DNA of 56,402 nucleotides from Synechococcales cyanobacterium S06 (GTDB lineage: Bacteria; Cyanobacteriota; Cyanobacteriia; Cyanobacteriales; JAABRE01), in the NCBI GenBank assembly GCA_011391125.1, contig JAABRE010000027.1, forward strand, positions 1-56,402, read 5' to 3'. The notes below the pieces were generated by a model. The model was not told the origin of the DNA and ran no database searches. It saw nothing but the letters and a program-made list of their open reading frames with translations. Made by a program: the position numbers and the translations under genes. The number at the start of each line of letters is the position of its first letter. The first letter of the stretch is position 1. Shown in pieces: positions 1 through 56,402 of the stretch.

Positions 1-119
1 ATATGTTAATTTAATTACTCGTTTTAACTGTTTTTTTGATGTAATTCACTTATTTTAATAGGAAATAAGGGCCAAAAATAAGTTTTCACTACATAAAATA
101 CACTACCCTTATTTTTAAA

Positions 120-1268
120 TTAGTTTTTGATATAATTGATTATTTTTCTTCCCCATTGTTGGAGTAATTTTTTGCCCTGATTTTGATAATTTGTGTGTTT
201 TAAAGCTTTTTTCATTGCCTCTAATAAGTCCCTATCATCTCCCTTTTTTTCAAGAATGGCGATCGCCAGTAAAATACGATAGCGATGATCTAAATTATCT
301 ATTTTTAGTTGGGAAAAAGCTTGAAAATCGAAATTTTCAGGAAAAGTTTTTGCTTGTTCAAGAACATTACAAGTACGTAAATAAGCCATTGTCCATAAAC
401 ATTTACGACAGTGACAACAATTATATTTGTCTTCTTTAATTTGCCAACAAACACGCAAATTTTCTAAAGCTAAATTCCAGGTAGAAATATCTTTGATTTT
501 ATCAAAGCGACTTGTTTCACAGCCATCATGTATTAATTCTAAACCCGGAATACTCCAGAGAGGATCAAGTCCGGGATGAGAACCATAGGGAAATAAAAAA
601 GCATAATGATAAGAAGAGGGAAAATAAATTTTTTGAAAATTGGGAGCAAGAAAATAAGCTACCGCAGTCATGGCCGCTCCGTGATAGTCTTCCCAAGAGA
701 CAACTTTATCAGAATAAAGACGTAAATTTGTCTCAATTTCTATCAATTCTATTTTCAATTCTTCCGCAATTTTTCTTAATTTCTTACTCACTATTTCTTT
801 AAATACTTTCTTGTGCAAAGGAATATCAAAACCATGAACAAAAATTAGATGAGTAATTTCTTCTCGATGTTTTTTGAGAGTATAAAATGAATCTACTCCA
901 CCAGAAAAAAATACTCCGACTTTATTTTTAGAACTTTTAATGAGTGATTGATTAGAGTTTTTTTCACCCTCGAGTTTAATTATTTTCCAAGACGAATCCC
1001 AAGTATTTTTTACTAATTGTACTTTTTGGGCCGCTTCTAAAATATGAGCAGAAATTGGCATCTCGCTCCATATATCTAAACCTTGTTTCATCGCTGGAAA
1101 AAGTAGCGATGGTATCAAAGGATCGGCGGTTGAAGCAATCTCAATATTCTGATTATTTGTGCTTAACCAAATTTCAAATATTTCTTGTTGATTCTGAATT
1201 TTGGCCGCTAACTTTTTCTGATTATTTTCTTTTGTGATCTTAAAATCATTGATTTGACTGTTTTTCAT
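120..1268 (-). CDS. PP-loop ATPase family protein in a polysaccharide gene group
   Basis: A 382-residue protein with a clear PP-loop motif, SGGVDS at residues 122-127, in a hydrophobic-strand context (VGVFFSGGVDSFYTL). This is the nucleotide-binding signature of the ATP-pyrophosphatase superfamily (QueC/ExsB, asparagine synthetase-like). A cysteine cluster of pattern CCxCxxC at residues 284-290 could bind zinc, as the C-terminal cysteines of QueC do. The N-terminal 110 residues resemble nothing I recognise. The ATG start is at 1268, and the next gene upstream on the same strand ends 61 nt away, so this is probably the last gene of an operon with the pyruvyl-transferase-like and HpsE-like genes. 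The context suggests adenylation-dependent modification of a sugar or small molecule, but the substrate is unknown. The PP-loop call is firm; the pathway is inference. Confidence 0.75.
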   Translation of the reverse strand: MKNSQINDFKITKENNQKKLAAKIQNQQEIFEIWLSTNNQNIEIASTADPLIPSLLFPAMKQGLDIWSEMPISAHILEAAQKVQLVKNTWDSSWKIIKLEGEKNSNQSLIKSSKNKVGVFFSGGVDSFYTLKKHREEITHLIFVHGFDIPLHKKVFKEIVSKKLRKIAEELKIELIEIETNLRLYSDKVVSWEDYHGAAMTAVAYFLAPNFQKIYFPSSYHYAFLFPYGSHPGLDPLWSIPGLELIHDGCETSRFDKIKDISTWNLALENLRVCWQIKEDKYNCCHCRKCLWTMAYLRTCNVLEQAKTFPENFDFQAFSQLKIDNLDHRYRILLAIAILEKKGDDRDLLEAMKKALKHTNYQNQGKKLLQQWGRKIINYIKN

Positions 1269-1329
1269 TTTCTTCTGTGATTATTATTTTTAAATTATTT
1301 AAATGAGCAAAAATATATTTTTACTACCA

Positions 1330-2421
1330 TTAATAATCATAAAACTCTAACAATTCTGACACCATAAGGGGAATTTGATCCGCATCTTTAACAAAACGGC
1401 AAAAAGGAAGATCTGATGTCCAAGTTTGATAAAACTGCTCGTTTTTATGATAAGAATTCGGAAGAAAAATATGGGGTTTTTCTAATAAAATACCTAAGAT
1501 ATGACCATGTAATCTATTAGTGATTATTAATTGATGTTGGTTAAATTGATTAATGGCACTATGGACAAAACTCCAAGAATTAAGATGCAAATTAGCGTAA
1601 TCAGTATTTTGTAAAATTTTGGTCTGAGGATTAAAAGCTAACCATTTTTGTCGTGTTAACCACTCTTTTGGTGTTTGTAAACCTCGTTGCCATCCTTCCC
1701 TGTATATGGTAGCAAGCAATCGCCCCATTTTACCTTTTTCTACTCCTAATTTCCAATTAAAAGAAGGCCAATCTTCCACTACTAAATTAGATCTATTAAA
1801 TTTATTAAGATTAAAATCTGGATTCAACTCTTGATCTTTTCTACACAAATAGAGAATACTATTTGATTCTTCTTGTTTTTTACTCGGTAAATTTAAAGAA
1901 TTAATCATTTCTAAAGCCAGATCTGGAGCTTTGAAAACTTGACAATTATCAAAAAATGTACTAGCAATTTGATAACTATAATTGTCTCTCACAAAAATGG
2001 TTAAATTAGGATGACTATTAAATATTTTTGCGGTTTTATGAAGATTATCGGGATTTTTGAAATAGATACTTTGAGGTAAAATAACGATGGGGCGATCTTT
2101 ATATTTCTCAATAATATATTCTCTAAATTCCTGAAATTCACTCCACAAATCACCTAAATTTCCACCACCATTAAAAAAGATGGGACTTTGATTACTTTTT
2201 GTTTCCATTTCCAGGTCCGAAAAATTCTCTTTACTGGCACAATAATTGATTTTTAGATTTAAAGTATTCCTTAAATAAAAAATACTTCCCAACCAAATTA
2301 AATGATCTCCTAAATTAAGGTAATCTGGATAATCAAGAAAAACACATTCAGAATAAGCTTCCATTGGTCGTAAACAATCATGTAAACTTTGTTTTAATTC
2401 TCGCAAAACATTATGATTCAT
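1330..2421 (-). CDS. Polysaccharide pyruvyl transferase family protein (WcaK/CsaB-like)
   Basis: A 363-residue protein matching the polysaccharide pyruvyl transferase family (PF04230). An N-terminal 'NLGDHLIW' segment lies at residues 36-43, a glycine-rich 'NGGGNLGD' at 84-91 and the characteristic 'TNRLHGHILG' at 301-310, the conserved Arg-Leu-His-Gly region of the C-terminal Rossmann-like lobe. Known members add ketal pyruvate to sugars of capsules, colanic acid or S-layer-anchoring polymers, or act as related glycosyl-modifying enzymes. It lies 62 nt downstream of the HpsE-like glycosyltransferase and 61 nt upstream of the PP-loop gene, all on the minus strand. This supports a role in decorating an exported polysaccharide. 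The exact donor and acceptor cannot be read from sequence. Confidence 0.82.
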   Translation of the reverse strand: MNHNVLRELKQSLHDCLRPMEAYSECVFLDYPDYLNLGDHLIWLGSIFYLRNTLNLKINYCASKENFSDLEMETKSNQSPIFFNGGGNLGDLWSEFQEFREYIIEKYKDRPIVILPQSIYFKNPDNLHKTAKIFNSHPNLTIFVRDNYSYQIASTFFDNCQVFKAPDLALEMINSLNLPSKKQEESNSILYLCRKDQELNPDFNLNKFNRSNLVVEDWPSFNWKLGVEKGKMGRLLATIYREGWQRGLQTPKEWLTRQKWLAFNPQTKILQNTDYANLHLNSWSFVHSAINQFNQHQLIITNRLHGHILGILLEKPHIFLPNSYHKNEQFYQTWTSDLPFCRFVKDADQIPLMVSELLEFYDY

Positions 2422-2483
2422 AAGTTAAAAACATTTTCAAAAGATAAAAAGGACTTTCGATTGTACTCATTAAAAATTGCATT

Positions 2484-3368
2484 TCACAAGCATTTATTAT
2501 TAAATCCTGTTGGCCTTGTCTTTGTATTTTTATATAGTACAGGATTATTTTTTTTTGCATCATTAACTAAGAATAAAATAGTAAAAAAAGGCCTTAACCA
2601 AGGTTTAATTCTTAGCATCCTTATATAATATCTTACTAAACCTATTCCCCTAATTAAAGAAAGTAAATACTCTTTTTCTAAACGAGAAGCAGGTATTTTG
2701 TGCTTAATTTTCATCCGAGGATTATGCCAAATTTCATAACCAGACTTTTGAAGATAAATCAAGGCTTCTAAATCTTCACTAACTAACATTAAATCTCCGA
2801 TTTTACCAATTAAAAAAAGCTTTTTGGGAACATTATTTAACCATGCTTGACGATTAACAACTAAGCCACTTCCGGGAGGTAAAATTCTATTTCTAACCTC
2901 ATAAATAAACTCTTGATTACCCCGATTAATAATCGCTAAAAAACAAGCAATTTTGTCAAAATTTTCCGGTGGTTTCCTGTCAAAATCTCCTTTAATTTCA
3001 CTACCAAAAGCTCCAATTTGAGGATGTTTTTGGGCAAAAATTAACACTTCTTCTAACCAATTTACTTCAGGAATATTGTCATCATCCAAAAAACCAACCC
3101 AAGGTGAGTTAGCTTCTTCTACTCCACGTTGGCGAGCAAAAGCTAGTCCTTGCTCAGATTCAAAATAAGATCTCAAATTACTATTTTTTACCCATTTTTC
3201 TTGATATTTATTAACTACTTCTTGAGTATTCTCTGTACTATTATTGTCAACAACCATGACTTCCCAATCCACATTATTAACATTTTTTTGTTGGCAAAGA
3301 CTTTCTAAAACTAAGGGTAATCTTTGACTACCATTATAAGTACATATCACCACTGTGAACACAGTCAT
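2484..3368 (-). CDS. Family 2 glycosyltransferase, HpsE-like
   Basis: A 294-residue GT-A fold glycosyltransferase. The N-terminal strand 'VVICTYNGS' (residues 6-14) opens the nucleotide-sugar fold, the metal-binding acidic motif is DDD at 95-97 ('FLDDDN'), and 'SEDLEAL' at 197-203 fits the catalytic-base region of family GT2. The C-terminal 60 residues are basic and amphipathic, without a clear transmembrane segment. The overall pattern resembles the cyanobacterial HpsE family (hormogonium polysaccharide biosynthesis), which is widespread beyond filamentous strains. It is the first gene of a likely three-gene minus-strand operon with a pyruvyl-transferase-like and a PP-loop gene. An HpsJ-like gene sits elsewhere in this window at 34.2-35.0 kb. 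Transfer of a sugar to a growing exopolysaccharide at the cytoplasmic membrane is inferred. Confidence 0.85.
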   Translation of the reverse strand: MTVFTVVICTYNGSQRLPLVLESLCQQKNVNNVDWEVMVVDNNSTENTQEVVNKYQEKWVKNSNLRSYFESEQGLAFARQRGVEEANSPWVGFLDDDNIPEVNWLEEVLIFAQKHPQIGAFGSEIKGDFDRKPPENFDKIACFLAIINRGNQEFIYEVRNRILPPGSGLVVNRQAWLNNVPKKLFLIGKIGDLMLVSEDLEALIYLQKSGYEIWHNPRMKIKHKIPASRLEKEYLLSLIRGIGLVRYYIRMLRIKPWLRPFFTILFLVNDAKKNNPVLYKNTKTRPTGFNNKCL

Positions 3369-3547
3369 AAATTTTTTCCCTATTGTCTTGAACTGTAATT
3401 ATTTTGCTCTCTTTAACTATTCTTAACCTTAGCTCTGATTTTGCTTTTTCTTGCTATTAAATTTTAGTCATTTTAGCATATAATATGGAAACAGAGAATA
3501 TCTCTATCTCACTGTAAAAAATAATAACAATAATACGGAAAATCTCA

Positions 3548-3931
3548 ATGCCATTATTTAATTTAACTGGAAAACGACCCACAAATTTAGGAGTAAAAAA
3601 CGGCAAATTAGCGCCAACTCCTACCACTCCAAATTGTGTTCATAGTCAGAGTGATAACCCCCAATATAAAATTGCTCCTTTACCCATGGTATCAATTTCT
3701 GAGCTAAAAAAAGTCATTGAATCCATGGAAAGAACCACCATAATTGAGCAAAAAGAGGACTATCTTTATGCAGAATTTCAAACAAAATTAATGGGTTATG
3801 TTGACGATGTGGAGTTTTATTTAGATAATAAAGAAAACGTAATTCATGTTAGATCTGCTTCTCGTTTAGGCAAATCAGACCTAGGTTTAAACCGCCAAAG
3901 AATCGAAGAAATTAGAGCGAAATTAAAATAA
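3548..3931 (+). CDS. DUF1499 family protein
   Basis: A 127-residue protein with DUF1499 hallmarks: 'GVKNGKLAPTP', a single conserved Cys in 'NCVHSQ' (about residues 35-40), 'YKIAPLPM' and the C-terminal 'VIHVRSASRLGKSDLGLNRQRIEEIR'-type segment. The family is common in cyanobacteria and chloroplasts and has no firmly assigned reaction. No signal peptide or membrane segment is visible here. A TATAAT hexamer occurs at 3479-3484, about 64 nt before the ATG, without a convincing -35. It is transcribed divergently from the HpsE-like gene and is followed by a strong hairpin at 3951-3981, so it is probably monocistronic. Confidence 0.8.
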   Translation: MPLFNLTGKRPTNLGVKNGKLAPTPTTPNCVHSQSDNPQYKIAPLPMVSISELKKVIESMERTTIIEQKEDYLYAEFQTKLMGYVDDVEFYLDNKENVIHVRSASRLGKSDLGLNRQRIEEIRAKLK

Positions 3932-3950
3932 TATTTCTTAATTAATCCCA

Positions 3951-3981
3951 GAAACCAGTTTTTTTGAAAAAAACTGGTTTC
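3951..3981 (+). terminator. Hairpin terminator after the DUF1499 gene
   Basis: A perfect inverted repeat of 15 nt (GAAACCAGTTTTTTT and its complement) around a single G, followed by TTAAT. It starts 20 nt after the DUF1499 stop. The A/T-rich upper stem makes it a plausible bidirectional factor-independent terminator, although the trailing U-run is weak. Confidence 0.6.
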
Positions 3982-4041
3982 TTAATCCCCAATTATTAAG
4001 TTTTGTAACAAAAACTTGACAAAATACAATTTCTATGTAAT

Positions 4042-4188
4042 TTGTAGGGTGCGTCACACAGATAAATATTGGTTTTAATTGTTAGGATGAAAATGTGACG
4101 CACCTACCTTATCTTAAAAAGGTGGGCAATTGCGATTTATAATTAATGGTAATTATCCTAATTTATCGCTGCAATTACCCACCCTACA
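4042..4188. repeat. 147-bp palindromic repeat, copy 1
   Basis: Begins TGTAGGGTG and ends CCCTACA. It contains two nested inverted pairs: GTGCGTCAC with GTGACGCAC, and GTGGGCAATTGCGA with TCGCTGCAATTACCCAC. A second copy of identical length and about 90% identity lies at 4700-4846 in the same orientation. The right end supplies the TAG stop codon of the antitoxin-like gene that ends at 4184. Related half-elements occur near 16.9, 18.1 and 21.8 kb. It has no coding capacity. Confidence 0.8.
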
Positions 4189-4459
4189 AACTACAAACTG
4201 ATATTTCATTATTATCTAATTCCGCTTCAAAATCTGACCATGACATGGGTTTTTCACCTGTTTTTTTCGCTTCTTTTAATATTAATAAAGCTTCTTCCAA
4301 ATCAAGTTGATCTTCTTTTGATTCGGGATCAATTACTAATAATTGTTGGGAACTTAAACGGGATAAAAATTCAGTGATAGAGAGACCAAAATTATCAGCT
4401 ATTGATTTAATTCCTGAATATTCTTGATCTGTTAAAGAAATTTCCTTAGTTTTGTTCAT
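4184..4459 (-). CDS. Ribbon-helix-helix-type antitoxin-like protein
   Basis: A 91-residue protein from the ATG at 4459; a TTG three codons upstream is also possible. The N-terminal part, 'KEISLTDQEYSGIKSIADNFGLSITEFLSRL', has the strand-helix-helix spacing of small DNA-binding antitoxins. The C-terminal 'KKTGEKPMSWSDFEAELD' is acidic, like the toxin-binding tail of such antitoxins. It overlaps the end of the HicB-like gene by 14 nt, so the two are translationally coupled. Its stop codon lies inside the 147-bp repeat, so the last few residues may be foreign. No toxin gene follows. Family assignment is tentative. Confidence 0.55.
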   Translation of the reverse strand: MNKTKEISLTDQEYSGIKSIADNFGLSITEFLSRLSSQQLLVIDPESKEDQLDLEEALLILKEAKKTGEKPMSWSDFEAELDNNEISVCSL

Positions 4460-4631
4460 ACTTGACAATTCCTAAACCGAAGGTTTCAATATGAAAATTC
4501 AAGGCCGACTGAGCATCGACTAAAGCTTCTTCACCCGTATCTCCTTCACCAATAACCACACCTTGAACACCCAAGGGATAGGCAATATAACCATCACTAT
4601 ATTTTTCGACAATAAATTGAATTTTTCTCAT
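4446..4631 (-). CDS. HicB-like small antitoxin-fold protein
   Basis: A 61-residue protein beginning MRKIQFIVEKYSDGYIAYP, followed by 'GEGDTGEEALVDAQSALNFHIETF'. This strand, Gly-Tyr pair and 'T.EEA..N...A' helix form the N-terminal half of the HicB/UPF0150 fold. The ATG at 4631 fits the family start; an upstream GTG would add three residues. HicB antitoxins usually pair with a HicA mRNA-binding toxin, but none is next to it. It is coupled instead to a ribbon-helix-helix-like gene, and the pair sits between two copies of a 147-bp repeat. Confidence 0.65.
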   Translation of the reverse strand: MRKIQFIVEKYSDGYIAYPLGVQGVVIGEGDTGEEALVDAQSALNFHIETFGLGIVKYEQN

Positions 4632-4699
4632 GAAAAACACCTAATCAAATATACTTTTATTTATTATAAAACTATTTATTATTTTTGGTAAAATTAGTG

Positions 4700-4846
4700 T
4701 GTAGGGAGCGTCACACAGATAAATATTGATTTTAATTGTTAGGATGAAAATATGACGCGCCTACCTTATCTTAAAAAAGTGGGCAATTGCGATTTATAAT
4801 TAATCGTAATTATCCGAATTGATCGCTGCAATTTCCAACCCTACAA
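4700..4846. repeat. 147-bp palindromic repeat, copy 2
   Basis: Same length and orientation as the copy at 4042-4188, with scattered substitutions (for example TGTAGGGAGCG at the left end). With copy 1 it brackets the HicB-like/ribbon-helix-helix pair. It ends 25 nt before the LD-carboxypeptidase start and probably occupies that gene's promoter region. Confidence 0.8.
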
Positions 4847-4871
4847 ACCAGATTAAATAATAATTAAAAAT

Positions 4872-5756
4872 ATGGACTTAATAACACCAAACCCCTTAAA
4901 AAAAGGCGATTTATTAATCGTAATATCCCCCAGTGGTGCAGTTAAAGAATATGAGAAAATCGAACAAGCTATCAAAATTTGGCGCGATCGGGGTTACAAT
5001 GTACAATTCGGCAAATATTGGGATGCGAACCACAGTTATCTCGCTGGAACAGACCAACAACGCCGAGAAGCCTTACAGGAAGCATGGCATAATCCCCAAT
5101 GTAAAGGGATTTTATGCGCAAGGGGTGGTTATGGTAGTGCAAGGTTGCTGGAAAATTGGACTTGGGGAAATGAGTCTAAATGGTTGATTGGATTTTCTGA
5201 TATTACCGGTTTATTGTGGAGTTTGGCGACACAGGGAATACAGTCAATTCACGGACCGGTGTTAACCACCTTGGCAACAGAGCCGAAATGGTCAATTAAG
5301 CGACTTTTTGATGCTGTGGAAGGCAAAAATTTAGCTCCCCTTTCTGGTCAAGGTTGGGGAGGTGGTAAAGTTACTGGTCGCTTACTGCCAGCAAATTTAA
5401 CCGTGGCTACACATATCTTGAAAACACCCCTTCAGCCCCCCTTAAAAGGCTCTATTTTGGCTTTTGAGGATGTCACTGAGTCCCCCTATCGTATTGATAG
5501 AATGTTAACCCAGTGGCGTTTAAATGGCTGTTTTCAGGGTATTGCTGGTATCGCCATTGGGAGGTTTAGTCAGTGCGATCCTTCCCCCAATTGTTGGACA
5601 GTGGAGCAGGTTTTGGGCGATCGCCTTGGGGATTTGGGCATACCCATTGTCTCGAATTTACCCTTTGGTCATGATGGCGAAAATGCCGCTTTGGTGGTGG
5701 GAGAAATGGTGGAATTAGATGGAGATAATGGTTTTCTGTCTTTTGTGCAAAGGTAA
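4872..5756 (+). CDS. LD-carboxypeptidase (peptidase family S66)
   Basis: A 294-residue protein of the muramoyltetrapeptide carboxypeptidase (LdcA) family, which removes the terminal D-Ala from the tetrapeptide of recycled or nascent murein. The expected Ser-Glu-His triad is visible: Ser109 in 'GFSDITGL', Glu199 in 'LAFEDVTE' and His267 in 'PFGHDGENAAL'. The N-terminal 'PLKKGDLLIVISPSG' and 'ARGGYGSARLL' are also typical. No signal peptide is seen, consistent with the cytosolic enzymes. Length is normal. It precedes hemE by about 100 nt on the same strand, but no functional link is evident. Confidence 0.92.
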   Translation: MDLITPNPLKKGDLLIVISPSGAVKEYEKIEQAIKIWRDRGYNVQFGKYWDANHSYLAGTDQQRREALQEAWHNPQCKGILCARGGYGSARLLENWTWGNESKWLIGFSDITGLLWSLATQGIQSIHGPVLTTLATEPKWSIKRLFDAVEGKNLAPLSGQGWGGGKVTGRLLPANLTVATHILKTPLQPPLKGSILAFEDVTESPYRIDRMLTQWRLNGCFQGIAGIAIGRFSQCDPSPNCWTVEQVLGDRLGDLGIPIVSNLPFGHDGENAALVVGEMVELDGDNGFLSFVQR

Positions 5757-5861
5757 TTTTATTTATTACCAAATATTACCGATTATCTATTGCTTTATAA
5801 CCAATAACCAACTTAATGATAAGCTAGAAATTTGCGTTTAAAATTGGGAGTTAATATAAAA

Positions 5862-6908
5862 ATGTCCTCTGAATTACCATTACTGTTAAGAGTTGCTCGT
5901 GGTGAAATTGTCGATCGCCCTCCTGTTTGGATGATGCGTCAAGCTGGCCGTTATATGAAAGAATATCGCGATTTACGGGACAAATACCCTAGTTTCCGCG
6001 AACGTTCCGAAAATGCTGACTTGGCGATCGAGATTTCTTTACAACCCTGGAGAGCATTTCAACCAGACGGAGTAATTATGTTTTCTGACATTTTAACTCC
6101 TTTACCCGGTTTGGGTATTCCCTTTGAAATCATCGAAAGTAAAGGTCCTATTATCGAAACTCCTATTAGAACACAGGAGCAAATTGATAATTTAACTCCT
6201 TTAAATCCTGATGAATGTTTACCTTTTATTAAGACTATTTTACAAACTTTACGTCAGGAAGTCGGCAACAAATCCACCGTTTTAGGTTTTGTTGGTGCTC
6301 CTTGGACCTTGGCAGCTTATGCAGTGGAAGGTAAAGGTTCTAAAACCTATTCTAATATTAAGGGAATGGCTTTTACTGAACCACAAATTTTGCATAGTTT
6401 CCTGAGCAAAATTGCCGAGGCGATCGCCATTTATATCCGTCATCAAATTGATTGCGGAGCGCAGGTCGTTCAAATGTTCGACTCTTGGGCTGGTTATCTT
6501 TCTCCCCAAGATTATGACACATTTGCCTTACCTTATCAACAACAAGTCGTACGTCAAGTGAAAGAAACTCACCCCGACACTCCCTTAATTTTATATATTA
6601 GTGGTAGTGCTGGTGTCTTAGAAAGAATGGGTAAATCTGGCGTGGATATCGTAAGTGTTGATTGGACTGTGGACATGGCAGAAGCCAGACAAAGACTAGG
6701 AAAAGACATGAAAGTCCAAGGAAATATGGATCCGGCGGCCTTATTTGGTTCTCAACCATTTATCAAAGAAAGAATCATTGATACTGTTAAAAAAGCAGGC
6801 AAAGGTGGACATATTTTCAATTTAGGTCATGGAGTTTTAGTGGGAACTCCTGAAGATAATGTGCGTTATTTCTTTGAAACTGCGAAACAAGTAGATCAAT
6901 TCATTTAA
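5862..6908 (+). CDS. hemE: Uroporphyrinogen decarboxylase
   Basis: A 348-residue enzyme converting uroporphyrinogen III to coproporphyrinogen III in haem and chlorophyll synthesis. The signature '[18 protein letters not shown]' is present near residues 18-35, with the downstream '[19 protein letters not shown]', 'QMFDSWAG' and '[15 protein letters not shown]' blocks. I chose the ATG at 5862 over an in-frame TTG at 5832. Cyanobacterial HemE proteins start just before 'SELPLLLR', and a GGGAG element lies about 11 nt upstream of the ATG. It is complete and ordinary, and is followed by a perfect 32-nt palindrome. Confidence 0.97.
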
Positions 6909-6915
6909 CAAGCTC

Positions 6916-6947
6916 GTTGTTGCGCTTTAGCGCTAAAGCGCAACAAC
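6916..6947. repeat. Perfect 32-nt palindrome after hemE
   Basis: Each arm is 16 nt (GTTGTTGCGCTTTAGC and its complement) with no loop. The same GTTGCGCTTTAGCGC core occurs in the family B MITEs, so this is probably a repeat-derived hairpin. It may help end hemE transcription, but there is no T-run. Confidence 0.7.
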
Positions 6948-6996
6948 AAACAACGTTTAACTTTTCTCATAAAAGTTTCACTCCAATTTAACCTAA

Positions 6997-7354
6997 TCAC
7001 AGGTCTAACTCCGCCATAAAATTTGCCACTGAACCACTTTTAAATTTACCTTCTTGATATTCTTTTTCTGCTTGTTTAACTTCTTTGATTAAATCAGCTC
7101 TTTTTTTTTCTTGTAATCGGTTTTTAATAATTTCAACTAACATTTCTTGATCCTCTAAATTAAGGGCGTTGCACCTATGCAAGATGATTTGATATTTATT
7201 TTCAATGTAGGGGTAGGGCTTGTCCCTACCCTATCAGCGTTTCGGGGGCAACCACAAGGGATTGCCCCTACAATTTCATCTCAGAGTCATGCAACGCCAA
7301 ATTAAGAGCTTCTACGGTTTCGATCGCCTGGTCAAATAATGATCTTGTACTCAT
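6997..7354 (-). pseudogene. Antitoxin gene split by a 134-bp insertion
   Basis: The 5' part (ATG at 7354) encodes MSTRSLFDQAIETVEALNL; the 3' part encodes 'EDQEMLVEIIKNRLQEKKRADLIKEVKQAEKEYQEG...'. Between them lies an inverted-repeat element at 7165-7298 flanked by direct copies of AAATTAAG. Removing the element and one copy joins the halves in frame into a 71-residue protein. That protein resembles the two antitoxins at 12955-13520 ('LEEQ.iLv.iIknR.' then a positively charged helix and 'f.sG'). As it stands the 5' ORF ends within the insert. The 3' part could only be read from an ATG inside the insert, giving a 61-residue chimera. No toxin gene is adjacent. Confidence 0.8.
7165..7298. mobile_element. 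134-bp MITE with 8-bp target duplication
   Basis: Terminal inverted repeats of 9 nt (GGCGTTGCA / TGCAACGCC) flanked by an 8-bp direct repeat, AAATTAAG, at 7157-7164 and 7299-7306. The interior carries hairpins made of GGGTAGGG-type and GGGGCAA-type repeats and no ORF. It interrupts the antitoxin gene described at 6997-7354. Only one copy was seen in this window; the transposase family is not identifiable from the ends alone. Confidence 0.85.
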
Positions 7355-7443
7355 GCAAAATACCTGATTAAATTTACCCTGATTAGATAATTATTTTAGC
7401 AAAGAAATTGGATATGAGGCGTTTCCCTAGGTACTCGGGTATA

Positions 7444-7544
7444 TAGCATTTTCAGATTAAATGAGATACAACCCCTCACCCCCCTACCCCCCTCATCCCA
7501 AAGGGAGAGGGGGAAAAGAGTCCTCATAAATTTGGCAAGTGCTA
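7444..7544. mobile_element. MITE family A copy (101 bp, TA target)
   Basis: Begins TAGCATTTTC and ends AAGTGCTA, imperfect inverted ends, with TA on both sides (7442-7443, 7545-7546). The interior holds the CCCCCTACCCCCCTC...GAGAGGGGG hairpin typical of this family. TA duplication and TAG-type ends suggest mobilisation by an IS630/mariner-type transposase (inference). The copy is intergenic. Confidence 0.8.
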
Positions 7545-7563
7545 TATCCTGATTAAAAAAGAG

Positions 7564-7706
7564 GTAACTGATAACTGATAACTGATAACTGATAACTGAT
7601 GACTGATGACTGATAACTGATAACTGATAACTGATAACTGAAATGAACTGATAACTGATGACTGATAACTGTTAACTGCTAACTGATAACTGATAACTGA
7701 AATGAA
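7564..7706. repeat. Heptanucleotide tandem array (AACTGAT)
   Basis: About 140 bp of mostly 7-nt units, AACTGAT with GACTGAT variants and two AACTGAAATG interruptions. Such short tandemly repeated (STRR) arrays are a known feature of cyanobacterial genomes. It sits between a MITE and the clpR promoter; copy number is likely variable. The rest of the 7355-7792 interval holds no gene. Confidence 0.85.
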
Positions 7707-7748
7707 CTAATAACCTAAAAAACCAGGTAAATGCCAAGAAGGGCTAGA

Positions 7749-7778
7749 TTGTGTCAGAATCTAAGATAAGAATATAAA
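7749..7778 (+). promoter_or_regulatory. Candidate promoter of clpR-clpP3
   Basis: TTGTGT at 7749-7754 and TATAAA at 7773-7778 with an 18-nt spacer, ending 14 nt before the clpR ATG. The spacing is good but the -35 is weak, and the start would leave a very short leader. Confidence 0.35.
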
Positions 7779-7792
7779 AGCTAGCAATTGAG

Positions 7793-8476
7793 ATGAATTC
7801 ACCTATTCAAGCAGTACAATCCGCCTATCGAGGAGATGCAACTTATCGCACTCCCCCCCCCGATTTACCTTCCTTATTATTAAAGGAGCGCATTGTTTAT
7901 CTGGGACTTCCCTTAGTTTCACCCGACGAATATAAACAACAATTAGGGCTTGATGTCACCGAGTTAATCATTGCTCAGTTACTCTATTTGCAATTTGATG
8001 ACCCCGATAAGCCAATTTATATGTACATCAACTCGACGGGTACATCATGGTATGGTGGAGAATCCATTGGTTTTGAAACCGAAGCATTTGCCATTTGTGA
8101 CACCCTAAATTATATTAAACCTCCAGTTCATACCATTTGTATCGGTCAAGCAATGGGGACAGCGGCCATGATTTTATCAGCCGGCACAAAAGGCTGTCGC
8201 ACCAGTTTGCCCAATGCTACTATTATTCTGCACCAAGCACGTCAAGGAGCCCAAGGTCAAGCTACGGATATTCAAATTCGTGCGAAGGAAGTTCTGCATA
8301 ATAAGCGCATGATTTTGGAAATTTTTTCAAAAAATACCGGTCAACCCATGGAAAAACTTGAGAAAGACACGGACCGAATGTTATATATGACACCTCAACA
8401 AGCCAAAGAATATGGCTTAATTGACCGTGTTTTAGAAAATGCGAAACAATTACCCTCTCCCCTACCCGCAGTTTAA
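7793..8476 (+). CDS. clpR: ClpR, catalytically inactive ClpP-like subunit
   Basis: A 227-residue ClpP-family protein. The segment that normally carries the nucleophile (G-x-A-A-S-M-G-A) reads GQAMGTAAM at 118-126, putting Gly122 where ClpP has Ser. The His ('ILHQAR') and Asp ('KDTDRM') regions remain. The extra 'STGTSWYGGESIGFETEAFA' loop after residue 80 is typical of cyanobacterial and plastid ClpR. In Synechococcus elongatus, ClpR assembles with ClpP3 into a mixed core that partners ClpC. Here clpP3 follows after 17 nt, so the pair is an operon. The call is firm; the missing Ser is characteristic of the family and not a mutation. Confidence 0.95.
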   Translation: MNSPIQAVQSAYRGDATYRTPPPDLPSLLLKERIVYLGLPLVSPDEYKQQLGLDVTELIIAQLLYLQFDDPDKPIYMYINSTGTSWYGGESIGFETEAFAICDTLNYIKPPVHTICIGQAMGTAAMILSAGTKGCRTSLPNATIILHQARQGAQGQATDIQIRAKEVLHNKRMILEIFSKNTGQPMEKLEKDTDRMLYMTPQQAKEYGLIDRVLENAKQLPSPLPAV

Positions 8477-8493
8477 AAAAAAAGGATTAAAAA

Positions 8494-9096
8494 ATGCCCA
8501 TTGGTGTACCCAGAGTTCCCTATCAAATGCCCGGTCAGGCCTATACTGACTGGATCAACATTTACGATCGCCTGTATCGTGAGAGAATCATTTTCCTTGG
8601 TCGTGGCATCGATGATAGCATCGCAAATCAAATCATTGCGATTATGTTATATCTTGACTCAGAAGACCAAACCAAACCCATTTACTTGTATATCAACTCC
8701 CCCGGTGGTTCAGTAACAGCGGGCATGGCCATTTATGATACCATGCAACACATCAAATCCGAAGTTGTCACCATTTGTGTCGGTTTAGCCGCCTCCATGG
8801 GCGCATTCTTGCTCTCTGCTGGCACAAAAGGAAAGCGGTTGGCACTTCCCCACGCTAGAATCATGATTCACCAACCCCTAGGAGGTGTTCAAGGTAGAAG
8901 ACAAGCTACGGATATTGAAATTGAAGCTAGGGAAATTATCCGGATTAAACATCAACTTAACGAAATTATGGCTTTTCACACAGGAAAACCCATCGAGAAA
9001 ATCGAAAAAGATACCGATCGCGATTACTTCATGTCGGCCCAAGAAGCCGCCGAATATGGCATAATTGATAAGGTAATTGAAGAAAGACCTGCATAG
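8494..9096 (+). CDS. clpP3: ATP-dependent Clp protease proteolytic subunit (ClpP3 type)
   Basis: A 200-residue serine peptidase subunit. The triad is intact: Ser101 in 'GLAASMGAF', His126 in 'MIHQPLGG' and Asp175 in 'KDTDRDYF'. The spacing (25 and 74 residues) matches Escherichia coli ClpP Ser97/His122/Asp171. Its position directly after clpR with a good AAAGGA ribosome-binding site identifies it as the ClpP3 partner of the ClpP3/R ring. It acts in the cytosol with the ClpC unfoldase. The stop is followed at once by a heptamer array and a palindrome. Confidence 0.95.
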
Positions 9097-9147
9097 TTGA
9101 CAGTTGATAGTTGATAGTTGATAGTTGATAGTTGACAGTTGACAGTG
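9097..9147. repeat. Heptanucleotide array (AGTTGAT)
   Basis: Seven or so units of AGTTGAT/AGTTGAC begin immediately after the clpP3 stop codon. The unit is unrelated to the AACTGAT array upstream of clpR, apart from length and being almost its reverse complement. Confidence 0.8.
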
Positions 9148-9205
9148 AGTTAACTGTTTTAATACCCGCTCATAGCTAGGTTCAGAGCCCTATGCGCTCG
9201 TCAAC

Positions 9206-9241
9206 TTGTGTAGAGACGTAGCATGCTACGTCTCTACACAA
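9206..9241. repeat. Perfect 36-nt palindrome
   Basis: Arms of 18 nt (TTGTGTAGAGACGTAGCA and its complement) with no loop, centred on GCATGC. A related 30-nt palindrome, with GTTGC in place of GTAGC, lies at 15328-15357 within a MITE-like element. An outer TAGC...GCTA pair (from about 9173 to 9258) suggests this copy too belongs to a small mobile repeat. It lies just upstream of the atpZ-like gene. Confidence 0.75.
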
Positions 9242-9266
9242 TGTTAATAGGATTGCTATATTTATT

Positions 9267-9584
9267 ATGAATAATAATCAAGATAATTCTTCCGAGAAAC
9301 TGGACAAAAAAGAACAGGAATTTCAGAGTACAGTTAAGAAAAAAGCGACACGTAAATTAAAGGCCAAATTAGAGGAAAAAAATGCCCTTTGGTATGGTTT
9401 AGGAATGTCAGGAATTGTGGGTTTATTAGTAATAATTCCCACCTTAATGGGTTTATATTTAGGCATTTTCTTAGACAAAAAAATTCCCACTTCCTATTCC
9501 TTTACCTTAATGGGATTACTTTTAGGCCTTATGTTCGGTTGTTTAAACGCTTGGATTTGGATAACAAGAAAAACCCAAGATTGA
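9267..9584 (+). CDS. AtpZ/AtpI family membrane protein
   Basis: A 105-residue protein with a charged, Lys-rich N-terminal 40 residues and two predicted membrane helices (about 43-65 and 75-97). The 'GLYLGIFLDKKIPTSYSFTLMGLLLGLMFG' hairpin is typical of the AtpZ/AtpI ('ATPase gene 1') family. These proteins accompany F-type ATP synthases, especially the Na+-linked N-ATPase operons, and may help rotor assembly or Mg2+ supply. Here no other ATP synthase subunit is nearby, so it is a solitary gene. Its TGA stop coincides with the first bases of an IS200/IS605-type end, so the C-terminus or downstream genes may have been altered by that element. Confidence 0.75.
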   Translation: MNNNQDNSSEKLDKKEQEFQSTVKKKATRKLKAKLEEKNALWYGLGMSGIVGLLVIIPTLMGLYLGIFLDKKIPTSYSFTLMGLLLGLMFGCLNAWIWITRKTQD

Positions 9585-9705
9585 CATCTCCCCGTCTTAA
9601 AAGAACGGGGATTCTGGTCGATTATCAACCGAAAACGGGGATCAACCACGTTTTCTTTGAGCCTGTCAACAGACTCCTACACCCCTTGGCGTAAAGCTGT
9701 AGGTT
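9582..9705 (+). mobile_element. IS200/IS605-type right-end remnant
   Basis: The sequence TTGACATCTCCCCGTC followed by a hairpin (CCCCGT...ACGGGG, 9589-9610), a second hairpin (GAAAACG...CGTTTTC, about 9631-9656) and a third (CTACA...TGTAG with CCCCTTGGCGTAAAG, 9677-9703) resembles the region downstream of tnpB in cyanobacterial IS605-family elements. No transposase or tnpB coding sequence is left. In intact elements this segment overlaps the guide-RNA scaffold, so this could be a scaffold scar. Recognition is from memory of the pattern. Confidence 0.5.
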
Positions 9706-10331
9706 TACTTTTTCAGAATTAAGCTGGTGCAGGTTTTTCACCGCGTTTGCAGCTAAAACAAATTTAAGTCAAAATCTGGAACTTGTCAAGTTGTCAAATA
9801 AAGATACGGGGGACTAAAGTCCCAGTGAGCGAACCTCACCCCGCCGATCCGTGGCTTTTCTCGCTCACAGTGCTTTCTGTAAAAAGCTACCCCTCACCCC
9901 CCTACCCCCCTCATCCCAAAGGGAGAGGGGGAAAAGAGTCCTCATAAATTTGGGAAGTGCTATAACCTTCATCTTGCAGCGTAACCCACCAAACCCAATC
10001 GTAGGGGCAGGGAAACCGTTTCAAAGTAAATTTTTCTATTTTTGAAACCCTTGCCTAATATGAGTTTAAATACTTTTTTCAGAATAGTAAAAAAATAGAT
10101 TTTAAATAGCATTAAATATGCTCCCCTCTCCCAAAGGGTGAGGGGTTGGGGGTGAGGGTCTTCAAATTTTGAGCCGCGACGCAAAAAACGGTTTCCCATC
10201 GTAGGGTGGATTAGATGCGCAATCAATCTTGGCAACCCACGAATAACCTTCATATCGCAGCGTAACCCACCACAAAACAACGGTGGATGGTGGGTTACGC
10301 TATCTGCTCCGCCACCCTACAATAAAATGGA
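9706..10331. other. Gene-free interval rich in palindromes
   Basis: No credible gene. It contains a GTGAGCGA...TCGCTCAC inverted repeat (about 9826-9870), a left-truncated family A MITE ending AAGTGCTA at 9962, and a CCCTCTCCC...GGGTGAGGGG hairpin near 10125-10160. It also has a GTAGGGTGGATTAG...GGTGGGTTACGC...CCACCCTAC cluster from 10201 to 10320. Short ORFs here read through repeat sequence only. Confidence 0.7.
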
Positions 10332-10358
10332 CAAAAAAATAAGGACACCCGAGTGTCC
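10332..10358 (-). terminator. Terminator of the PEP-CTERM gene
   Basis: On the minus strand, GGACAC-TCGG-GTGTCC is followed by TTATTTTTTTG, a classic factor-independent terminator. It lies about 80 nt after the stop codon of the PEP-CTERM gene. Confidence 0.85.
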
Positions 10359-10439
10359 ATTGAGTATTTAATAATACTACTAGGATTTGTTGTTTTAAAC
10401 TTAACTCACAAAAGGTAAAGTAAACGAAATCAAATCCAA

Positions 10440-11153
10440 TTAAACAGTTTTCTTTCTGCGGCCGATCAAACCGAGGAAAGCAACGGAACTTAATCCTAAG
10501 AGAGCAGTAGGTTCGGGAACAACTACGGGATCAGGAGTGGTATACTCATAGGTAACCTGTAATTCAGCCCCAGCCTGGGTCTGAAATTGAGTAACTAAAT
10601 TACCTGAACCTGAACCGCTAGACAATCCACTGGCGACAAGACCCATATTAACGGTACTAAGACCAGTAAAAAAGGCTAGTGTGGGAGCATCTGTTTTGAT
10701 AGCAGAATCACTATCCGTATTGGTCAAACCAGTAAAGGCCGCACCCGAAGTACCAGCAAAATCGAAAGTTCCATCAAACGCACTGGCATTAAAGACTTGA
10801 TTGGCTAAAGGTGTTACATTAACGAGTAAACCACCACCCAATGCCGCCGGAAGGTTCAGATTGATACCTGCTGATAAGTTCAAAGTCACGGTTGCTGGTG
10901 CTGCGTCCAAACTTTCAGCATTAGCGTTACCAAGAACAGTACCAGCTAAACTAAAAGTTACTTTGGTTAATGTTCCTAGAGAGCCATCAAACTGAGCGAC
11001 AGAAAGAGTATCAGTATAGTTGGTGGTAGTGACTGGCTTAGTCGCTGACACAGTCTGAGTTAAGGTTGCCGCTTGAGCAGATCCAGCAAAGGTGAGGGCA
11101 GCAGCAGTTCCGGCGAGAGCGACAACAGATATTTTTTGTGCTAATTTGTTCAT
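10440..11153 (-). CDS. Secreted PEP-CTERM surface protein
   Basis: A 237-residue protein with an N-terminal signal peptide (basic MNKLAQK, hydrophobic core, AQA cleavage region near residue 29). Its C-terminal sorting signal is 'VVPEPTALLGLSSVAFLGLIGRRKK': PEP motif, about 17 hydrophobic residues, then a basic tail. Such signals are recognised by exosortases, which remove the tail and anchor or release the protein at the cell surface. The middle is Thr/Ala/Gly/Ser-rich and strand-like and may belong to one of the 'choice-of-anchor' domains of PEP-CTERM proteins (tentative). No exosortase gene is in this window. The gene is monocistronic, with its own terminator. Confidence 0.88.
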   Translation of the reverse strand: MNKLAQKISVVALAGTAAALTFAGSAQAATLTQTVSATKPVTTTNYTDTLSVAQFDGSLGTLTKVTFSLAGTVLGNANAESLDAAPATVTLNLSAGINLNLPAALGGGLLVNVTPLANQVFNASAFDGTFDFAGTSGAAFTGLTNTDSDSAIKTDAPTLAFFTGLSTVNMGLVASGLSSGSGSGNLVTQFQTQAGAELQVTYEYTTPDPVVVPEPTALLGLSSVAFLGLIGRRKKTV

Positions 11154-12147
11154 GTTGGTAAAAAAAATGGGGTTAATTAATATGTGCCGTTTAGCAGCCT
11201 AAATAATCTAAATCTGACATTCCACCGATCACAGAAATAAACCTGTTTGGTAAAATACCCTAAACGATTAAGTTTAGCTATAGTGTTATGAGTTTACTTA
11301 TAACTAAAAAAAATACACTTGTCAAGTTAAGTTTATTTCATAATTTAGGGATTAGGATTTATCTTTTTACCGAAACTTTACAAACTTCATAAATATTAAA
11401 AGATAAAATCAAGCAAATAAGCCGAAAAAGGAGAAAAACATACGTAGAAACACTGGAGTTTTTAATTTTCAATCGTAGCAGCACTTAAGTATTGCTTTAA
11501 AAAAGTCATAAATATCCAGCCTAAATAACATTTTCTGGGGCAAATTTGCGGCAATCACTTAAGTAGAAAATTAAATATAAAGATTTGATAAAGTGCTGGA
11601 AATCTATTGATTTCGTTATGATAATTTTAAGCAAATAAAACTTTGAGAAATCCGATTTTGGCCCGTTTTTCCGTGTGACCCCCGAATAGTTGCTTAAAAA
11701 TCGGATTTCTAAGCCATAAGTATCTAAGCAAAATTAATTGTGAAAAATAACCAACCTTCACATTAGACTTTTTGTAAAACCAAGAAAAATTATATAGTGA
11801 TTCCAATTAAGATTAAAACAGTTGAAAAATAGGTTCGTAGTTGCGCTTTAGCGCTTCTTAGGACTAAAGTCCAACAACAAACTAAAAACTTTTGTTTAAT
11901 TTTTATTTGGAATTACTATAATTATTAATAATTAATTGAAAAACCTCTGTCTAACTAAAAAAAAGTTACAACAGAGGTTAAGAAATATCCTGAAAAATTT
12001 TGTGATGGAATCCGAGAGTGGGATGGATTTCCCGTAACTAATATAGTATTATTCCCGACTCAAAATTGACTGCCCACTTTTATTTGTGATAATAATAAAT
12101 ATGCACGAATTACAAAATATTTCCAGAATTTTGGTTAAAAAAAGGTC
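11154..12147. other. Long AT-rich intergenic region
   Basis: About 1 kb without a credible gene on either strand. It holds the upstream region of the PEP-CTERM gene and an inverted repeat GAAATCCGATTT/AAATCGGATTTC at 11647-11658 and 11698-11709 (a similar pair occurs at 16473-16537). It also holds a family B MITE at 11795-11918 and a hairpin ACCTCTGT...ACAGAGGT near 11943-11980, which could end transcription of the RRM gene. Confidence 0.6.
11795..11918. mobile_element. MITE family B copy (124 bp, TA target)
   Basis: Begins TAGTGATTCCAATTAAGATT and ends TTTGGAATTACTA: inverted ends of about 24 nt with mismatches, flanked by TA. The interior carries the GCGCTTTAGCGC and GGACTAAAGTCC hairpins. 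Orientation is opposite to the copies at 27477, 40832 and 41658. Intergenic. Confidence 0.85.
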
Positions 12148-12441
12148 TTAAAAACGAGATTTATTAAAACGTCTGTTTCCACCACCTCTGGAATCTTCTT
12201 CCTTCGGACGAGCTTTATTTACTCTCATTTTACGACCCATCCATTCTGCGCCGTCTAATTCTTCAATGGCTTTGTCTTCTTCGGCCTCAGTTTGCATTTC
12301 TACAAACGCAAAACCACGAACTCGACCGGTTTCCCGATCCATGGGCATTGTAGCTTTAGTCACAGTGCCGTAATCAGCAAAAACTTGCTGTAAATCTTCT
12401 TGGGTAACATCGTAAGAAAGATTACCAACGTAAATAGTCAC
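12148..12441 (-). CDS. RRM-type RNA-binding protein (cyanobacterial Rbp family)
   Basis: A 97-residue protein made of a single RRM domain with RNP2 'IYVGNL' (residues 3-8) and RNP1 'RGFAFVEM' (42-49), followed by a short tail 'RGGGNRRFNKSRF'. Cyanobacterial proteins of this type (RbpA-G) bind RNA in the cytosol. Several are cold-induced or required for mRNA localisation; the glycine-rich-tail forms are the cold-inducible class. The start is GTG at 12441, supported by GGAGAAG upstream and the invariant MTIYVGNL beginning. The roughly 160-nt AT-rich upstream region may be a long leader, as known for cold-regulated rbp genes. Monocistronic. Confidence 0.93.
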   Translation of the reverse strand: MTIYVGNLSYDVTQEDLQQVFADYGTVTKATMPMDRETGRVRGFAFVEMQTEAEEDKAIEELDGAEWMGRKMRVNKARPKEEDSRGGGNRRFNKSRF

Positions 12442-12673
12442 GAAAACTTCTCCAACTGAAAATAAAAGGTAACAAGGGAAGTTTGGCTAGAAATATCCGA
12501 GCATTTGGCTAAATCTAATTTTCTGGAATTCGAGCGTCAAATAATTGATTAAACGAAACAGATACCGAACTTTCACTTTATTGTATTCTAATGATAGCGG
12601 TTATTTGAATTTTGTGTTACAAAAAAGAGATAATTTTTTCCCTCAGTATAAATACTCAGAAAGCTTGATCGCC

Positions 12674-12958
12674 TTAATAAACATCATCATGGGTGCCAAT
12701 ATTTAAGAGAATTATTAGTTCTTCATTAGTGTCGGGATATTTTTCAATTGAGAAAATAATTCGACAGTCATATCCACAGGAACAAGCGCGCAACCCATCA
12801 AATTCACCTTTGAGACGATGAGTGCTAAGATTTATAGTAGATAAATCTACTTCCATTTGTCTTAATGTTTCCTGAATCTGCTTTTTTAAACGTTGATCTC
12901 CCTTGATAAATTTCCGTAATGATCGCTGAAATCGAGGAGTTAAAATAATTTTTCTCAT
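12674..12958 (-). CDS. RelE/ParE-superfamily toxin (YafQ-like)
   Basis: A 94-residue small basic protein. The opening 'KIILTPRFQRSLRKFIK', the central 'LRACSCGYDCRIIFSIEK' and the ending 'LLNIGTHDDVY' follow the RelE/YafQ/YoeB pattern, in which 'R..C..dyRi.y' strands form the RNase core and 'iGtHddvY' closes the fold. Homologues cleave mRNA in the ribosomal A site. It overlaps the upstream antitoxin by 4 nt (ATGA), so the two are translationally coupled. It looks complete, and is one of three apparently intact TA pairs in this window. Confidence 0.85.
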   Translation of the reverse strand: MRKIILTPRFQRSLRKFIKGDQRLKKQIQETLRQMEVDLSTINLSTHRLKGEFDGLRACSCGYDCRIIFSIEKYPDTNEELIILLNIGTHDDVY

Positions 12959-13185
12959 TCTATTTCAGGGGTATCTAAATAGGCTTGTAATTCAAGGATT
13001 GCGGCTTCTGCTGTCAAAGGTTTAAGATTCCCGTTTCTAAATTCAGCTAAAGCTTCCTGTGTTTCTTTGACTAATTCTTGTCTTCGCATTTGAGCTGCTC
13101 GACGTTGCACAATTTCAATGAGAAGTTTCTGTTGATCTAATGGTAACTCAGTTACTAGATCGAGAACTTGTTCAAATTTGTTCAT
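12955..13185 (-). CDS. Antitoxin partner of the RelE-like toxin
   Basis: A 76-residue, helix-rich protein: MNKFEQVLDLVTELPLDQQ, then 'LLIEIVQRRAAQMRRQELVKETQEALAEFRNG', then an acidic tail. The same architecture appears in the gene at 13284-13520 and in the interrupted gene at 6997-7354, so this is a small antitoxin family of this genome. It overlaps the toxin start by 4 nt. The upstream 55 bp (13217-13272) are nearly identical to those upstream of the paralogue, suggesting shared promoter/operator sequence and possible cross-regulation. Confidence 0.75.
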   Translation of the reverse strand: MNKFEQVLDLVTELPLDQQKLLIEIVQRRAAQMRRQELVKETQEALAEFRNGNLKPLTAEAAILELQAYLDTPEIE

Positions 13186-13216
13186 AATCTTGGATTTTTA
13201 TCAAGGCAAAATATGA

Positions 13217-13272
13217 GTTATTTATATTATAGTTTTTTTTCATTGTTACCGTTCACTTCATCTCTCGTTTAC
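13217..13272 (-). promoter_or_regulatory. Duplicated promoter/operator block, copy 2
   Basis: A 56-bp segment (gttatttatattatag...accgttcac...tcgtttac on the plus strand) recurs at 13583-13638 with three or four differences. Both copies lie directly upstream of antitoxin starts. On the coding strand the ATAATATAA stretch could supply a -10. Autoregulation by the antitoxin is typical of such loci but is not shown here. Confidence 0.55.
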
Positions 13273-13283
13273 TAATAACTATT

Positions 13284-13520
13284 TTAGACATCTTCTAATT
13301 CCGGATTATCCATATATTCCCGTAATTCTTGAATTGCTTCTGAAGCCGTCTGAATTTTCAGCTTACCTGACTCAAATTCTGCCAGGGAAATTTTGACATC
13401 TAAGGCTATTTGTTCTCGCCGACTTTCTTTAATTCTATTCTTAATAACTTGAACTAAAATTTCTTGTTGTTCTAAAGAAAGTTCCATTACTTCTTCTAAA
13501 ACTTGATCTAGTTTATTCAA
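13284..13520 (-). CDS. Orphan paralogue of the RelE-partner antitoxin
   Basis: A 78-residue protein, 'NKLDQVLEEVMELSLEQQEILVQVIKNRIKESRREQ...', clearly paralogous to the antitoxin at 12955-13185 with the same domain order and acidic tail. The start is probably TTG at 13520, matching the paralogue's first residue, with AGGAACAGG upstream. Only 98 nt separate it from the next antitoxin and no toxin lies between. It therefore arose by tandem duplication of antitoxin plus promoter, or lost its toxin. It may neutralise the neighbouring toxin or act as a regulator. Confidence 0.7.
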   Translation of the reverse strand: MNKLDQVLEEVMELSLEQQEILVQVIKNRIKESRREQIALDVKISLAEFESGKLKIQTASEAIQELREYMDNPELEDV

Positions 13521-13582
13521 TGGCCTGTTCCTCTTAATCGATAGATTAATGATGTAATTTTAACAAAAAAATGATTAGAATA

Positions 13583-13638
13583 GTTATTTATATTATAGTT
13601 TCTTTTCATTGTTACCGTTCACGTCATCTATCGTTTAC
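13583..13638 (-). promoter_or_regulatory. Duplicated promoter/operator block, copy 1
   Basis: The partner of 13217-13272, located 63 nt upstream of the orphan antitoxin start on the coding strand. High conservation between non-coding copies implies either recent duplication or selection on a binding site. Confidence 0.55.
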
Positions 13639-13672
13639 GATGAAATAAATTTACCTTTAAAAGTTAGTGTAT

Positions 13673-13969
13673 ATGGACAATCAAACTAAACAGGTTTACA
13701 ATTACACCGTCATTCTCGAAAGGGAAGAAGATGGAGGTTATCATGCTTTTTGTCCTCTTCTTAAAGGTTGTCATTCCCAAGGGGATACCTTTGAAGAGGC
13801 GATCTCCAATATTACGGAGGCCATAGAACTATATCTTGAAAGTCTAAGGGCGGATAATCAACCTTATTTCAGTTATCAGTTAACAGTTAACAGTTATAGC
13901 ATTTTTACTTGCTATTTTGCTTCTTTTTTCCCCCCCTCTCCCTTTGGGATGAGGGGGGTTGGGGGGTGA
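13673..13969 (+). pseudogene. HicB antitoxin with C-terminus replaced by repeats
   Basis: The first 64 residues or so are a well-conserved HicB domain: 'YTVILEREEDGGYHAFCPLLKGCHSQGDTFEEAISNITEAIELYLESLRADNQP'. After that the frame runs through an AGTTA-type repeat (13870-13895) and into a family A MITE at 13897, ending in repeat-encoded Pro/Gly residues. The natural last residues are therefore lost. No hicA toxin is adjacent on either side. The start could be ATG 13673 or GTG 13667. The domain may still fold because HicB of this short type normally ends soon after this point, so functional loss is probable but not certain. Confidence 0.65.
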
Positions 13970-13999
13970 GGGTATATAACACTGAATCAGAAAATGCTA
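13897..13999. mobile_element. MITE family A copy (103 bp, TA target)
   Basis: Begins TAGCATTTTTAC and ends GAAAATGCTA, flanked by TA (13895-13896, 14000-14001). The orientation is inverted relative to most copies (GGGATGAGGGGGGTTGGGG internally). It terminates the HicB frame. Confidence 0.8.
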
Positions 14000-14035
14000 T
14001 AACAATTACTACAGTTTAAATCACTTAAATAAGTA

Positions 14036-15289
14036 TCAAAACCATAATTTCTGACCAATAAAAAATATTAAAGCTGCTAAACCTGCGGTTGCTGGGATGG
14101 TAATTATCCACGCTGCGAAAACCGATTTTAAGGTGGCAAAATTAACCTTTTCACTACTTTTAAATAACCCAATTCCCACCACTGCTCCCACTAAAGCGTG
14201 GGATGTAGAAACAGGCAACCCTAATCGGGAGGCCATTAAAATAGTCGTAGCTGTCGCCAATTCCGCCGAAAAGCCACTACTCGGTTGTAAACTAATGATT
14301 GATTCGCCGATGGTGGCGATGACTTTTTTCCCTTGTACGGCTAACCCCGCAACGATGCCTAAACCACCGACAAGCAATACCCAAATCGGAATGGGAATTT
14401 CGTTTAAAGGTACGGTATTATTTTTCATAATATAGGCGATCGCCGCCAAGGGTGCAACGGCATTGCCCACGTCATTGGAACCGTGGGCGAAAGCAACAAA
14501 ACAAGCGCTAATTACCTGAAATTTTCCCAAGATGACTTCTATGATCAGATTTCGCTTACTCAGGTCATTTTTGTCATTTTTTTTATTTTGCAGGGCAAAT
14601 AGCGCATTTTTAAAGACAATAGTGAGACAAATACAGGCAATACCACCCAATAGAAAAGCCCAAATATAGGTGGGTACAGGTAAATTGTAGAAAAAAGGGC
14701 GATCAAAAATGCTTGGGAAAACAATCACGCCAAATACGCTAAAAACCAAGACGTTTAATCCTGGTATCCATTGATTTAAGCTAGTTTCAGGGTCAGCTTG
14801 ATTTAAAATGACCTTTTGTAACAAACTGTAAAATAGGGCGGCAATTAGGCCACTTAAAACGGGAGTTATTAGCCAACCAAGAGAGATTAGGCCAATATTC
14901 GCCCAATTGATTGCCTCAGCACCGATCGCCACGGCGGAAAAACCGGCGATCGCTCCGACCACACCATGGGATGAAGCCACAGGCAAGCCATAACTGGTGG
15001 CAATTTGTAACCAGACTCCACAGGAAATTAACACAGAAACCATACCCAATAAAAGAGTATTAGGATTACTAGAAAATAGGTTATTATTAGTAAGATTAGT
15101 GGCCAAAGTTGAGGCCACATTTTCACCGAAAAAAAGCGCACCAGTAAACTCAAAAATAGCAGCAATAATAATCGCTTGTTTTAAAGTCAGGGCTTTTGAG
15201 CCAACAGAAGTTCCCATGGAATTAGCAACATCATTTGCACCTAAATTCCAAGCTAAATAAAAAGCCAGTAAAATAATTAAAAAGAGCAT
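14036..15289 (-). CDS. Inorganic phosphate permease (PiT family)
   Basis: A 417-residue polytopic membrane protein with about ten to eleven hydrophobic helices. It carries the duplicated PiT signature: 'LGANDVANSMGT' near residues 17-28 and 'HGSNDVGNAVAPL' near 268-280, each opening one inverted half. 'SSHGVVGA' and 'TSHALVGAVVG' are the paired re-entrant motifs. Family members carry out H+- or Na+-coupled uptake of phosphate (or metal-phosphate) across the plasma membrane with low affinity. No phosphate-regulon genes are nearby, so it appears monocistronic. Length is normal. Confidence 0.92.
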   Translation of the reverse strand: MLFLIILLAFYLAWNLGANDVANSMGTSVGSKALTLKQAIIIAAIFEFTGALFFGENVASTLATNLTNNNLFSSNPNTLLLGMVSVLISCGVWLQIATSYGLPVASSHGVVGAIAGFSAVAIGAEAINWANIGLISLGWLITPVLSGLIAALFYSLLQKVILNQADPETSLNQWIPGLNVLVFSVFGVIVFPSIFDRPFFYNLPVPTYIWAFLLGGIACICLTIVFKNALFALQNKKNDKNDLSKRNLIIEVILGKFQVISACFVAFAHGSNDVGNAVAPLAAIAYIMKNNTVPLNEIPIPIWVLLVGGLGIVAGLAVQGKKVIATIGESIISLQPSSGFSAELATATTILMASRLGLPVSTSHALVGAVVGIGLFKSSEKVNFATLKSVFAAWIITIPATAGLAALIFFIGQKLWF

Positions 15290-15307
15290 TTTTTAAAATA
15301 GTTTATA

Positions 15308-15404
15308 TAGCAGTCATATCTTCGATGTGTAGAGACGTTGCATGCAACGTCTCTACAGTAAGGGTTTGGTGAAAACATTTTTTTACAACTTATTTAGGAA
15401 TGCT
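15308..15404. mobile_element. MITE-like element with a 30-nt palindromic core
   Basis: A 97-bp unit beginning TAGCAGTCAT and ending GGAATGCTA, flanked by TA on both sides. It contains the perfect palindrome TGTAGAGACGTTGCA and its complement at 15328-15357. The ends resemble family A (TAGCA...TGCTA) but the interior is different. It lies upstream of the phosphate permease start. Confidence 0.65.
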
Positions 15405-15464
15405 ATAGTTACGCAAAGCGATCTAAATTAAAGATAGCGCGCTAAAGTGCAACAACGAACCTGT

Positions 15465-16325
15465 TTAAAATAATTCAGTAATATCATCGACGACAATTTC
15501 CGGAATAATAACCTTTTCTTGTTCCTTTTTCTGCTCAATTAAAAGCTCTTTTTGTCGAGGTTTTTCTTGGTAGATTCTAATGGGAACTTTCTCCAATTCT
15601 GGTAAAGCAATTCGTTGTCTTTCCCTCATTTTATTATTTACTAATATTGGTAAAGGTTCAGCTTCATCTAACCAATAACTGGACACTGGAAGCGTGTGTT
15701 CTAAATCTTCTAATAAACGGGGAATGACCATTACTGCGTGTAATTCGCCAATTCTTTCTGCTTCGGCCATTCCTGCGTCGATCGCCACTGCCACATTGGC
15801 CACAGAACCCCGTATAATAGCAGTACACAAGCCATCGCCGATTATTTCATAGGAAGCCAACTGCACATCGGCGGATTTGAGCATAGCATCAGCAGCGCCC
15901 ACCATGGCGGGAAAACCACGGGTTTCCAGGAGACCAATGGAACGATTGCTCAATTTACTGTAACCTCGTTGATGTTGAGCCATGTCCATCAAATGACTAC
16001 CAATGGGAAAAATCACTTCTAAATTGGGTAAAGGTCTCGGAATCACCAGTTTAGAAACCAATTGGCCAAATTGGGCTGCAGTTTTCGCTCCTTCTTCGAC
16101 GGCCAAACGAACATCGGCAGTTTTTCCTCTGACAATCGCGGTACAATAACCACTACCGATTTTTTCATATCCCACCAAAGTCACCTGCGAAGATTTTAGC
16201 ATCATGTCGGCCGTACCAACAATAGCAGGAAAACTCTTAGTAGAAACTAATCCTAACGCAGTATCCTCAAATCTATTATGATTATTTTGTCTAATGGGTT
16301 GTTGTCGAGAGAGAGGTAAATTCAT
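15465..16325 (-). CDS. ccmO: Carboxysome shell protein CcmO (tandem BMC domains)
   Basis: A 286-residue protein with two bacterial microcompartment domains. The first starts at 'ALGLVSTKSFPAIVGTADMMLKSS' (about residue 23), the second at 'SIGLLETRGFPAMVGAADAMLKSA' (about residue 129). Each domain includes the 'CTAI[VI]RG' strand. A 70-residue charged tail follows ('KEQEKVIIPEIVVDDITELF'). CcmO is required for beta-carboxysome shell assembly, forming pseudohexameric facets from its tandem domains. I chose the ATG at 16325 over a TTG at 16352. It is separate from a ccmKLMN cluster, as in many cyanobacteria, but sits divergently opposite raf1, a Rubisco assembly gene. Confidence 0.95.
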   Translation of the reverse strand: MNLPLSRQQPIRQNNHNRFEDTALGLVSTKSFPAIVGTADMMLKSSQVTLVGYEKIGSGYCTAIVRGKTADVRLAVEEGAKTAAQFGQLVSKLVIPRPLPNLEVIFPIGSHLMDMAQHQRGYSKLSNRSIGLLETRGFPAMVGAADAMLKSADVQLASYEIIGDGLCTAIIRGSVANVAVAIDAGMAEAERIGELHAVMVIPRLLEDLEHTLPVSSYWLDEAEPLPILVNNKMRERQRIALPELEKVPIRIYQEKPRQKELLIEQKKEQEKVIIPEIVVDDITELF

Positions 16326-16971
16326 ATTTAATTCTAATAAAAAATGTCCCAAATTGGTCTTAATTTTAAGCTCCTACTATCCATTTTAGTGGGATTAATG
16401 GTTAAATGAAAAAATAATAATTAGTCAGTTTGTTGTTGCTGCACTGTGCGCGCTATATTTGGTGCACTAAAAGAAATCCGATTTCTCACCTCAATTTTTC
16501 CTTTGAAATTTTAACTTAAGTCAGAAATCGGATTTCTTCAAGTTTGTTGTTGCGCTTTAGGTTTCTTATCTAATACCACCACTACCTAAAATGCCCTTCA
16601 AAACCACTTAAAAATCGCTATGAATGCCCTTAAAATAGTTTTCACCTCATATTTGACCTGCAAAAGCGAAATGTAGTCAAAATAAAAAAAAGCTGTAAAA
16701 GTAACTTAAAAAGATTTTTCAAAAAGACCTTTTTTTCCATTGCGAGGAAAAAACCAAGAATGAAGGAACAAACAGAAAACTCCCTTTTGCGTCTTTGCGC
16801 CTTTGCGTGAGGTAAAATCCTAATCTTAAGATAAAAAGTAAGGTGCATTACTACAAATAACTGAATAATTATTAATGATTATGCTCAAAATGTGACGCAC
16901 CCTACAAATTTTCAGATAATTTGTTGCTTCTAACCAGTTAAAATGGAGTCATAAATTTTACTGAGATATTT
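16326..16971. other. ccmO-raf1 divergent intergenic region
   Basis: About 650 bp between two divergent carbon-fixation genes, so promoters for both should be here; none is obvious by consensus. It contains the inverted pair GAAATCCGATTTCT/AGAAATCGGATTTCT (16473-16486, 16523-16537), a GCGCCTTTGCGTGAGG segment (about 16796-16812) also found in the 65-bp array near 36.8 kb, and a GTGACGCACCCTACA half-repeat near 16890. A 68-codon minus-strand ORF crossing the region looks spurious. Confidence 0.55.
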
Positions 16972-18030
16972 ATGAATCAAGAGTTATTATCGGAAACTGA
17001 AATACAAGAATTAATGCGATCGCTCCTTCATAAAGAAGGCAATTGGGTTGACTGGGGTAAAACTTGCCAACAGTTACAAAAAGCTGGAGTCAGCCAACAG
17101 ACTATCTTTGAAGCTACGGGTTTTCAGGCTAATCAACAAACGGTGATTATTGTGGCTGCCCAAGTTTATGAAAATATAATCAAAGAAGGCGGCTCAGAAG
17201 AATTATTAGCTTATTGTCGTGGTCCTCGGAGTGATATTTTATATGAGTTGCGCATTCTTAATCAACAACAAAGGGCAATTCTTGCTCAATTAGCTTTTGA
17301 GAAAAAAATTGATCTTGACGAAGCTCGCGAATTAGCTAGAGCATATCAGGAATTGAGTCGTTTATCCCAGTTACCGAATGGTTTTTCTGCTCATCCAGGT
17401 GATGCAATGGCCTACCGTTATTGGAAATTAGCTCGACAAAAACGGGATTTGGGCGATCGAGCGCGTTTAATTGCGAAAGGCCTCAAATTTGCCCATTCCC
17501 CCGAAGCTAGAACCCAAATTGAGCAACTTTTAAGTGATTTTACCGTAGTTTCGGCGAAATCTGCTCCTTTGGTCCCCGTTTATCGATTGGAAAAAGAGGA
17601 AGATTTAGGGCGAATTGTACCAATTATCGGCACATTTCCTTTAAACCGTCAAGCTTTGGCAAATGTCCCGAATTTAGTTTTAGAAGAGCCTTTTCGCAAT
17701 GTTAAAATGAACGGTGAAGCTAACTTGGTCATGTTACCCGGTTGGCAGGTTGTCCTAAAAGCACAAAAACCCGTGGCTATTTTTGCCCAAAGTGCTGATT
17801 TACCTAAATTGGCGGGCAAATCGGAGTTGGTTTTAGTGGTGGTTGATTTGCAGATTCAAGAATGGAATGAGAAAAGTTATTTCCTCGTCGAAGATGGCGA
17901 AAATTTAGCCCTTCGTTGGTTTGAAAATGAGCCAACAAATCCAATTTTCGGACAATTACTGTTAGTTTTACGACCGAAAAAAATTCTTGACGAAAATAAT
18001 TTACTCGAACCTTGGCAAATGGACGATTAA
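16972..18030 (+). CDS. raf1: Rubisco accumulation factor 1
   Basis: A 352-residue assembly chaperone for form I Rubisco. It has the family's two-domain layout. The N-terminal helical part (residues 1 to about 190) includes 'KEGNWVDWGKTCQQLQKAG' and 'GPRSDILYELRILNQQQR'. A flexible linker follows, then the C-terminal beta domain ('YRLEKEEDLGRIVPIIGTFPL', 'LPGWQVVLKAQKPVAIFAQS'). Raf1 dimers clamp RbcL dimers and help build the L8 core before RbcS binds; in cyanobacteria Raf1 also contributes to carboxysome assembly. Its location next to ccmO supports that link. Start ATG, length normal. Confidence 0.96.
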   Translation: MNQELLSETEIQELMRSLLHKEGNWVDWGKTCQQLQKAGVSQQTIFEATGFQANQQTVIIVAAQVYENIIKEGGSEELLAYCRGPRSDILYELRILNQQQRAILAQLAFEKKIDLDEARELARAYQELSRLSQLPNGFSAHPGDAMAYRYWKLARQKRDLGDRARLIAKGLKFAHSPEARTQIEQLLSDFTVVSAKSAPLVPVYRLEKEEDLGRIVPIIGTFPLNRQALANVPNLVLEEPFRNVKMNGEANLVMLPGWQVVLKAQKPVAIFAQSADLPKLAGKSELVLVVVDLQIQEWNEKSYFLVEDGENLALRWFENEPTNPIFGQLLLVLRPKKILDENNLLEPWQMDD

Positions 18031-18050
18031 TAATTATTCATTGTCCATTT

Positions 18051-18120
18051 CTAAGGTGGGCAATTTTAACAAAATACTGACAAAAAATAGTTAATCTTTA
18101 AAAAATTTGCCCACCCTACT
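18051..18120. repeat. GTGGGCAA...TTGCCCACC half-element
   Basis: An imperfect 70-bp inverted repeat (TAAGGTGGGCAATTTT... ...AAATTTGCCCACCCTACT) between raf1 and the next TA operon. Related elements lie at 4042, 4700 and 21828. It could act as a terminator hairpin for raf1. Confidence 0.6.
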
Positions 18121-18140
18121 ATTAATTAGGAGGTTAAAAA

Positions 18141-18404
18141 ATGATACCCATAGAAACAATTAAGATTACAGTAACACCAGAAAGAAACATCGAATTTCCC
18201 CCAGAAATTAAAGCGAAAATTAATCCTGGTGAACAATATTTTGTTTCCACAACTGAGGATACTATTACTTTAAAAAAAGTACCTCAATTTGATTTGGATG
18301 AATGGGAGAAACGACTTGAAGAAGCAGGAGATGATCCTGAACAACTTACTACAGAAGAAATTTGTGAAATTGTGCGAGAAGTACGTAAGGAAATGAAAAA
18401 ATGA
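18141..18404 (+). CDS. AbrB/MazE-like antitoxin
   Basis: An 87-residue protein with an N-terminal beta-rich part ('IKITVTPERNIEFPPEIKAKINPGEQYFVSTTEDTITLKK') of the SpoVT/AbrB swapped-hairpin type, and an acidic helical tail that would wrap the toxin. A strong AGGAGGT precedes the ATG by 6 nt. It overlaps the PIN-domain toxin gene by 4 nt (ATGA), giving a coupled operon. It is the first of three consecutive TA pairs on the plus strand. The fold is judged by pattern. Confidence 0.75.
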   Translation: MIPIETIKITVTPERNIEFPPEIKAKINPGEQYFVSTTEDTITLKKVPQFDLDEWEKRLEEAGDDPEQLTTEEICEIVREVRKEMKK

Positions 18405-18823
18405 AAGTTGTTTTAGATACAAATGTTTGGGTATCAGCTTGGTTATGGCGAGGTGTTCCTGGTAACTTAATTCGTTTAGCAAGGAAAAGACAGATTATTA
18501 TTTGTACTTCTGAAGCTTTATTAAATGAGTTAGAAACTACTTTAAATTATGACAAACTTCAGAAAAAAATACAATCATTAAATTTTACCAAAGAAAAACT
18601 TATTGAAGGAACTAAAGAATTAGTCGTATTTTATCCTATTAATAATCTCAATGTTCCTGAACTTCGTGACCCTGATGATACCATAGTTTTAGCTACGGCG
18701 ATCGCCTCGAATGCTAATATTATTATTACAGGAGATCAAGATTTACTTACCTTAACTGAATACCAAAATATTTCCATTATGACGGCCTCTGATTTCTTGA
18801 CAAAATACTTTAATTATAATTAA
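18401..18823 (+). CDS. PIN-domain toxin (COG1569-type)
   Basis: A 140-residue PIN-domain ribonuclease. The acidic active-site positions are visible: Asp6 in 'VVLDTNVWVSA', Glu in 'SEALLNELE', Asp in 'LRDPDDTIVLATAI' and Asp in 'IITGDQDLL'. The 'RDPDD' and 'ITGDQDLL' blocks are typical of the 'putative toxin component, PIN family' group, distinct from classical VapC. It is coupled to the upstream AbrB-like antitoxin. It looks complete, so this TA pair is probably functional. Confidence 0.88.
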   Translation: MKVVLDTNVWVSAWLWRGVPGNLIRLARKRQIIICTSEALLNELETTLNYDKLQKKIQSLNFTKEKLIEGTKELVVFYPINNLNVPELRDPDDTIVLATAIASNANIIITGDQDLLTLTEYQNISIMTASDFLTKYFNYN

Positions 18824-18861
18824 ACTTTTCAACTAATTCTTAAATATTTAGGAGGGGAAAA

Positions 18862-19059
18862 ATGACTAATATTCAAATAGATGAAAAACTGATTCAAGAA
18901 GCACTTAAAATTAGTAATTTTACCTCAGTAACTCCCTTAATTGAAGAAGCTTTGCGAGAGTATAGTCAACATCGCCAACAACTTAAAATATTGGACTTGT
19001 TTGGCACTATTGATTACGAAAACGATTATGATTACAAACAACAAAGACAAAAAATATGA
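18862..19059 (+). CDS. VapB-type antitoxin
   Basis: A 65-residue protein: 'NIQIDEKLIQEALKISNFTSVTPLIEEALREY', a ribbon-helix-helix DNA-binding segment, followed by a linker and the toxin-binding 'LFGTIDYENDYDYKQQR'. This matches antitoxins paired with 'DTCSWS'-type VapC toxins. GGAGGGG lies 6 nt upstream of the ATG. It overlaps the vapC start by 4 nt. Its toxin is broken, so the protein may now act only as a DNA-binding regulator or against related toxins. Confidence 0.82.
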   Translation: MTNIQIDEKLIQEALKISNFTSVTPLIEEALREYSQHRQQLKILDLFGTIDYENDYDYKQQRQKI

Positions 19060-19447
19060 ATGTTATTGTTGATACTTGTAGTTGGTCAGTTGCGTTGCGT
19101 CGCAATATTGCCCCGGAGATGATTTCTGTGGTTAATCAGTTACAGGAATTAATTACGGAGGGGAAAGTTATTTTATTGGGAGCAATTCGTCAGGAATTCG
19201 TCACTATGAACAATTTATTCGTTTACGGGATTATCTTCGTGCTTTTGGTGATCTAAAATTAGCAGAGGAAGATTATGAAATAGCCGCCGATTTTTTTAAT
19301 ACTTGTCGTCTTAATGGAATTCAAGGTTCAAATACTGATTTTCTGATTTGTGCAGTTGCTCATCGTCATGGTTATCAAATTTTTACCACTGATAAAGATT
19401 TTGATCATTTTCGCTTGCATATTCCTATTATATTGTTAGAAAAGTAG
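19056..19447 (+). pseudogene. VapC-type PIN toxin with a frameshifting deletion
   Basis: The 5' frame gives 'MNVIVDTCSWSVALRR...VILLGAIRQE', including the first PIN aspartate, then goes out of frame and stops at 19256. From 19196 another frame continues 'IRHYEQFIRLRDYLRAF...NTDFLICAVAHRHGYQIFTTDKDFDHF...' to a TAG at 19445-19447, supplying the remaining PIN motifs. Family members have about four residues between 'RQE' and 'IRHYEQF'. The loss of 13 nt (or 3n+1) between two GGAA repeats would explain the junction CAGGAATTCGTC. The toxin is almost certainly inactive. Confidence 0.85.
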
Positions 19448-19525
19448 TTAAAAAATTCGCTAATTTTTCTTAAATTACTACTCAAAAATTGCCCACTTTG
19501 CTATTAATTAGGAGGTACATTAATT

Positions 19526-19816
19526 ATGAATTGTGAAGAAGTGATCTCTATTCTTCTCTCCCATCAACAAGAATTGCAAAACTTAGGAGTGAAATCCCTT
19601 GAACTATTCGGTTCTGTAGCTCGTAATGAAGCAAACTTCCATAGTGATGTGGATTGTTTGGCCGAGTTTGAGCGACCTTTTGGATTGTTAAAACTTGCCA
19701 AAGTGCAACGATATTTAGAGGAAATTCTCGGTTGTTCTGTTGATCTCGGAAGTAAAAATATGCTTAAAGACCATATTCGTGATCACATTTTAACCGAGGT
19801 GGTATATGTCTTCTAG
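19526..19816 (+). CDS. MntA-like minimal nucleotidyltransferase antitoxin
   Basis: A 96-residue minimal nucleotidyltransferase with an exact GSx10DxD motif: Gly29-Ser30, then Asp41 and Asp43, and a third acidic residue at Asp73 ('CSVDLGSK'). In the characterised HepT/MntA systems this enzyme neutralises the HEPN toxin by transferring AMP to a tyrosine near the toxin's active site. It overlaps the HEPN gene by 11 nt, and AGGAGGT precedes its ATG. Complete and, by motif, active. Confidence 0.9.
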   Translation: MNCEEVISILLSHQQELQNLGVKSLELFGSVARNEANFHSDVDCLAEFERPFGLLKLAKVQRYLEEILGCSVDLGSKNMLKDHIRDHILTEVVYVF

Positions 19817-20150
19817 GAAGTGGAATCTAAGGGTTCAAGACATTCTCGAAAGAATTGAAGCAATCTCTCAATCTGTTAATAACTTGAGTTTTGAAGACTT
19901 GCAAAATAATGAAAATCTGACTAAAGCAGTTCTTTTTGACTTACTCGTAATTGGTGAAGCTGCTGCTAATATAGAGGAGAATATTCGTCTTCAATACTCG
20001 GACATTCCTTGGCGAGATATTATTAATATGAGAAATCGAGTAATTCATGAATATTTCCACATTAGTTTAGAAATCCTTTGGGATACGGTGAAAAATGATT
20101 TACCAATACTGCGACAAAATTTACAAATTTTACTGGAAAATGAATTATAA
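19806..20150 (+). CDS. HepT-like HEPN ribonuclease toxin (DUF86)
   Basis: A 114-residue all-helical protein with the HEPN active-site motif Rx4HxY: Arg76, His81 and Tyr83 in 'MRNRVIHEYF'. The tyrosine is the residue AMPylated by MntA-type antitoxins in studied pairs. The 'LLVIGEAAANI' helix is also family-typical. It is the second gene of an intact two-gene module, 11 nt overlapping. HEPN toxins are RNases of the cytosol; some protect against phage. The pair is one of the three apparently functional TA systems in the window. Confidence 0.9.
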   Translation: MSSRKWNLRVQDILERIEAISQSVNNLSFEDLQNNENLTKAVLFDLLVIGEAAANIEENIRLQYSDIPWRDIINMRNRVIHEYFHISLEILWDTVKNDLPILRQNLQILLENEL

Positions 20151-20205
20151 ATAATAAAATTAATCTAAATTTAGTCCTCTTTCTTATTTGTAAACCTAGC
20201 CAATT

Positions 20206-20349
20206 ATGACATTCCAATCTAAAAATCAAGCCCCAAATCCACCTCAAGAATCAACCAGCACAGAAAAGATACTTTGTCAACATTGCTTGCGTACTGCAAC
20301 CAATGGAGTTAAATGTAAGGGAATTTGTGTTGCTGATAATGACTATTAA
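20206..20349 (+). CDS. 47-residue four-cysteine protein
   Basis: ATG at 20206 to TAA at 20347-20349. A Pro/Ser/Gln-rich N-terminal half is followed by 'ILCQHCLRTATNGVKCKGICVADNDY', with cysteines at residues 28, 31, 41 and 45. The CxxC...CxxxC arrangement suggests a small zinc-binding knuckle. Similar very short proteins ending '..CxGxCVADxxY' are, as I recall, conserved in cyanobacteria without assigned function. Balanced codon use and the compact cysteine pattern support a real gene. It stands alone between the HepT gene and the RTX gene. Confidence 0.65.
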   Translation: MTFQSKNQAPNPPQESTSTEKILCQHCLRTATNGVKCKGICVADNDY

Positions 20350-20483
20350 GTTAGCTTAAGAATTGTTAATTTTTGTTAATAAAACCTTGACAAGCCTTAA
20401 TATTTTAGGTTTTTTTCATATAATTGATCTTAAGTCAGAGTAATCATTTCAATTTCCCCTTGACTCTGACGTAGGAGTAAATT

Positions 20484-21821
20484 ATGGTATATATAGTCAC
20501 AGGAACACCAAACAATGATACCCTCTACGGGGACAAAGATCCCTTGGGTGATTTTTATGACTCTATTAAGGGTGGTTTAGGTGATGATTGGCTTTATGGT
20601 TATCAAAAAAATGATACCCTGATCGGTGGTGGTGGTACAAATTACCTATACGGTGGCTCTGGCAATGATACTTTAGACAATACAGGTGGAGTCGGTGGTT
20701 CGTTATCTGGTGGTAGTGGTAACGATCTCCTCAAGGGTGGTATAGGAGATGAATATTTGTACGGTGACGATGGTGATGACTCTCTCTACGGTAATGATGG
20801 TAATGACAACCTTTACGGAGGAGACGGAAATGACCTCCTTGTCGGTGGTTCAGGAAATAACAACTTTTCGGGGGGAGATGGTAACGACACCTTGGATAAT
20901 TCGGCCGGTGTTGGTGGTTCTTTATCTGGTGAAAGTGGTAATGACTCTCTCATTGGTGGTATAGCTGATGAATATTTGTACGGTGGAGATGACCATGACA
21001 CCTTAAATGGTAATAGCGGTAATGATAATCTCAATGGTGGAAATGGTAATGACGTTTTGATTGACCTCAAAAATAATAATTATTTCTCTGGGGAATCTGG
21101 TAATGATAAATTGACCGCTGGAGCAGGTACTGATACCCTTTCTGGTGGTAGTGGTAGTGATACTCTCAATGCTGGTAATGGTAATAATTATCTCTATGGT
21201 GGAGATGGACGGGACTCCTTGATTAGTGGTACAGGTGCAGATGCATTATACGGTGAGGCCGGTAATGATATCCTGAAAGCTGGAGGAGGTGCTGATTATC
21301 TCGATGGTGGTACAGGTAACGACTGGTTTGATGCTGGTACAGGCAACGATACGGCCTACGGTGCGGAAGGTGATGATATTATCATTGGTGGTACTGGTAA
21401 AGACAATTTATACGGGGATTATTACTACTGGTATTACGATGATAATGGTGGTAATGACACCTTAATCGGTGTTAGTGAAACATCCCTTTTACCTGGTAAG
21501 GGTGAAATTGATACTTTAACAGGAGGTACTGGAGCTGATACTTTTGTCTTGGGTAATAGTAGCAAAGTCTTTTATGACGATGGTGATATTACGAAAAGAG
21601 GAACTGGGGATTATGCTTTAATTCAAGACTTCTCTATTTTTGCCAGTGATGTCATTCAACTTAAAGGATCAAGTGGTGATTATTCCCTTGGTAGTTCTCC
21701 CCTTTCTAGTTATCCCGGTACAGCGTTATATTTGACTGCTGGACAAACTCAACCTGAGTTAATTGGTATTATTCAAGGTGATAGTGTCGCCGACTTTAGT
21801 TCTGGTTTTACCTTTGTTTAA
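20484..21821 (+). CDS. RTX-type calcium-binding repeat protein
   Basis: A 445-residue protein made largely of hemolysin-type nonapeptide repeats (GGxGxDxLx variants such as 'GGSGNDTL', 'GGDGNDLL') from about residue 15 to 330. Such repeats fold into a calcium-filled beta-roll outside the cell. Two repeat blocks, each ending '...DEYLYGG', look like an internal duplication (about residues 55-100 and 125-170). The C-terminal 110 residues ('GADTFVLG', 'YALIQDFSIFASDVIQLKG', 'GFTFV') form the domain usual in cyanobacterial RTX proteins and probably carry the type I secretion signal. No N-terminal signal peptide and no transporter genes are nearby. A good GTAGGAG precedes the ATG. Confidence 0.92.
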   Translation: MVYIVTGTPNNDTLYGDKDPLGDFYDSIKGGLGDDWLYGYQKNDTLIGGGGTNYLYGGSGNDTLDNTGGVGGSLSGGSGNDLLKGGIGDEYLYGDDGDDSLYGNDGNDNLYGGDGNDLLVGGSGNNNFSGGDGNDTLDNSAGVGGSLSGESGNDSLIGGIADEYLYGGDDHDTLNGNSGNDNLNGGNGNDVLIDLKNNNYFSGESGNDKLTAGAGTDTLSGGSGSDTLNAGNGNNYLYGGDGRDSLISGTGADALYGEAGNDILKAGGGADYLDGGTGNDWFDAGTGNDTAYGAEGDDIIIGGTGKDNLYGDYYYWYYDDNGGNDTLIGVSETSLLPGKGEIDTLTGGTGADTFVLGNSSKVFYDDGDITKRGTGDYALIQDFSIFASDVIQLKGSSGDYSLGSSPLSSYPGTALYLTAGQTQPELIGIIQGDSVADFSSGFTFV

Positions 21822-22332
21822 TCAAAGTAGGGTGGGAAATTTTTCCCAAAATAGGGACAAAAATAAATAATATTTCAAAAATTGCCCACCTGACCATTGT
21901 CGATTATGATTTTCCCATAAATATTTTTGACAAATAGGGACAAAAATAATTTAATATTTCAAAAATTGCCAATTATTAATTAGGGTTTACGGAAAAAAGC
22001 TGACAGCTATGTAGATCAAGACTTTCAAGTTGGTGGGACTTGAATTATAGTGATTCCAATTAAGATTAAAACAGTTAAAAAATAGGTTCGTAGTTGCGCT
22101 TTAGCGCTTCTTAGGACTAAAGTCCAACAACAAACTAAAAACTTTTGTTTAAATTTTATTTGGAATAACTATAAGTGCAAGGATTTCAACAAATAATAGT
22201 AAAAAACCTTACATTTACGGGGATTAATCAAGATTTTTGCTCGTCAAAAGACGCGGTCAAACTATCAACTATCAACTATCAACTATCAACTATCAACTCG
22301 CCCTCACCAGCCATTTATTCAGCAAACCCTAA
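21822..22332. other. Repeat-filled intergenic region after the RTX gene
   Basis: No credible gene. It contains a GGTGGGAAATTTTTCCC...AAAAATTGCCCACC inverted element (21828-21893, possible terminator), a partial tandem repeat of 'GGGACAAAAATAA...ATATTTCAAAAATTGCC' near 21850-21980, a family B MITE at 22048-22171, and an AACTATC heptamer array at about 22258-22298. Confidence 0.6.
22048..22171. mobile_element. MITE family B copy (124 bp, TA target)
   Basis: Same orientation as the copy at 11795-11918 and nearly identical to it over the whole length, ending GGAATAACTA. Flanked by TA at 22046-22047 and 22172-22173. Intergenic. Confidence 0.85.
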
Positions 22333-23409
22333 TTATTTATTCCTTCTTTGTTGGCGAATGTTTACGGTTGCTCGATTATGTTCCGTTAAGGTTTTACTAA
22401 AGACATGAGTACCATCATATCGCGCTACGAAATATAAATATGGCGTTTTTTCTGGGTTTAAAACGGCCGCTAAACTTGCTTTACCCGGACTTGCTATTGG
22501 GGTCGGAGGAAGACCGGCATTAATATAGGTATTATAGGGGTTTTTTGTGCGCACTTCTTTAATCGTCAACGGGCGATCGGCGGTTTGTTTAATTCCTAAT
22601 CCATATTCCACAGTGGGATCTGTTTGTAAGGGCATTTTTATTGTTAGTCTATTTATAAAGACTCCGGCAATTATTCCCCTTTCATCTCCAATTACAGCCT
22701 CTTTTTCCACAATACTAGCCAGTTTAACCCAATCAAAAAGATTAAATTTGGTACTATTTTTTGCCTGATTAAATAATGGTAAAGCTTCAGTTTCAAAGCG
22801 TTTTAACATTAAATTTACCATGAATTCTGGGGTAAATGAACCGGCGGGAATTATATAAGTATCGGGATATAAAAAACCTTCTAAATGTGGCAATTTTTCG
22901 GGTAACCAACTATATTTATCTCTGGGAATATTGCGGGTAGCTTTAATAAAATCATCCGCAGAAAAATACCCCAATGATTCAAAATGAGCTGCAATTTGGC
23001 TGATTTTCCAGCCTTCGGGAATGGTAAAACTGGTTTCCATAACTTTACCTTGCCTAATTTTTTCGGCTATTTCTGGTAAAGATTCATCGGCAGAAAATTG
23101 GTAATTTCCCGCTTGAAATTGTCCATTTTTATCCTTAAAATTTAACCAAATTGTCCAGATTTTCCAAGCAGTTACTGACCGAATTAAACCAGTTTTTTCT
23201 AATTCTAGGCCAATTTGTCCAGCTGCTGTTCCTGAAGGAATCGAAATTGAAATTTCGTTTTTACCATTGGCAAAATCCTTTTTTTCTGCACCCACAGGAG
23301 ACAACATCCAACTCCATACTATCCAACTTTGCCACGAAATTACACCTAAAATTACGGGCAAAATTAAAAGATAATATCGAGCTTTTAAAGAAGTATTATT
23401 TAAACCCAT
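22333..23409 (-). CDS. mltG: Endolytic murein transglycosylase MltG (YceG-like)
   Basis: A 358-residue protein with one N-terminal membrane helix (about residues 12-36) and a periplasmic YceG domain. The catalytic glutamate lies in 'ASIVEKEA' (residues 231-238). The conserved 'LEGFLYPDTY', 'LQTDPTVEYGLG', 'NPYNTYINAGLPPTPIASPG' and 'LYFVARYDGTHVFSKTLTEHN' blocks are all present. MltG cleaves nascent glycan strands at the membrane and may act as a terminase of peptidoglycan polymerisation. The DUF3727 gene lies 57 nt upstream on the same strand, a pairing common in cyanobacteria. Complete. Confidence 0.95.
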   Translation of the reverse strand: MGLNNTSLKARYYLLILPVILGVISWQSWIVWSWMLSPVGAEKKDFANGKNEISISIPSGTAAGQIGLELEKTGLIRSVTAWKIWTIWLNFKDKNGQFQAGNYQFSADESLPEIAEKIRQGKVMETSFTIPEGWKISQIAAHFESLGYFSADDFIKATRNIPRDKYSWLPEKLPHLEGFLYPDTYIIPAGSFTPEFMVNLMLKRFETEALPLFNQAKNSTKFNLFDWVKLASIVEKEAVIGDERGIIAGVFINRLTIKMPLQTDPTVEYGLGIKQTADRPLTIKEVRTKNPYNTYINAGLPPTPIASPGKASLAAVLNPEKTPYLYFVARYDGTHVFSKTLTEHNRATVNIRQQRRNK

Positions 23410-23466
23410 TTATTTACTAAAAATTTTTCTGATTAATGATCATTAAAAAGGGTCATCAGTACAATT

Positions 23467-24048
23467 TCAATCTAATTCATCAAACAGTAATTCTTCTAAA
23501 ATTGGTTGTATTTGCTCATCTTCAGGGGAAATTAATTCTAAATCTCCCTCAGAATCTTGACGAGCAAAAAACATTAAAGGAGCTAATGGTGTATAAATTT
23601 CATATTTTTCTTCTTCATGCTGAAAACTTGCTAAAAATTGTAATTCTTCTGGACTAATTGACCCAGATTCCTCATCAATTTCTAAGGTTAAAATATCCTC
23701 TTCCTCTAAAGGTGGCAATTCCCCACTTGCTGTTAAGGTAAATGCTGTCTGTTTTAAAGTTAGATTTAATTCCCCTAACACTGCTTTGGCATTACCAAAA
23801 ATTTCGGCTAATTCTTCTTCATCTTCAATGAAAATAACCTCATCCTCATTCTCAGATTCACCATCCCGACCTAATATAATGATCGGTAAATCTATCGGCT
23901 GCAATAATAAATAATTATTGCAATTATATTCAATGGAATGTTCCACATAACAATTAAGTGAGAGTCCTTGTTCATCATTTAGTGTGATGGTTTCTAAATC
24001 ATCGCCATCATCATATTCTTGAGGATTAGGAGGAAAATGTTTGGACAT
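23467..24048 (-). CDS. DUF3727/DUF1292 acidic protein
   Basis: A 193-residue, very acidic protein. The N-terminal part ('DDLETITLNDEQGLSLNCYVEHSIEYNCNNYLLLQPIDLPIIILG') resembles DUF1292; the remainder, with an aromatic/Pro segment 'KYEIYTPLAPLMFFARQD', matches the cyanobacterial and plastid DUF3727 family. No signal or membrane segment is seen. Its conserved position upstream of mltG suggests a role connected to envelope or RNA/ribosome processes, but no function is established. ATG 24048 preferred over a TTG at 24060. Confidence 0.75.
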   Translation of the reverse strand: MSKHFPPNPQEYDDGDDLETITLNDEQGLSLNCYVEHSIEYNCNNYLLLQPIDLPIIILGRDGESENEDEVIFIEDEEELAEIFGNAKAVLGELNLTLKQTAFTLTASGELPPLEEEDILTLEIDEESGSISPEELQFLASFQHEEEKYEIYTPLAPLMFFARQDSEGDLELISPEDEQIQPILEELLFDELD

Positions 24049-24180
24049 AATTGAATGCAATACTCCTCAGTTAAGATAAGCAAATATAATAAGTTAAAAT
24101 GTTAACCTCTGCAAACTTTAGAATATCATGGTAGGGATATCTAAGTAAGAACTAAAAAGCGAGAACTAATCATCAATCAT

Positions 24181-24642
24181 TTAAGCTACGGTGGTAATAC
24201 CTTGAAGGTAATTCAGCAATTGTGCGTCATGATCATGGCTTAATTTTCCCAAGGGTAAATCTTTGATCGCAAATGCTTCGATGGCTAATATTTCGTCTTT
24301 ATCTTCAATGTGACAAGTTCCATCAGCGTAAATTTCCACAGAAACGACAATGGAATGCAATCTTGGATCTCGATTTACTGCGGAATAAACCCCCACTAAA
24401 CGCCCTATTTTAACTAATTTTAAGCCGGTTTCTTCCTGTAATTCTCGGACAATGGTGGTGGGAACATCGTCTCCCCAGTCAACCATACCTCCGGGTAAAC
24501 TCCATTGTCCTGTGTCACGTCGTTTAACCAGGACAATTTGGCCATCGGGTAAAATGGGAATTATGGTTACTCCCATCACCGGATGACGAAAAATGACTTT
24601 CAAAACTGCACTGATAAATTTACCCGATAATTTCATGATCAT
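24181..24642 (-). CDS. Nudix hydrolase
   Basis: A 153-residue Nudix protein. The Nudix box runs 'GGMVDWGDDVPTTIVRELQEETGL'; the catalytic REL-x-EE-x-GL part is intact, while the first acidic position after Gx5 is Asp rather than Glu. An upstream 'VTIIPILPDGQIVLVKRRDTGQWSLPGG' strand is typical of MutT/ADP-ribose pyrophosphatase relatives. Substrate unknown: a nucleoside diphosphate linked to another moiety. Its ATG lies 1 nt after the stop of the M13 peptidase gene on the same strand, so the two are cotranscribed and probably coupled. Confidence 0.9.
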   Translation of the reverse strand: MIMKLSGKFISAVLKVIFRHPVMGVTIIPILPDGQIVLVKRRDTGQWSLPGGMVDWGDDVPTTIVRELQEETGLKLVKIGRLVGVYSAVNRDPRLHSIVVSVEIYADGTCHIEDKDEILAIEAFAIKDLPLGKLSHDHDAQLLNYLQGITTVA

Positions 24643-24643
24643 A

Positions 24644-26707
24644 TTACCAAATTGTGATAATATCTGCCTTATCTTTATTCATGGCATCGCCTTTTTTAAT
24701 ATTAAAAGCAGGGAAAAATTCAGGAGTATTAACTAATGAACCTGTTACCCGAAATTCTGAAGGTGGATGAGGATCGCCAATAACGACTAAACGTAGTATT
24801 TCAGGTCGCCATTTTGATTTCCACATCTGCCCCCAAGAAAGAAAACACCGTTGCGAAGGGGTATAACCTTCGATTTTCTCAGCTTTTTGAGCTTCTGTTA
24901 AACTCCTTTGTAAAGCACTGTGAGCGATGTTAATTCCCCCTAAATCAGCAATATTTTCCCCTAAAGATAATTTCCCATTGATGAATAAATTAGGGAGAGG
25001 TTCATATTTATTGTATTGTTCGACTAATTTATTTGCTCTTTCCTCGAACTTTTGGGCATCTTCCGCAGTCCACCAATCTTTGAGATTACCGTCAGCATCA
25101 AAGGTACGACCTTGACTATCAAAGCCATGGGTGATTTCGTGGGCAATGACACCACCAATGGCACAATAATTCACTGCATCATCTTTTTTAGCATCAAAGA
25201 AAGGAGCTTGTAAAATACCGGCGGGAATTTCGATACTATTAATATTCGGGCTATATTGAGCGTTTACTTCCGTGGGGTTAGCGAGTCCTAAAAAAGGCTC
25301 ATAAACAGGAGGTTTATTTAATTTTGTCAAATTTTGACGACTATCCCATTCATTGATGCGAAACAAGTTACCGACAAAATCATCGGCTTTAATGTCAATA
25401 CTAGAATAATCACGCCACTGATTAGCTTCAGGATAAGCGACATAAAATTTGATTTTATCTAACTTTTCCATGGCCTTTTGACGAGTTTCTGCACTCATCC
25501 ACGGATTTTGTTGTAAACGTAATCGAAATTCGGCGGTAATTTCCTTGACCATCTTCTCAGCTTTAGCCTTATCACTAGCAGAAAAATATTGAGTCACATA
25601 AAGTTGAGCCGTGGGATGGGGTAATCTGGATCTTACCACTTCGGCGATTTCTTGATCAAGAGGTTTCTGTTGTTTTGCACCTGTCATCACTTTACCAGCA
25701 AAGTTAAAATGTTCTTGGGCAAAGTCTTCACTTAAAAAAGATGCCGAATTATTTAATAACTGCCAACGAAGATAGGTTTTCCAATCATTCAGTGATTTTT
25801 CTTGAAATAACTTATTCACCCTGGCCATATATTGAGGCTGTTTGACAACAACTTCTTTAATTCCCGATAAGCCAATTTCTTGAAAATAACGATCCCAATT
25901 CAGATTGGGAGTTTCAGTTTTCAGTTGACTTATGGACTTTTTATGATAAGTCAAAGATGGATTATTATCTTCGGCTGGAGTTAACTTACTTTCAGCTAAA
26001 GCAGTTTCCATGGTTAAAATAGTCTCAGCTTGAACTTTAGCTCGATCAGGCTTTTCGCCTGCGAGGGTAAAGATTTTGGCAATATGGTTAACATAAGCCT
26101 CTCTTTGTTTGCTATAATCGGCACTAGAATAAAAATCCTTTTCTTGAGGTATCACAGGTTCAATATATAAAGCATGAACTTGAGAATTTTTAAAATCCGT
26201 CGAAACTCCCACAGCAAAAACAGAGATACTACCTTTCAAACTATGATTTGCCATAACAGCCATTAATTCTTCTGAAGTTGAGATGGCATTAATTTGATCT
26301 AAAGCTGATTTAAGGGGAGCAATACCTAATTTATTGCGTAATTTAATATTTTTCCCTGAGAAATAAAGATCGCCGACTTGCTGACTTATACTTCCTTTCG
26401 TCGCAGTACTACTTTTAGTCGATGATTGAGTCATTATCTGTAGGATTTTTTGATCCCTTTGGTCTTCCACTTCGGTAAAACTATCAACCCTCACGTTATC
26501 ATCAGCAATAACGGCATTTTTTAACCAATTACCATTGGCAAATCGATAAAAATCATCTTGAGGTTTAACGGAAGTATCAATATTTTTGACAGAAAAGCCT
26601 GTTTCTTGTTTTTTTGAAGTTGATTGACTAAGTGTGAGGGATTCCGTCGCCACAATGCTTAATACAGCAAGAAAAGACAGAGAGCATAAACGATGATTAA
26701 ATTTCAT
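24644..26707 (-). CDS. M13-family zinc metallopeptidase (PepO/neprilysin-like)
   Basis: A 687-residue secreted peptidase. The signal peptide spans about residues 1-27. The zinc site is HEITH at 523-527 with the third ligand Glu584 in 'GENIADLGG'; the closing 'NIKKGDAMNKDKADIITIW' is the usual M13 C-terminus. The N-terminal 'VKPQDDFYRFANGNWLKNA' is the family's opening motif. Such enzymes trim peptides shorter than about 40 residues in the periplasm or outside the cell. There is no membrane anchor beyond the signal peptide. A Nudix gene follows after 1 nt; the functional relation is unclear. Confidence 0.94.
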   Translation of the reverse strand: MKFNHRLCSLSFLAVLSIVATESLTLSQSTSKKQETGFSVKNIDTSVKPQDDFYRFANGNWLKNAVIADDNVRVDSFTEVEDQRDQKILQIMTQSSTKSSTATKGSISQQVGDLYFSGKNIKLRNKLGIAPLKSALDQINAISTSEELMAVMANHSLKGSISVFAVGVSTDFKNSQVHALYIEPVIPQEKDFYSSADYSKQREAYVNHIAKIFTLAGEKPDRAKVQAETILTMETALAESKLTPAEDNNPSLTYHKKSISQLKTETPNLNWDRYFQEIGLSGIKEVVVKQPQYMARVNKLFQEKSLNDWKTYLRWQLLNNSASFLSEDFAQEHFNFAGKVMTGAKQQKPLDQEIAEVVRSRLPHPTAQLYVTQYFSASDKAKAEKMVKEITAEFRLRLQQNPWMSAETRQKAMEKLDKIKFYVAYPEANQWRDYSSIDIKADDFVGNLFRINEWDSRQNLTKLNKPPVYEPFLGLANPTEVNAQYSPNINSIEIPAGILQAPFFDAKKDDAVNYCAIGGVIAHEITHGFDSQGRTFDADGNLKDWWTAEDAQKFEERANKLVEQYNKYEPLPNLFINGKLSLGENIADLGGINIAHSALQRSLTEAQKAEKIEGYTPSQRCFLSWGQMWKSKWRPEILRLVVIGDPHPPSEFRVTGSLVNTPEFFPAFNIKKGDAMNKDKADIITIW

Positions 26708-26787
26708 AAAATTAGCTGGTTTTTGATGAAAAAATAAATAACAGGCATTTTGCCTGTGTAAGATATTATCGAATTAAGTTGGCAAAA

Positions 26788-27312
26788 TTATTGCGCACAT
26801 CGATCGCTAGAATTATAAACAATACTACTGAAACGTCCTTCTACTGTACCAACTTCTACACAATAACCGGTTTTATTTTCGATATAATAAGCGCTTTTAC
26901 CACCTTCAAAGGTGACTGTATTACGATAAGTATAACCTCTTGATTTCAAATCATTTTCCCCTTGTGCCGCTCTTACACCAACTAAGTTTTGTAAAGCAGG
27001 AGGTGTTTTACTGTAAAGATTTTCCGGAGTTGTACCATGAGTTCCATTTTGATGTTCTTGCCCACTACCACCTTGTTCAGCTAAATAACTTTTCAAGGCT
27101 TGTTTTGCTTCAAATAAGTCTTTGTCATCACAGTATTGACCACCACTTACAACGCTTCCAGCTGAGTTGAAGATAGAAGAACACTGGCCGACAATAACTT
27201 GATAATTGCCATTAGATTGAGGTTTTACTACTGGTTGACCTTGAACTTGGGTTGCCAAATTTAAAGTGAATAAACTAGCAATTGCGGGTAGGATCAGGTG
27301 TATTTTTTTCAT
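26788..27312 (-). CDS. Secreted four-cysteine protein of unknown function
   Basis: A 174-residue protein with a signal peptide (KK, hydrophobic core, cleavage near residue 25 after VQG). Cysteines at residues 44, 61, 151 and 172 could form two disulfides in the periplasm. The middle is Gly/His/Gln-rich ('GGSGQEHQNGTHG'); the C-terminal 'GYCVEVGTVEGRFSSIVYNSSDRC' looks like a small beta domain. I do not recognise a named family, although similar sequences probably occur in other cyanobacteria. It is followed on the same strand by the M13 peptidase, 80 nt away, which could be a loose operon. Confidence 0.7.
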   Translation of the reverse strand: MKKIHLILPAIASLFTLNLATQVQGQPVVKPQSNGNYQVIVGQCSSIFNSAGSVVSGGQYCDDKDLFEAKQALKSYLAEQGGSGQEHQNGTHGTTPENLYSKTPPALQNLVGVRAAQGENDLKSRGYTYRNTVTFEGGKSAYYIENKTGYCVEVGTVEGRFSSIVYNSSDRCAQ

Positions 27313-27476
27313 GAGGTTTAAATTAAAGTATTGAATTTACTTAAGACAAGATAAAATCATCTTGTCTCAAGTCAGGATACTTTGAATTATCGCAGTTCTC
27401 GCAAAATTTTAGCAATTTTCTCTGAAAATAATGATAAGTATGTGTGCAGAATTAATTGTAATTGCATCAATATTTA

Positions 27477-27600
27477 TAGTAATTCCAAATAAAAATTAAA
27501 CAAAAGTTTTTAGTTTGTTGTTGGACTTTAGTCCTAAGAAGCGCTAAAGCGCAACTACGAACCTATTTTTCAACTGTTTTAATCTTAATTGGAATCACTA
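27477..27600. mobile_element. MITE family B copy (124 bp, TA target)
   Basis: Begins TAGTAATTCCAAATAAAAAT and ends TTGGAATCACTA, flanked by TA. Orientation opposite to 11795 and 22048. It sits 12 nt from a second, larger family B copy (27613-27867). Intergenic, upstream of the secreted four-Cys protein gene. Confidence 0.85.
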
Positions 27601-27612
27601 TAAGTTCAATTA

Positions 27613-27867
27613 TAGTAATTCCCCATAAAAATTAAACAATAGACCAATGAGCGAAACTACGAGAAACTGTCATTGGTTAGTGTAACTCGCGAATCTGTTA
27701 GATACTTCGCTACACTAACGTTTCGCTCAGTATGACATTCTAGCCATTATGAGTTTCGCTCATTGGTCTAATATAATTTTGATAGTTGTCAGCCATATTC
27801 AGGCATAAGCGCTAAAGCGCAACAACGAACCTATTTTTAACTATTCTAATCTTAAGCGGAATTACTA
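27613..27867. mobile_element. Diverged MITE family B copy carrying a nested insert
   Basis: Ends TAGTAATTCC and GGAATTACTA match family B, but the unit is 255 bp because a 131-bp palindromic element occupies 27640-27770. Without it the host is 124 bp, exactly the family length. The right half retains the GCGCTAAAGCGC hairpin and the 'CGAACCTATTTTTAACT' segment. Divergence of the right half indicates an older copy. Confidence 0.8.
27640..27770. mobile_element. 131-bp inverted-repeat element nested in a family B MITE
   Basis: Perfect 19-nt terminal inverted repeats, TAGACCAATGAGCGAAACT and its complement (27640-27658, 27752-27770). It also contains internal inverted pairs such as TTAGTGTAACTCGCGAA/TTCGCTACACTAA. 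The TA dinucleotides at the outer ends fit a TA-target element. No ORF; single copy in the window. Confidence 0.8.
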
Positions 27868-27936
27868 TAATTGTGATGGTAGGGGTCAATGGCCGTTGCC
27901 AAATTGCCTAGGCTGTAACTAACAGTTAAGAGTTTT

Positions 27937-27976
27937 TAATTGTTAACTGTTAATTGTTAATTGTTAATTGTTATTT
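27937..27976. repeat. Heptanucleotide array (TTAATTG) at the argH 3' end
   Basis: Several TTAATTG/TTAACTG units run up to and over the argH stop codon (27964-27966), so the last residues of ArgH (Ile-Asn-Asn-Asn) come from the array. Confidence 0.75.
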
Positions 27977-29352
27977 ATCAACTGTTTGGCGTTTTCAATT
28001 GCTAATTTTACCTGTGCAAAACCTGTTCCTCCGTAACTGTTGCGAGCGGCTACAACTTGTCGGGGGGCGATCGCCTCATAGATGTCTTGTTCAAAAGCAG
28101 GGTGTAATTGTTGCCATTCGGTCATGGTTAACTCTTTCAGCAATTTTCCTGCCGCTAAACTGGTTTTAACCACTTTACCAACTAAATTGTAAGCTTCCCG
28201 GAACGGCACACCTTTAGCGGCTAAATAATCAGCAACATCCGTCGCATTAGAAAAGTCAGAATTGACAGCTTCAGCTAAACGTTGTTCTTTAAATTGTAAG
28301 CCTTCTGCTAATAGAATGGTCATCGCTTCTAGACAACCTTTAACCGTATTTACTCCATCAAAAATTGCTTCCTTATCTTCCTGTAAATCCTTATTGTATG
28401 CCAAAGGAAGACCTTTCATAATCACCAGTAAAGCTTGTAAATGTCCAAAAACTCTGCCCGTTTTTCCCCGAATTAATTCCGGAACATCTGGATTTTTCTT
28501 TTGCGGCATAATACTTGAACCAGTCGAGCAATTATCTTTCAAAGTTACAAAACTAAACTCCTCGGAAGCCCACAAAATGATCTCTTCAGAAAGTCTGCTT
28601 AAATGTACCATAATCAAACTACTTGAGCAGAGAAATTCAATGGCAAAGTCCCGATCGCTCACTCCGTCCAAACTATTGGCATAGACCCCGCTAAAATGCA
28701 GTAAATTGGCACTATAATGGCGATCGATGGGAAAAGTGGTCCCCGCCAAAGCACCACAGCCTAAAGGCGAAATATTCGTGCGTTGATAGATTTCCCCTAA
28801 TCTTTGATAATCCCTTTGCAACATTTGAAAATAGGCCATCAAATGATGAGCTAAACTCAAGGGTTGCGCTCTCTGGAGGTGAGTATAGCCCGGAATGAGC
28901 GTTTCGACATGGTTTTCAGCGAGATTTAAGAGAACTTGCTGTAAATTGCGGATTAATGAGCGAATTTGCTCAATTTGATCCCGTAAATATAAGCGAATAT
29001 CCGTGCCGACTTGATCATTTCTTGATCTTGCGGTATGTAACTTTTTACCCACGTCGCCTACAAGTTCAGTTAAGCGTCTTTCCACGGCAAAATGTACGTC
29101 TTCGGCTTCAACTCCGGGGTTAAAATTGCCGTTGCGATATTCTTGGCGAATTTGCTCTAATCCAGCGACTAATTGTTCTCCTTCCTCGTGGGAAATAATC
29201 CCCGTATAGGCCAACATTTGCGCATGGGCAACTGATCCTGTAAGATCATATTCAATTAAAGCAATATCAAAACCAATACTTGCATTAAATACCGCAATTA
29301 CTGGATTGAGAGAAGTTTCAAAGCGATCGCTCCAAGTTTTTTTCTGATTCAT
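27964..29352 (-). CDS. argH: Argininosuccinate lyase
   Basis: A 462-residue enzyme splitting argininosuccinate into arginine and fumarate, the last step of arginine synthesis. The fumarase/aspartase signature '[12 protein letters not shown]' is present around residues 284-295, with '[19 protein letters not shown]' and '[16 protein letters not shown]' upstream. The N-terminal '[16 protein letters not shown]' differs slightly from the usual 'd..v..F..Si.fD' but is complete. The final Ile-Asn-Asn-Asn is encoded by a heptamer repeat array, a minor extension. No other arginine genes are nearby. Confidence 0.97.
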
Positions 29353-29584
29353 GACAATAACAATTAGTAATTAATAATTAATAATTAACAAGGAAAATAA
29401 TAAAGGATAATTAATTACAATTAAACAATTATTATTTTCATTAGTTATATTAGACCGCTGGCGAAACCCAGAGTAAAATCAATTCTCATAGATAAAGCGT
29501 CTATTTAGACCCCTATTACCGCAATACCTGACGAATGCAAGCAGTCTATTAGGTTAAGGAAAGCTGACAACTGTCAACCATCAA

Positions 29585-29833
29585 CTAAAAAGAAGTCATA
29601 CCACGGAACATATAGCCAACAGCCAGTCCAATTAATAAAGCCCAAACTTGACCAGAATCGACAAAATTATCCCAGGCATTTTTCATGTCACCAAGAATGT
29701 CAACATCTTCAACTTTTTGGGCAATCAAAACTTGGGTTTCTTTGGTGTCTTTAGCAACTAAAAAATAATTAGTTTGATTGATGGGTAAATTCATTAATTC
29801 CAAGGTGAATAATGGCGTTTGGTTGAAGTTCAT
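29585..29833 (-). CDS. Small single-helix membrane protein
   Basis: An 82-residue protein. Residues 1-55 are soluble ('VAKDTKETQVLIAQKVEDVDILGDMKNAWDNFVDSG') and the C-terminal 'VWALLIGLAVGYMFRGM' (about 62-79) is one membrane helix with Gly-rich faces. I recognise no named family. It lies between argH and the RsbU-like phosphatase gene on the same strand, 60 nt after the latter gene's stop, so it may be cotranscribed with the ftsY-nusB group. A tail-anchored topology is inferred. Confidence 0.65.
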   Translation of the reverse strand: MNFNQTPLFTLELMNLPINQTNYFLVAKDTKETQVLIAQKVEDVDILGDMKNAWDNFVDSGQVWALLIGLAVGYMFRGMTSF

Positions 29834-29893
29834 TTTTACTCTTAAAAAAATTACTCACTTTACTGTAGCAAAATTGTTGATAGTTAATATTTG

Positions 29894-31270
29894 TTAAGGG
29901 ACAATTGTCTTTTTGAGTTTCAAGACAACTAAAGTAATATCGTCGCTGTAATGATTTTCTGATCCAATAAAATTGTGTACAGATTCTAAGAGATAATCTA
30001 AAATCAATTGTGCTGTCTCAAAATGTAAACAGGCCCATTTAAAAGCATTATAAAGGTTATCTTCGTCAAAGCGATCGCCATGTTGATTAACAGCATCGGT
30101 TAAACCATCGGTATAATATAAAACCGTATCCCCCTCCTCTAATTGAACAGAGGAATCCTCATATTCGGAATCGGGTTCTAATCCCACCAACATTCCCCAA
30201 GTATCTAATTTTTCAATGGCATTACTTTGATAACGCCATAATAAAGGAGGATTATGGGCTGCATTACTATAGGAAAGCATCTTGGTCAGAGGGTCATATT
30301 CCGAGTAAAACAGAGTGACAAAACGATGGGAATTTTCTAAATCCGCATACATAACCCGGTTTAAATGTTCTAATATTTTCGCCGGTGAATGACGGTTAAG
30401 TATTTCTGCTCGCAACATTCCTCTTGTCATCGTCATAATTAAACCGGCGGGAACACCCTTGCCCATGACATCACCAATGACCAAACTCCAAGGTACATGA
30501 TTATTTACACCTTTTTGTCTTAATTGATCATAATTAGTGGGAATAAAATCATAGTAATCACCGCCAATGCGATTCGCTGTTTTACAAACGGCCGCTAATT
30601 CCACTCCTTTTATATCCGGACATTTCCCCGGTAATAAATGATACTGAATTTCTGAAGCTATTTCTAATTCTCGATCTTGTCTTTCTTTTTTGCGTAATTC
30701 TTCGGTTAGTTCATGGTTGGCGATCGCCACCGAAGTTTGATCAGCAACTAATTGAACTAATTTTTTACGAGTTTGATTCCAAAGATAATCAGGAGCAGAG
30801 CTAAAGACATATAAACGGCCTCGTTCATCATTTTTAACTAAAATAGGTGTACTAAAGATTTGTACTTCTGGGGGCAAATATTTCTTAATTTCTTCATCCA
30901 AAGAAAAAGATGAGCCATCTCCCTTAAAAATGGAAATTTCCTTGGTAACTTTTTCTATTCCTTGGCGAATACTATGACAAGCATAACCATTTTGACAATG
31001 AACTTGTTCCAATCTAATTTGACCATTATTTTTCAATAAAATTAACGCTCCACCTTCTGCATCTGCTACCCTAGAAGCCATTAAGGGAGTGAGTTCAAGA
31101 AACTGATTTAAGTTATTAAAACTCCGGAGCGCAAAACCAAGAGAGCTTAACAAATCTTGGATTTTATTTTGATCGCGATGCAAACGAGCAACCAATTCTT
31201 TGAGGGCTAAAATTGGTGTACCTTCTTCTGGATTTTGAGCGACGGTTAGGGGGTGGGATTTTTTTTTCAC
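29894..31270 (-). CDS. GAF-linked PP2C/SpoIIE-type serine phosphatase (RsbU-like)
   Basis: A 458-residue protein. An N-terminal helix leads into a GAF-like sensor (about 40-190: 'LELTPLMASRVADAEGGALILLKNNGQIRLEQVHC'). A coiled linker follows, then a PP2C-SIG phosphatase from 'EIQYHLLPGKCPDIKGVELAAVCKTANRIGGDYYDF' (about 207) onward. Metal-binding acidic residues appear in 'GGDYYDF', 'VIGDVMGKG' and near the end 'YSDDITLVVLK'. Such enzymes dephosphorylate anti-sigma-factor antagonists in partner-switching pathways. The start is GTG at 31270. It follows ftsY on the same strand, a cyanobacterial gene neighbourhood with nusB and DUF502. Confidence 0.92.
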   Translation of the reverse strand: MKKKSHPLTVAQNPEEGTPILALKELVARLHRDQNKIQDLLSSLGFALRSFNNLNQFLELTPLMASRVADAEGGALILLKNNGQIRLEQVHCQNGYACHSIRQGIEKVTKEISIFKGDGSSFSLDEEIKKYLPPEVQIFSTPILVKNDERGRLYVFSSAPDYLWNQTRKKLVQLVADQTSVAIANHELTEELRKKERQDRELEIASEIQYHLLPGKCPDIKGVELAAVCKTANRIGGDYYDFIPTNYDQLRQKGVNNHVPWSLVIGDVMGKGVPAGLIMTMTRGMLRAEILNRHSPAKILEHLNRVMYADLENSHRFVTLFYSEYDPLTKMLSYSNAAHNPPLLWRYQSNAIEKLDTWGMLVGLEPDSEYEDSSVQLEEGDTVLYYTDGLTDAVNQHGDRFDEDNLYNAFKWACLHFETAQLILDYLLESVHNFIGSENHYSDDITLVVLKLKKTIVP

Positions 31271-31335
31271 ATTTGAGTATTTTCTGGTTAATTCTTAATA
31301 ATTGATCATGGAAATTAATTAACTAAAACTAATTG

Positions 31336-32448
31336 TTAACTGAGTAAAGCTTCGACAAATTCATAACTGGAAAAAGGTCGCAAATCTTCAATTCCTTCCC
31401 CTGCACCAATAAAGCGAATTGGTAAATCAAGCTGCTGTGCGACGGCAAAAGCCACACCTCCTTTAGCTGTACCATCTAATTTAGTTAACACTACTCCCGT
31501 TAATTGGGCAGTTTCCGCAAAAACCTGAGCTTGACGCAAGCCATTTTGACCTAAAGTGGCATCCAATACCAGTAAAGACTCTACTTTAGCATCAGGAGCT
31601 TTTTTGTCAATAATTCTCCTGATTTTAGCCAATTCTTCCATTAAATTTTTCTTATTTTGCAAACGGCCAGCGGTATCCACTAATAATAAATTAATATTTT
31701 TCGATTGGGCTGCCTTGATGCCATCAAAAACAACGGCCGCTGGATCTGTATTTTGGCCAGGATTAGCAATAACTGGGGTTTGACTCCTCTCACCCCAAAC
31801 TTGGATCTGTTGAACAGCAGCAGCCCTAAAGGTATCCGCAGCTACAATCAAGCTATTATAACCAGATTTTTTCGCTAAACTTGCCAATTTGCCAATGGTG
31901 GTGGTTTTTCCTGCTCCATTTACTCCTGTCATTAACCAAATATTTAAGCTATTTTGATCGGGAGCAAACTGTTTTTTGGCATTATATTTTAAAGGCCGTT
32001 CTAATATTTCACAGAGAAGGGTTTTTAAATAATCAAAAGCTTCCTCCGAGGGTAATGATTTTTCCCTCACTTGACTTTCCAGCTTATTTATGATATAATC
32101 CGTCGCTTCCACTCCCACATCGGCTTGTAGAAGTAAGGTTTCAATATCGGCGATCGCCTTTTGATTTAAAGGACCTTGGCCGACAATCCCCTTGAGTTGA
32201 TTTGCCAGCTCACGGCGACTTTTGCCTAAACCTTGGCGTAATCTTTGTAACCAATCTAATTCTTCAGTGGCCATTTCGGACTCTTTGCGGCCTTGGTCAG
32301 CCAACACTTTAACCGACCAAAGTAATTCTGGATCAACTTCCGCAGTGGGAAGAGTCGATTCTAACTCCTGAGTCACTTCAACTTCTGGTTTCGGTGAACT
32401 TTCTTGATTTTTATTGTCTTCTTTACCACGACGAAACCAATTAAACAT
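31336..32448 (-). CDS. ftsY: Signal recognition particle receptor FtsY
   Basis: A 370-residue SRP-type GTPase. A short acidic N-terminal region precedes the NG domain. The P-loop is 'GVNGAGKTTTIGKLA', G2/G3 segments are 'DTFRAAAVQQI' and 'DTAGRLQ', and 'TKLDGTAKGG' is the G4 motif. The closing 'FIGAGEGIEDLRPF' is typical of FtsY. It docks ribosome-SRP complexes at the membrane for insertion of membrane proteins. It lies 83 nt after nusB in the direction of transcription. The short A domain is normal for cyanobacteria. Confidence 0.97.
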   Translation of the reverse strand: MFNWFRRGKEDNKNQESSPKPEVEVTQELESTLPTAEVDPELLWSVKVLADQGRKESEMATEELDWLQRLRQGLGKSRRELANQLKGIVGQGPLNQKAIADIETLLLQADVGVEATDYIINKLESQVREKSLPSEEAFDYLKTLLCEILERPLKYNAKKQFAPDQNSLNIWLMTGVNGAGKTTTIGKLASLAKKSGYNSLIVAADTFRAAAVQQIQVWGERSQTPVIANPGQNTDPAAVVFDGIKAAQSKNINLLLVDTAGRLQNKKNLMEELAKIRRIIDKKAPDAKVESLLVLDATLGQNGLRQAQVFAETAQLTGVVLTKLDGTAKGGVAFAVAQQLDLPIRFIGAGEGIEDLRPFSSYEFVEALLS

Positions 32449-32531
32449 AAATTTACTTCCTAATAAATAATTAATTTTTAAGGAGTGAGAAGGACTTTAC
32501 TTCTTACTTCTTACTTCTTATTTCTTACTTT

Positions 32532-33170
32532 TTATTTCTTACTCTTGTTTCCTACTAAATCGCTAACTCGACGTAAGACTCCATTAATAAAACGGTATCC
32601 TTCTTCGTCAGAATAACTCTTGGCTAATTCTACGGCCTCATTAATAGCAACTTTTTCGGGAATTTCCAAATATATCATTTCAGCAACAGCCATTTTTAAA
32701 ATATCGCGATCTATTTTAGAAATACGTTTTAATTGCCAATCTTTTAAAGAATCCTGGAGCAAAGTCTCAATTTCTTGGTTTCTTCTACCCACAGTTTGGA
32801 TTAATTCTAAAGTATATTCTCGCACTTGATGTTGTTGAGCTAACTGGATAAATTCCGGTAACTCCACCGTTGAACCGAGGCGGTTAATCGCATTTTTTGT
32901 CAATTCTAAGGCATCTTTAATCATCGCTTTGGAACTATTAAGATTGGCAGCGGTGGTTTCACTTTTTAACAACTGTTCATGACTACGTTTAATTTCCGCA
33001 GAAGCTGATTCTAAACTATCTTTAATTTCATTGGTTAAAGTACGAATAGCAGCGACAATTAAATTATTCAAGTCTTGTTCTTCAAGTTCGGCTGCAGTTC
33101 CTTTAATCTGACTAAAAGTTAACAAAGCTAATTCACGGGCAATGCGTCGGGGTTGTTTTCTTGGGGGCAT
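32532..33170 (-). CDS. nusB: Transcription antitermination protein NusB
   Basis: A 212-residue protein. The N-terminal '[16 protein letters not shown]' binds boxA RNA in characterised NusB, and the C-terminal core '[47 protein letters not shown]' is diagnostic. About 60 extra residues in the middle make it longer than the 139-residue E. coli protein, as is usual in cyanobacteria. It promotes complete transcription of rRNA operons with NusA, NusE and NusG. It sits 15 nt after the DUF502 gene and upstream of ftsY, in an operon. Confidence 0.95.
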
Positions 33171-33185
33171 AATAAATGGTAGTAA

Positions 33186-33917
33186 CTAATAAGTGTTTTC
33201 TTCTTCTAAAAACATGGGTTGACGTTGTTTTTCCACCAAATTTTCTAAAGGTATCGGGGATAAACTTTTTTTGGTAAGTCCTGAAGTTGTCGTCGTCGGA
33301 TTAACAATACCACCAGAAATCAAGATTTTAAAAGCGTCTTCAATCGAAATTGATAAATCAATTAAATCATGTTCCGGGACCATGGCATACCAACCGGAAG
33401 TGGGATTCGGAGTAGTGGGAATAAAAACACTGATTAAAGTTTCTGAAATATGACTTTGAAAATTATGGCTGACTGTTCCTGTGACAAATCCGATCGTCCA
33501 AATTCCTCTTCGCGGATATTCTACCATAACAACTCGGCGAAATTTATCTTTAGAATCTTTTAAGACAGTTTCTAATAATTGTTTTAAGGTTTTATAAACA
33601 GAACCAGCTAAAGGAATTCCTTGTAAAATTTTTTCTCCTAAATCTAATAACCAACGACCAAAAATATTTCTGGCCATTAAACCAATTAATAAAATTGCGA
33701 ATAAAGGCACAGCTAAACCCACCAAAAAATTGATAATATTAGTTAAAATGGGATTTAAAGTATCAAAAGGATTTAGTTGTTTAGGAATCCTGGTGAGAAA
33801 ATTAATTACCCAATTGGCCACGGTAATCGTTAACCAGATTGTAGTTGCTAAGGGAATAACTACTAAAAGTCCAGCTATTAAATCATTTTTTAGATCTTGT
33901 TTTAAGCGTTGTAACAT
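33186..33917 (-). CDS. DUF502 membrane protein
   Basis: A 243-residue protein with two membrane helices (about 12-36 and 52-80) followed by a conserved soluble part: 'GRWLLDLGEKILQGIPLAGSVYKTLKQLLETV' and 'RVVMVEYPRRGIWTIGFVTG'. This pattern is DUF502, found in cyanobacteria, plants (COV/LCV proteins) and other bacteria; the biochemical role is unclear. It is the first gene of a minus-strand operon with nusB, ftsY and the RsbU-like phosphatase gene. Confidence 0.9.
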   Translation of the reverse strand: MLQRLKQDLKNDLIAGLLVVIPLATTIWLTITVANWVINFLTRIPKQLNPFDTLNPILTNIINFLVGLAVPLFAILLIGLMARNIFGRWLLDLGEKILQGIPLAGSVYKTLKQLLETVLKDSKDKFRRVVMVEYPRRGIWTIGFVTGTVSHNFQSHISETLISVFIPTTPNPTSGWYAMVPEHDLIDLSISIEDAFKILISGGIVNPTTTTSGLTKKSLSPIPLENLVEKQRQPMFLEEENTY

Positions 33918-34131
33918 AAAAGTCTCAACTCTCCTGTATTAACTATTTTATTAGCTTTATAAAAATTGACTTGCTTAAATAAAAATAAGAGCAAGTCTGA
34001 TTTAAAAATTATGAGCAATGTAATTTTTTTAGTTAATTGATTGCTAATGAGTGAGATTAATCAATAATTAATAATTCCCAATTTGCCCTCAACTAAAACC
34101 GACCAGCTTCTTGTCTGTTAAACCATCAGAC

Positions 34132-34168
34132 TTCAGATAATGGTATTTTATTTTACCATTATCCTGAA
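34132..34168 (-). terminator. Strong hairpin between the HpsJ-like and DUF502 genes
   Basis: TTCAGGATAATGGTA and TACCATTATCTGAAG pair with one mismatch around an 8-nt A/T loop. It lies about 50 nt past the HpsJ-like stop on the minus strand. There is no T-run, so it is either a weak terminator or an RNA-stabilising stem. Confidence 0.45.
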
Positions 34169-34215
34169 TTAAATGAACCTAAATAGAAGTCATAAGTCAA
34201 TACTGATTTTATTTT

Positions 34216-35031
34216 CTATTTTTTGCTTGATGAACGTTTCGGGGTACGATTACGAGGAGCTTGACTACCCATGGAATTTTTCAGGCCAAGCCAACCAATT
34301 GTGCTATAAGCTCCCGCTAACATCAAACTACTTAAACCGATACGTAATCCCTGTTTTAAGGTTTCGGTTTTCGCTTGTTTTTCCTGTTCTAATTTTTGGC
34401 TACGTAGTTGGGTTTGTACCTCATTCAACCTTTTCTCCATTTCCTCTGGTTTTCCTCTCAGATTGCGCAATCCTTCTAGTCTTTGTTTTTGTTGTTCTAA
34501 TTGTTGTTTCTGTTGGGGATTCAATTTTTGACCTTGAATTACACCACTATTAAGCGCTTGGGTGATTTGTTGAATATTATTGTCAAGCTCCTTAATTCTC
34601 TGAGGATTGGCCAAAAGTTCGCTAAGTTGGTCAAATTCTCCCTGTAACCTTTGTTCAACCTCCGTTGCTCTTTGAGAAATTTGTTCTTGAGCATCGGTGC
34701 TAATGGTGCGAAGATTATTTAAGTAAACAGGGACAAACAGCAGAAAAATCAAACCTAACAAACTAGCAAAGGCAAACATGGGTAAATTAATATTAAAAGC
34801 CGATGGATTTCCGGTACTATTATCAATCCAATAAGCAGCTAAAATGAAGGCTATGCCCACCATGGGGATAATACCTCGATCTACCACAGTACCAATATAA
34901 CCGATTTGCCACCTCGGTTCTAAGGGATTAAAGGGCAAAGCCAAGACAAGATAATCAAGCAACGAGGAAAGGATTAAAATAATCCCGATTAATTTCAGAG
35001 AGAGGGAAGTAAAGGGAGTTATGTTATTCAT
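34216..35031 (-). CDS. HpsJ-like membrane protein
   Basis: A 271-residue protein. Hydrophobic helices lie at about 12-32, 50-66 and 83-104, a long coiled coil runs from about 108 to 222 (Gln/Glu/Arg-rich, 'QQKQQLEQQKQRLEGLRNLRGKPEEMEKRL'), and a last helix near 232-252 precedes a basic tail. The opening 'LSLKLIGIILILSSLLDYLVLALPFNPLEPRWQIGYIGTVVDRGIIPMVGI' matches the HpsJ family (hormogonium polysaccharide export or assembly). The membrane-coiled coil-membrane layout suggests a scaffold. With the HpsE-like enzyme at 2.5 kb it hints at an Hps-type polysaccharide system in this genome. Confidence 0.8.
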   Translation of the reverse strand: MNNITPFTSLSLKLIGIILILSSLLDYLVLALPFNPLEPRWQIGYIGTVVDRGIIPMVGIAFILAAYWIDNSTGNPSAFNINLPMFAFASLLGLIFLLFVPVYLNNLRTISTDAQEQISQRATEVEQRLQGEFDQLSELLANPQRIKELDNNIQQITQALNSGVIQGQKLNPQQKQQLEQQKQRLEGLRNLRGKPEEMEKRLNEVQTQLRSQKLEQEKQAKTETLKQGLRIGLSSLMLAGAYSTIGWLGLKNSMGSQAPRNRTPKRSSSKK

Positions 35032-35249
35032 AGGGTTTTAACAAAATTAAAAGTTTAATGAAATTTACTATTTATTAAAGATAAACCATTGACTCTCAAA
35101 ATAATAGGTTTATTCTACCGAAAAAAATAACTACGTATTAATTTTAGTCACTTTTATACCACTGAATAATCAGTCACAAAAGGGCGATCGGCTTTTTAGC
35201 TGTAAAATCCACAATTATTCAGCTTTTTGTGGCCAGACAGCCTGTTGTT

Positions 35250-36683
35250 CTAGTCAAGCTTGAGCCAACATTCACGAAATACATTGAGTATCTTATTTTC
35301 GATATAATAATCCCAACTATATTTATGTGAGTCCTTATGTTTAAATCTTGAGACTTGATATTTTAACAAAGTTATCATTTTATAAACAAAATTTAAGTCA
35401 TAAAAAGACTGAATTTGTAAAATATGAATAGATAATTGTCGCAACTCTTTGGCCAGAATTTGTGCTTCTTCTCTACTGGCTTTATGATCATTATAATAAC
35501 GGGTTACTTTTTCTGCTAATTCTAGTAAAGTGGTACTGGTTTTATGGATTTTATTCAGAGCATATTCTGTTAACATTAAAGACTTAGCTTCATTTATTTG
35601 TTCAAGATAGCTATTAAAAAGTTCTGGATTGGTAATATTTTTTATCTCTTGTAATTGTGTTTGCAGATTTATTTCTCTTTGATTGTCAAGGTAATTTAAA
35701 AGTGCTGAGATAATTCCTTTAAGGGGATAAAATTCAGTTAAATAATTAGGATAATTTTCACTTATTATTTCCCTTGTTTCCACAGAAATTAACTCACTAG
35801 AATAAGATATCTGATTATTTGGCACAGTTTCTACAGTTTCTAAAAAAATATTAAGAGAAACTAAACTAGAATCTGACTTATTTTCTAAAAAAATGGCACA
35901 ATAATTAAGGTCATTTAACACCTCATCAGCAGATTGATAGGCTTTTTCAGGAGCTTTTTCCACTAATTTAGCCAATATTTTTACCAACTCATTACTAACA
36001 GAATTAGCGCACAAATTCAAAGCATTTTCTCCCAAATCAAATAAATTATTTAGCTTAATTTCAGTCAGTAAAGATAAACAAGTAAACCCCAAACTAGATA
36101 AATCCTTGGCAATTAATTCCTGAGAAAAGCTGACTGGATTTAACTCGAAAAAATTAACCAAAAATAATTGATTATCGTTCCTTCTGATAATATTTTCCGG
36201 TTTAATATTGCCATGAATGAAATTATTACCATGAACAAAATTAAGGATATTTAAAATATTAATTAATAAAACTCCAATCTGATCTTCCTTAAAATTCCCC
36301 TTATTTGTTAACTCGTGTAACAAATTTTCGCCCTCAATAAACTCATGAATTAAATATAAATAATCACCCTCTGTAAAAGAATCCAACAACTTAGGTATGT
36401 GGTCATATTGAGCCAAAGCCTTAAATTTAATAACATTCTGATTAAATAAAACAGATAAATCTTCACCACTATTCCTAGTTTTATCTGTGAGAAAAAACTG
36501 CTTAATAAAATAACAATAGTTTTGTTGATCCTTAGCCAAAAAAGAGCGAGAAAAAGGATATTCTCCAAGAATTTTAACAGCAAAAAAACGGTCATTTAGA
36601 ATTAAATTACTAACACATCTTTGACAATAGTTAGAAAGAGAATGATTTTGAGTTAAACAATTAGGTTGAAAACAAATACGCAT
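35250..36683 (-). CDS. 4-Cys kinase-like protein lacking catalytic aspartates (pseudokinase)
   Basis: A 477-residue protein from the ATG at 36683. An N-terminal four-cysteine knuckle (Cys4, 9, 20, 23) is followed by a protein-kinase-like domain. The ATP lysine may be Lys61 ('YFIKQF'), but the Gly-rich loop is degenerate. The catalytic HRD is His157-Gly-Asn159 ('IHGNIKPENI'), and DFG is Asn177-Phe-Phe ('LVNFFELNP'), so both aspartates are asparagine. The C-terminal 150 residues are helical ('INLQTQLQEIKNITNPELFNSYLEQI', coiled) and unfamiliar. Cyanobacterial 4-Cys kinases are normally active Ser/Thr kinases; this one is probably a binding or allosteric protein. Monocistronic. Confidence 0.8.
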   Translation of the reverse strand: MRICFQPNCLTQNHSLSNYCQRCVSNLILNDRFFAVKILGEYPFSRSFLAKDQQNYCYFIKQFFLTDKTRNSGEDLSVLFNQNVIKFKALAQYDHIPKLLDSFTEGDYLYLIHEFIEGENLLHELTNKGNFKEDQIGVLLINILNILNFVHGNNFIHGNIKPENIIRRNDNQLFLVNFFELNPVSFSQELIAKDLSSLGFTCLSLLTEIKLNNLFDLGENALNLCANSVSNELVKILAKLVEKAPEKAYQSADEVLNDLNYCAIFLENKSDSSLVSLNIFLETVETVPNNQISYSSELISVETREIISENYPNYLTEFYPLKGIISALLNYLDNQREINLQTQLQEIKNITNPELFNSYLEQINEAKSLMLTEYALNKIHKTSTTLLELAEKVTRYYNDHKASREEAQILAKELRQLSIHILQIQSFYDLNFVYKMITLLKYQVSRFKHKDSHKYSWDYYIENKILNVFRECWLKLD

Positions 36684-36773
36684 ATTCTGATTTAATCGAA
36701 TCAACTAGAAAGCTAAAACACCATCTCAATATACAACAACTTGCGATAAGAAGCTCCTTAATTAACTCTAGGA

Positions 36774-37090
36774 AAAAGAAACCCAGAATTAGGATGCCAA
36801 CCGACAATCCCCTTAGCGCCTTTGCGCCTTTGCGTGAGAAAAGAAACCCAGAATTAGGATGCCAACCGACAATCCCCTTAGCGCCTTAGCGCCTTTGCGT
36901 GAAAAAAGAAACCCAGGATGAGGATGCCAACCGACAATCTCCTTAGCGCCTTAGCGCCTTTGCGTGAGAAAAGAAACCCAGGATGAGGATGCCAACCGAC
37001 AATCTCCTTAGCGCCTTAGCGCCTTTGCGTGAGAAAAGAAACCCAGAATTAGGATGCCAACCGACAATCCCCTTAGCGTGAGAAAAGAAA
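36774..37090. repeat. 65-bp direct tandem array (five units)
   Basis: Units start at 36774, 36839, 36904, 36969 and 37034, the last truncated. Each reads AAAAGAAACCCAG..., then GGATGCCAACCGACAAT, then CCTTAGCGCCTTTGCGTGAG, with two main variants (AGAATTAG and AGGATGAG). Adjacent units are contiguous without spacers, so it is not CRISPR. It ends 4 nt before the TTGACA box of the secE promoter. The 36684-37247 interval contains no gene. Confidence 0.9.
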
Positions 37091-37093
37091 CCC

Positions 37094-37122
37094 TTGACAA
37101 AAAACCATTTCCATGCTATAAA
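37094..37122 (+). promoter_or_regulatory. Consensus promoter of the secE-nusG-rplK-rplA operon
   Basis: TTGACA at 37094-37099 and TATAAA at 37117-37122 with an exact 17-nt spacer, about 125 nt before secE. It is the best sigma-70-type promoter seen in the window and drives a translation-machinery operon. The 65-bp array abuts it directly upstream. Confidence 0.75.
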
Positions 37123-37247
37123 GATAGATTGCTTAGAAAAAAGCAAAAGTTAGTTAAGCTACAAAAGTCATTAAGTGGCAAGTTGTGGCTGACCCTAAAA
37201 GTGGTAAACTAGACTAACCTAGGCTTAATTTAGGAGGGAGAGTAGTT

Positions 37248-37484
37248 GTGGCCAATCAAGAACTGGCAAAAACCGACAAAAAAGAAGCAGCCGATAAAGC
37301 TAATAAGCTAGATCTGAATAAATTTGCCAATGAAACCAAAGAAGAATTAGCTAAGGTAGTTTGGCCATCACGTCAGCAATTGCTAAGTGAGTCAGCCGCC
37401 GTCATTTTAATGGTGATTTTGGTAGCAACGACCATATCCCTAGTGGATAAACTCTTTGTTTGGGGAGCAGGGAAGGTATTTTGA
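37248..37484 (+). CDS. secE: Preprotein translocase subunit SecE
   Basis: A 78-residue protein with a charged N-terminal half and one membrane helix near residues 50-72. The conserved 'FANETKEELAKVVWPSRQQLLSES' amphipathic segment precedes it. SecE clamps SecY in the translocon. The start is GTG at 37248, chosen because of the strong TTAGGAGGGAG upstream and the secE-nusG-rplK-rplA order. The TGA stop overlaps the nusG ATG by one base (TGATG), suggesting coupled translation. Confidence 0.96.
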   Translation: MANQELAKTDKKEAADKANKLDLNKFANETKEELAKVVWPSRQQLLSESAAVILMVILVATTISLVDKLFVWGAGKVF

Positions 37485-38128
37485 TGACTTTTGATGACGA
37501 TTATACAGAAGAAAATCTAGGAGAAGACCTAGAGTTGGATCTGGATTTAGACGATGTCAAACGGAAAAAACCCCATTGGTACGCAGTGCAGGTGGCTTCC
37601 GGTTGTGAAAAACGCGTGAAAACGAATTTGGATCAGCGTATTCATACCCTAGACGTAGCCGATCGCATTTTAGAAGTCCAAATTCCCCAGGCCCAAATCG
37701 TAAAGATCCGCAAAGACGGTTCTCGTCAACATGGTCAGGAAAAGGTATTTCCGGGCTATGTTTTAGTTCAAATGATCATGGATGACGATGCTTGGCAGGT
37801 CATCAAAAATACGCCCCATGTAATCAACTTTGTCGGAGCGGAGCAAAAACGCCGCTATGGTAGAGGAAGAGGTCACGTTACCCCCGTACCTCTAACAAGG
37901 AAAGAGGTAGATCGCATATTTAAACAAGCCGAAGGGCAAGATGTCGTAGTCAAGATAAATCTGAATATTGGCGATCAAATAAAAGTGCTCGCTGGTCCAT
38001 TCAAGGATTTTGATGGCGAAGTTGTCGAAGTGTTCCCAGAGCGGAGTAAATTAAAAGCGCTATTATCGATCTTTGGTAGGGAAACTCCAGTAGAATTGGA
38101 ATTTGATCAGATAGAAAAACAAAATTAA
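37484..38128 (+). CDS. nusG: Transcription termination/antitermination factor NusG
   Basis: A 214-residue protein with an acidic N-terminal extension, then the NGN domain ('[19 protein letters not shown]', '[27 protein letters not shown]') and the KOW domain ('[24 protein letters not shown]'). NusG binds RNA polymerase and links it to Rho or the ribosome. The ATG at 37484 overlaps the secE stop; an upstream in-frame start would lie inside secE. The order secE-nusG-rplK-rplA is the standard bacterial one. Confidence 0.97.
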
Positions 38129-38130
38129 CC

Positions 38131-38556
38131 ATGGCTAAAAAAGTTGTAGCGATTATTAAATTAGCTCTTCCTGCGGGAAAAGCTAACCCAGCGCCTCCGG
38201 TTGGTCCTGCTTTGGGTCAACATGGTGTGAATATTATGGCATTCTGTAAAGAATATAACGCCAAAACCGCCGATCAACCCGGGATGATTATTCCGGTGGA
38301 AATTTCGGTGTTTGAAGACCGCAGTTTCACTTTTATTCTTAAAACTCCTCCGGCTTCTGTTTTAATCAGAAAGGCCGCTGGCGTAGAGAGAGGTTCTGCT
38401 CAACCTAACAAGCAAATTATTTCAAGTATCTCCCGAGACCAACTCAGAGAAATTGCGACTACGAAAATGCCTGACCTTAATGCCAATGACATTGAAGCAG
38501 CCATGAAAATTGTCGCTGGTACTGCCCGTAATATGGGTGTGGCAATTAAAGACTAA
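38131..38556 (+). CDS. rplK: 50S ribosomal protein L11
   Basis: A 141-residue protein with standard L11 blocks: '[38 protein letters not shown]' at the N-terminus and '[26 protein letters not shown]' in the rRNA-binding C-terminal domain. L11 forms part of the GTPase-associated centre of the large subunit. It starts 2 nt after nusG. Complete. Confidence 0.98.
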
Positions 38557-38620
38557 TTGAGATAAAAGTAAACAAATAGGGGAGAGGCGATCGCCTCGTT
38601 AACAACCCAAGGAGAATAAC

Positions 38621-39334
38621 ATGGCCAAGAAAATTTCCCGTCGCTTAAAAGCGCTGTTAGCCAAGGTAGAACCAAAGGCCTATGAACCTTTGGAAGCGCT
38701 AAAACTACTCAAAGAGACCGCTACCGCTAAATTTGATGAAACCGCCGAGGTTCACGTGCGTTTGGGAATTGATCCCAAATACACGGACCAACAACTGAGA
38801 ACCACCGTAAGTTTCCCCAAAGGTACAGGACAAACCGTCAGAGTCGCTGTTATTGCTAGAGGGGAAAAAGTACAGGAAGCAGCCACTGCTGGTGCTGATG
38901 TCTATGGTTCTGAAGAATTAATCCAAGAAATCCTCCAAGGTAGAATGGATTTTGACCTTCTCATCGCTACACCCGATATGATGCCCCAAGTGGCAAAATT
39001 AGGTCGAGTCTTAGGTCCTAAGGGTTTGATGCCTTCACCAAAAGGCGGCTCTGTTACCACGGATTTAGCCGGTGCGATCGCCGAATTTAAAGGCGGTAAA
39101 CAGGAATTTCGGGCGGACAGAACGGGTATTGTGCACGTGATGTTCGGTAAGTCTTCCTTTGCGGCTGAGGATTTATTGGTAAACTTAAAAGCTTTACAGG
39201 AAGTAATTGATCAACGTCGTCCTTCGGGAGCTAAAGGCCGTTATTGGCGCTCTGTTTATATCTCCTCTTCCATGGGGCCGTCCATTGAAGTAGATATTTC
39301 CGGTCTGCGGGATTTAAAATTAACAGAAAATTAA
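38621..39334 (+). CDS. rplA: 50S ribosomal protein L1
   Basis: A 237-residue protein with '[31 protein letters not shown]' and the diagnostic '[27 protein letters not shown]'. L1 builds the mobile L1 stalk near the E site and, in many bacteria, represses its own operon at a leader site. An AAGGAGAA ribosome-binding site precedes the ATG. The gene is followed by an extended -10 promoter for the L10 transcript. Confidence 0.98.
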
Positions 39335-39363
39335 TTGCAATTTCTGGTTAGGTGTGTTATACT
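39335..39363 (+). promoter_or_regulatory. Extended -10 promoter ahead of the L10 leader
   Basis: TTGCAA at 39335-39340 and TATACT at 39358-39363 with a 17-nt spacer and a TG one base upstream of the -10. It begins one base after the rplA stop codon. The region also forms a CTGGTTAGG/CCTAACCAG stem (39344-39374), which may matter for either DNA or RNA. It would give the rplJ-rplL genes their own transcript. Confidence 0.6.
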
Positions 39364-39377
39364 GGCCTAACCAGTGA

Positions 39378-39561
39378 AAAATTGAATAACAAAACCGAAG
39401 ACAGTAGGTGCATAAAGCTTAATTTCCTACCGAGGTTGATTACGAGTCTAGAAAATCTCACCACGTACGCGGCAAGATGCCTGTGCTACAGGGTGTGGGA
39501 GATTCCTTGGCCAGTACATTGAACCCCGGCGCTGTCGTCAGGGGTTTTGTTATGAAAAGCC
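39378..39561 (+). ncRNA. Ribosomal protein L10 leader with attenuator
   Basis: The 200-nt gap before rplJ holds a structured leader: AGTAGGTGC...CCTACCGAGG pairing, a central CTCACCACGTACGCGG...TGTGGGAG stem, and a final AACCCC...GGGGTTTTGTT hairpin (about 39532-39551) resembling a factor-independent terminator. Position and features fit the L10 leader (known RNA family), where the L10-L12 complex binds to limit rplJ-rplL expression. The structure is judged by eye. Confidence 0.75.
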
Positions 39562-39591
39562 AATTTCCCCGTTAAAGGAGGTGAGATTAGA

Positions 39592-40116
39592 TTGGGAAGA
39601 TCCAAGGAAAATAAAGATCAAATTGTGGCGGAGTTAAAAGACCTTTTAAGCGAGTCACAATTAGCAGTAGTCATTGATTTTGAAAGTCTGACAGTTGCTC
39701 AAATCAGTGATTTGAGAAATCGCCTCCGTCCCACCGGTGCGATTTGTAAGGTGACTAAAAATACCTTTATGCAACGGGCGATTAAAGACGATGAAAACTG
39801 GCAACCCATGACCAAGTTTTTGGCTGGGCCATCAGCGTTCTTAGTCGTTAATGACAACATTAGCGGTGCAATCAAGGCCTACAAAGAATTTCAGAAAGCC
39901 ACCAAAAAAAGCGAATTACGCGGTGGTGTGATGGAAGGTCTGGCCTTGTCGAAAGCTGAAGTTGAAGCCATTGGCGATTTACCATCCAAAGAACAACTTA
40001 TGGGTCAAATTGCCGGTGCTATCAATGCTCTCGCGACCAAAATTGCGGTGGGTGTCAAAGAAGTTCCTGCCAGTTTGGCACGAGGAATCAAAGCCGTTTC
40101 CGAACAAGAAAGTTAA
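39592..40116 (+). CDS. rplJ: 50S ribosomal protein L10
   Basis: A 174-residue protein opening 'GRSKENKDQIVAELKDLLSESQLAVVIDFESLTVAQISDLR', with 'GAICKVTKNTFMQRAI' further on, typical of L10. L10 anchors L7/L12 dimers to the ribosome through its C-terminal helix. The start is TTG at 39592, supported by AAAGGAGGT nine nucleotides upstream; no ATG is available without losing conserved residues. It is preceded by its autoregulatory leader and followed 50 nt later by rplL. Confidence 0.97.
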   Translation: MGRSKENKDQIVAELKDLLSESQLAVVIDFESLTVAQISDLRNRLRPTGAICKVTKNTFMQRAIKDDENWQPMTKFLAGPSAFLVVNDNISGAIKAYKEFQKATKKSELRGGVMEGLALSKAEVEAIGDLPSKEQLMGQIAGAINALATKIAVGVKEVPASLARGIKAVSEQES

Positions 40117-40166
40117 TTCTTTTACCAATTTTTTGTTTTTGTTAATCCAAAAAGGAGATTTAAACA

Positions 40167-40550
40167 ATGTCTGCTGTAACCGATGAAATTTTAGAAAAGC
40201 TAAAAACTTTAAGTCTTTTAGACGCTGCTGAATTAGTTAAACAAATTGAAGAAACTTTCGGCGTTAGTGCTGCGGCTCCTGCTGGCGGTATGATGATGAT
40301 GGCTGCTGCTGCTCCTGCGGAAGCTGTTGAAGAAAAAACAGAATTTGACGTAGTTCTCGAAGAAGTACCTGCTGACAAGAAAATCGCGATCCTCAAAATT
40401 GTTCGTGAAATCACCGGTTTAGGTCTCAAAGAAGCTAAAGATTTAGTTGAATCTACTCCCAAAGCTGTTAAAGAAGCTACCACCAAAGACGATGCTGAAG
40501 CTGTCAAGAAAAAACTTGAAGATGCAGGCGCTAAAGTTAGCGTAAAATAA
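40167..40550 (+). CDS. rplL: 50S ribosomal protein L7/L12
   Basis: A 127-residue protein with the N-terminal dimerisation helices ('[25 protein letters not shown]'), an Ala/Met-rich hinge ('[21 protein letters not shown]') and the C-terminal factor-binding domain ('[40 protein letters not shown]'). It forms the stalk that recruits translation GTPases. AAAGGAGA precedes the ATG. The next plus-strand sequence is a terminator-like hairpin. Confidence 0.98.
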
Positions 40551-40572
40551 GCGACTAATTTAGTCTGAAAAT

Positions 40573-40614
40573 AGATAGAGGGGTGATTCGTTAGGAATTG
40601 CCTCTTTATTTTTT
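40573..40614 (+). terminator. Terminator after rplL
   Basis: A stem AGAGG...CCTCT with a long internal loop (GGTGATTCGTTAGGAATTG, which can pair in part) is followed by TTATTTTTTGG. It begins 23 nt after the rplL stop. Confidence 0.6.
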
Positions 40615-40696
40615 GGCGCTAAATACCGCTTAAATTTTCAATTTAACTGCGCTATAATCTGAATAGAAATCACTAATTAATTAAGGAGAATAACTT

Positions 40697-41119
40697 ATGT
40701 TAACTAACACAATTGATCACGACATCAGACTCAAAAGAATAGAGAAAACAGTATCTATTTTAAGGTCAGAACGACCTTTATTTAAAGAAGAACTTAACCA
40801 AGCTGAGATGATTGAACATTTATTTAAACTATAGTAATTCCAAATAAAAATTAAACAAAAGTTTTTAGTTTGTTGTTGGACTTTAGTCCTAAGAAGCGCT
40901 AAAGCGCAACTACGAACCTATTTTTTAACTGTTCTAATCTTAATTGGAATTACTATATATCAAAAAAACTTAGCCATTGACGAATTTAATAGTATGACAG
41001 ATCAGGAATTAAAGGAAAATTGTAGCTTTATTCTGTCCACAGAAATGATGTCAGGAATGTTAAAAGAATTAACACCAGAACAACTCACAATTTTTGATGA
41101 AATGATTAAAAGGAAGTAG
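40697..41119 (+). pseudogene. Antitoxin gene interrupted by a family B MITE
   Basis: The 5' part (ATG 40697) encodes 45 residues, 'MLTNTIDHDIRLKRIEKTVSI...EHLFKL', and meets a TAG that is the first triplet of the MITE at 40832. Past the element the same frame continues 'YQKNLAIDEFNSMTDQELKENCSFILSTEMMSGMLKELTPEQLTIFDEMIKRK' to a stop at 41117-41119. Removing the MITE and one TA gives a continuous 98-residue protein that ends 4 nt before the vapC ATG. The second half could be made separately only from internal starts. Antitoxin identity is inferred from position and size. Confidence 0.85.
40832..40955. mobile_element. MITE family B copy inside an antitoxin gene
   Basis: 124 bp, begins TAGTAATTCCAAATAAAAAT and ends AATTGGAATTACTA, flanked by TA at 40830-40831 and 40956-40957. 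Nearly identical to 27477-27600 and 41658-41781, so a recent insertion. Confidence 0.9.
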
Positions 41120-41123
41120 AATC

Positions 41124-41631
41124 ATGACTTATTTATTAGATACAAATATCGTTTCTTTAGCGTTAAGAAATGATCTCAGAACCAAGAATAAATTAGAAGA
41201 ATTAACATCTCAAAAAGTTTTATTATCTATCAGTTGTATCACTTATAGCATTTTCAGATTAAATGAGATACAACCCCTCACCCCCCTACCCCCCTCATCC
41301 CAAAGGGAGAGGGGGAAAAGAGTCCTCATAAATTTGGCAAGTGCTATATTTTGAAATAAAAAGAGGTTTAATTGCGGTAAAAGCAACTAAACAAATGAAA
41401 ATATTTGATTTCATTTGCCAAGATTATCAGATTATTTTATTAGATGATTTGGCAATTTTAGAAAAAGCTTCTGAAATACACGCAGATTTAAGAATAAGGG
41501 GATTACCCATACAAACAGAAGATATTTTAATCGCTGCAACTGCTATTGTTAAAGGATTCATTGTTGTTTCCAATGATAGTGATTTATCAAGAATAAATGA
41601 GTTAAATTTAGAGAATTGGCTACCAAATTAA
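41124..41631 (+). pseudogene. VapC-type PIN toxin interrupted by a family A MITE
   Basis: The first frame gives 'MTYLLDTNIVSLALRNDLRTKNKLEELTSQKVLLSISCITY' (PIN Asp6 present) and then enters the MITE at 41246, ending at 41354 after repeat-encoded residues. The second frame resumes 'YFEIKRGLIAVKATKQMKIFDFICQDY...DILIAATAIVKGFIVVSNDSDLSRI', which contains the glutamate ('YFEI') and the remaining acidic residues. Removing the 101-bp element and one TA recreates 'SCITYFEIKRGL', the normal VapC sequence, as a 134-residue protein. Both genes of this operon are broken by different elements. Confidence 0.92.
41246..41346. mobile_element. MITE family A copy inside vapC
   Basis: 101 bp, begins TAGCATTTTCAGATTAAATG and ends TTTGGCAAGTGCTA, flanked by TA (41244-41245, 41347-41348). 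It is essentially identical to the copy at 7444-7544 and, apart from one extra G, to that at 53668-53769. Confidence 0.92.
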
Positions 41632-41657
41632 CAATTAGCTCCTCAACATTAAATATA

Positions 41658-41781
41658 TAGTAATTCTCAATAAAAAGTAAACAAAAGTTTTTAGTTTGTT
41701 GTTGGACTTTAGTCCTAAGAAGCGCTAAAGCGCAACTACGAACCTATTTTTTAACTGTTCTAATCTTAATTGAAATTACTA
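41658..41781. mobile_element. MITE family B copy (124 bp, TA target)
   Basis: Begins TAGTAATTCTC and ends TTGAAATTACTA, flanked by TA. Intergenic, 26 nt after the interrupted vapC; the third MITE within 1 kb. The remaining 41782-42027 interval shows a TATAAT at 41959-41964 (possible -10 for the chemosensory operon) and no gene. Confidence 0.85.
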
Positions 41782-42027
41782 TAAATTGGTAACTTGGTTT
41801 TTAGATTTTAGTATTTTTTACTTTGAATAAAAAAATAAGATGTTTTCAGTCAATGGCGATCGCACCTCATCTCCTTTTCTTTGATCAAAGACAGCAACAC
41901 TTGGGAAAATAAGGAGAAAAAACGTCGCAATTGCTCATAAGTTATAGCTGATTGCTTATATAATGTTAAATTGGGGATTATCCATGGTTAAAATGAGCGA
42001 AAATCGTTGTAGGTAGGGGTTAATTAG

Positions 42028-43599
42028 ATGTTTGATCAAGTCGATTTTGAGGGTGAATTAAGAACTAATTTTATTAATTTAATTGCTAAATATACAGGAT
42101 TAAAAATTAGAGATTCTGAAATTTCTGTCTTAGTACAGAATATCAATTTAAGAATGAAATCTCTGAGGTTAAATTCCCTGAGAGAATACTATAATTTATT
42201 AAATTATTCAGATCAAGAAAGTAACCAAGAATGGATTACTTTAATTAGTAACTTAACAAATACTGAAAGTTATTTTTTTCGGGATCAAGGTCAGTTTAAT
42301 TTGCTGAGAAATCAGATTATTCCTAATATTATGAAAACTAATATTGAGAGTCGAAATATTAGGATTTGGAGTGCGGGATGTTCCAGTGGAGAAGAAGTTT
42401 ATTCCTTGGCAATTTTGCTCAGGGACATGATTCCAGATTTGGATTTATGGAATGTGATGATCTTGGGTACAGATATTAATGAAAATGCCTTAAATAAAGC
42501 GAAAAAAGGAGTTTATACCACCTGGTCATTTAGGATGGTCAACGATGAGATAACCAAGACGAATTTCAAAGTAATTAATAATCAATATCAAATTAATCCT
42601 CAGATCAAAAAAATTGTCAACTTTGGTGGTTTAAACTTAGTAAAAGACAAATATCCCTCAGAAAATAGTCTGGTTAGGGATATGGATTTAATCATTTGTA
42701 GAAATGTCTTTATTTATTTTCAACCTGCGGCAATTACGGAGGTTTTAGATAAATTTTATGAGACCTTAAAACCCGGAGGTTATTTACTGACAGGTCATGC
42801 AGAATTATCAGGTCAAGATTTACGTAAATATAAAACCCATATTTTTCCTGAGTCTTTGTTATATCAAAAAGAGAATCAAATTAATGGTATTTTGCCCTTA
42901 AATAATCCTTTTCAAAATGCTAATTTACTCGGAAATATGGAGCAAAATAGCTTACCGACAAGTCCCACTTTACCCACATTGCCCACATTTCCTACCTTAA
43001 CAAATAACCTTTCTAATCCTATTCAAACACCAGCTTTATTTGTTCCTCCAGTCGTTCAACCCATCCCATATCCACCGACAACTATACCTTTTGAAAATAC
43101 CAAAAAACCCGATGAACAATTGTTGGAACAAGCGGAAATATTCTTTAAACAAAAGCAATATAATTTAGCTATTGAGAAAGTTAAAGAATACCTTAAAAAG
43201 CACAGTCAAAGCTTTAAAGCTTACTATATTATTGCTAAGATTTATGCCAATATCGGACAACACGAAGAAGCGATCAAAAATTGTCAACTAGCTTTGAAGT
43301 TCAATGAATTTGCCGTCGAACCCTATTATTTATTGGCAAAAATTTCAGAAGATCAAGGAAAGGTTAATGAAAGTAAACAATTGTTAAAGAAAATTATTTA
43401 TTTAGATGCGAATTTTATCCCCGGATATCTAGATTTAGGTCAGATTTATCAACAAGAAGGGGATACAAAACGTGCCTTGAAAATGAGAGAAACGGCTTTA
43501 CAATTATTAACCAAATTAGCGCCAAAAGATCGGCTAGAACATTTAGAATATGCTACAGTATCTGAGTTAATGGAATTGCTAAAAAAACAACTGAGTTAG
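42028..43599 (+). CDS. CheR-type receptor methyltransferase with C-terminal TPRs
   Basis: A 523-residue protein. The N-terminal helical CheR region is followed by the SAM-binding domain: 'IRIWSAGCSSGEEVYSLAILL' (motif I), 'GTDINENALNKAKKGVY' and 'DLIICRNVFIYFQPA' with the downstream 'LKPGGYLLTGHAE'. A Pro/Thr-rich linker (about 290-355) leads to TPR repeats (about 368-510: 'YNLAIEKVKEYLKKHSQSFKAYYIIAKIYANIGQHEEAI'). The CheR-TPR layout matches WspC and FrzF. It would methylate glutamates of the nearby chemoreceptor. It is the first gene of the plus-strand operon; cheW follows after 18 nt. Confidence 0.93.
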   Translation: MFDQVDFEGELRTNFINLIAKYTGLKIRDSEISVLVQNINLRMKSLRLNSLREYYNLLNYSDQESNQEWITLISNLTNTESYFFRDQGQFNLLRNQIIPNIMKTNIESRNIRIWSAGCSSGEEVYSLAILLRDMIPDLDLWNVMILGTDINENALNKAKKGVYTTWSFRMVNDEITKTNFKVINNQYQINPQIKKIVNFGGLNLVKDKYPSENSLVRDMDLIICRNVFIYFQPAAITEVLDKFYETLKPGGYLLTGHAELSGQDLRKYKTHIFPESLLYQKENQINGILPLNNPFQNANLLGNMEQNSLPTSPTLPTLPTFPTLTNNLSNPIQTPALFVPPVVQPIPYPPTTIPFENTKKPDEQLLEQAEIFFKQKQYNLAIEKVKEYLKKHSQSFKAYYIIAKIYANIGQHEEAIKNCQLALKFNEFAVEPYYLLAKISEDQGKVNESKQLLKKIIYLDANFIPGYLDLGQIYQQEGDTKRALKMRETALQLLTKLAPKDRLEHLEYATVSELMELLKKQLS

Positions 43600-43617
43600 T
43601 GATAAGGAGACTAATAA

Positions 43618-44673
43618 ATGGAAGATTATCCTTATTTAATTTTTAATCTCAACACATCGCTATATGGTATTACAACCATGTTGGTGGAGGAGATTTTTTC
43701 GTTACCCGAGTTAACCCCCATTCCCGAAGCTCCTCCCGATATTGTTGGCGTGGTCAATGTCCGTGGGGATATCTTACCAGTAATGGATCTGAATTTACGT
43801 TTTGGTTATGAGTCACCGGATTACCGATTATCTGATACTGTAATCGTTTTGAGATCAGAGGAAATCAGGGTAGGATTGATGGTAAACCAGGTGATTGAGG
43901 TTAGGAATATCAATGGAGATGATATTACCAAAGAACTTTCCCACGGAAGAAAATTAGGAAAACTTGATAGTAAAAAGTTTATTACTGGAGTGGCCAGAAG
44001 TGATTCAGATATTTTAATTTTAATTGATGCGGAAAAATTACTTAAGTATGTAGTCAAACAAGATGTCGATTTTGAAAGTGCAGAAAATGAAGATCAAACT
44101 AATTTAAACGCCGATTTTTTAAAGAAGAAACGCGTTTTTTGTCCCAATGCAACTCCCGAAGAAAGGGCAGTTTTTAAGAAAAGAGCGGAAGCTTTACAAC
44201 AGTCAACTGACACCGAAGATGTTACTGGTTTAAAACCTTTAGCTGTGATTATTTTAAATGAGGAATTTTTCGGAATCGACTTAAAATTGGTGCGGGAATT
44301 TAGCGAGATTAAGAAAGTAACTCCTGTACCTTGCGCGCCATCTCATATTATCGGTAATATGAATTTAAGGGGCGAAATTTTAACTTTAATCGATGTCTGT
44401 GGATTGTTAAATTTACCCTTAAAAAATATTAACAAAAATAATAAGGCCATGGTGGTACAAGTACAAGATATAGTAGCAGGAATTACGGTGGAAGAAGTCT
44501 ATGATGTTATGTTTTTAAATCCCCAAGAAATAACCACTGTACCTACTGCAATTCATTCCATTAATGATGAATATTTGCAGGGTGCTGCACCCTATCACGA
44601 CAAAATGATGAGCATTCTTGACCTACCTAAAATTTTACTTAGTGGTAACTTAACAGTAGATCAAGCTGCTTAA
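43618..44673 (+). CDS. Double CheW-domain coupling protein
   Basis: A 351-residue protein with two CheW domains: about residues 5-145 ('YLIFNLNTSLYGITTMLVEEIFSLPELTPIPEAPPDIVGVVNVRGDILPVMDL') and 200-345 ('LAVIILNEEFFGIDLKLVREFSEIKKVTPVPCAPSHIIGNMNLRGEILTLIDV'). A charged linker near 150-195 contains a CheW-unrelated 'RVFCPNATPEERAVFKKRAEAL' helix. CheW links receptors to the CheA kinase. A tandem CheW may bridge two receptor or kinase sites, much as the separate WspB and WspD do. A good AAGGAG lies upstream of the ATG. Confidence 0.95.
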   Translation: MEDYPYLIFNLNTSLYGITTMLVEEIFSLPELTPIPEAPPDIVGVVNVRGDILPVMDLNLRFGYESPDYRLSDTVIVLRSEEIRVGLMVNQVIEVRNINGDDITKELSHGRKLGKLDSKKFITGVARSDSDILILIDAEKLLKYVVKQDVDFESAENEDQTNLNADFLKKKRVFCPNATPEERAVFKKRAEALQQSTDTEDVTGLKPLAVIILNEEFFGIDLKLVREFSEIKKVTPVPCAPSHIIGNMNLRGEILTLIDVCGLLNLPLKNINKNNKAMVVQVQDIVAGITVEEVYDVMFLNPQEITTVPTAIHSINDEYLQGAAPYHDKMMSILDLPKILLSGNLTVDQAA

Positions 44674-44845
44674 GTTTGATCCCCCTAAATCCCTAGGACT
44701 GAATCATGCGTCAGTTGTTAAAAACGGTGGGGATTTAGGGGATTGGGGGATTGGGGGGATGGAAGTCGCCCTTAAAAAGGAGGATTTAGAGGGCGCAAAG
44801 GGAATCAACCCTAAATTATAATTCACACAAAATGAGGACTAAAAA

Positions 44846-46303
44846 ATGAGCAGTAATCAAGGTTTAAAAATTAGATATTGGATTGGAATTGGCTATGCTA
44901 TTCCCGTAGTTTTATCGATCATCTCTCCTTTGCTGGTAGTATGGAATATCAATAATACCAAGGTGGCTGTTGAGGAAGTTGACCGTGTTAGTTTGTCATT
45001 CCAAGAGTTAACCAATATTATTCGAGGTGTTCAAGGAACATCAAGGGCAACCCGGGGTTATCTATTAGATGCGAATCCCACGAGTTTAAAAAGCGTGGAA
45101 GAGTCAAAAGCGATTTTTGACGAACATTTTACAAATATTCAAGAGTTGATCAAAAATGATGAGCAAATAAAAAGACTTGATGAAGTCGAAGTTAACTTTC
45201 GAGAATTAGAAAAAATTAATCAATTATTAATAGAAACTGTCGATACAAAAGGACAAGCTGCAGCCATTGCTTTATGGAAAAAAGAAGGCGGACGAGATCA
45301 AATAACAAATATAGTCAACTTGTTGACTGAATTTGAGGACGAACAGAAAAAGATTTTTGAAGAATTTGGGAAAAAACAAGACGATAGTTTAAATAGTTTG
45401 GTGACAGTGGTCATAATTTCCAGTAGTTTCATTGTGGCTGCTTCTTTGATATTTGCATTTATCATCTACTTTAATATTACCCGCCGCATTGACGAAGCAT
45501 CCAGTGTGATTGCCAGTTCTTCCCATGAAATTATGGCCACGGTGGAACAACAGGAACGCACTGCTAGTCAACAAGCAGCATCGGTTAATGAAACTACCAC
45601 CACCATGGATGAGTTGGGTGCTTCTTCCCAACAGTCGGCCCAACAAGCGGAATCCGCTGCCATGGCTGCCCAACAAGCTTTACAGGTTGCGGATAATGGT
45701 AATCGCTCCGTGGAAGAAACCCTTGGCGAGATGAATCTACTTAAGGATAAAGTTGGAGCGATCGCCCAACAAATCCTCCGTTTAAGTGATCAAACCGGTC
45801 AAATTGGTAATATTTCCCAACTTGTGTCCGACTTGGCGAACCAAACGAATATGTTGGCGTTAAACGCTGCCGTTGAAGCGGTGAGAGCTGGGGAACATGG
45901 TAAGGGTTTTGCGGTGGTTGCGTCGGAAATCCGCAAATTAGCCGATCAAAGTCGTCAATCTGCGGAAAAAATTAATAATTTGGTTTCCGAAGTCCAAAAC
46001 TCCATTAATTCCACCGTTATGGTGACAGACGAAGGTACAAAAAGCGTGGATTCCTCTGTTCATATTGCACAAAAAAGCGCCATGGCTTTCGCCGAAGTTG
46101 CCCAATCTGTTAATAACGTTGTGTTAAATAACCAGCAAATTTCCTTAACTTTGAAACAACAAGTTGATGCGATTAAACAGGTTTTGGATGCTATGAATAG
46201 TATTAACCAAGGTGCGAGGGAAACCGCCACGGGTATTGGTCAAACCCGCATTGGTACACAAAAACTCACTGAAGCAACCACTAATTTAAAAGAAATGGTG
46301 TAA
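44846..46303 (+). CDS. Methyl-accepting chemotaxis receptor with CHASE3-like sensor
   Basis: A 485-residue receptor with two membrane helices (about 12-33 and 183-207). The outer domain between them ('VQGTSRATRGYLLDANPTSLKSVEESKAIFDEHFTNIQELI') looks like CHASE3. Directly after helix 2 comes the signalling coiled coil, without an obvious HAMP domain. The hairpin tip is 'NMLALNAAVEAVRAGEHGKGFAVVASEIRKLADQS', intact for CheA/CheW binding. The C-terminus is 'GTQKLTEATTNLKEMV'. It lies between the double-CheW and CheA genes of the same operon. The ligand is unknown. Confidence 0.94.
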   Translation: MSSNQGLKIRYWIGIGYAIPVVLSIISPLLVVWNINNTKVAVEEVDRVSLSFQELTNIIRGVQGTSRATRGYLLDANPTSLKSVEESKAIFDEHFTNIQELIKNDEQIKRLDEVEVNFRELEKINQLLIETVDTKGQAAAIALWKKEGGRDQITNIVNLLTEFEDEQKKIFEEFGKKQDDSLNSLVTVVIISSSFIVAASLIFAFIIYFNITRRIDEASSVIASSSHEIMATVEQQERTASQQAASVNETTTTMDELGASSQQSAQQAESAAMAAQQALQVADNGNRSVEETLGEMNLLKDKVGAIAQQILRLSDQTGQIGNISQLVSDLANQTNMLALNAAVEAVRAGEHGKGFAVVASEIRKLADQSRQSAEKINNLVSEVQNSINSTVMVTDEGTKSVDSSVHIAQKSAMAFAEVAQSVNNVVLNNQQISLTLKQQVDAIKQVLDAMNSINQGARETATGIGQTRIGTQKLTEATTNLKEMV

Positions 46304-46312
46304 ATCAATTAA

Positions 46313-46640
46313 TAGGAGTTGGGGAGTTGGGGAAGTAGGGAGGTAGGGAGTTGGGGAAGTAGGGAGTTGGGGAGGTAGGGTGTTGGGGAAGTAGGGTGTT
46401 GGGGAGGTAGGGAGTTGGGGAGGTAGGGTGTTGGGGAAGTAGGGAGCTGGAGAAGTAGGGAGTTGGAGATTTAAGAATATAGTTCCCCCAATACCCTAAT
46501 CCCCTAATCCCCCAATACCCCAATACCCCAATCCCCCAATACCCCAATACCCCAATCCCCCAATCCCCCAATACCCCAATACCCCAATCCCCCAATACCC
46601 CAATCCCCCAATCCCCCAATACCCTAATCCCCCACCGTAT
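46313..46640. repeat. G-rich array followed by C-rich array
   Basis: From 46313 to about 46470 the plus strand is made of units such as AGTTGGGG, AAGTAGGG and AGGTAGGG. From 46483 to 46635 it is made of CCCCAATAC/CCCCAATC units. Each is a degenerate 7-8-nt tandem. The two halves are roughly complementary, so single strands could fold into a long hairpin or G-quadruplexes. It lies between the receptor and the convergent PATAN-REC gene. A long minus-strand ORF through it encodes only low-complexity sequence. Confidence 0.85.
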
Positions 46641-46686
46641 TTGAAACAACCCTGCTTAGAAAGAGGGGGTGAGGGATAGATAACAA

Positions 46687-47853
46687 TTAACTATCAACTG
46701 CTAATAAATATTTACTAATCGAACCTAATACCATGTCCGCATTGGGGGGTTTGCCGAGAAAATCGGTAGCTCCGACTAATTTTGCCCTAGCGCGATCAAT
46801 TAAGGTATCTTGACCAGTTAAAATAATAATTGGTACAGTTTCAAAAACAGGAGTATTGCGCAAAAATTGACAAACACTATAACCATTTGCATTCGGCATA
46901 TTTAAGTCTAAAAAGATAAAATCAGGTTTATTATCAATTAATTGGGCAAAACCGTGCATGGGTTCATTTATTACTAAGACCTTATAACCAGCAGGTTCAA
47001 GAATTTTTTTCAGACTTAAAGCTACGATGGGACTATCATCAATACAAGCAACTAAAATATTTTCTTTAACTACTTTTTTCTTAGTAGTATCTGTAGTTTT
47101 TTCTGCTCCAGAATCGGTATCTTTATCCTTTAAAAAAGGTGCAGATAAATCACCAATTCTTTTAAATTCGATGATTTTTTTGCTTACTAAAGGTACTAAA
47201 TGACGAGTTACCATGGCCACAGATTTATTAATTCTTAAAGCAATATCCCAGATGGTGTATCTACCATTGAGATATTTTTCTAAAACTGAGATTTCTTCGG
47301 CTTTTACTCCTTCTTTTAATTTAGGTACAAATGAGGGACTAATAGTTCCTAAACCCATTTTTTGCCAGTCTTCTTGTAATTGTTTAACATTAGTAATTAC
47401 TGACTGAATTTCGACTGTCGATAGGGCTAAACCAAGGGATAACTGAGTCTCTGTTTTGTCAACACCTTTCCAATTACTGCTAGTATCTGGACTTTCTCCT
47501 AACTCAAATAAACATTCCTCGGCCACGGAACTAATTACCGCTTTTGCTTCACTTAAACTAATTTGTTTTTGACAAATTCCTTGATAAAGTAAGTCGTATT
47601 CCCATAAACTTTCTTTGGATAATTTCTCTGATTTGATTTCCCATTTAGGACAGGTTTTTTGGATTGCTCTTGATATTCTTCTGACTCGATGAACTCCATC
47701 CCTAATAAATAATAAACGACCATGAACTAAATCTAAAGTTTCTAAAACATTACCATTTTGTAATACTAATCGTCCGGTAGCTTTATTATTTGCTAAACTT
47801 TCAAGTTGTTTACTTAAGTTATTTAGTGTTATTAATGTAGTGTTTGTACCCAT
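46687..47853 (-). CDS. PATAN-type response regulator (DUF4388-REC)
   Basis: A 388-residue regulator. The N-terminal 240 residues ('LSKQLESLANNKATGRLVLQNG...LDLVHGRLLFIRDGVHRVRRI') match the DUF4388/PATAN domain, and the C-terminal 120 are a receiver: 'ACIDDSPIVALSL', phospho-acceptor Asp in 'IFLDLNMPN', Thr in 'ILTGQD' and Lys in 'LGKPPN'. Proteins of this build (PixG, PilG, TaxP1) mediate type IV pilus-related phototaxis output in cyanobacteria and some bind PilB. It is convergent to the receptor gene and divergent from cheA, and is a likely output of the adjacent kinase. Confidence 0.92.
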   Translation of the reverse strand: MGTNTTLITLNNLSKQLESLANNKATGRLVLQNGNVLETLDLVHGRLLFIRDGVHRVRRISRAIQKTCPKWEIKSEKLSKESLWEYDLLYQGICQKQISLSEAKAVISSVAEECLFELGESPDTSSNWKGVDKTETQLSLGLALSTVEIQSVITNVKQLQEDWQKMGLGTISPSFVPKLKEGVKAEEISVLEKYLNGRYTIWDIALRINKSVAMVTRHLVPLVSKKIIEFKRIGDLSAPFLKDKDTDSGAEKTTDTTKKKVVKENILVACIDDSPIVALSLKKILEPAGYKVLVINEPMHGFAQLIDNKPDFIFLDLNMPNANGYSVCQFLRNTPVFETVPIIILTGQDTLIDRARAKLVGATDFLGKPPNADMVLGSISKYLLAVDS

Positions 47854-48470
47854 TTTTTTTTTATTACTACTCCTATGTTAATTTACTGATTGTAACTATA
47901 TTTTATTTTCTTCTTTATTGACCAATCTATCCTAATAGATTATCCTAGTAATTAGACTTTTAAAAACATAATTATTGTTTATAGTTTAGTTCCTGTTTCT
48001 CTCATTATAACAATCATACATTTACTCAAGACAAATCAAAAGTTTTTTTACAAAATTTCATAATTAAATATAAAGTTTTTTTACAAAAACTAAGGAGGTT
48101 AAGTTAAGATCACACAATTTAATATAATGTTACTAGCTGACAAATCGAAAAATAAAGGATTAACCCAAAAAAGAGCAAGTTAATCCATAAAATGCCCTTA
48201 GATTTGGCTACTTCTGTTCTTTATTTGCTAGTTTTCCCTAATCTGCCCTCATAAATTGAACCAAAACTACCAAATAAATTGGGGAGGTAGGTACTGTAGG
48301 GGTAGGTCTTGTACCTACCCAGGGGGCCTTTTGTAGGGGTAGGTCTTGTACCTACCCAGAAAAAAAATTTATTTCTGGTTCAATTCGGGAAGGTCAAACT
48401 TCTTACTTCTTGAACCGACTATTGGGCGATCGCCTTTGAAAAAATAGTCGAAGCAGGTCGAACAATTTAA
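47854..48470. other. Intergenic region with twin palindromes
   Basis: Between the PATAN-REC gene and the receptor remnant. Promoters for both flanking transcription units should lie here. It is AT-rich and includes two near-copies of a palindromic 27-nt unit, TGTAGGGGTAGGTCTTGTAC..CCTACCC, at 48295-48322 and 48332-48359. No gene is visible. Confidence 0.55.
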
Positions 48471-48560
48471 AGTAACAAAACAGCAATTCTGATTACTCAG
48501 ACAAAAGTAGGTACACAAAAATTAACAGAAACTGCCTCGGAGTTAAAACAAATGATTTAA
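48471..48560 (+). pseudogene. C-terminal remnant of a second chemoreceptor
   Basis: An open stretch of 29 codons ending at the TAA 48558-48560 reads '...LITQTKVGTQKLTETASELKQMI'. The intact receptor upstream ends 'GIGQTRIGTQKLTEATTNLKEMV', the same motif. A TAA in the same frame at 48468-48470 precedes it. The rest of this receptor gene is gone, apparently by deletion. It lies just upstream of cheA, where the gene would have been. Confidence 0.75.
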
Positions 48561-48665
48561 AAAATGAGTTATATTAAACAAAATTGTCGGGGTAATTGGT
48601 AAATTATCCTTACTAAGAATTAAGTAAAAAAACCAGTAAAAATAGATAAAAGGAAGGTCAAAAAA

Positions 48666-51431
48666 ATGGCATTTATTGAAGACGATGAATTAAGAGGTTT
48701 ATATCAAGTTTCCAGTGAAGAACATTTACAAAAATTAGAATCAGGGTTATTAAGTTTAGAAAAAAATCCCGAACAAAGAGAGATTTTAGTGGAGTTGATG
48801 AGAGAAGCTCATAGTTTAAAAGGAGATTCTCGTATATTAGGATTAGAAGATATTGAGAAAGTAATTCACAAAGTCGAAGATATTATTGTCGGCATAAATA
48901 AAGAAGAAATTGTCTTAAATTCCCAGTTAAGCGATCGCCTTTATCAAGCTTTAGATGCTTTGAAAAAGATGGTAGAAGAAGCGATTACCGATGAACCTTG
49001 CGGCCTAAATGCGGATGAAATTGTATCTGAATTAATGACTGCCATGAAGGCAGAAAAATCTCCTCCAGAACTAGAAGATATTGAGTTAGAAATAACAGAA
49101 ACAGAACCAGAAAAAAGCGAATCAAACGAAGGATTTGTCAGTTTAATTGACGATGACGACTTGCGAGAAATGTATCAAAGTTCCAGTAAAAAACATTTAG
49201 AAAGAATTAAATCCTGTTTAGAAAAACTCGAAAAAAATGGAGCTGATCAAGAAACCTTAGCTGAATTATTAGCAACAGCAGAAAGCTTAAAAACTGACTC
49301 AATTATTATTGGAGTAGAATCCGTTGAAATCGGCGCTGAAAAATTAGAAGAACACTTAGATAACTTAATTAAAAATAAGGTAAATATTACCGCAGAAATA
49401 ATCCATAAAATCCAGCATTTTTTAATAGGAATTGAGCAGTTAATTAGCGAAGCAATTACAGGTAAACCCAGCGCAATAACAGTGGAAAACCTGCTCAGTG
49501 AATTACCAGAAAATGTTAGCAAAGAAAGTGAAACAGAGCTGGAGAAACCACAACAACAACAAGCGGAATTAATAATACCAGAAAAAACCGTCAAACCAGA
49601 ACCCAAAGAAGCCAAACCCGTTGTCAAAATAGAAGAAACTCCCCCAGCTTCTCCCGTGGTTCATGCTCCTAAAAAAGCCAATATTGCGCCCACTCCCAGC
49701 AAAACGGATGCCATGGTTTCTGCCCCAACAGCCGGTCAACCTTATCGCATTGACACAATTCGAGTTAAAACCCAACATTTAGATGCGTTAATGACCCAAA
49801 CCGGGGAATTAACCGTCACCAAAATTCGCATTGCCCATACAGCCAATGAAATTGAAATATTAACAAATCTGTGGGAAGAATGGAAAAATCGCAAATATCA
49901 AAGACACTATTTCAGCGAAAATGAAGACACTTATCAAGAGCGTTTAGAAGAAGTGATCCAACGTTTGCGGATTTCCGCCAGCGAGAATAGTACCCGTTTG
50001 GATATTATTAGCGAGGATTTAGAAGAAAAAATAAGCACCCTGAGAATGTTACCCCTTTCCACCGTATTCCAGCTATTTCCGCGCTTAGTGAGGGATTTGG
50101 CTAAACAAGAGGGGAAAGAGATCGAATTAATGATTGAAGGGGGAGAAACCGCCGCAGATAAGCAAATCCTCGAAGAAATTAAGGACCCCTTAATGCACAT
50201 TTTAAGGAATGCAGTTGATCACGGGATTGAAACTCCCCAAGACCGGGAAAAAATGGGGAAACCAAGAACGGGTACAATTCGCTTAAAAGGCTATCAAACA
50301 GCCAGTAATATTATTATCGAAGTACAAGACGATGGTCAGGGTTTAGACCTACAGAAAATCAAAAAAACCGCCATCAAACGGGGAATGTATCACCCGGAAG
50401 AGTTGGATGTCATGAGCGATAATCAGCTTTATTCCTTAATTTTAGCCCCTGGATTTTCCACCCGTAGTTTTGTCACGGAAGTCTCAGGAAGGGGTGTTGG
50501 TTTAGATGTCCTACAAACTAACGTCAAAAAATTAAAAGGTCAAATCCAAATTGATTCCAAACTCGGGGAAGGTTGCACTTTTAGGATTCAATTAGGTACA
50601 ACTTTGGCCACTGCTAATGTTTTGCTTGTGGAAGTAGCCGGCATTACCCACGGAGTTCCCATTGAATATGTACAGACTAATCTGTTAGTCTCTCCTGAGC
50701 AAATTTTCACCATTGAAGGTAAGGAGACGATCGCCTTAGATAATCAAGGTGTCTCAGTTGCTTCCTTGGCGCAACTCTTAGAATTACCCGAAAAGCAAAG
50801 CAAAATGCACAAGCAAATACCCTGTATTTTATTAAACGTCGGCGATGAAAAATTTGGCGTGTTTGTCGATCGCCTGATCGATACTCAGGATGTGGTGATT
50901 AAACCCCAAAGTAAACTGTTAAAACGGGTGAGAAATATCACGGGAGCGACTATCCTTGGTACAGGGGAAGTGTGCATGATTATTAATCCCCCAGATTTAC
51001 TCAAATCCCTACAAAGACAAACTGGGGGAGGATTTAGTCGTGAAAGGGAAGAAGTAGTAGAAAGTACCCAACAGGTAGTTTTATTGGCGGAAGATTCGAT
51101 TACCATTAGAACCCAAGAAAAACGCATTTTAGAAGCAGCGGGATATGAAGTTGTTACCGCAGTGGATGGCCTAGACGGTTACAATAAATTAAGAAGTCGT
51201 CATTTCGATGCCGTGGTTTCTGACATCCAAATGCCGAATATGGATGGGTTAACCCTAGCGACCAAAATTCGTGAAATCCCTGAATATAGCGAATTACCGA
51301 TTATTTTAGTCACCTCTCTGGCCTCTGATGAAGATAAAAGAAAAGGTGCCGCGGCGGGAGCGAATGCCTATATCACCAAGGGGAACTTTAATCAGGATAT
51401 TCTCGTAGATACTTTAAAACGATTAGTTTAA
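48666..51431 (+). CDS. cheA: CheA-type hybrid histidine kinase with two Hpt domains and a receiver
   Basis: A 921-residue kinase. Hpt1 (about 3-105) has the phospho-acceptor His49 in 'REAHSLKGDSRILG'. A second Hpt-like domain (about 158-265) begins with the same 'IDDDDLREMYQSSSKKHL' pattern but has Glu206 ('ATAESLKTDS') where the His should be. Next come a Pro-rich linker, the dimerisation helices ('IRVKTQHLDALMTQTGELTVTKIRI'), the ATPase domain (N-box 'NAVDHGIETP', G-box 'SGRGVGLDVLQTN') and a CheW-like domain. A C-terminal receiver has Asp in 'VVSDIQMPN'. CheA-REC fusions are typical of Wsp/Frz-like pathways. cheB follows after 4 nt. Confidence 0.95.
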   Translation: MAFIEDDELRGLYQVSSEEHLQKLESGLLSLEKNPEQREILVELMREAHSLKGDSRILGLEDIEKVIHKVEDIIVGINKEEIVLNSQLSDRLYQALDALKKMVEEAITDEPCGLNADEIVSELMTAMKAEKSPPELEDIELEITETEPEKSESNEGFVSLIDDDDLREMYQSSSKKHLERIKSCLEKLEKNGADQETLAELLATAESLKTDSIIIGVESVEIGAEKLEEHLDNLIKNKVNITAEIIHKIQHFLIGIEQLISEAITGKPSAITVENLLSELPENVSKESETELEKPQQQQAELIIPEKTVKPEPKEAKPVVKIEETPPASPVVHAPKKANIAPTPSKTDAMVSAPTAGQPYRIDTIRVKTQHLDALMTQTGELTVTKIRIAHTANEIEILTNLWEEWKNRKYQRHYFSENEDTYQERLEEVIQRLRISASENSTRLDIISEDLEEKISTLRMLPLSTVFQLFPRLVRDLAKQEGKEIELMIEGGETAADKQILEEIKDPLMHILRNAVDHGIETPQDREKMGKPRTGTIRLKGYQTASNIIIEVQDDGQGLDLQKIKKTAIKRGMYHPEELDVMSDNQLYSLILAPGFSTRSFVTEVSGRGVGLDVLQTNVKKLKGQIQIDSKLGEGCTFRIQLGTTLATANVLLVEVAGITHGVPIEYVQTNLLVSPEQIFTIEGKETIALDNQGVSVASLAQLLELPEKQSKMHKQIPCILLNVGDEKFGVFVDRLIDTQDVVIKPQSKLLKRVRNITGATILGTGEVCMIINPPDLLKSLQRQTGGGFSREREEVVESTQQVVLLAEDSITIRTQEKRILEAAGYEVVTAVDGLDGYNKLRSRHFDAVVSDIQMPNMDGLTLATKIREIPEYSELPIILVTSLASDEDKRKGAAAGANAYITKGNFNQDILVDTLKRLV

Positions 51432-51435
51432 AATA

Positions 51436-52488
51436 ATGGCCATTAAATTGCTTTTAGTCGAAGATTCGATCATTGTCACCACCATCCTTAAAAAGATTTT
51501 TAATTCAGCGCCAGACATTGAGGTGGTAGGCACTGCTGTCAATGGTATAGAAGGTTTGGAGTTAGTTTATAAACTGCAACCTGATGTCATTTGCACTGAT
51601 TTACATATGCCGAAAATGAACGGGTTGGAATTTACCTCAGAGGTAATGGAAAAATGCCCTCGTCCTATTTTGGTGATTAGTGCATCAGTACAGGAAGACG
51701 ACATCCGTCATGTGTTCGATTTACTGGAAGCGGGAGCTGTTGATGTAATTCCGAAGCCCCGCGCTGGTACAATAACTGATTATGAATTGATGAGAACTCA
51801 GTTGATCAATAAGGTGAGGGTAATTGCTGGAGTTAAGGTCTTTACCCGCAAAAAGTCCCGTCTTTCCCAGACGGTAGCAATTCCAGCTCCTCCTCCGAGC
51901 TCTGCTCCTCCCCAATTTAGCGGCAAAACCGCCACTAAAATCGTGGTGATTGGAGCTTCCACCGGCGGTCCTCAAGCTTTACAAGCTATTTTAAGTCAAT
52001 TAAAACCCGGTTTCCCCTATCCCCTAATTTGTGTTCAACATATTAGTATGGGGTTTTTATCCGGTTTATTGGATTGGTTGGCTACAAGTTGCCCTTTGCC
52101 GATTAAAACGGCTGTCCATGGCGAAATTCCCCAAGCTGGGGTGGTCTATTTTCCCCCCGAAAACCAACATTTGCAAATTAATTCCATGGGACGTTTTCTT
52201 TGCAGCAGTCTGCCGCCTGTTGACGGCCACCGCCCTTCTGTGACGGTGACTTTGCAATCCGTAGGGCAGTATTACCGTAGTAATGCGATCGGAATTTTGT
52301 TGACTGGTATGGGCAGGGATGGAGCGGCCGGACTTTTAGCCATGAGTCAAGCCGGCGGTTTCACCATTGCCCAAGATGAAGCAAGTTCCGTAGTTTTCGG
52401 AATGCCCAAGGAGGCGATCGCCCTTGGAGCGGCTAAAAAAGTCCTCCCCTTACAGGACATTGCGGCTACTTTATTAAGGAGTGTGTAA
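51436..52488 (+). CDS. cheB: Chemotaxis methylesterase CheB
   Basis: A 350-residue protein: receiver domain (Asp10, Asp55 in 'CTDLHMPK', Lys107 in 'IPKPRA'), a Pro/Ser linker (about 145-163) and the esterase/deamidase domain with catalytic Ser175 ('GASTGG'), His202 ('QHISMGF') and Asp295 ('MGRDGAAGL'). It removes methyl groups added by CheR and is activated by phosphorylation from CheA. It begins 4 nt after cheA. It is complete, so adaptation by methylation is possible in this pathway. Confidence 0.96.
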   Translation: MAIKLLLVEDSIIVTTILKKIFNSAPDIEVVGTAVNGIEGLELVYKLQPDVICTDLHMPKMNGLEFTSEVMEKCPRPILVISASVQEDDIRHVFDLLEAGAVDVIPKPRAGTITDYELMRTQLINKVRVIAGVKVFTRKKSRLSQTVAIPAPPPSSAPPQFSGKTATKIVVIGASTGGPQALQAILSQLKPGFPYPLICVQHISMGFLSGLLDWLATSCPLPIKTAVHGEIPQAGVVYFPPENQHLQINSMGRFLCSSLPPVDGHRPSVTVTLQSVGQYYRSNAIGILLTGMGRDGAAGLLAMSQAGGFTIAQDEASSVVFGMPKEAIALGAAKKVLPLQDIAATLLRSV

Positions 52489-52519
52489 CAATTAACAATT
52501 AACAATTAATAATTGTTAA

Positions 52520-52829
52520 TTAAATTTTTTTATATGGAAATAATTAGCCATCTTCACACAGTAGGGTGGGTTAGCAGCCCTTCGTGATTTTGATATAGCA
52601 CTTTCCGATTAAGTGTTATATACCCCTCACCCCCCCAACCCCCCTCATCCCAAAGGGAGAGGGGGAAAGAGAGGTAAAATGTCAAATGAAAATGCTATAA
52701 CAAATTCGGGAGTTTTGATGGGCAGCGTAACCCACCATCTTAAATATTGTATCAAATTATCGATTTTACCCCAAAAAGTCGGGAGAGCCTTAAATTTTTT
52801 TATATGGAAATAATTAGCCATCTTCACAC
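52520..52829. repeat. 40-bp direct repeat duplicating the start of the VOC gene
   Basis: Identical 40-bp copies at 52520-52559 and 52790-52829, exactly 270 bp apart. Each contains TTTTTTTATATGGAAATAAT followed by the next codons of the VOC gene. Between them lie a GTAGGGTGGGTTAGC.../GCGTAACCCACC palindromic repeat and a family A MITE. The left copy encodes only a 17-codon peptide before a stop. There is no other gene in 52489-52803. Confidence 0.9.
52596..52697. mobile_element. MITE family A copy (102 bp, TA target)
   Basis: Begins TAGCACTTTCCGATTAAGTG and ends GAAAATGCTA, flanked by TA (52594-52595, 52698-52699). It is a diverged member with CCCCCCCAACCCCCCTC in the interior. It lies within the 270-bp duplication upstream of the VOC gene. 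Confidence 0.8.
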
Positions 52830-53166
52830 TGCAATTTTAGTTTCAGATTTAACAAAAGCGGAACATTTTTATAGTCATATTTTAGGGTTAAAAAAAGTCG
52901 ATCGCCCTTTAAAATATGACGGAATATGGTATCAAATCGGCGCTTTTCAACTACATTTAATAGTAGAAAATAACCAAAATCACAAATTAGTAAATAGCGA
53001 AAAAATAGGGCGTAATCCTCACATTGCATTAGGAATAAAAGACGTTAAAACTGTTAAAAATTACCTGGAAAATGAGGGCTATAAAACGCAAATGAGTGCC
53101 TCGGGAAGGGCCGCTTTATTTATTCAAGACCCTGACGGTAATATTATCGAATTAACTGAGGTATAA
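52804..53166 (+). CDS. VOC (glyoxalase/bleomycin-resistance) family protein
   Basis: A 120-residue single-module VOC protein: 'ISHLHTAILVSDLTKAEHFYSHILGLKKVDRP' opens the first beta-alpha-beta-beta-beta unit (metal-site His near residue 7), 'HIALGIKDVKTVKNYLENEGY' the second (His near 73), and 'ALFIQDPDGNIIELTEV' supplies the C-terminal Glu. Dimers of such proteins use metal to act on small electrophiles or bind antibiotics; the substrate is unknown. I place the start at the ATG at 52804 because the first codons match family sequence; an upstream in-frame ATG at 52747 would read repeat DNA. Its promoter may have been altered by the duplicated 270-bp segment. Confidence 0.88.
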   Translation: MEIISHLHTAILVSDLTKAEHFYSHILGLKKVDRPLKYDGIWYQIGAFQLHLIVENNQNHKLVNSEKIGRNPHIALGIKDVKTVKNYLENEGYKTQMSASGRAALFIQDPDGNIIELTEV

Positions 53167-53251
53167 AGGTTTGTTACCTTTCATTTCTTTAATAATCTTC
53201 ATGATTTTCACACTCACAACACGACATTTTTTATATTTCAGAAAACTAACA

Positions 53252-53557
53252 TTATGAGACTAAATAAATACGCTCTTCTCCTTTTTCAAGGGTTAAACGA
53301 TAACCACAGGCCTTAACTATTTGTAATAAATTAGTAAGTTTTAAATCTTTTTGTTTTCCAGAACGAATATCTTGAATTACAGAAGGAGAAATCTTCGCTT
53401 CTTTTGCTAATTGACGTACGGATTTCTGGTCATTTTCCATTAAGGAAATTAATAATTCAGAGAGTAAAAATTCCTGATATCCTTCCTCTAATTTAGCTTT
53501 AAATTCGGGATTTTCCATTAATTTATTAAAGGTTGAGCTTTCATTATTTTTATTCAT
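53252..53557 (-). CDS. HigA/XRE-family antitoxin
   Basis: A 101-residue protein with a C-terminal helix-turn-helix: 'SVRQLAKEAKISPSVIQDIRSGKQKDLKLTNLLQIVKACGYRLTLEKG'. The ATG at 53557 overlaps the end of the upstream toxin reading frame (toxin TAA at 53550-53552), the usual HigB-HigA order with coupled translation. An upstream in-frame start would lie inside the toxin gene. The toxin is interrupted by a MITE, so the antitoxin may be orphaned. It binds DNA and normally represses its own operon. Confidence 0.85.
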   Translation of the reverse strand: MNKNNESSTFNKLMENPEFKAKLEEGYQEFLLSELLISLMENDQKSVRQLAKEAKISPSVIQDIRSGKQKDLKLTNLLQIVKACGYRLTLEKGEERIYLVS

Positions 53558-54037
53558 AATATGTTCCTTTTTCATTTCTTTTGATATAATCATTCATGTA
53601 TTTTATAGCTTTTTCCTTATCTTTTTGAGGTAATTTTTGCTGTTTTTTATAAAAACCATTGGTGATATAGCATTTTCAGATTAAATGAGATACAACCCCT
53701 CACCCCCCTACCCCCCTCATCCCAAAGGGAGAGGGGGGAAAAGAGTCCTCATAAATTTGGCAAGTGCTATAATAATTTTTTTACCCGTAAAGAAAAAGCA
53801 TAAAAATCGATCAGGTTGTGGTTTAAAAGCGTATATTTTATCGCCTTCATTGCGGAATAGTTCTTTATTACTAATTTTACCAAAATCACCTATTCTTTTT
53901 ACTAGAAATAAAAATTTTAGTTGCTGTTTTTCTGGTAGTGAATAAAAATACTCTCTCGCTGCACTATTGCTATCTTCCTCAAAATACCACTCTAACTGGA
54001 AAGCATCACCAACATAAATTACATATTCTTTGTTCAT
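53550..54037 (-). pseudogene. HigB/RelE-like toxin interrupted by a family A MITE
   Basis: From the ATG at 54037 the frame gives 'MNKEYVIYVGDAFQLEWYFEEDSNSAAREYFYSLPEKQQLKFLFLVKRIGDFGKISNKELFRNEGDKIYAFKPQPDRFLCFFFTGKKIII', then enters the MITE and ends at 53717 with a foreign tail. Beyond the element the gene continues 'TNGFYKKQQKLPQKDKEKAIKYMNDYIKRNEKGTYYE' to a stop at 53550-53552. Excision of the 102-bp element plus one TA restores a 127-residue Gp49/HigB-type protein ('..IYAFKP...RF..FF....I.L.NGF.KK.QK.P..'). The C-terminal catalytic region is separated, so the toxin should be inactive. Confidence 0.88.
53668..53769. mobile_element. MITE family A copy inside a HigB-like toxin gene
   Basis: 102 bp, begins TAGCATTTTCAGATTAAATG and ends TTGGCAAGTGCTA, flanked by TA (53666-53667, 53770-53771). 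One extra G in the internal G-run distinguishes it from the copies at 7444 and 41246, so it is a recent insertion. Confidence 0.9.
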
Positions 54038-54383
54038 ATTGTAACACTTTACCAGTACAGTTAGCGATAGTCAAGACTAATTTGAAAAATCACTCTTTTC
54101 TATTTCTTTAATAATTTTCATGGTTTCTAAACTCACCGTTGTAACCCGCATTATTAAGTCAATTACGGTTTCTTTGTAATCAGCAAAACAATAATTATTA
54201 AACTTTTCAGCAATAGTTTGATCCTTCGCTTTTTTCTCCTTATATTGGTCTAAAATCCACTCAATTGCGGACCGATTTCCTAATTTATATTCCCATACTT
54301 CGGGGGGAATTTCTGTTAAGGTGGTGACATCATCTATTAATATTTGGTTTTTGGTTTTATCTACTTTTAATTTGGGTTTTATA

Positions 54384-54442
54384 ACCCCCCAACCCCCCTT
54401 ACCCCCCCTAACCCCCCCTTGAAAGGGGGGGGTAGGGGGGGT
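54384..54442. repeat. In-frame GC-rich palindromic repeat in the methyltransferase gene
   Basis: CCCCCC-run/CTTGAAAGGGGGG palindrome encoding 'TPPTPPFQGGVRGGKGGWG' on the gene's strand, with frame preserved. It lies in the C-terminal specificity region. Confidence 0.8.
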
Positions 54443-54654
54443 AAAGTCAATTCTTTTCACAGAATAAGGTTTAATTGTTTCATAATTAATATGTAAATCC
54501 ATTAATTTTTGTCCCCAATTTTTCCACTGATTAAAGTCATCATAAAAGGGAATTCTTGGGAATTCTCGCTTTAAATTTAACTCATATTTTTGGCGATATT
54601 TCGGGTTATGTAAAACACCATAAATGTAATAGAAAATGTCTTCTTTTGTGATTT

Positions 54655-54742
54655 CACCCTCACCCCCTACCCCTCTCCCACAGGATGAGGGGAGTCTTCT
54701 CCCCCCTCTCTCTGAGAGAGAGGGGGGTTGGGGGGGTGAGGG
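54655..54742. repeat. In-frame GC-rich repeat of the 'PPSLSERGG' type
   Basis: CCCTCTCTCTGAGAGAGAGGGG palindrome with CCCTCACCCCC flanks, encoding 'PSPPQPPSLSERGGRRLPSS' and more in the methyltransferase frame. The core differs from the other three repeats and resembles the family A MITE interior. Confidence 0.75.
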
Positions 54743-55521
54743 TTGATAATATTCCCTAAACTGCTGCAATCCCCAATCAGTAATATTTTCCTGTCTGTTT
54801 CCTCCCTCATCATAAGTATATAAGGCAAAACAAGTAGCTCCTCTGGCACAAAAATTTAAGTCACATAAAGTATTAATAGCTAAAATAAGAAAATCAGTTT
54901 GTTCATTATTAGCAAAACAAATAACTTGATTAACTGAATTGGTATTATTAAATAATAACGGTTGTGCTCCTCTTATATCAATAGGAATATAACCAAAATA
55001 AAGGTATTTTGCGACAAAAGGTCTATAATGAGCTTTTCTTAAGTCTTCTTGATAAAAAATACCTAATTTTTCTTTTCTTAATTTATCTCTTTTGATCATT
55101 TTACTCCACTTAATTAAATTTCTTTCCCCAAGAAAATTATCGACAACGGGATTAGATTCTTGTTTAATATCTTGATAATTATGATCTTTTTTATATTCAA
55201 TCCATCTGTTAACTTCATGATTATATTCATCTATGAAAAACTTACTTTTAGCTATTAAATTTTCTAAATCAAAATCATAAACCCATTCATCCCTATTCGT
55301 AGCAACTCCATTAGAATATAACTCAAAAATAGTTTGTTTATTTTTCTTGTCAACCAAAGGAATTAAACTTTCAAAATCATTATTAGTTAGGTTAATCCAA
55401 TTATTATTTTTATCGGGTGTAATATGGGTAAAATTAAGGGAATCAAATTTAGTTTTAGCTAAATAATCCCGCTTTTCTTGTCCACTATTGAAATTAATTA
55501 AAGAATTATAAAATATTTGAC

Positions 55522-55566
55522 ACCCCCCCTTTAATTCCCCCCCTTGAAAGGGGGGGTTAGGGGGGG
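55522..55566. repeat. In-frame GC-rich palindromic repeat (PPNPPFQGG type)
   Basis: CCCCCCTTGAAAGGGGGGG palindrome with flanking C- and G-runs, encoding 'TPPNPPFQGGELKGG' within the methyltransferase frame without disrupting it. Confidence 0.8.
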
Positions 55567-55980
55567 TAGATTTTTTTACTAAAAAAGTAATAGCAACCCC
55601 TATCATAATATTAAAAACATTACCAGTTGTATCACCTGCTCTAATATCTCCACCTAAATCTATCGTATAAATATAATCAAATTCATTAGCTACAGTTTTT
55701 CTAAAACCATCAAATCCTTTAGAGTTAATAAAAGAAGAATTTGTAATAAATGCCACAATTCCATTCTCATTTAATCTATCAGTTGCCCATCTTAGAAACC
55801 TCGCATACATATCATAAACCTTCGTTTTTTGAGCGGTACTTTCCTTCACATAAGTATCTTTAATTCGCTTATCTATGGCAGGATATTCACGATTTTTATT
55901 GTTATCATTTTCGTTTTGCTGATTTGCATTATAGGGAGGATTACCGATAATTACTGATATTTTACGGTCATTTTGTCGCA

Positions 55981-56022
55981 CCCCCCCTAACCCCCCCTTT
56001 CAAGGGGGGGACATAGGGGGGG
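55981..56022. repeat. GC-rich palindromic repeat that supplies a stop codon
   Basis: CCCCCCCTAACCCCCCCTTT followed by CAAGGGGGGG and ACATAGGGGGGG. On the gene's strand it reads '...PPMSPP-stop-KGGLGGV', with TGA at 56000-56002. The orientation is opposite to the repeat at 55522, whose same core reads TTTCAA (Phe-Gln) instead of TTGAAA. Confidence 0.85.
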
Positions 56023-56402
56023 TCTCCAAAGACATGGCGAATAAATCGCCCTGTTTTTGCGCAAAAGAAGTATGATCTAAAGTATCCACTAAACAAATAT
56101 TATTAAACTCCTCATATTCCTCCATTTTTTGCTGATAAGTATATTCAATATTTAGGTTAGCAATGTAATATGGTAAAATAGCCAATTCATTACAATGAAT
56201 CTCATTTTGATACTTATATTTAAGCTTATCTTTCGGCAAATATTCGATTAATTCTGTTATAAATGTACCTGTACCTGTCGCAGGGTCTAATATTTCAACT
56301 TGTGGATCAGCTAATAATTTATTAAAGTGTTTATGTACTAGATAATCCGTACTTTCAATCATGAATTTAACAATTTCATTGGGAGTATAAACAATACCCA
56401 AC
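56000..56402 (-). pseudogene. Type ISP-like DNA methyltransferase, N-proximal fragment (cut by window edge)
   Basis: At least 133 codons up to the right edge of the window. It carries 'VYTPNEIVKFMIESTDYLVHKHF' and methyltransferase motif I 'ILDPATGTGTFITELIEYL' (SAM binding), followed by 'NEIHCNELAILPYYIANLNIEYTY'. It ends 'FAMSLETPPMSPP', where the last residues and the stop come from a GC-rich repeat. The nuclease and helicase parts expected of a type ISP enzyme would lie beyond the edge. The apparent ATG at 56401 is inside a conserved motif and is not the gene start. Confidence 0.8.

Follow-up and report, generated by a model that had tools for sequence, protein, structure and literature searches.

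Taxis in cyanobacteria has been modelled on Synechocystis, a system without CheR and CheB in which the direction of light is thought to be sensed spatially (PMC4758948), and in which PilB1/PilC are bound by PATAN regulators (PMC12288463). A response to temporal changes in light, of unknown mechanism, occurs in the filamentous Phormidium lacuna (PMC13383048), and a Wsp cassette was already reported in cyanobacteria in 2016 (PMC4971617). At a more general level, the "alternative cellular functions" (ACF) superfamily has been defined among chemosensory systems, and all those of the Chloroflexota have been classed within it (PMC3447774).

The locus considered here occupies positions 42028-52488 of contig JAABRE010000027.1 of Synechococcales cyanobacterium S06 (GCA_011391125.1); the window is the whole stretch of DNA that was analysed, 56,402 nt in length. 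The Pfam matches bear out the gene set and the coordinates of the initial annotation, with the cheR-TPR, cheW-cheW, receptor, cheA-REC and cheB genes on one strand and the PATAN-REC gene on the other:

42028..43599, + strand: CheR methyltransferase with C-terminal TPR repeats, 523 aa (Pfam CheR 5.6e-52)
43618..44673, + strand: CheW-CheW fusion adaptor, two CheW domains in one protein, 351 aa (Pfam 2e-58)
44846..46303, + strand: membrane chemoreceptor (mcp), 485 aa (Pfam CHASE3 1e-13, MCP signalling domain 1.6e-38)
46315..46466: minisatellite with a 16-bp unit, left arm of a long inverted repeat that lies where mcp and the PATAN-REC gene converge (TRF)
46484..46634: minisatellite with an 8/24-bp unit, right arm of the inverted repeat shared with 46315..46466 (TRF)
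46687..47853, - strand: PATAN-REC response regulator, 388 aa (Pfam REC 2e-20)
48426..48560, + strand: 3′ end remnant of a lost second MCP gene, with one internal stop, upstream of cheA (C-terminus encoded by 48426-48557)
48666..51431, + strand: CheA hybrid kinase, 921 aa, with Hpt1, Hpt2, dimerisation, HATPase, CheW and REC domains (Pfam)
51436..52488, + strand: CheB, REC plus methylesterase, 350 aa (Pfam methylesterase 2.1e-60; NCBIfam CheB above cut-off)

The six genes are all intact and their catalytic residues are retained: the SAM-site motifs of CheR-TPR align with those of E. coli CheR, CheB keeps its Ser/His/Asp catalytic motifs in alignment with the E. coli protein, and CheA carries His49 in Hpt1, the second Hpt being degenerate and devoid of the phospho-accepting His. 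In the receptor the hairpin tip is conserved, Pfam finds no match to HAMP, and the methylation-site pattern, applied strictly, has one match, at residue 231. Among the cluster proteins, the NCBIfam equivalogs are informative for CheB only. The cluster had also been described as a complete operon, which is correct for the gene set but not for a single uninterrupted transcription unit, as 2.4 kb separate mcp from cheA, filled by the antisense gene, the two inverted minisatellites and the receptor remnant. The minisatellite pair folds as RNA with -173.8 kcal/mol (z -4.7). The remnant matches the MCPs of relatives at 52% over 46 aa (E 6e-7, tblastn against the 2.4-kb target), and tandem MCPs are frequent at its position in relatives; a recent duplication of the intact MCP was considered as its origin and discarded, since the remnant resembles the MCPs of relatives more closely overall. 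The degraded second receptor and the repeat arrays indicate that the locus has been rearranged.

By their sequences, the CheA, CheB and CheR of the window belong to a clade of their own, which is neither Wsp nor Frz, and for which the name "W-type" is coined here; it is applied to loci in which each of these three proteins falls in the W-type clade and a CheW-CheW fusion is present, the window being one of them. The W-type proteins form one clade in the trees of the CheA core (support 100/99 in one, 93 in another), as well as in those of CheB (100) and CheR (99), and the CheW pair is fused in most W-type loci, whereas no such fusion is found in the Wsp-type loci examined. W-type CheB is carried by about 80 of the 390 sampled Cyanobacteriia, roughly one fifth, and the same operon reappears beyond the cyanobacteria in the Nitrospirota bacterium Candidatus Magnetominusculus sp. 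LBB02 (L112). The neighbourhood is also conserved in relatives, as had been anticipated: in 21 of 33 CheB-centred W-type regions, all five gene types are present within 20 kb. The expectation of a non-flagellar pathway equipped for methylation held as well: CheR and CheB are intact, and the CheAs of E. coli and the Bacillota (flagellar classes F1 and F7) form a separate clade (99/95) that excludes the CheA of the window, which has neighbours from the Chloroflexota in the tree. The named CheA references sought on plasmids gave distant matches only. The searchable literature yielded no experimental work on this lineage, which is separate, widespread and apparently unstudied.

The initial annotation had called the cluster Wsp/Frz-like, and by descent this label is wrong. 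A true Wsp pathway would be one in which the receptor senses surfaces, WspC and WspF govern methylation, and a GGDEF protein is phosphorylated to produce c-di-GMP as output. CheR-TPR, CheA-REC and CheB are indeed Wsp parts too, and a sister relationship between the W-type and Wsp CheAs is compatible with the data (p-AU 0.18). Nevertheless, the CheA of the window lies outside the Wsp clade (100) and its forced inclusion is rejected (p-AU 2e-5); the Wsp-type clusters of the S06 genome are found elsewhere, at C80 and C92 (cheB in C92 only), with CheAs that group with the WspE of Pseudomonas and Ralstonia with full support and with a corresponding affinity to the WspC and WspF of these genera, and the WspC and WspF clades (100 each) stand apart from the proteins of the window. 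Moreover, the adaptor is a fusion and not the separate WspB and WspD, and the reported absence of a diguanylate cyclase is upheld, the GGDEF/GGEEF motif being missing from the ORFs of the cluster and of its relatives, about 45 W-type neighbourhoods in all (searched by motif rather than with profiles), all of which makes this identity scarcely credible. A place in the Frz family, in which the system would steer gliding reversals, finds favour in a similar inventory (two CheW, MCP, CheA-REC, CheB, CheR-TPR), in the order MCP-CheA-CheB-CheR of the Myxococcus xanthus locus (L246), and in the plausibility of reversal control of motility as a common role; but the Frz CheAs are a separate, fully supported clade (100/100), the CheA of the window does not group with the FrzE of the Myxococcota, a joint clade is disfavoured (p-AU 0.033), and Frz CheB and CheR likewise fall outside the W-type clades. 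FrzCD is not known to have a membrane anchor, in contrast to the CHASE3 membrane receptor of the window, and the neighbouring regulator has one REC and a PATAN domain rather than the double receiver of FrzZ, so that we regard such membership as very improbable. Much the same may be said of a tax/pil system (type IV pilus class) that gained CheR and CheB later, a very unlikely origin even though tax systems typically have PATAN-REC proteins and several Hpt domains, because the CheA is apart from the tax-type CheAs of its own genome (99; p-AU 0.010 for a joint grouping), the three proteins CheR, CheB and CheA all point to the same W-type clade, and the tax-type PATAN-RECs fall outside the clade of the window regulator.

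That regulator had been put forward as the natural output, and it stands as the best candidate by reason of orthology, co-occurrence with the cluster and the absence of a CheY beside it; the phosphotransfer that this role supposes is something we infer. Its PATAN/DUF4388 domain scores under the Pfam cut-off (E 0.019), although other PATAN domains of the S06 genome are its homologues and that of the ortholog at L202 reaches the cut-off (25.1 versus 25 bits). In the PATAN-REC tree, the window protein, 12 che-adjacent proteins from 10 other loci and one paralog of its own form a clade (100/99), and when the best candidates of each genome, up to 73, were scored, the best match to the window protein was the che-cluster copy in eight genomes (G397, G344, G350, G231, G301, G066, G189 and G359), the cluster copy of G082 (L063) having been recovered from its locus instead. 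In one W-type subclade, 11 loci have the orthologous PATAN-REC within the cluster or next to it, with a stand-alone CheY in 0 of the 11 fetched regions, whereas other subclades do have a stand-alone CheY and 20 CheY-bearing loci are without PATAN-REC, a mutual exclusion with a Fisher p of 0.001 if the loci are treated as unrelated. When mapped on the tree of W-type CheAs, adjacency to PATAN-REC takes 3 changes, and more than one output type occurs within single families, f5, f27 and f38 among them.

We therefore favour, with a probability of about 55%, a reading in which the cluster would encode a complete methylation-adapting pathway of a distinct, mainly cyanobacterial W-type lineage, acting on type IV pili via PATAN-REC. 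The CHASE3 receptor, in response to its stimulus, would regulate autophosphorylation at His49 of CheA, and the phosphoryl group could then follow several routes: (i) to the REC of CheB, for adaptation, with CheR-TPR working in the opposite sense; (ii) to the REC of CheA itself, as a sink or a relay; (iii) and finally, to the neighbouring PATAN-REC, standing in, within this subclade, for the stand-alone CheY of other W-type clusters. The regulator would in turn target PilB/PilC, the motor of the type IV pilus, after the manner of the PATAN regulators of Synechocystis; a PilB-like (669 aa) and a PilT-like (386 aa) ATPase are encoded side by side on C168 of the S06 genome. Counting against such a pathway are the many other response regulators in the genome and the REC on CheA itself, together with the single strict methylation-site match and the weak score of the PATAN domain.

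The PATAN-REC gene could instead be a passenger, the true output being the REC of CheA or an unlinked CheY or other response regulator. Being antisense and converging on mcp, the gene is not co-transcribed with the cluster, and since it also adjoins the repeats and the receptor remnant it may be an insertion; furthermore, L079 and L064, which belong to the same CheA subclade, have no such PATAN-REC nearby, and a stand-alone CheY is present at other W-type loci. Against this, an ortholog is found within about 1.3 kb of the cluster, or inside it, at 10 further loci, which belong to families f5, f9, f27, f38 and f51, in varying arrangements and on varying strands, while chance adjacency, given the handful of such genes per genome, would by a rough estimate amount to a few percent per locus, and we thus consider the passenger explanation unlikely, though one to be taken seriously. 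It could also be supposed that the locus is decaying, with a receptor lost, repeats invading and the pathway possibly inactive in this strain, as the MCP remnant, the minisatellites and the split of the operon by the antisense gene might suggest; this seems very improbable in view of the intact genes, the catalytic residues that are kept and the full length of the remaining receptor, and the loss of one receptor is an ordinary event in a lineage whose loci bear from 1 to 5 in tandem.

In some W-type members the PATAN-type regulator is probably the output to the pilus motor, which ties a subset of the carriers to regulators that contact that motor, and W-type-like systems would be a natural candidate for the temporal light response of Phormidium lacuna. 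Somewhat short of even odds, we also entertain the idea of a widespread pathway with CheR/CheB adaptation in which PATAN-REC has replaced the usual CheY in one lineage and has moved with the cluster between cyanobacterial families; some cyanobacteria would then be capable of temporal sensing with a molecular memory that feeds the type IV pilus motor directly, unlike Synechocystis.

In comparison with known systems, the other W-type clusters, including that of the Nitrospirota bacterium, have CheR-TPR, CheW-CheW, MCP, CheA-REC and CheB in the order of the window; they differ in that most show, in place of PATAN-REC, either a stand-alone CheY or no regulator in the vicinity, in the number of receptors, and, in some members of f27 and f38, in a CheR with no detected TPR region. 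Wsp shares with the window its methylation machinery and non-flagellar character, and differs in descent, in receptor type and in the GGDEF output known from Pseudomonas; in other words, the set of CheR-TPR, CheA-REC and CheB does not by itself mean Wsp. The Frz system has a partly similar gene order (MCP-CheA-CheB) and a possible role in motility control, with separate lineages for the three proteins and another receptor and output regulator. The tax1-3 loci of Synechocystis and hmp of Nostoc resemble the window in their PATAN-REC regulator, multi-Hpt hybrid CheA and type IV pilus context; however, Synechocystis has neither CheR nor CheB, in agreement with the earlier claim, and the tax-type CheA and PATAN-REC of S06 lie in other clades. 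Finally, the window presents the features of the ACF superfamily, a CheR-TPR, a CheA that bears a REC and more than one Hpt, and a multidomain response regulator (PMC3447774; PMC10542144), a likeness in domain features to what is a loose grouping.

The chemosensory system in the window represents a lineage that is ACF-like in its make-up and has a PATAN-REC partner of its own. The initial annotation's gene list is borne out, as all six window proteins were matched in Pfam:

42028-43599 (+), CheR with TPRs
43618-44673 (+), CheW-CheW fusion
44846-46303 (+), CHASE3 chemoreceptor (MCP)
46687-47853 (-), REC regulator (PATAN-REC), 388 aa
48666-51431 (+), CheA with C-terminal REC
51436-52488 (+), CheB

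In alignments with E. coli, CheB, CheR and CheA correspond at their catalytic motifs, as do the receiver residues; CheA has two Hpt domains, with the His kept only in the first (His49), the second having Glu at residue 206. The DUF4388/PATAN match in the N-terminal part of the regulator is weak (Pfam, E 0.019); its ortholog at another locus, L202, is at the Pfam cut-off, and this part is homologous to stronger PATAN proteins elsewhere in the organism's own genome. The claim of a single operon fails, because the antisense gene, two minisatellites and a receptor remnant separate mcp from cheA. These and other non-coding or degenerate features are:

39377-39559, L10 leader (Rfam RF00557), part of the neighbouring ribosomal protein operon
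46315-46634, between convergent genes, two adjoining minisatellites (16-bp and 8/24-bp units), mutually inverted as a long inverted repeat
48296-48320, 48333-48357 and 7207-7231, palindrome-like short repeat GTAGGGGTAGGTCTTGTACCTACCC, present twice in exact form and once as a near copy
48426-48560, directly upstream of cheA, MCP remnant, the 3′ end of a second receptor gene that has been lost; its last 46 codons (48426-48557) are 52% identical to relatives' MCPs

The minisatellite pair would form a hairpin predicted to be very stable. Downstream lie an HTH protein beside a Gp49-like protein, likely a HigBA/RelE-type toxin-antitoxin pair (53252-54037, -), and a large protein that bears the methyltransferase motif NPPY and is split here between two reading frames, probably part of a restriction-modification enzyme (54077-56401, -).

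The cluster had been filed with Wsp and Frz, and its descent speaks against this. The references were named genomes, E. coli and locus L246, which we take to be M. xanthus Frz from its MCP-CheA-CheB-CheR layout and the known sizes of Frz proteins. In both CheA core trees (106 rows, and a careful tree of 43) the window groups with cyanobacterial sequences, Candidatus Magnetominusculus and an Elusimicrobia bacterium, a clade that we call W-type; in the careful tree the Wsp, Frz, tax-type (Synechocystis-type pilus chemotaxis) and flagellar CheAs form separate clades. The W-type and Wsp clades recur in the CheB and CheR trees. Support is weak at several of the deep branches; each clade is stable, but not the order in which they branch. 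Constrained CheA tests gave p 2e-5 for the window inside Wsp, 0.010 for W-type with tax, 0.033 for W-type with Frz and 0.18 for W-type and Wsp as sisters, so that a distant sister relation to Wsp is possible.

CheB is found at E<=1e-60 in 92 of 390 Cyanobacteriia genomes, in two identity bands: 47-61% in about 83 genomes (W-type, including a few with partial matches only) and 36-40% in a smaller number (Wsp type). The neighbourhood is conserved in relatives, with cheR, cheW-cheW, mcp, cheA and cheB together in 21 of 33 CheB-centred W-type regions, several of the other 12 being cut by contig ends. The same five-gene operon in Candidatus Magnetominusculus (Nitrospirota; L112, 188-8367) suggests transfer between phyla. 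In Gastranaerophilales and similar genomes (L123, L126, L140) a CheW-CheW fusion lies near an MCP-CheA pair, with CheA from L123 and L126 placed beside the W-type clade. A W-type variant (L085, L086, L087) has a divergent 370-377-aa REC protein and CheY between cheA and cheB.

A PATAN-REC gene lies inside the cluster, or within about 1.3 kb, in 11 W-type loci (the window, L061, L063, L067, L068, L069, L073, L078, L080, L081 and L202), in varying order and strand, L202 sharing the window's antisense position within the cluster. These PATAN-RECs and an orphan paralog encoded on contig C77 of the organism's own genome form a clade (100/99 support) distinct from the tax-type ones, and in eight genomes tested the best genome-wide match to the window protein is the cluster-adjacent copy. 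On the CheA tree all these loci fall in one subclade (100*), two members of which lack a nearby PATAN-REC, and adjacency needs 3 changes. Stand-alone CheY is absent from the region in PATAN-REC loci, whereas 20 other loci have CheY and not this PATAN-REC (Fisher p 0.001, ignoring relatedness of loci). Since three families (f5, f27, f38) each contain both kinds, PATAN-REC tracks cluster lineage more than host family, whether through transfer or through ancient duplication with losses.

CheA phosphorylates receiver domains, and receptor methylation is set by CheR and CheB. In the window system, methylation would presumably work likewise, and the receptor, on its stimulus, would act on CheA His49, from which the phosphoryl group could pass to the CheB REC, the CheA REC and PATAN-REC, the latter then acting on the pilus motor. 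We infer this route from these established roles, from adjoining PilB-like and PilT-like ATPase genes on contig C168 of the own genome, and from the binding of Synechocystis PATAN regulators to PilB1/PilC (PMC12288463). PATAN-REC is thus plausibly the output, as had been guessed. The absence of a diguanylate cyclase also stands: a motif search of ORFs around the window cluster and every other fetched W-type cluster returned no GGDEF/GGEEF, and a c-di-GMP route is therefore not indicated.

Wsp-layout clusters hold two of the four CheR genes of the own genome (4.8 Mb, 168 contigs):

contig C92, 3779-13403, cheW, mcp, cheR-TPR, mcp, cheW, cheA-REC, cheB
contig C80, 7497-14759, cheW, cheR-TPR, mcp, cheW, cheA-REC; no cheB seen within the fetched stretch

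The C92 proteins match Pseudomonas Wsp loci, CheA scoring about 600-700 bits, CheR 240-260 and CheB about 350, and a similar Wsp cassette has been reported from the cyanobacterium P. priestleyi (PMC4971617). From these layouts and matches it follows that the organism's Wsp-type clusters lie outside the window.

What the first reader, a model, noticed from the sequence alone, without database searches (positions are those of the whole stretch)
54077..56402. Type ISP-like methyltransferase carrying four GC-rich repeats, one of which splits it with a stop codon
Three repeats (54384, 54655, 55522) are tolerated in frame as Pro/Gly-rich inserts ('TPPNPPFQGGE'). The fourth (55981-56022), in the opposite orientation, reads TTGAAA so that a TGA falls in frame between motif I (DPATGTGTF) and motif IV (NPPY). 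Single slippage in the C7 or G7 runs does not restore the frame, as both shifted frames soon stop. The repeats behave like protein-coding palindromic elements and are lethal to the gene only in one orientation or phase.
Basis: seen in the sequence. Interest (0 to 1): 0.7.

Follow-up and report, generated by a model that had tools for sequence, protein, structure and literature searches.

The report
Restriction gene interrupted by palindromic repeat
One of about fourteen near-copies of a DNA-cutting-and-marking defence gene in a cyanobacterium carries four short GC-rich palindromic repeats, three harmlessly read through as extra protein and one creating a stop signal that should switch the gene off; sister copies hold the same repeat at the same spot in a readable form.

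Summary
The minus strand at 54077-56402 encodes the 3' two-thirds of a single-chain restriction-modification enzyme; four GC-rich palindromic repeats lie in it and the fourth (55981-56022) puts a TGA (56000-56002) between motif I and NPPY. The enzyme is best described as DrdV-like (Type IIL/IIG), not Type ISP: it lacks the translocase. The window is a whole contig of a 4.8-Mb cyanobacterial draft that holds about 14 close paralogues. At the stop site ten are empty and four carry the repeat: two open (centre TTTCAA), two closed (centre TTGAAA: this gene and C113). The 39-nt elements of C113 (closed) and C85 (open) differ only by two adjacent bases, GA versus TC, which are reverse complements. 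Three repeats are in-frame loop inserts. Downstream coding sequence is still constrained (dN/dS as in intact copies), so the interruption is recent or reversible. Best reading: a recent nonsense (OFF) allele produced by a coding palindromic element. A reversible switch by inversion of the hairpin centre is possible but unproven. New in detail, known in kind.

The parts
54077..55981 (-). 3' reading frame, 634 codons plus stop: methyltransferase motif IV (NPPY) to the target-recognition domain; possible GTG restart
   Evidence: Type_ISP_C 1.6e-89, Eco57I; DrdV 7lo5 E 1e-51
56000..56401 (-). 5' reading frame up to the TGA: N6_Mtase start with motif I DPATGTGTF; cut by the contig end
55981..56022 (-). 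site A palindromic element C7 TATGT C7 TTGAAA G7 TTA G7 that replaces a conserved helix and holds the stop
56000..56002 (-). in-frame TGA in the hairpin loop; the centre pair of bases (GA here, TC in C85 and C131) decides closed or open
55523..55566 (-). site B palindromic element, in frame (TPPNPPFQGGELKGG), loop between two strands
54655..54744 (-). site C repeat of another family, in frame (SPPQPPSLSERGGRRLPSSCGRGVGGEG); counterparts in all paralogues that reach this site except C136, which has other repeats there
54385..54441 (-). site D palindromic element, in frame (TPPTPPFQGGVRGGKGGWG), loop before a strand

Best explanation
The gene is one of about 14 close paralogues of a DrdV-like single-chain restriction-modification enzyme. 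These genes have collected short GC-rich palindromic repeats that are read in frame as Pro/Gly-rich loops. At site A a C7/G7 palindrome replaced part of a conserved helix just before motif IV, in the phase where its centre forms a codon: TTC (open) in C85 and C131, TGA (closed) in this gene and in C113. The TGA ends translation between the SAM-binding motif I and the catalytic NPPY, so neither methylation nor restriction by this chain is expected. Because cutting and marking sit in one chain, losing both together should be safe for the cell. Shown: the stop, the element, its open and closed forms at the same site, the otherwise intact and constrained frame. Inferred: loss of function, recency, spread of the closed allele between this gene and C113 by gene conversion, and origin of the GA/TC difference by template switching at the hairpin.
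For: TGA in frame with both flanks. This gene and C113 share the junctions GGAGA|C7 and G7T|GCGACAA although their upstream flanks differ. C113 and C85 elements differ only at two adjacent bases. Downstream dN/dS is 0.32-0.46 for pairs with this gene, against 0.23-0.46 among the other pairs, and there is no other stop in 774 codons. Sites B-D are loops. DrdV is the closest structure by sequence (for paralogue C90) and by fold. Coding elements elsewhere in the genome are otherwise open: of 16 copies inside open frames only these two hold a stop.
Against: No functional data. The assembly is a draft; contigs C88 and C136 both break at the same conserved stretch, so the 5' third of this gene cannot be assigned. 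The C-terminal piece could be made from the GTG just after the stop and might assemble with the N-terminal piece. Site A destroys a conserved helix, so open copies may be impaired too and the TGA may have arisen in an already dead gene; in that case the constraint seen is only older history.
Confidence: 0.75

Rival explanations
1. Reversible on/off switch: inversion of the two-base hairpin centre (TC to GA and back), by polymerase template switching between the palindrome arms, toggles Phe codon and stop, so individual cells vary which restriction enzymes they make.
For: C113 and C85 elements identical but for GA/TC, reverse complements; both centres occur next to the TAA arm genome-wide; reversible spacer inversions of 2-5 bp in coding inverted repeats are documented in yeast (PMC8604942); frame otherwise intact.
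Against: Two substitutions through TTTAAA, a centre that exists in the genome, give the same result; the chance that two substitutions happen to be the reverse complement is about 1 in 9. Copies of the mostly intergenic C6TAC7 family keep TTGAAA or have TTACAA, none is flipped. No population data.
Confidence: 0.12
2. Ordinary decaying pseudogene: the element hit the gene in a closed phase, the gene is dead and only too young to show more damage.
For: Site A replaces near-invariant residues; other family members are cut short (C108 and C154).
Against: C113 carries the same closed allele with 656 otherwise open codons after it; dN/dS is not raised; it does not explain why four paralogues share the site.
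Confidence: 0.35
3. Split enzyme: the two frames are translated separately (restart at GTG 55981) and assemble into a working enzyme.
For: GTG just after the element, preceded by G runs; the 3' frame is intact.
Against: Residues 12-30 around NPPY are not placed with confidence when the 3' part is modelled alone; no paralogue is organised as two genes except C113 with the same element.
Confidence: 0.05
4. Assembly or base-calling error in the C7/G7 tracts.
For: Homopolymers in a 168-contig draft.
Against: No single-tract change opens the frame; C113, on another contig, has the same TGA.
Confidence: 0.04

Closest known systems
DrdV (PDB 7LO5, 7LVV), Type IIL/IIG restriction-modification enzyme of Deinococcus wulumuqiensis
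   Same: Full-length colinear match of paralogue C90, nuclease to target-recognition domain; best fold match of the window protein, TM 0.76 on the query
   Different: In the alignment with C90, DrdV has none of the palindromic inserts; no stop
Type ISP enzymes LlaGI and LlaBIII
   Same: Coupler, methyltransferase and Type_ISP_C specificity domain
   Different: No SF2 helicase/translocase here; the match starts only at the coupler
Rickettsia palindromic elements (RPE) and other protein-coding palindromic repeats
   Same: Palindromic, inserted in frame in open reading frames
   Different: 39-60 bp instead of about 150 bp, C7/G7 arms, concentrated in restriction-modification genes rather than unrelated genes
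Small dispersed repeats of cyanobacteria (Elhai et al. 2008, SDR)
   Same: Very small repeated elements in a cyanobacterial genome
   Different: SDR5 is reported to sit in HIP1 sites; the empty site here is no HIP1. The original paper was not held, so other SDR families could not be compared
Phase-variable Type IIG enzymes of Campylobacter and Helicobacter
   Same: Single-chain restriction enzyme with homopolymer tracts in the coding sequence (own knowledge; reviews listed were not read)
   Different: There, slippage of one tract switches the frame; here no single-tract change opens it and variation is unproven

Membership tests
Type ISP restriction-modification enzyme | SF2 helicase/translocase in the same chain | tested here: not met
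   Pfam scans of full-length paralogues find coupler, N6_Mtase, Eco57I, Type_ISP_C only; LlaGI/LlaBIII align from the coupler on
Type ISP restriction-modification enzyme | Coupler, N6 methyltransferase and C-terminal specificity domain | tested here: met
DrdV-like Type IIL/IIG enzyme | Single chain of about 1030 aa with N-terminal nuclease, methyltransferase and specificity domain, colinear with DrdV | tested here: met
   For paralogue C90: 7lo5_A over residues 1-843 and 891-1064
DrdV-like Type IIL/IIG enzyme | The window gene itself has the nuclease domain | tested here: inconclusive
   Contig ends inside the gene; two N-terminal halves end at contigs C89 and C137 and cannot be assigned
DrdV-like Type IIL/IIG enzyme | One-strand adenine methylation and cleavage activity | not testable with these tools
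   needs biochemistry or methylome
Protein-coding palindromic elements (RPE-like) | Palindrome inserted in frame in genes, absent from orthologues or paralogues | tested here: met
Protein-coding palindromic elements (RPE-like) | About 150 bp with a conserved peptide, in unrelated genes (RPE proper, PMC10969869) | tested here: not met
   39-60 bp; 14 of 16 copies in restriction-modification genes
SDR5 of cyanobacteria | Insertion inside HIP1 (GCGATCGC) | tested here: not met
   Empty site GGAAAATACCACTCGAATTAAACGA; HIP1 rule from PMC4390886
GTAG/CGTC-tagged REP | Unpaired GTAG or CGTC at one end | tested here: not met
   Flanks of the C7 copies differ and share no such tag
Phase-variable restriction-modification gene | Both states found within one strain or between isolates | not testable with these tools
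   One genome, no reads, no sister strain held; both states are seen only between paralogues

The most novel reading that the evidence does not exclude
A two-base inversion of a hairpin centre toggles a stop codon in a family of self-contained restriction enzymes, so that coding palindromes act as reversible on/off switches and give a clonal cyanobacterial population a mixed set of active restriction specificities.
Probability: 0.1. Interest if true: 0.8.

Novelty: new variant of a known kind. Interest (0 to 1): 0.42.

Why it matters
It shows open and closed forms of one coding palindrome at the same codon position in sister genes of one genome, a natural comparison for how such elements stay tolerated or become lethal. 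The concentration of this element in restriction-modification genes (14 of 16 copies) was not found described in the papers searched. If the centre can flip, it would be a new way to vary restriction-modification genes, and it can be tested with amplicon sequencing and a methylome.

Tried and rejected
Orthologues in close strains: none held, the nearest genomes are of other families in the order; records very near the window may be left out of genome contigs. Bridging contig for the missing middle of the gene: not found. Poly-C tracts as such being special to restriction genes: dropped, C7 gives 411 matches genome-wide. Related C6 elements in genome G039: 0 of 30 copies in open frames, so the coding habit is not general. 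Element as breakpoint of domain swapping: C136 is a mosaic, but its breakpoint lies downstream of site A. Elhai et al. 2008 could not be read.

Full report
What is there. The minus strand of the window end encodes a methyltransferase chain whose frame is interrupted once by TGA at 56000-56002. The four repeats are at the coordinates given. Three keep the frame open. The window is the whole contig C88 of a draft cyanobacterial genome of 4,814,433 bases in 168 contigs, and the gene runs off its end.

What the protein is. Pfam names the 3' part Type_ISP_C and Eco57I and the 5' part N6_Mtase. A full-length paralogue (C90, 1068 aa) matches DrdV (7LO5, 1015 bits) from its first residue to near its end, whereas LlaGI and LlaBIII match from the coupler on at about 435 bits; no helicase domain is found. 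The predicted structure of the window's 634-aa frame (mean pLDDT 80.8) has DrdV as its best fold match. 7LO5 is DrdV, a Type IIL enzyme (PMC11842806); RM.DrdV recognises CATGNAC (PMC6430315). The enzyme is therefore DrdV-like: nuclease, methyltransferase and specificity in one chain.

A gene family. The genome holds about 14 close paralogues and at least five more distant relatives. Their 3' parts are 58-67% identical to the window frame over the full-length matches, with patchy identity that indicates recombination; C136 is 98% identical to this gene near the contig end but its 3' part is closest to C113 (dN 0.094).

Site A. In ten paralogues the site reads EN(T)xRIKRQN(D/E)RKISVIIGNPPY, as in nearly all relatives from other bacteria. 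In four it carries the C7/G7 element. C85 and C131 have centre TTTCAA and are open (PPFKGG); this gene and C113 have TTGAAA and read PP*KGG. The 39-nt elements of C113 and C85 are identical except for GA against TC. This gene and C113 share both junctions, so the closed allele was probably copied between them (inference). The paralogues nearest to each filled copy upstream of the site are empty, so the site was filled more than once or the element moved by conversion. Unlike the other sites, site A is a replacement: E, N, R and Q of the EN..RIK.QN segment are invariant or nearly so in 36 sequences and form a helix before the motif IV strand in the model of a relative with an empty site (L084, helix 455-465, strand 469-474). 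Open copies may therefore also be changed in activity.

Sites B, C, D. They coincide with alignment gaps against relatives (residues 140-148, 416-442, 519-534) and with segments of pLDDT below 50 between well-predicted elements (142-151, 425-440, 521-531). Relatives in other cyanobacteria carry repeats of other families inside the same gene (L084, L085), so these linkers are recurrent landing places.

The element elsewhere. A genome-wide pattern search gave 16 copies of the C7 type after setting aside a mostly intergenic family with arms C6TAC7. Of these, 15 lie inside open frames and 14 in restriction-modification genes: this family, other ISP-like genes, an MmeI-type gene, an Eco57I methylase, a DUF7149/DUF7814-Eco57I gene; one is in a NAD(P)H-hydrate epimerase/dehydratase gene. 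Even with a generous 5% share of such genes in the genome this is far from chance (the share is my assumption, and copies related by duplication are not independent). Only this gene and C113 have the stop. In genome G039 a related C6 element has 0 of 30 copies in open frames, so the coding habit is particular.

Why closed or open. The full element is open in three of six frames. In the frame used at site A the centre is a codon, TTC or TGA. Two routes from one to the other exist: inversion of the two central bases by template switching at the hairpin, documented and reversible in yeast coding DNA (PMC8604942), or two substitutions, for instance through TTTAAA, which occurs in the genome. The data do not decide; the copies of the other family show no flipped centre, which speaks against frequent flipping.

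State of the gene. Downstream of the stop the frame has no other lesion, and pairwise dN/dS with the other paralogues is 0.32-0.46, inside the range of intact pairs. The interruption is recent on this scale, or the gene is sometimes open. With motif I and NPPY on separate frames, loss of both activities is the expected result (established knowledge of N6 methyltransferases; not tested).

Verdict. Observation confirmed; interpretation partly supported. A nonsense allele of a DrdV-like enzyme caused by a coding palindromic element, with open and closed forms among paralogues. The reversible switch is the most interesting reading left open, at about 10%.

Noticed in passing
L013 (G000:C119), 861-aa frame: MmeI-type enzyme with a DUF559 nuclease-like domain inserted between the methyltransferase N-terminal part and NPPF, bracketed by palindromic repeats that are read in frame.
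   Followed up: partly
L220 and L225 (G000:C89, C137, contig starts): N-terminal halves of two family members carry the same C7 element directly after the nuclease E-x-K (WESK), replacing conserved residues; one of them probably belongs to the window gene.
   Followed up: partly
window 53252-53593 and 53717-54037: HTH antitoxin-like gene and Gp49/RelE-like toxin-like gene next to the restriction gene; the C-terminus of the latter (RTLFPPLPLG) is encoded by a REP-like repeat at 53703-53738.
   Followed up: partly
window 7479, 9897, 13930, 41281, 52630, 53703: Second palindromic repeat family, CTCACCCCCCTACCCCCCTCATCCCAAAGGGAGAGGGGGAAAA, in six copies; not tested whether all are intergenic.
   Followed up: no
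window 46485-46633: Tandem array of CCCCAAT(A)-like units, about 150 bp.
   Followed up: no
L085 4013-4192 and 6489-6639: Arrays of another palindromic repeat (CCCCCAGAATTGGGGGCAGGGGGGCGATT) inside the open frame of a related restriction gene of MAG CG_2015-22_32_23.
   Followed up: no
L166 (C154) end and L188 (C108) start: Two further paralogues are cut short, one right after a site D element, the other after site B; sequence after the C154 break looks like the start of an insertion sequence (my reading).
   Followed up: no
L016 (G000:C132): One copy of the otherwise intergenic C6TAC7 repeat lies in frame inside a ResIII/SNF2-type helicase gene.
   Followed up: no
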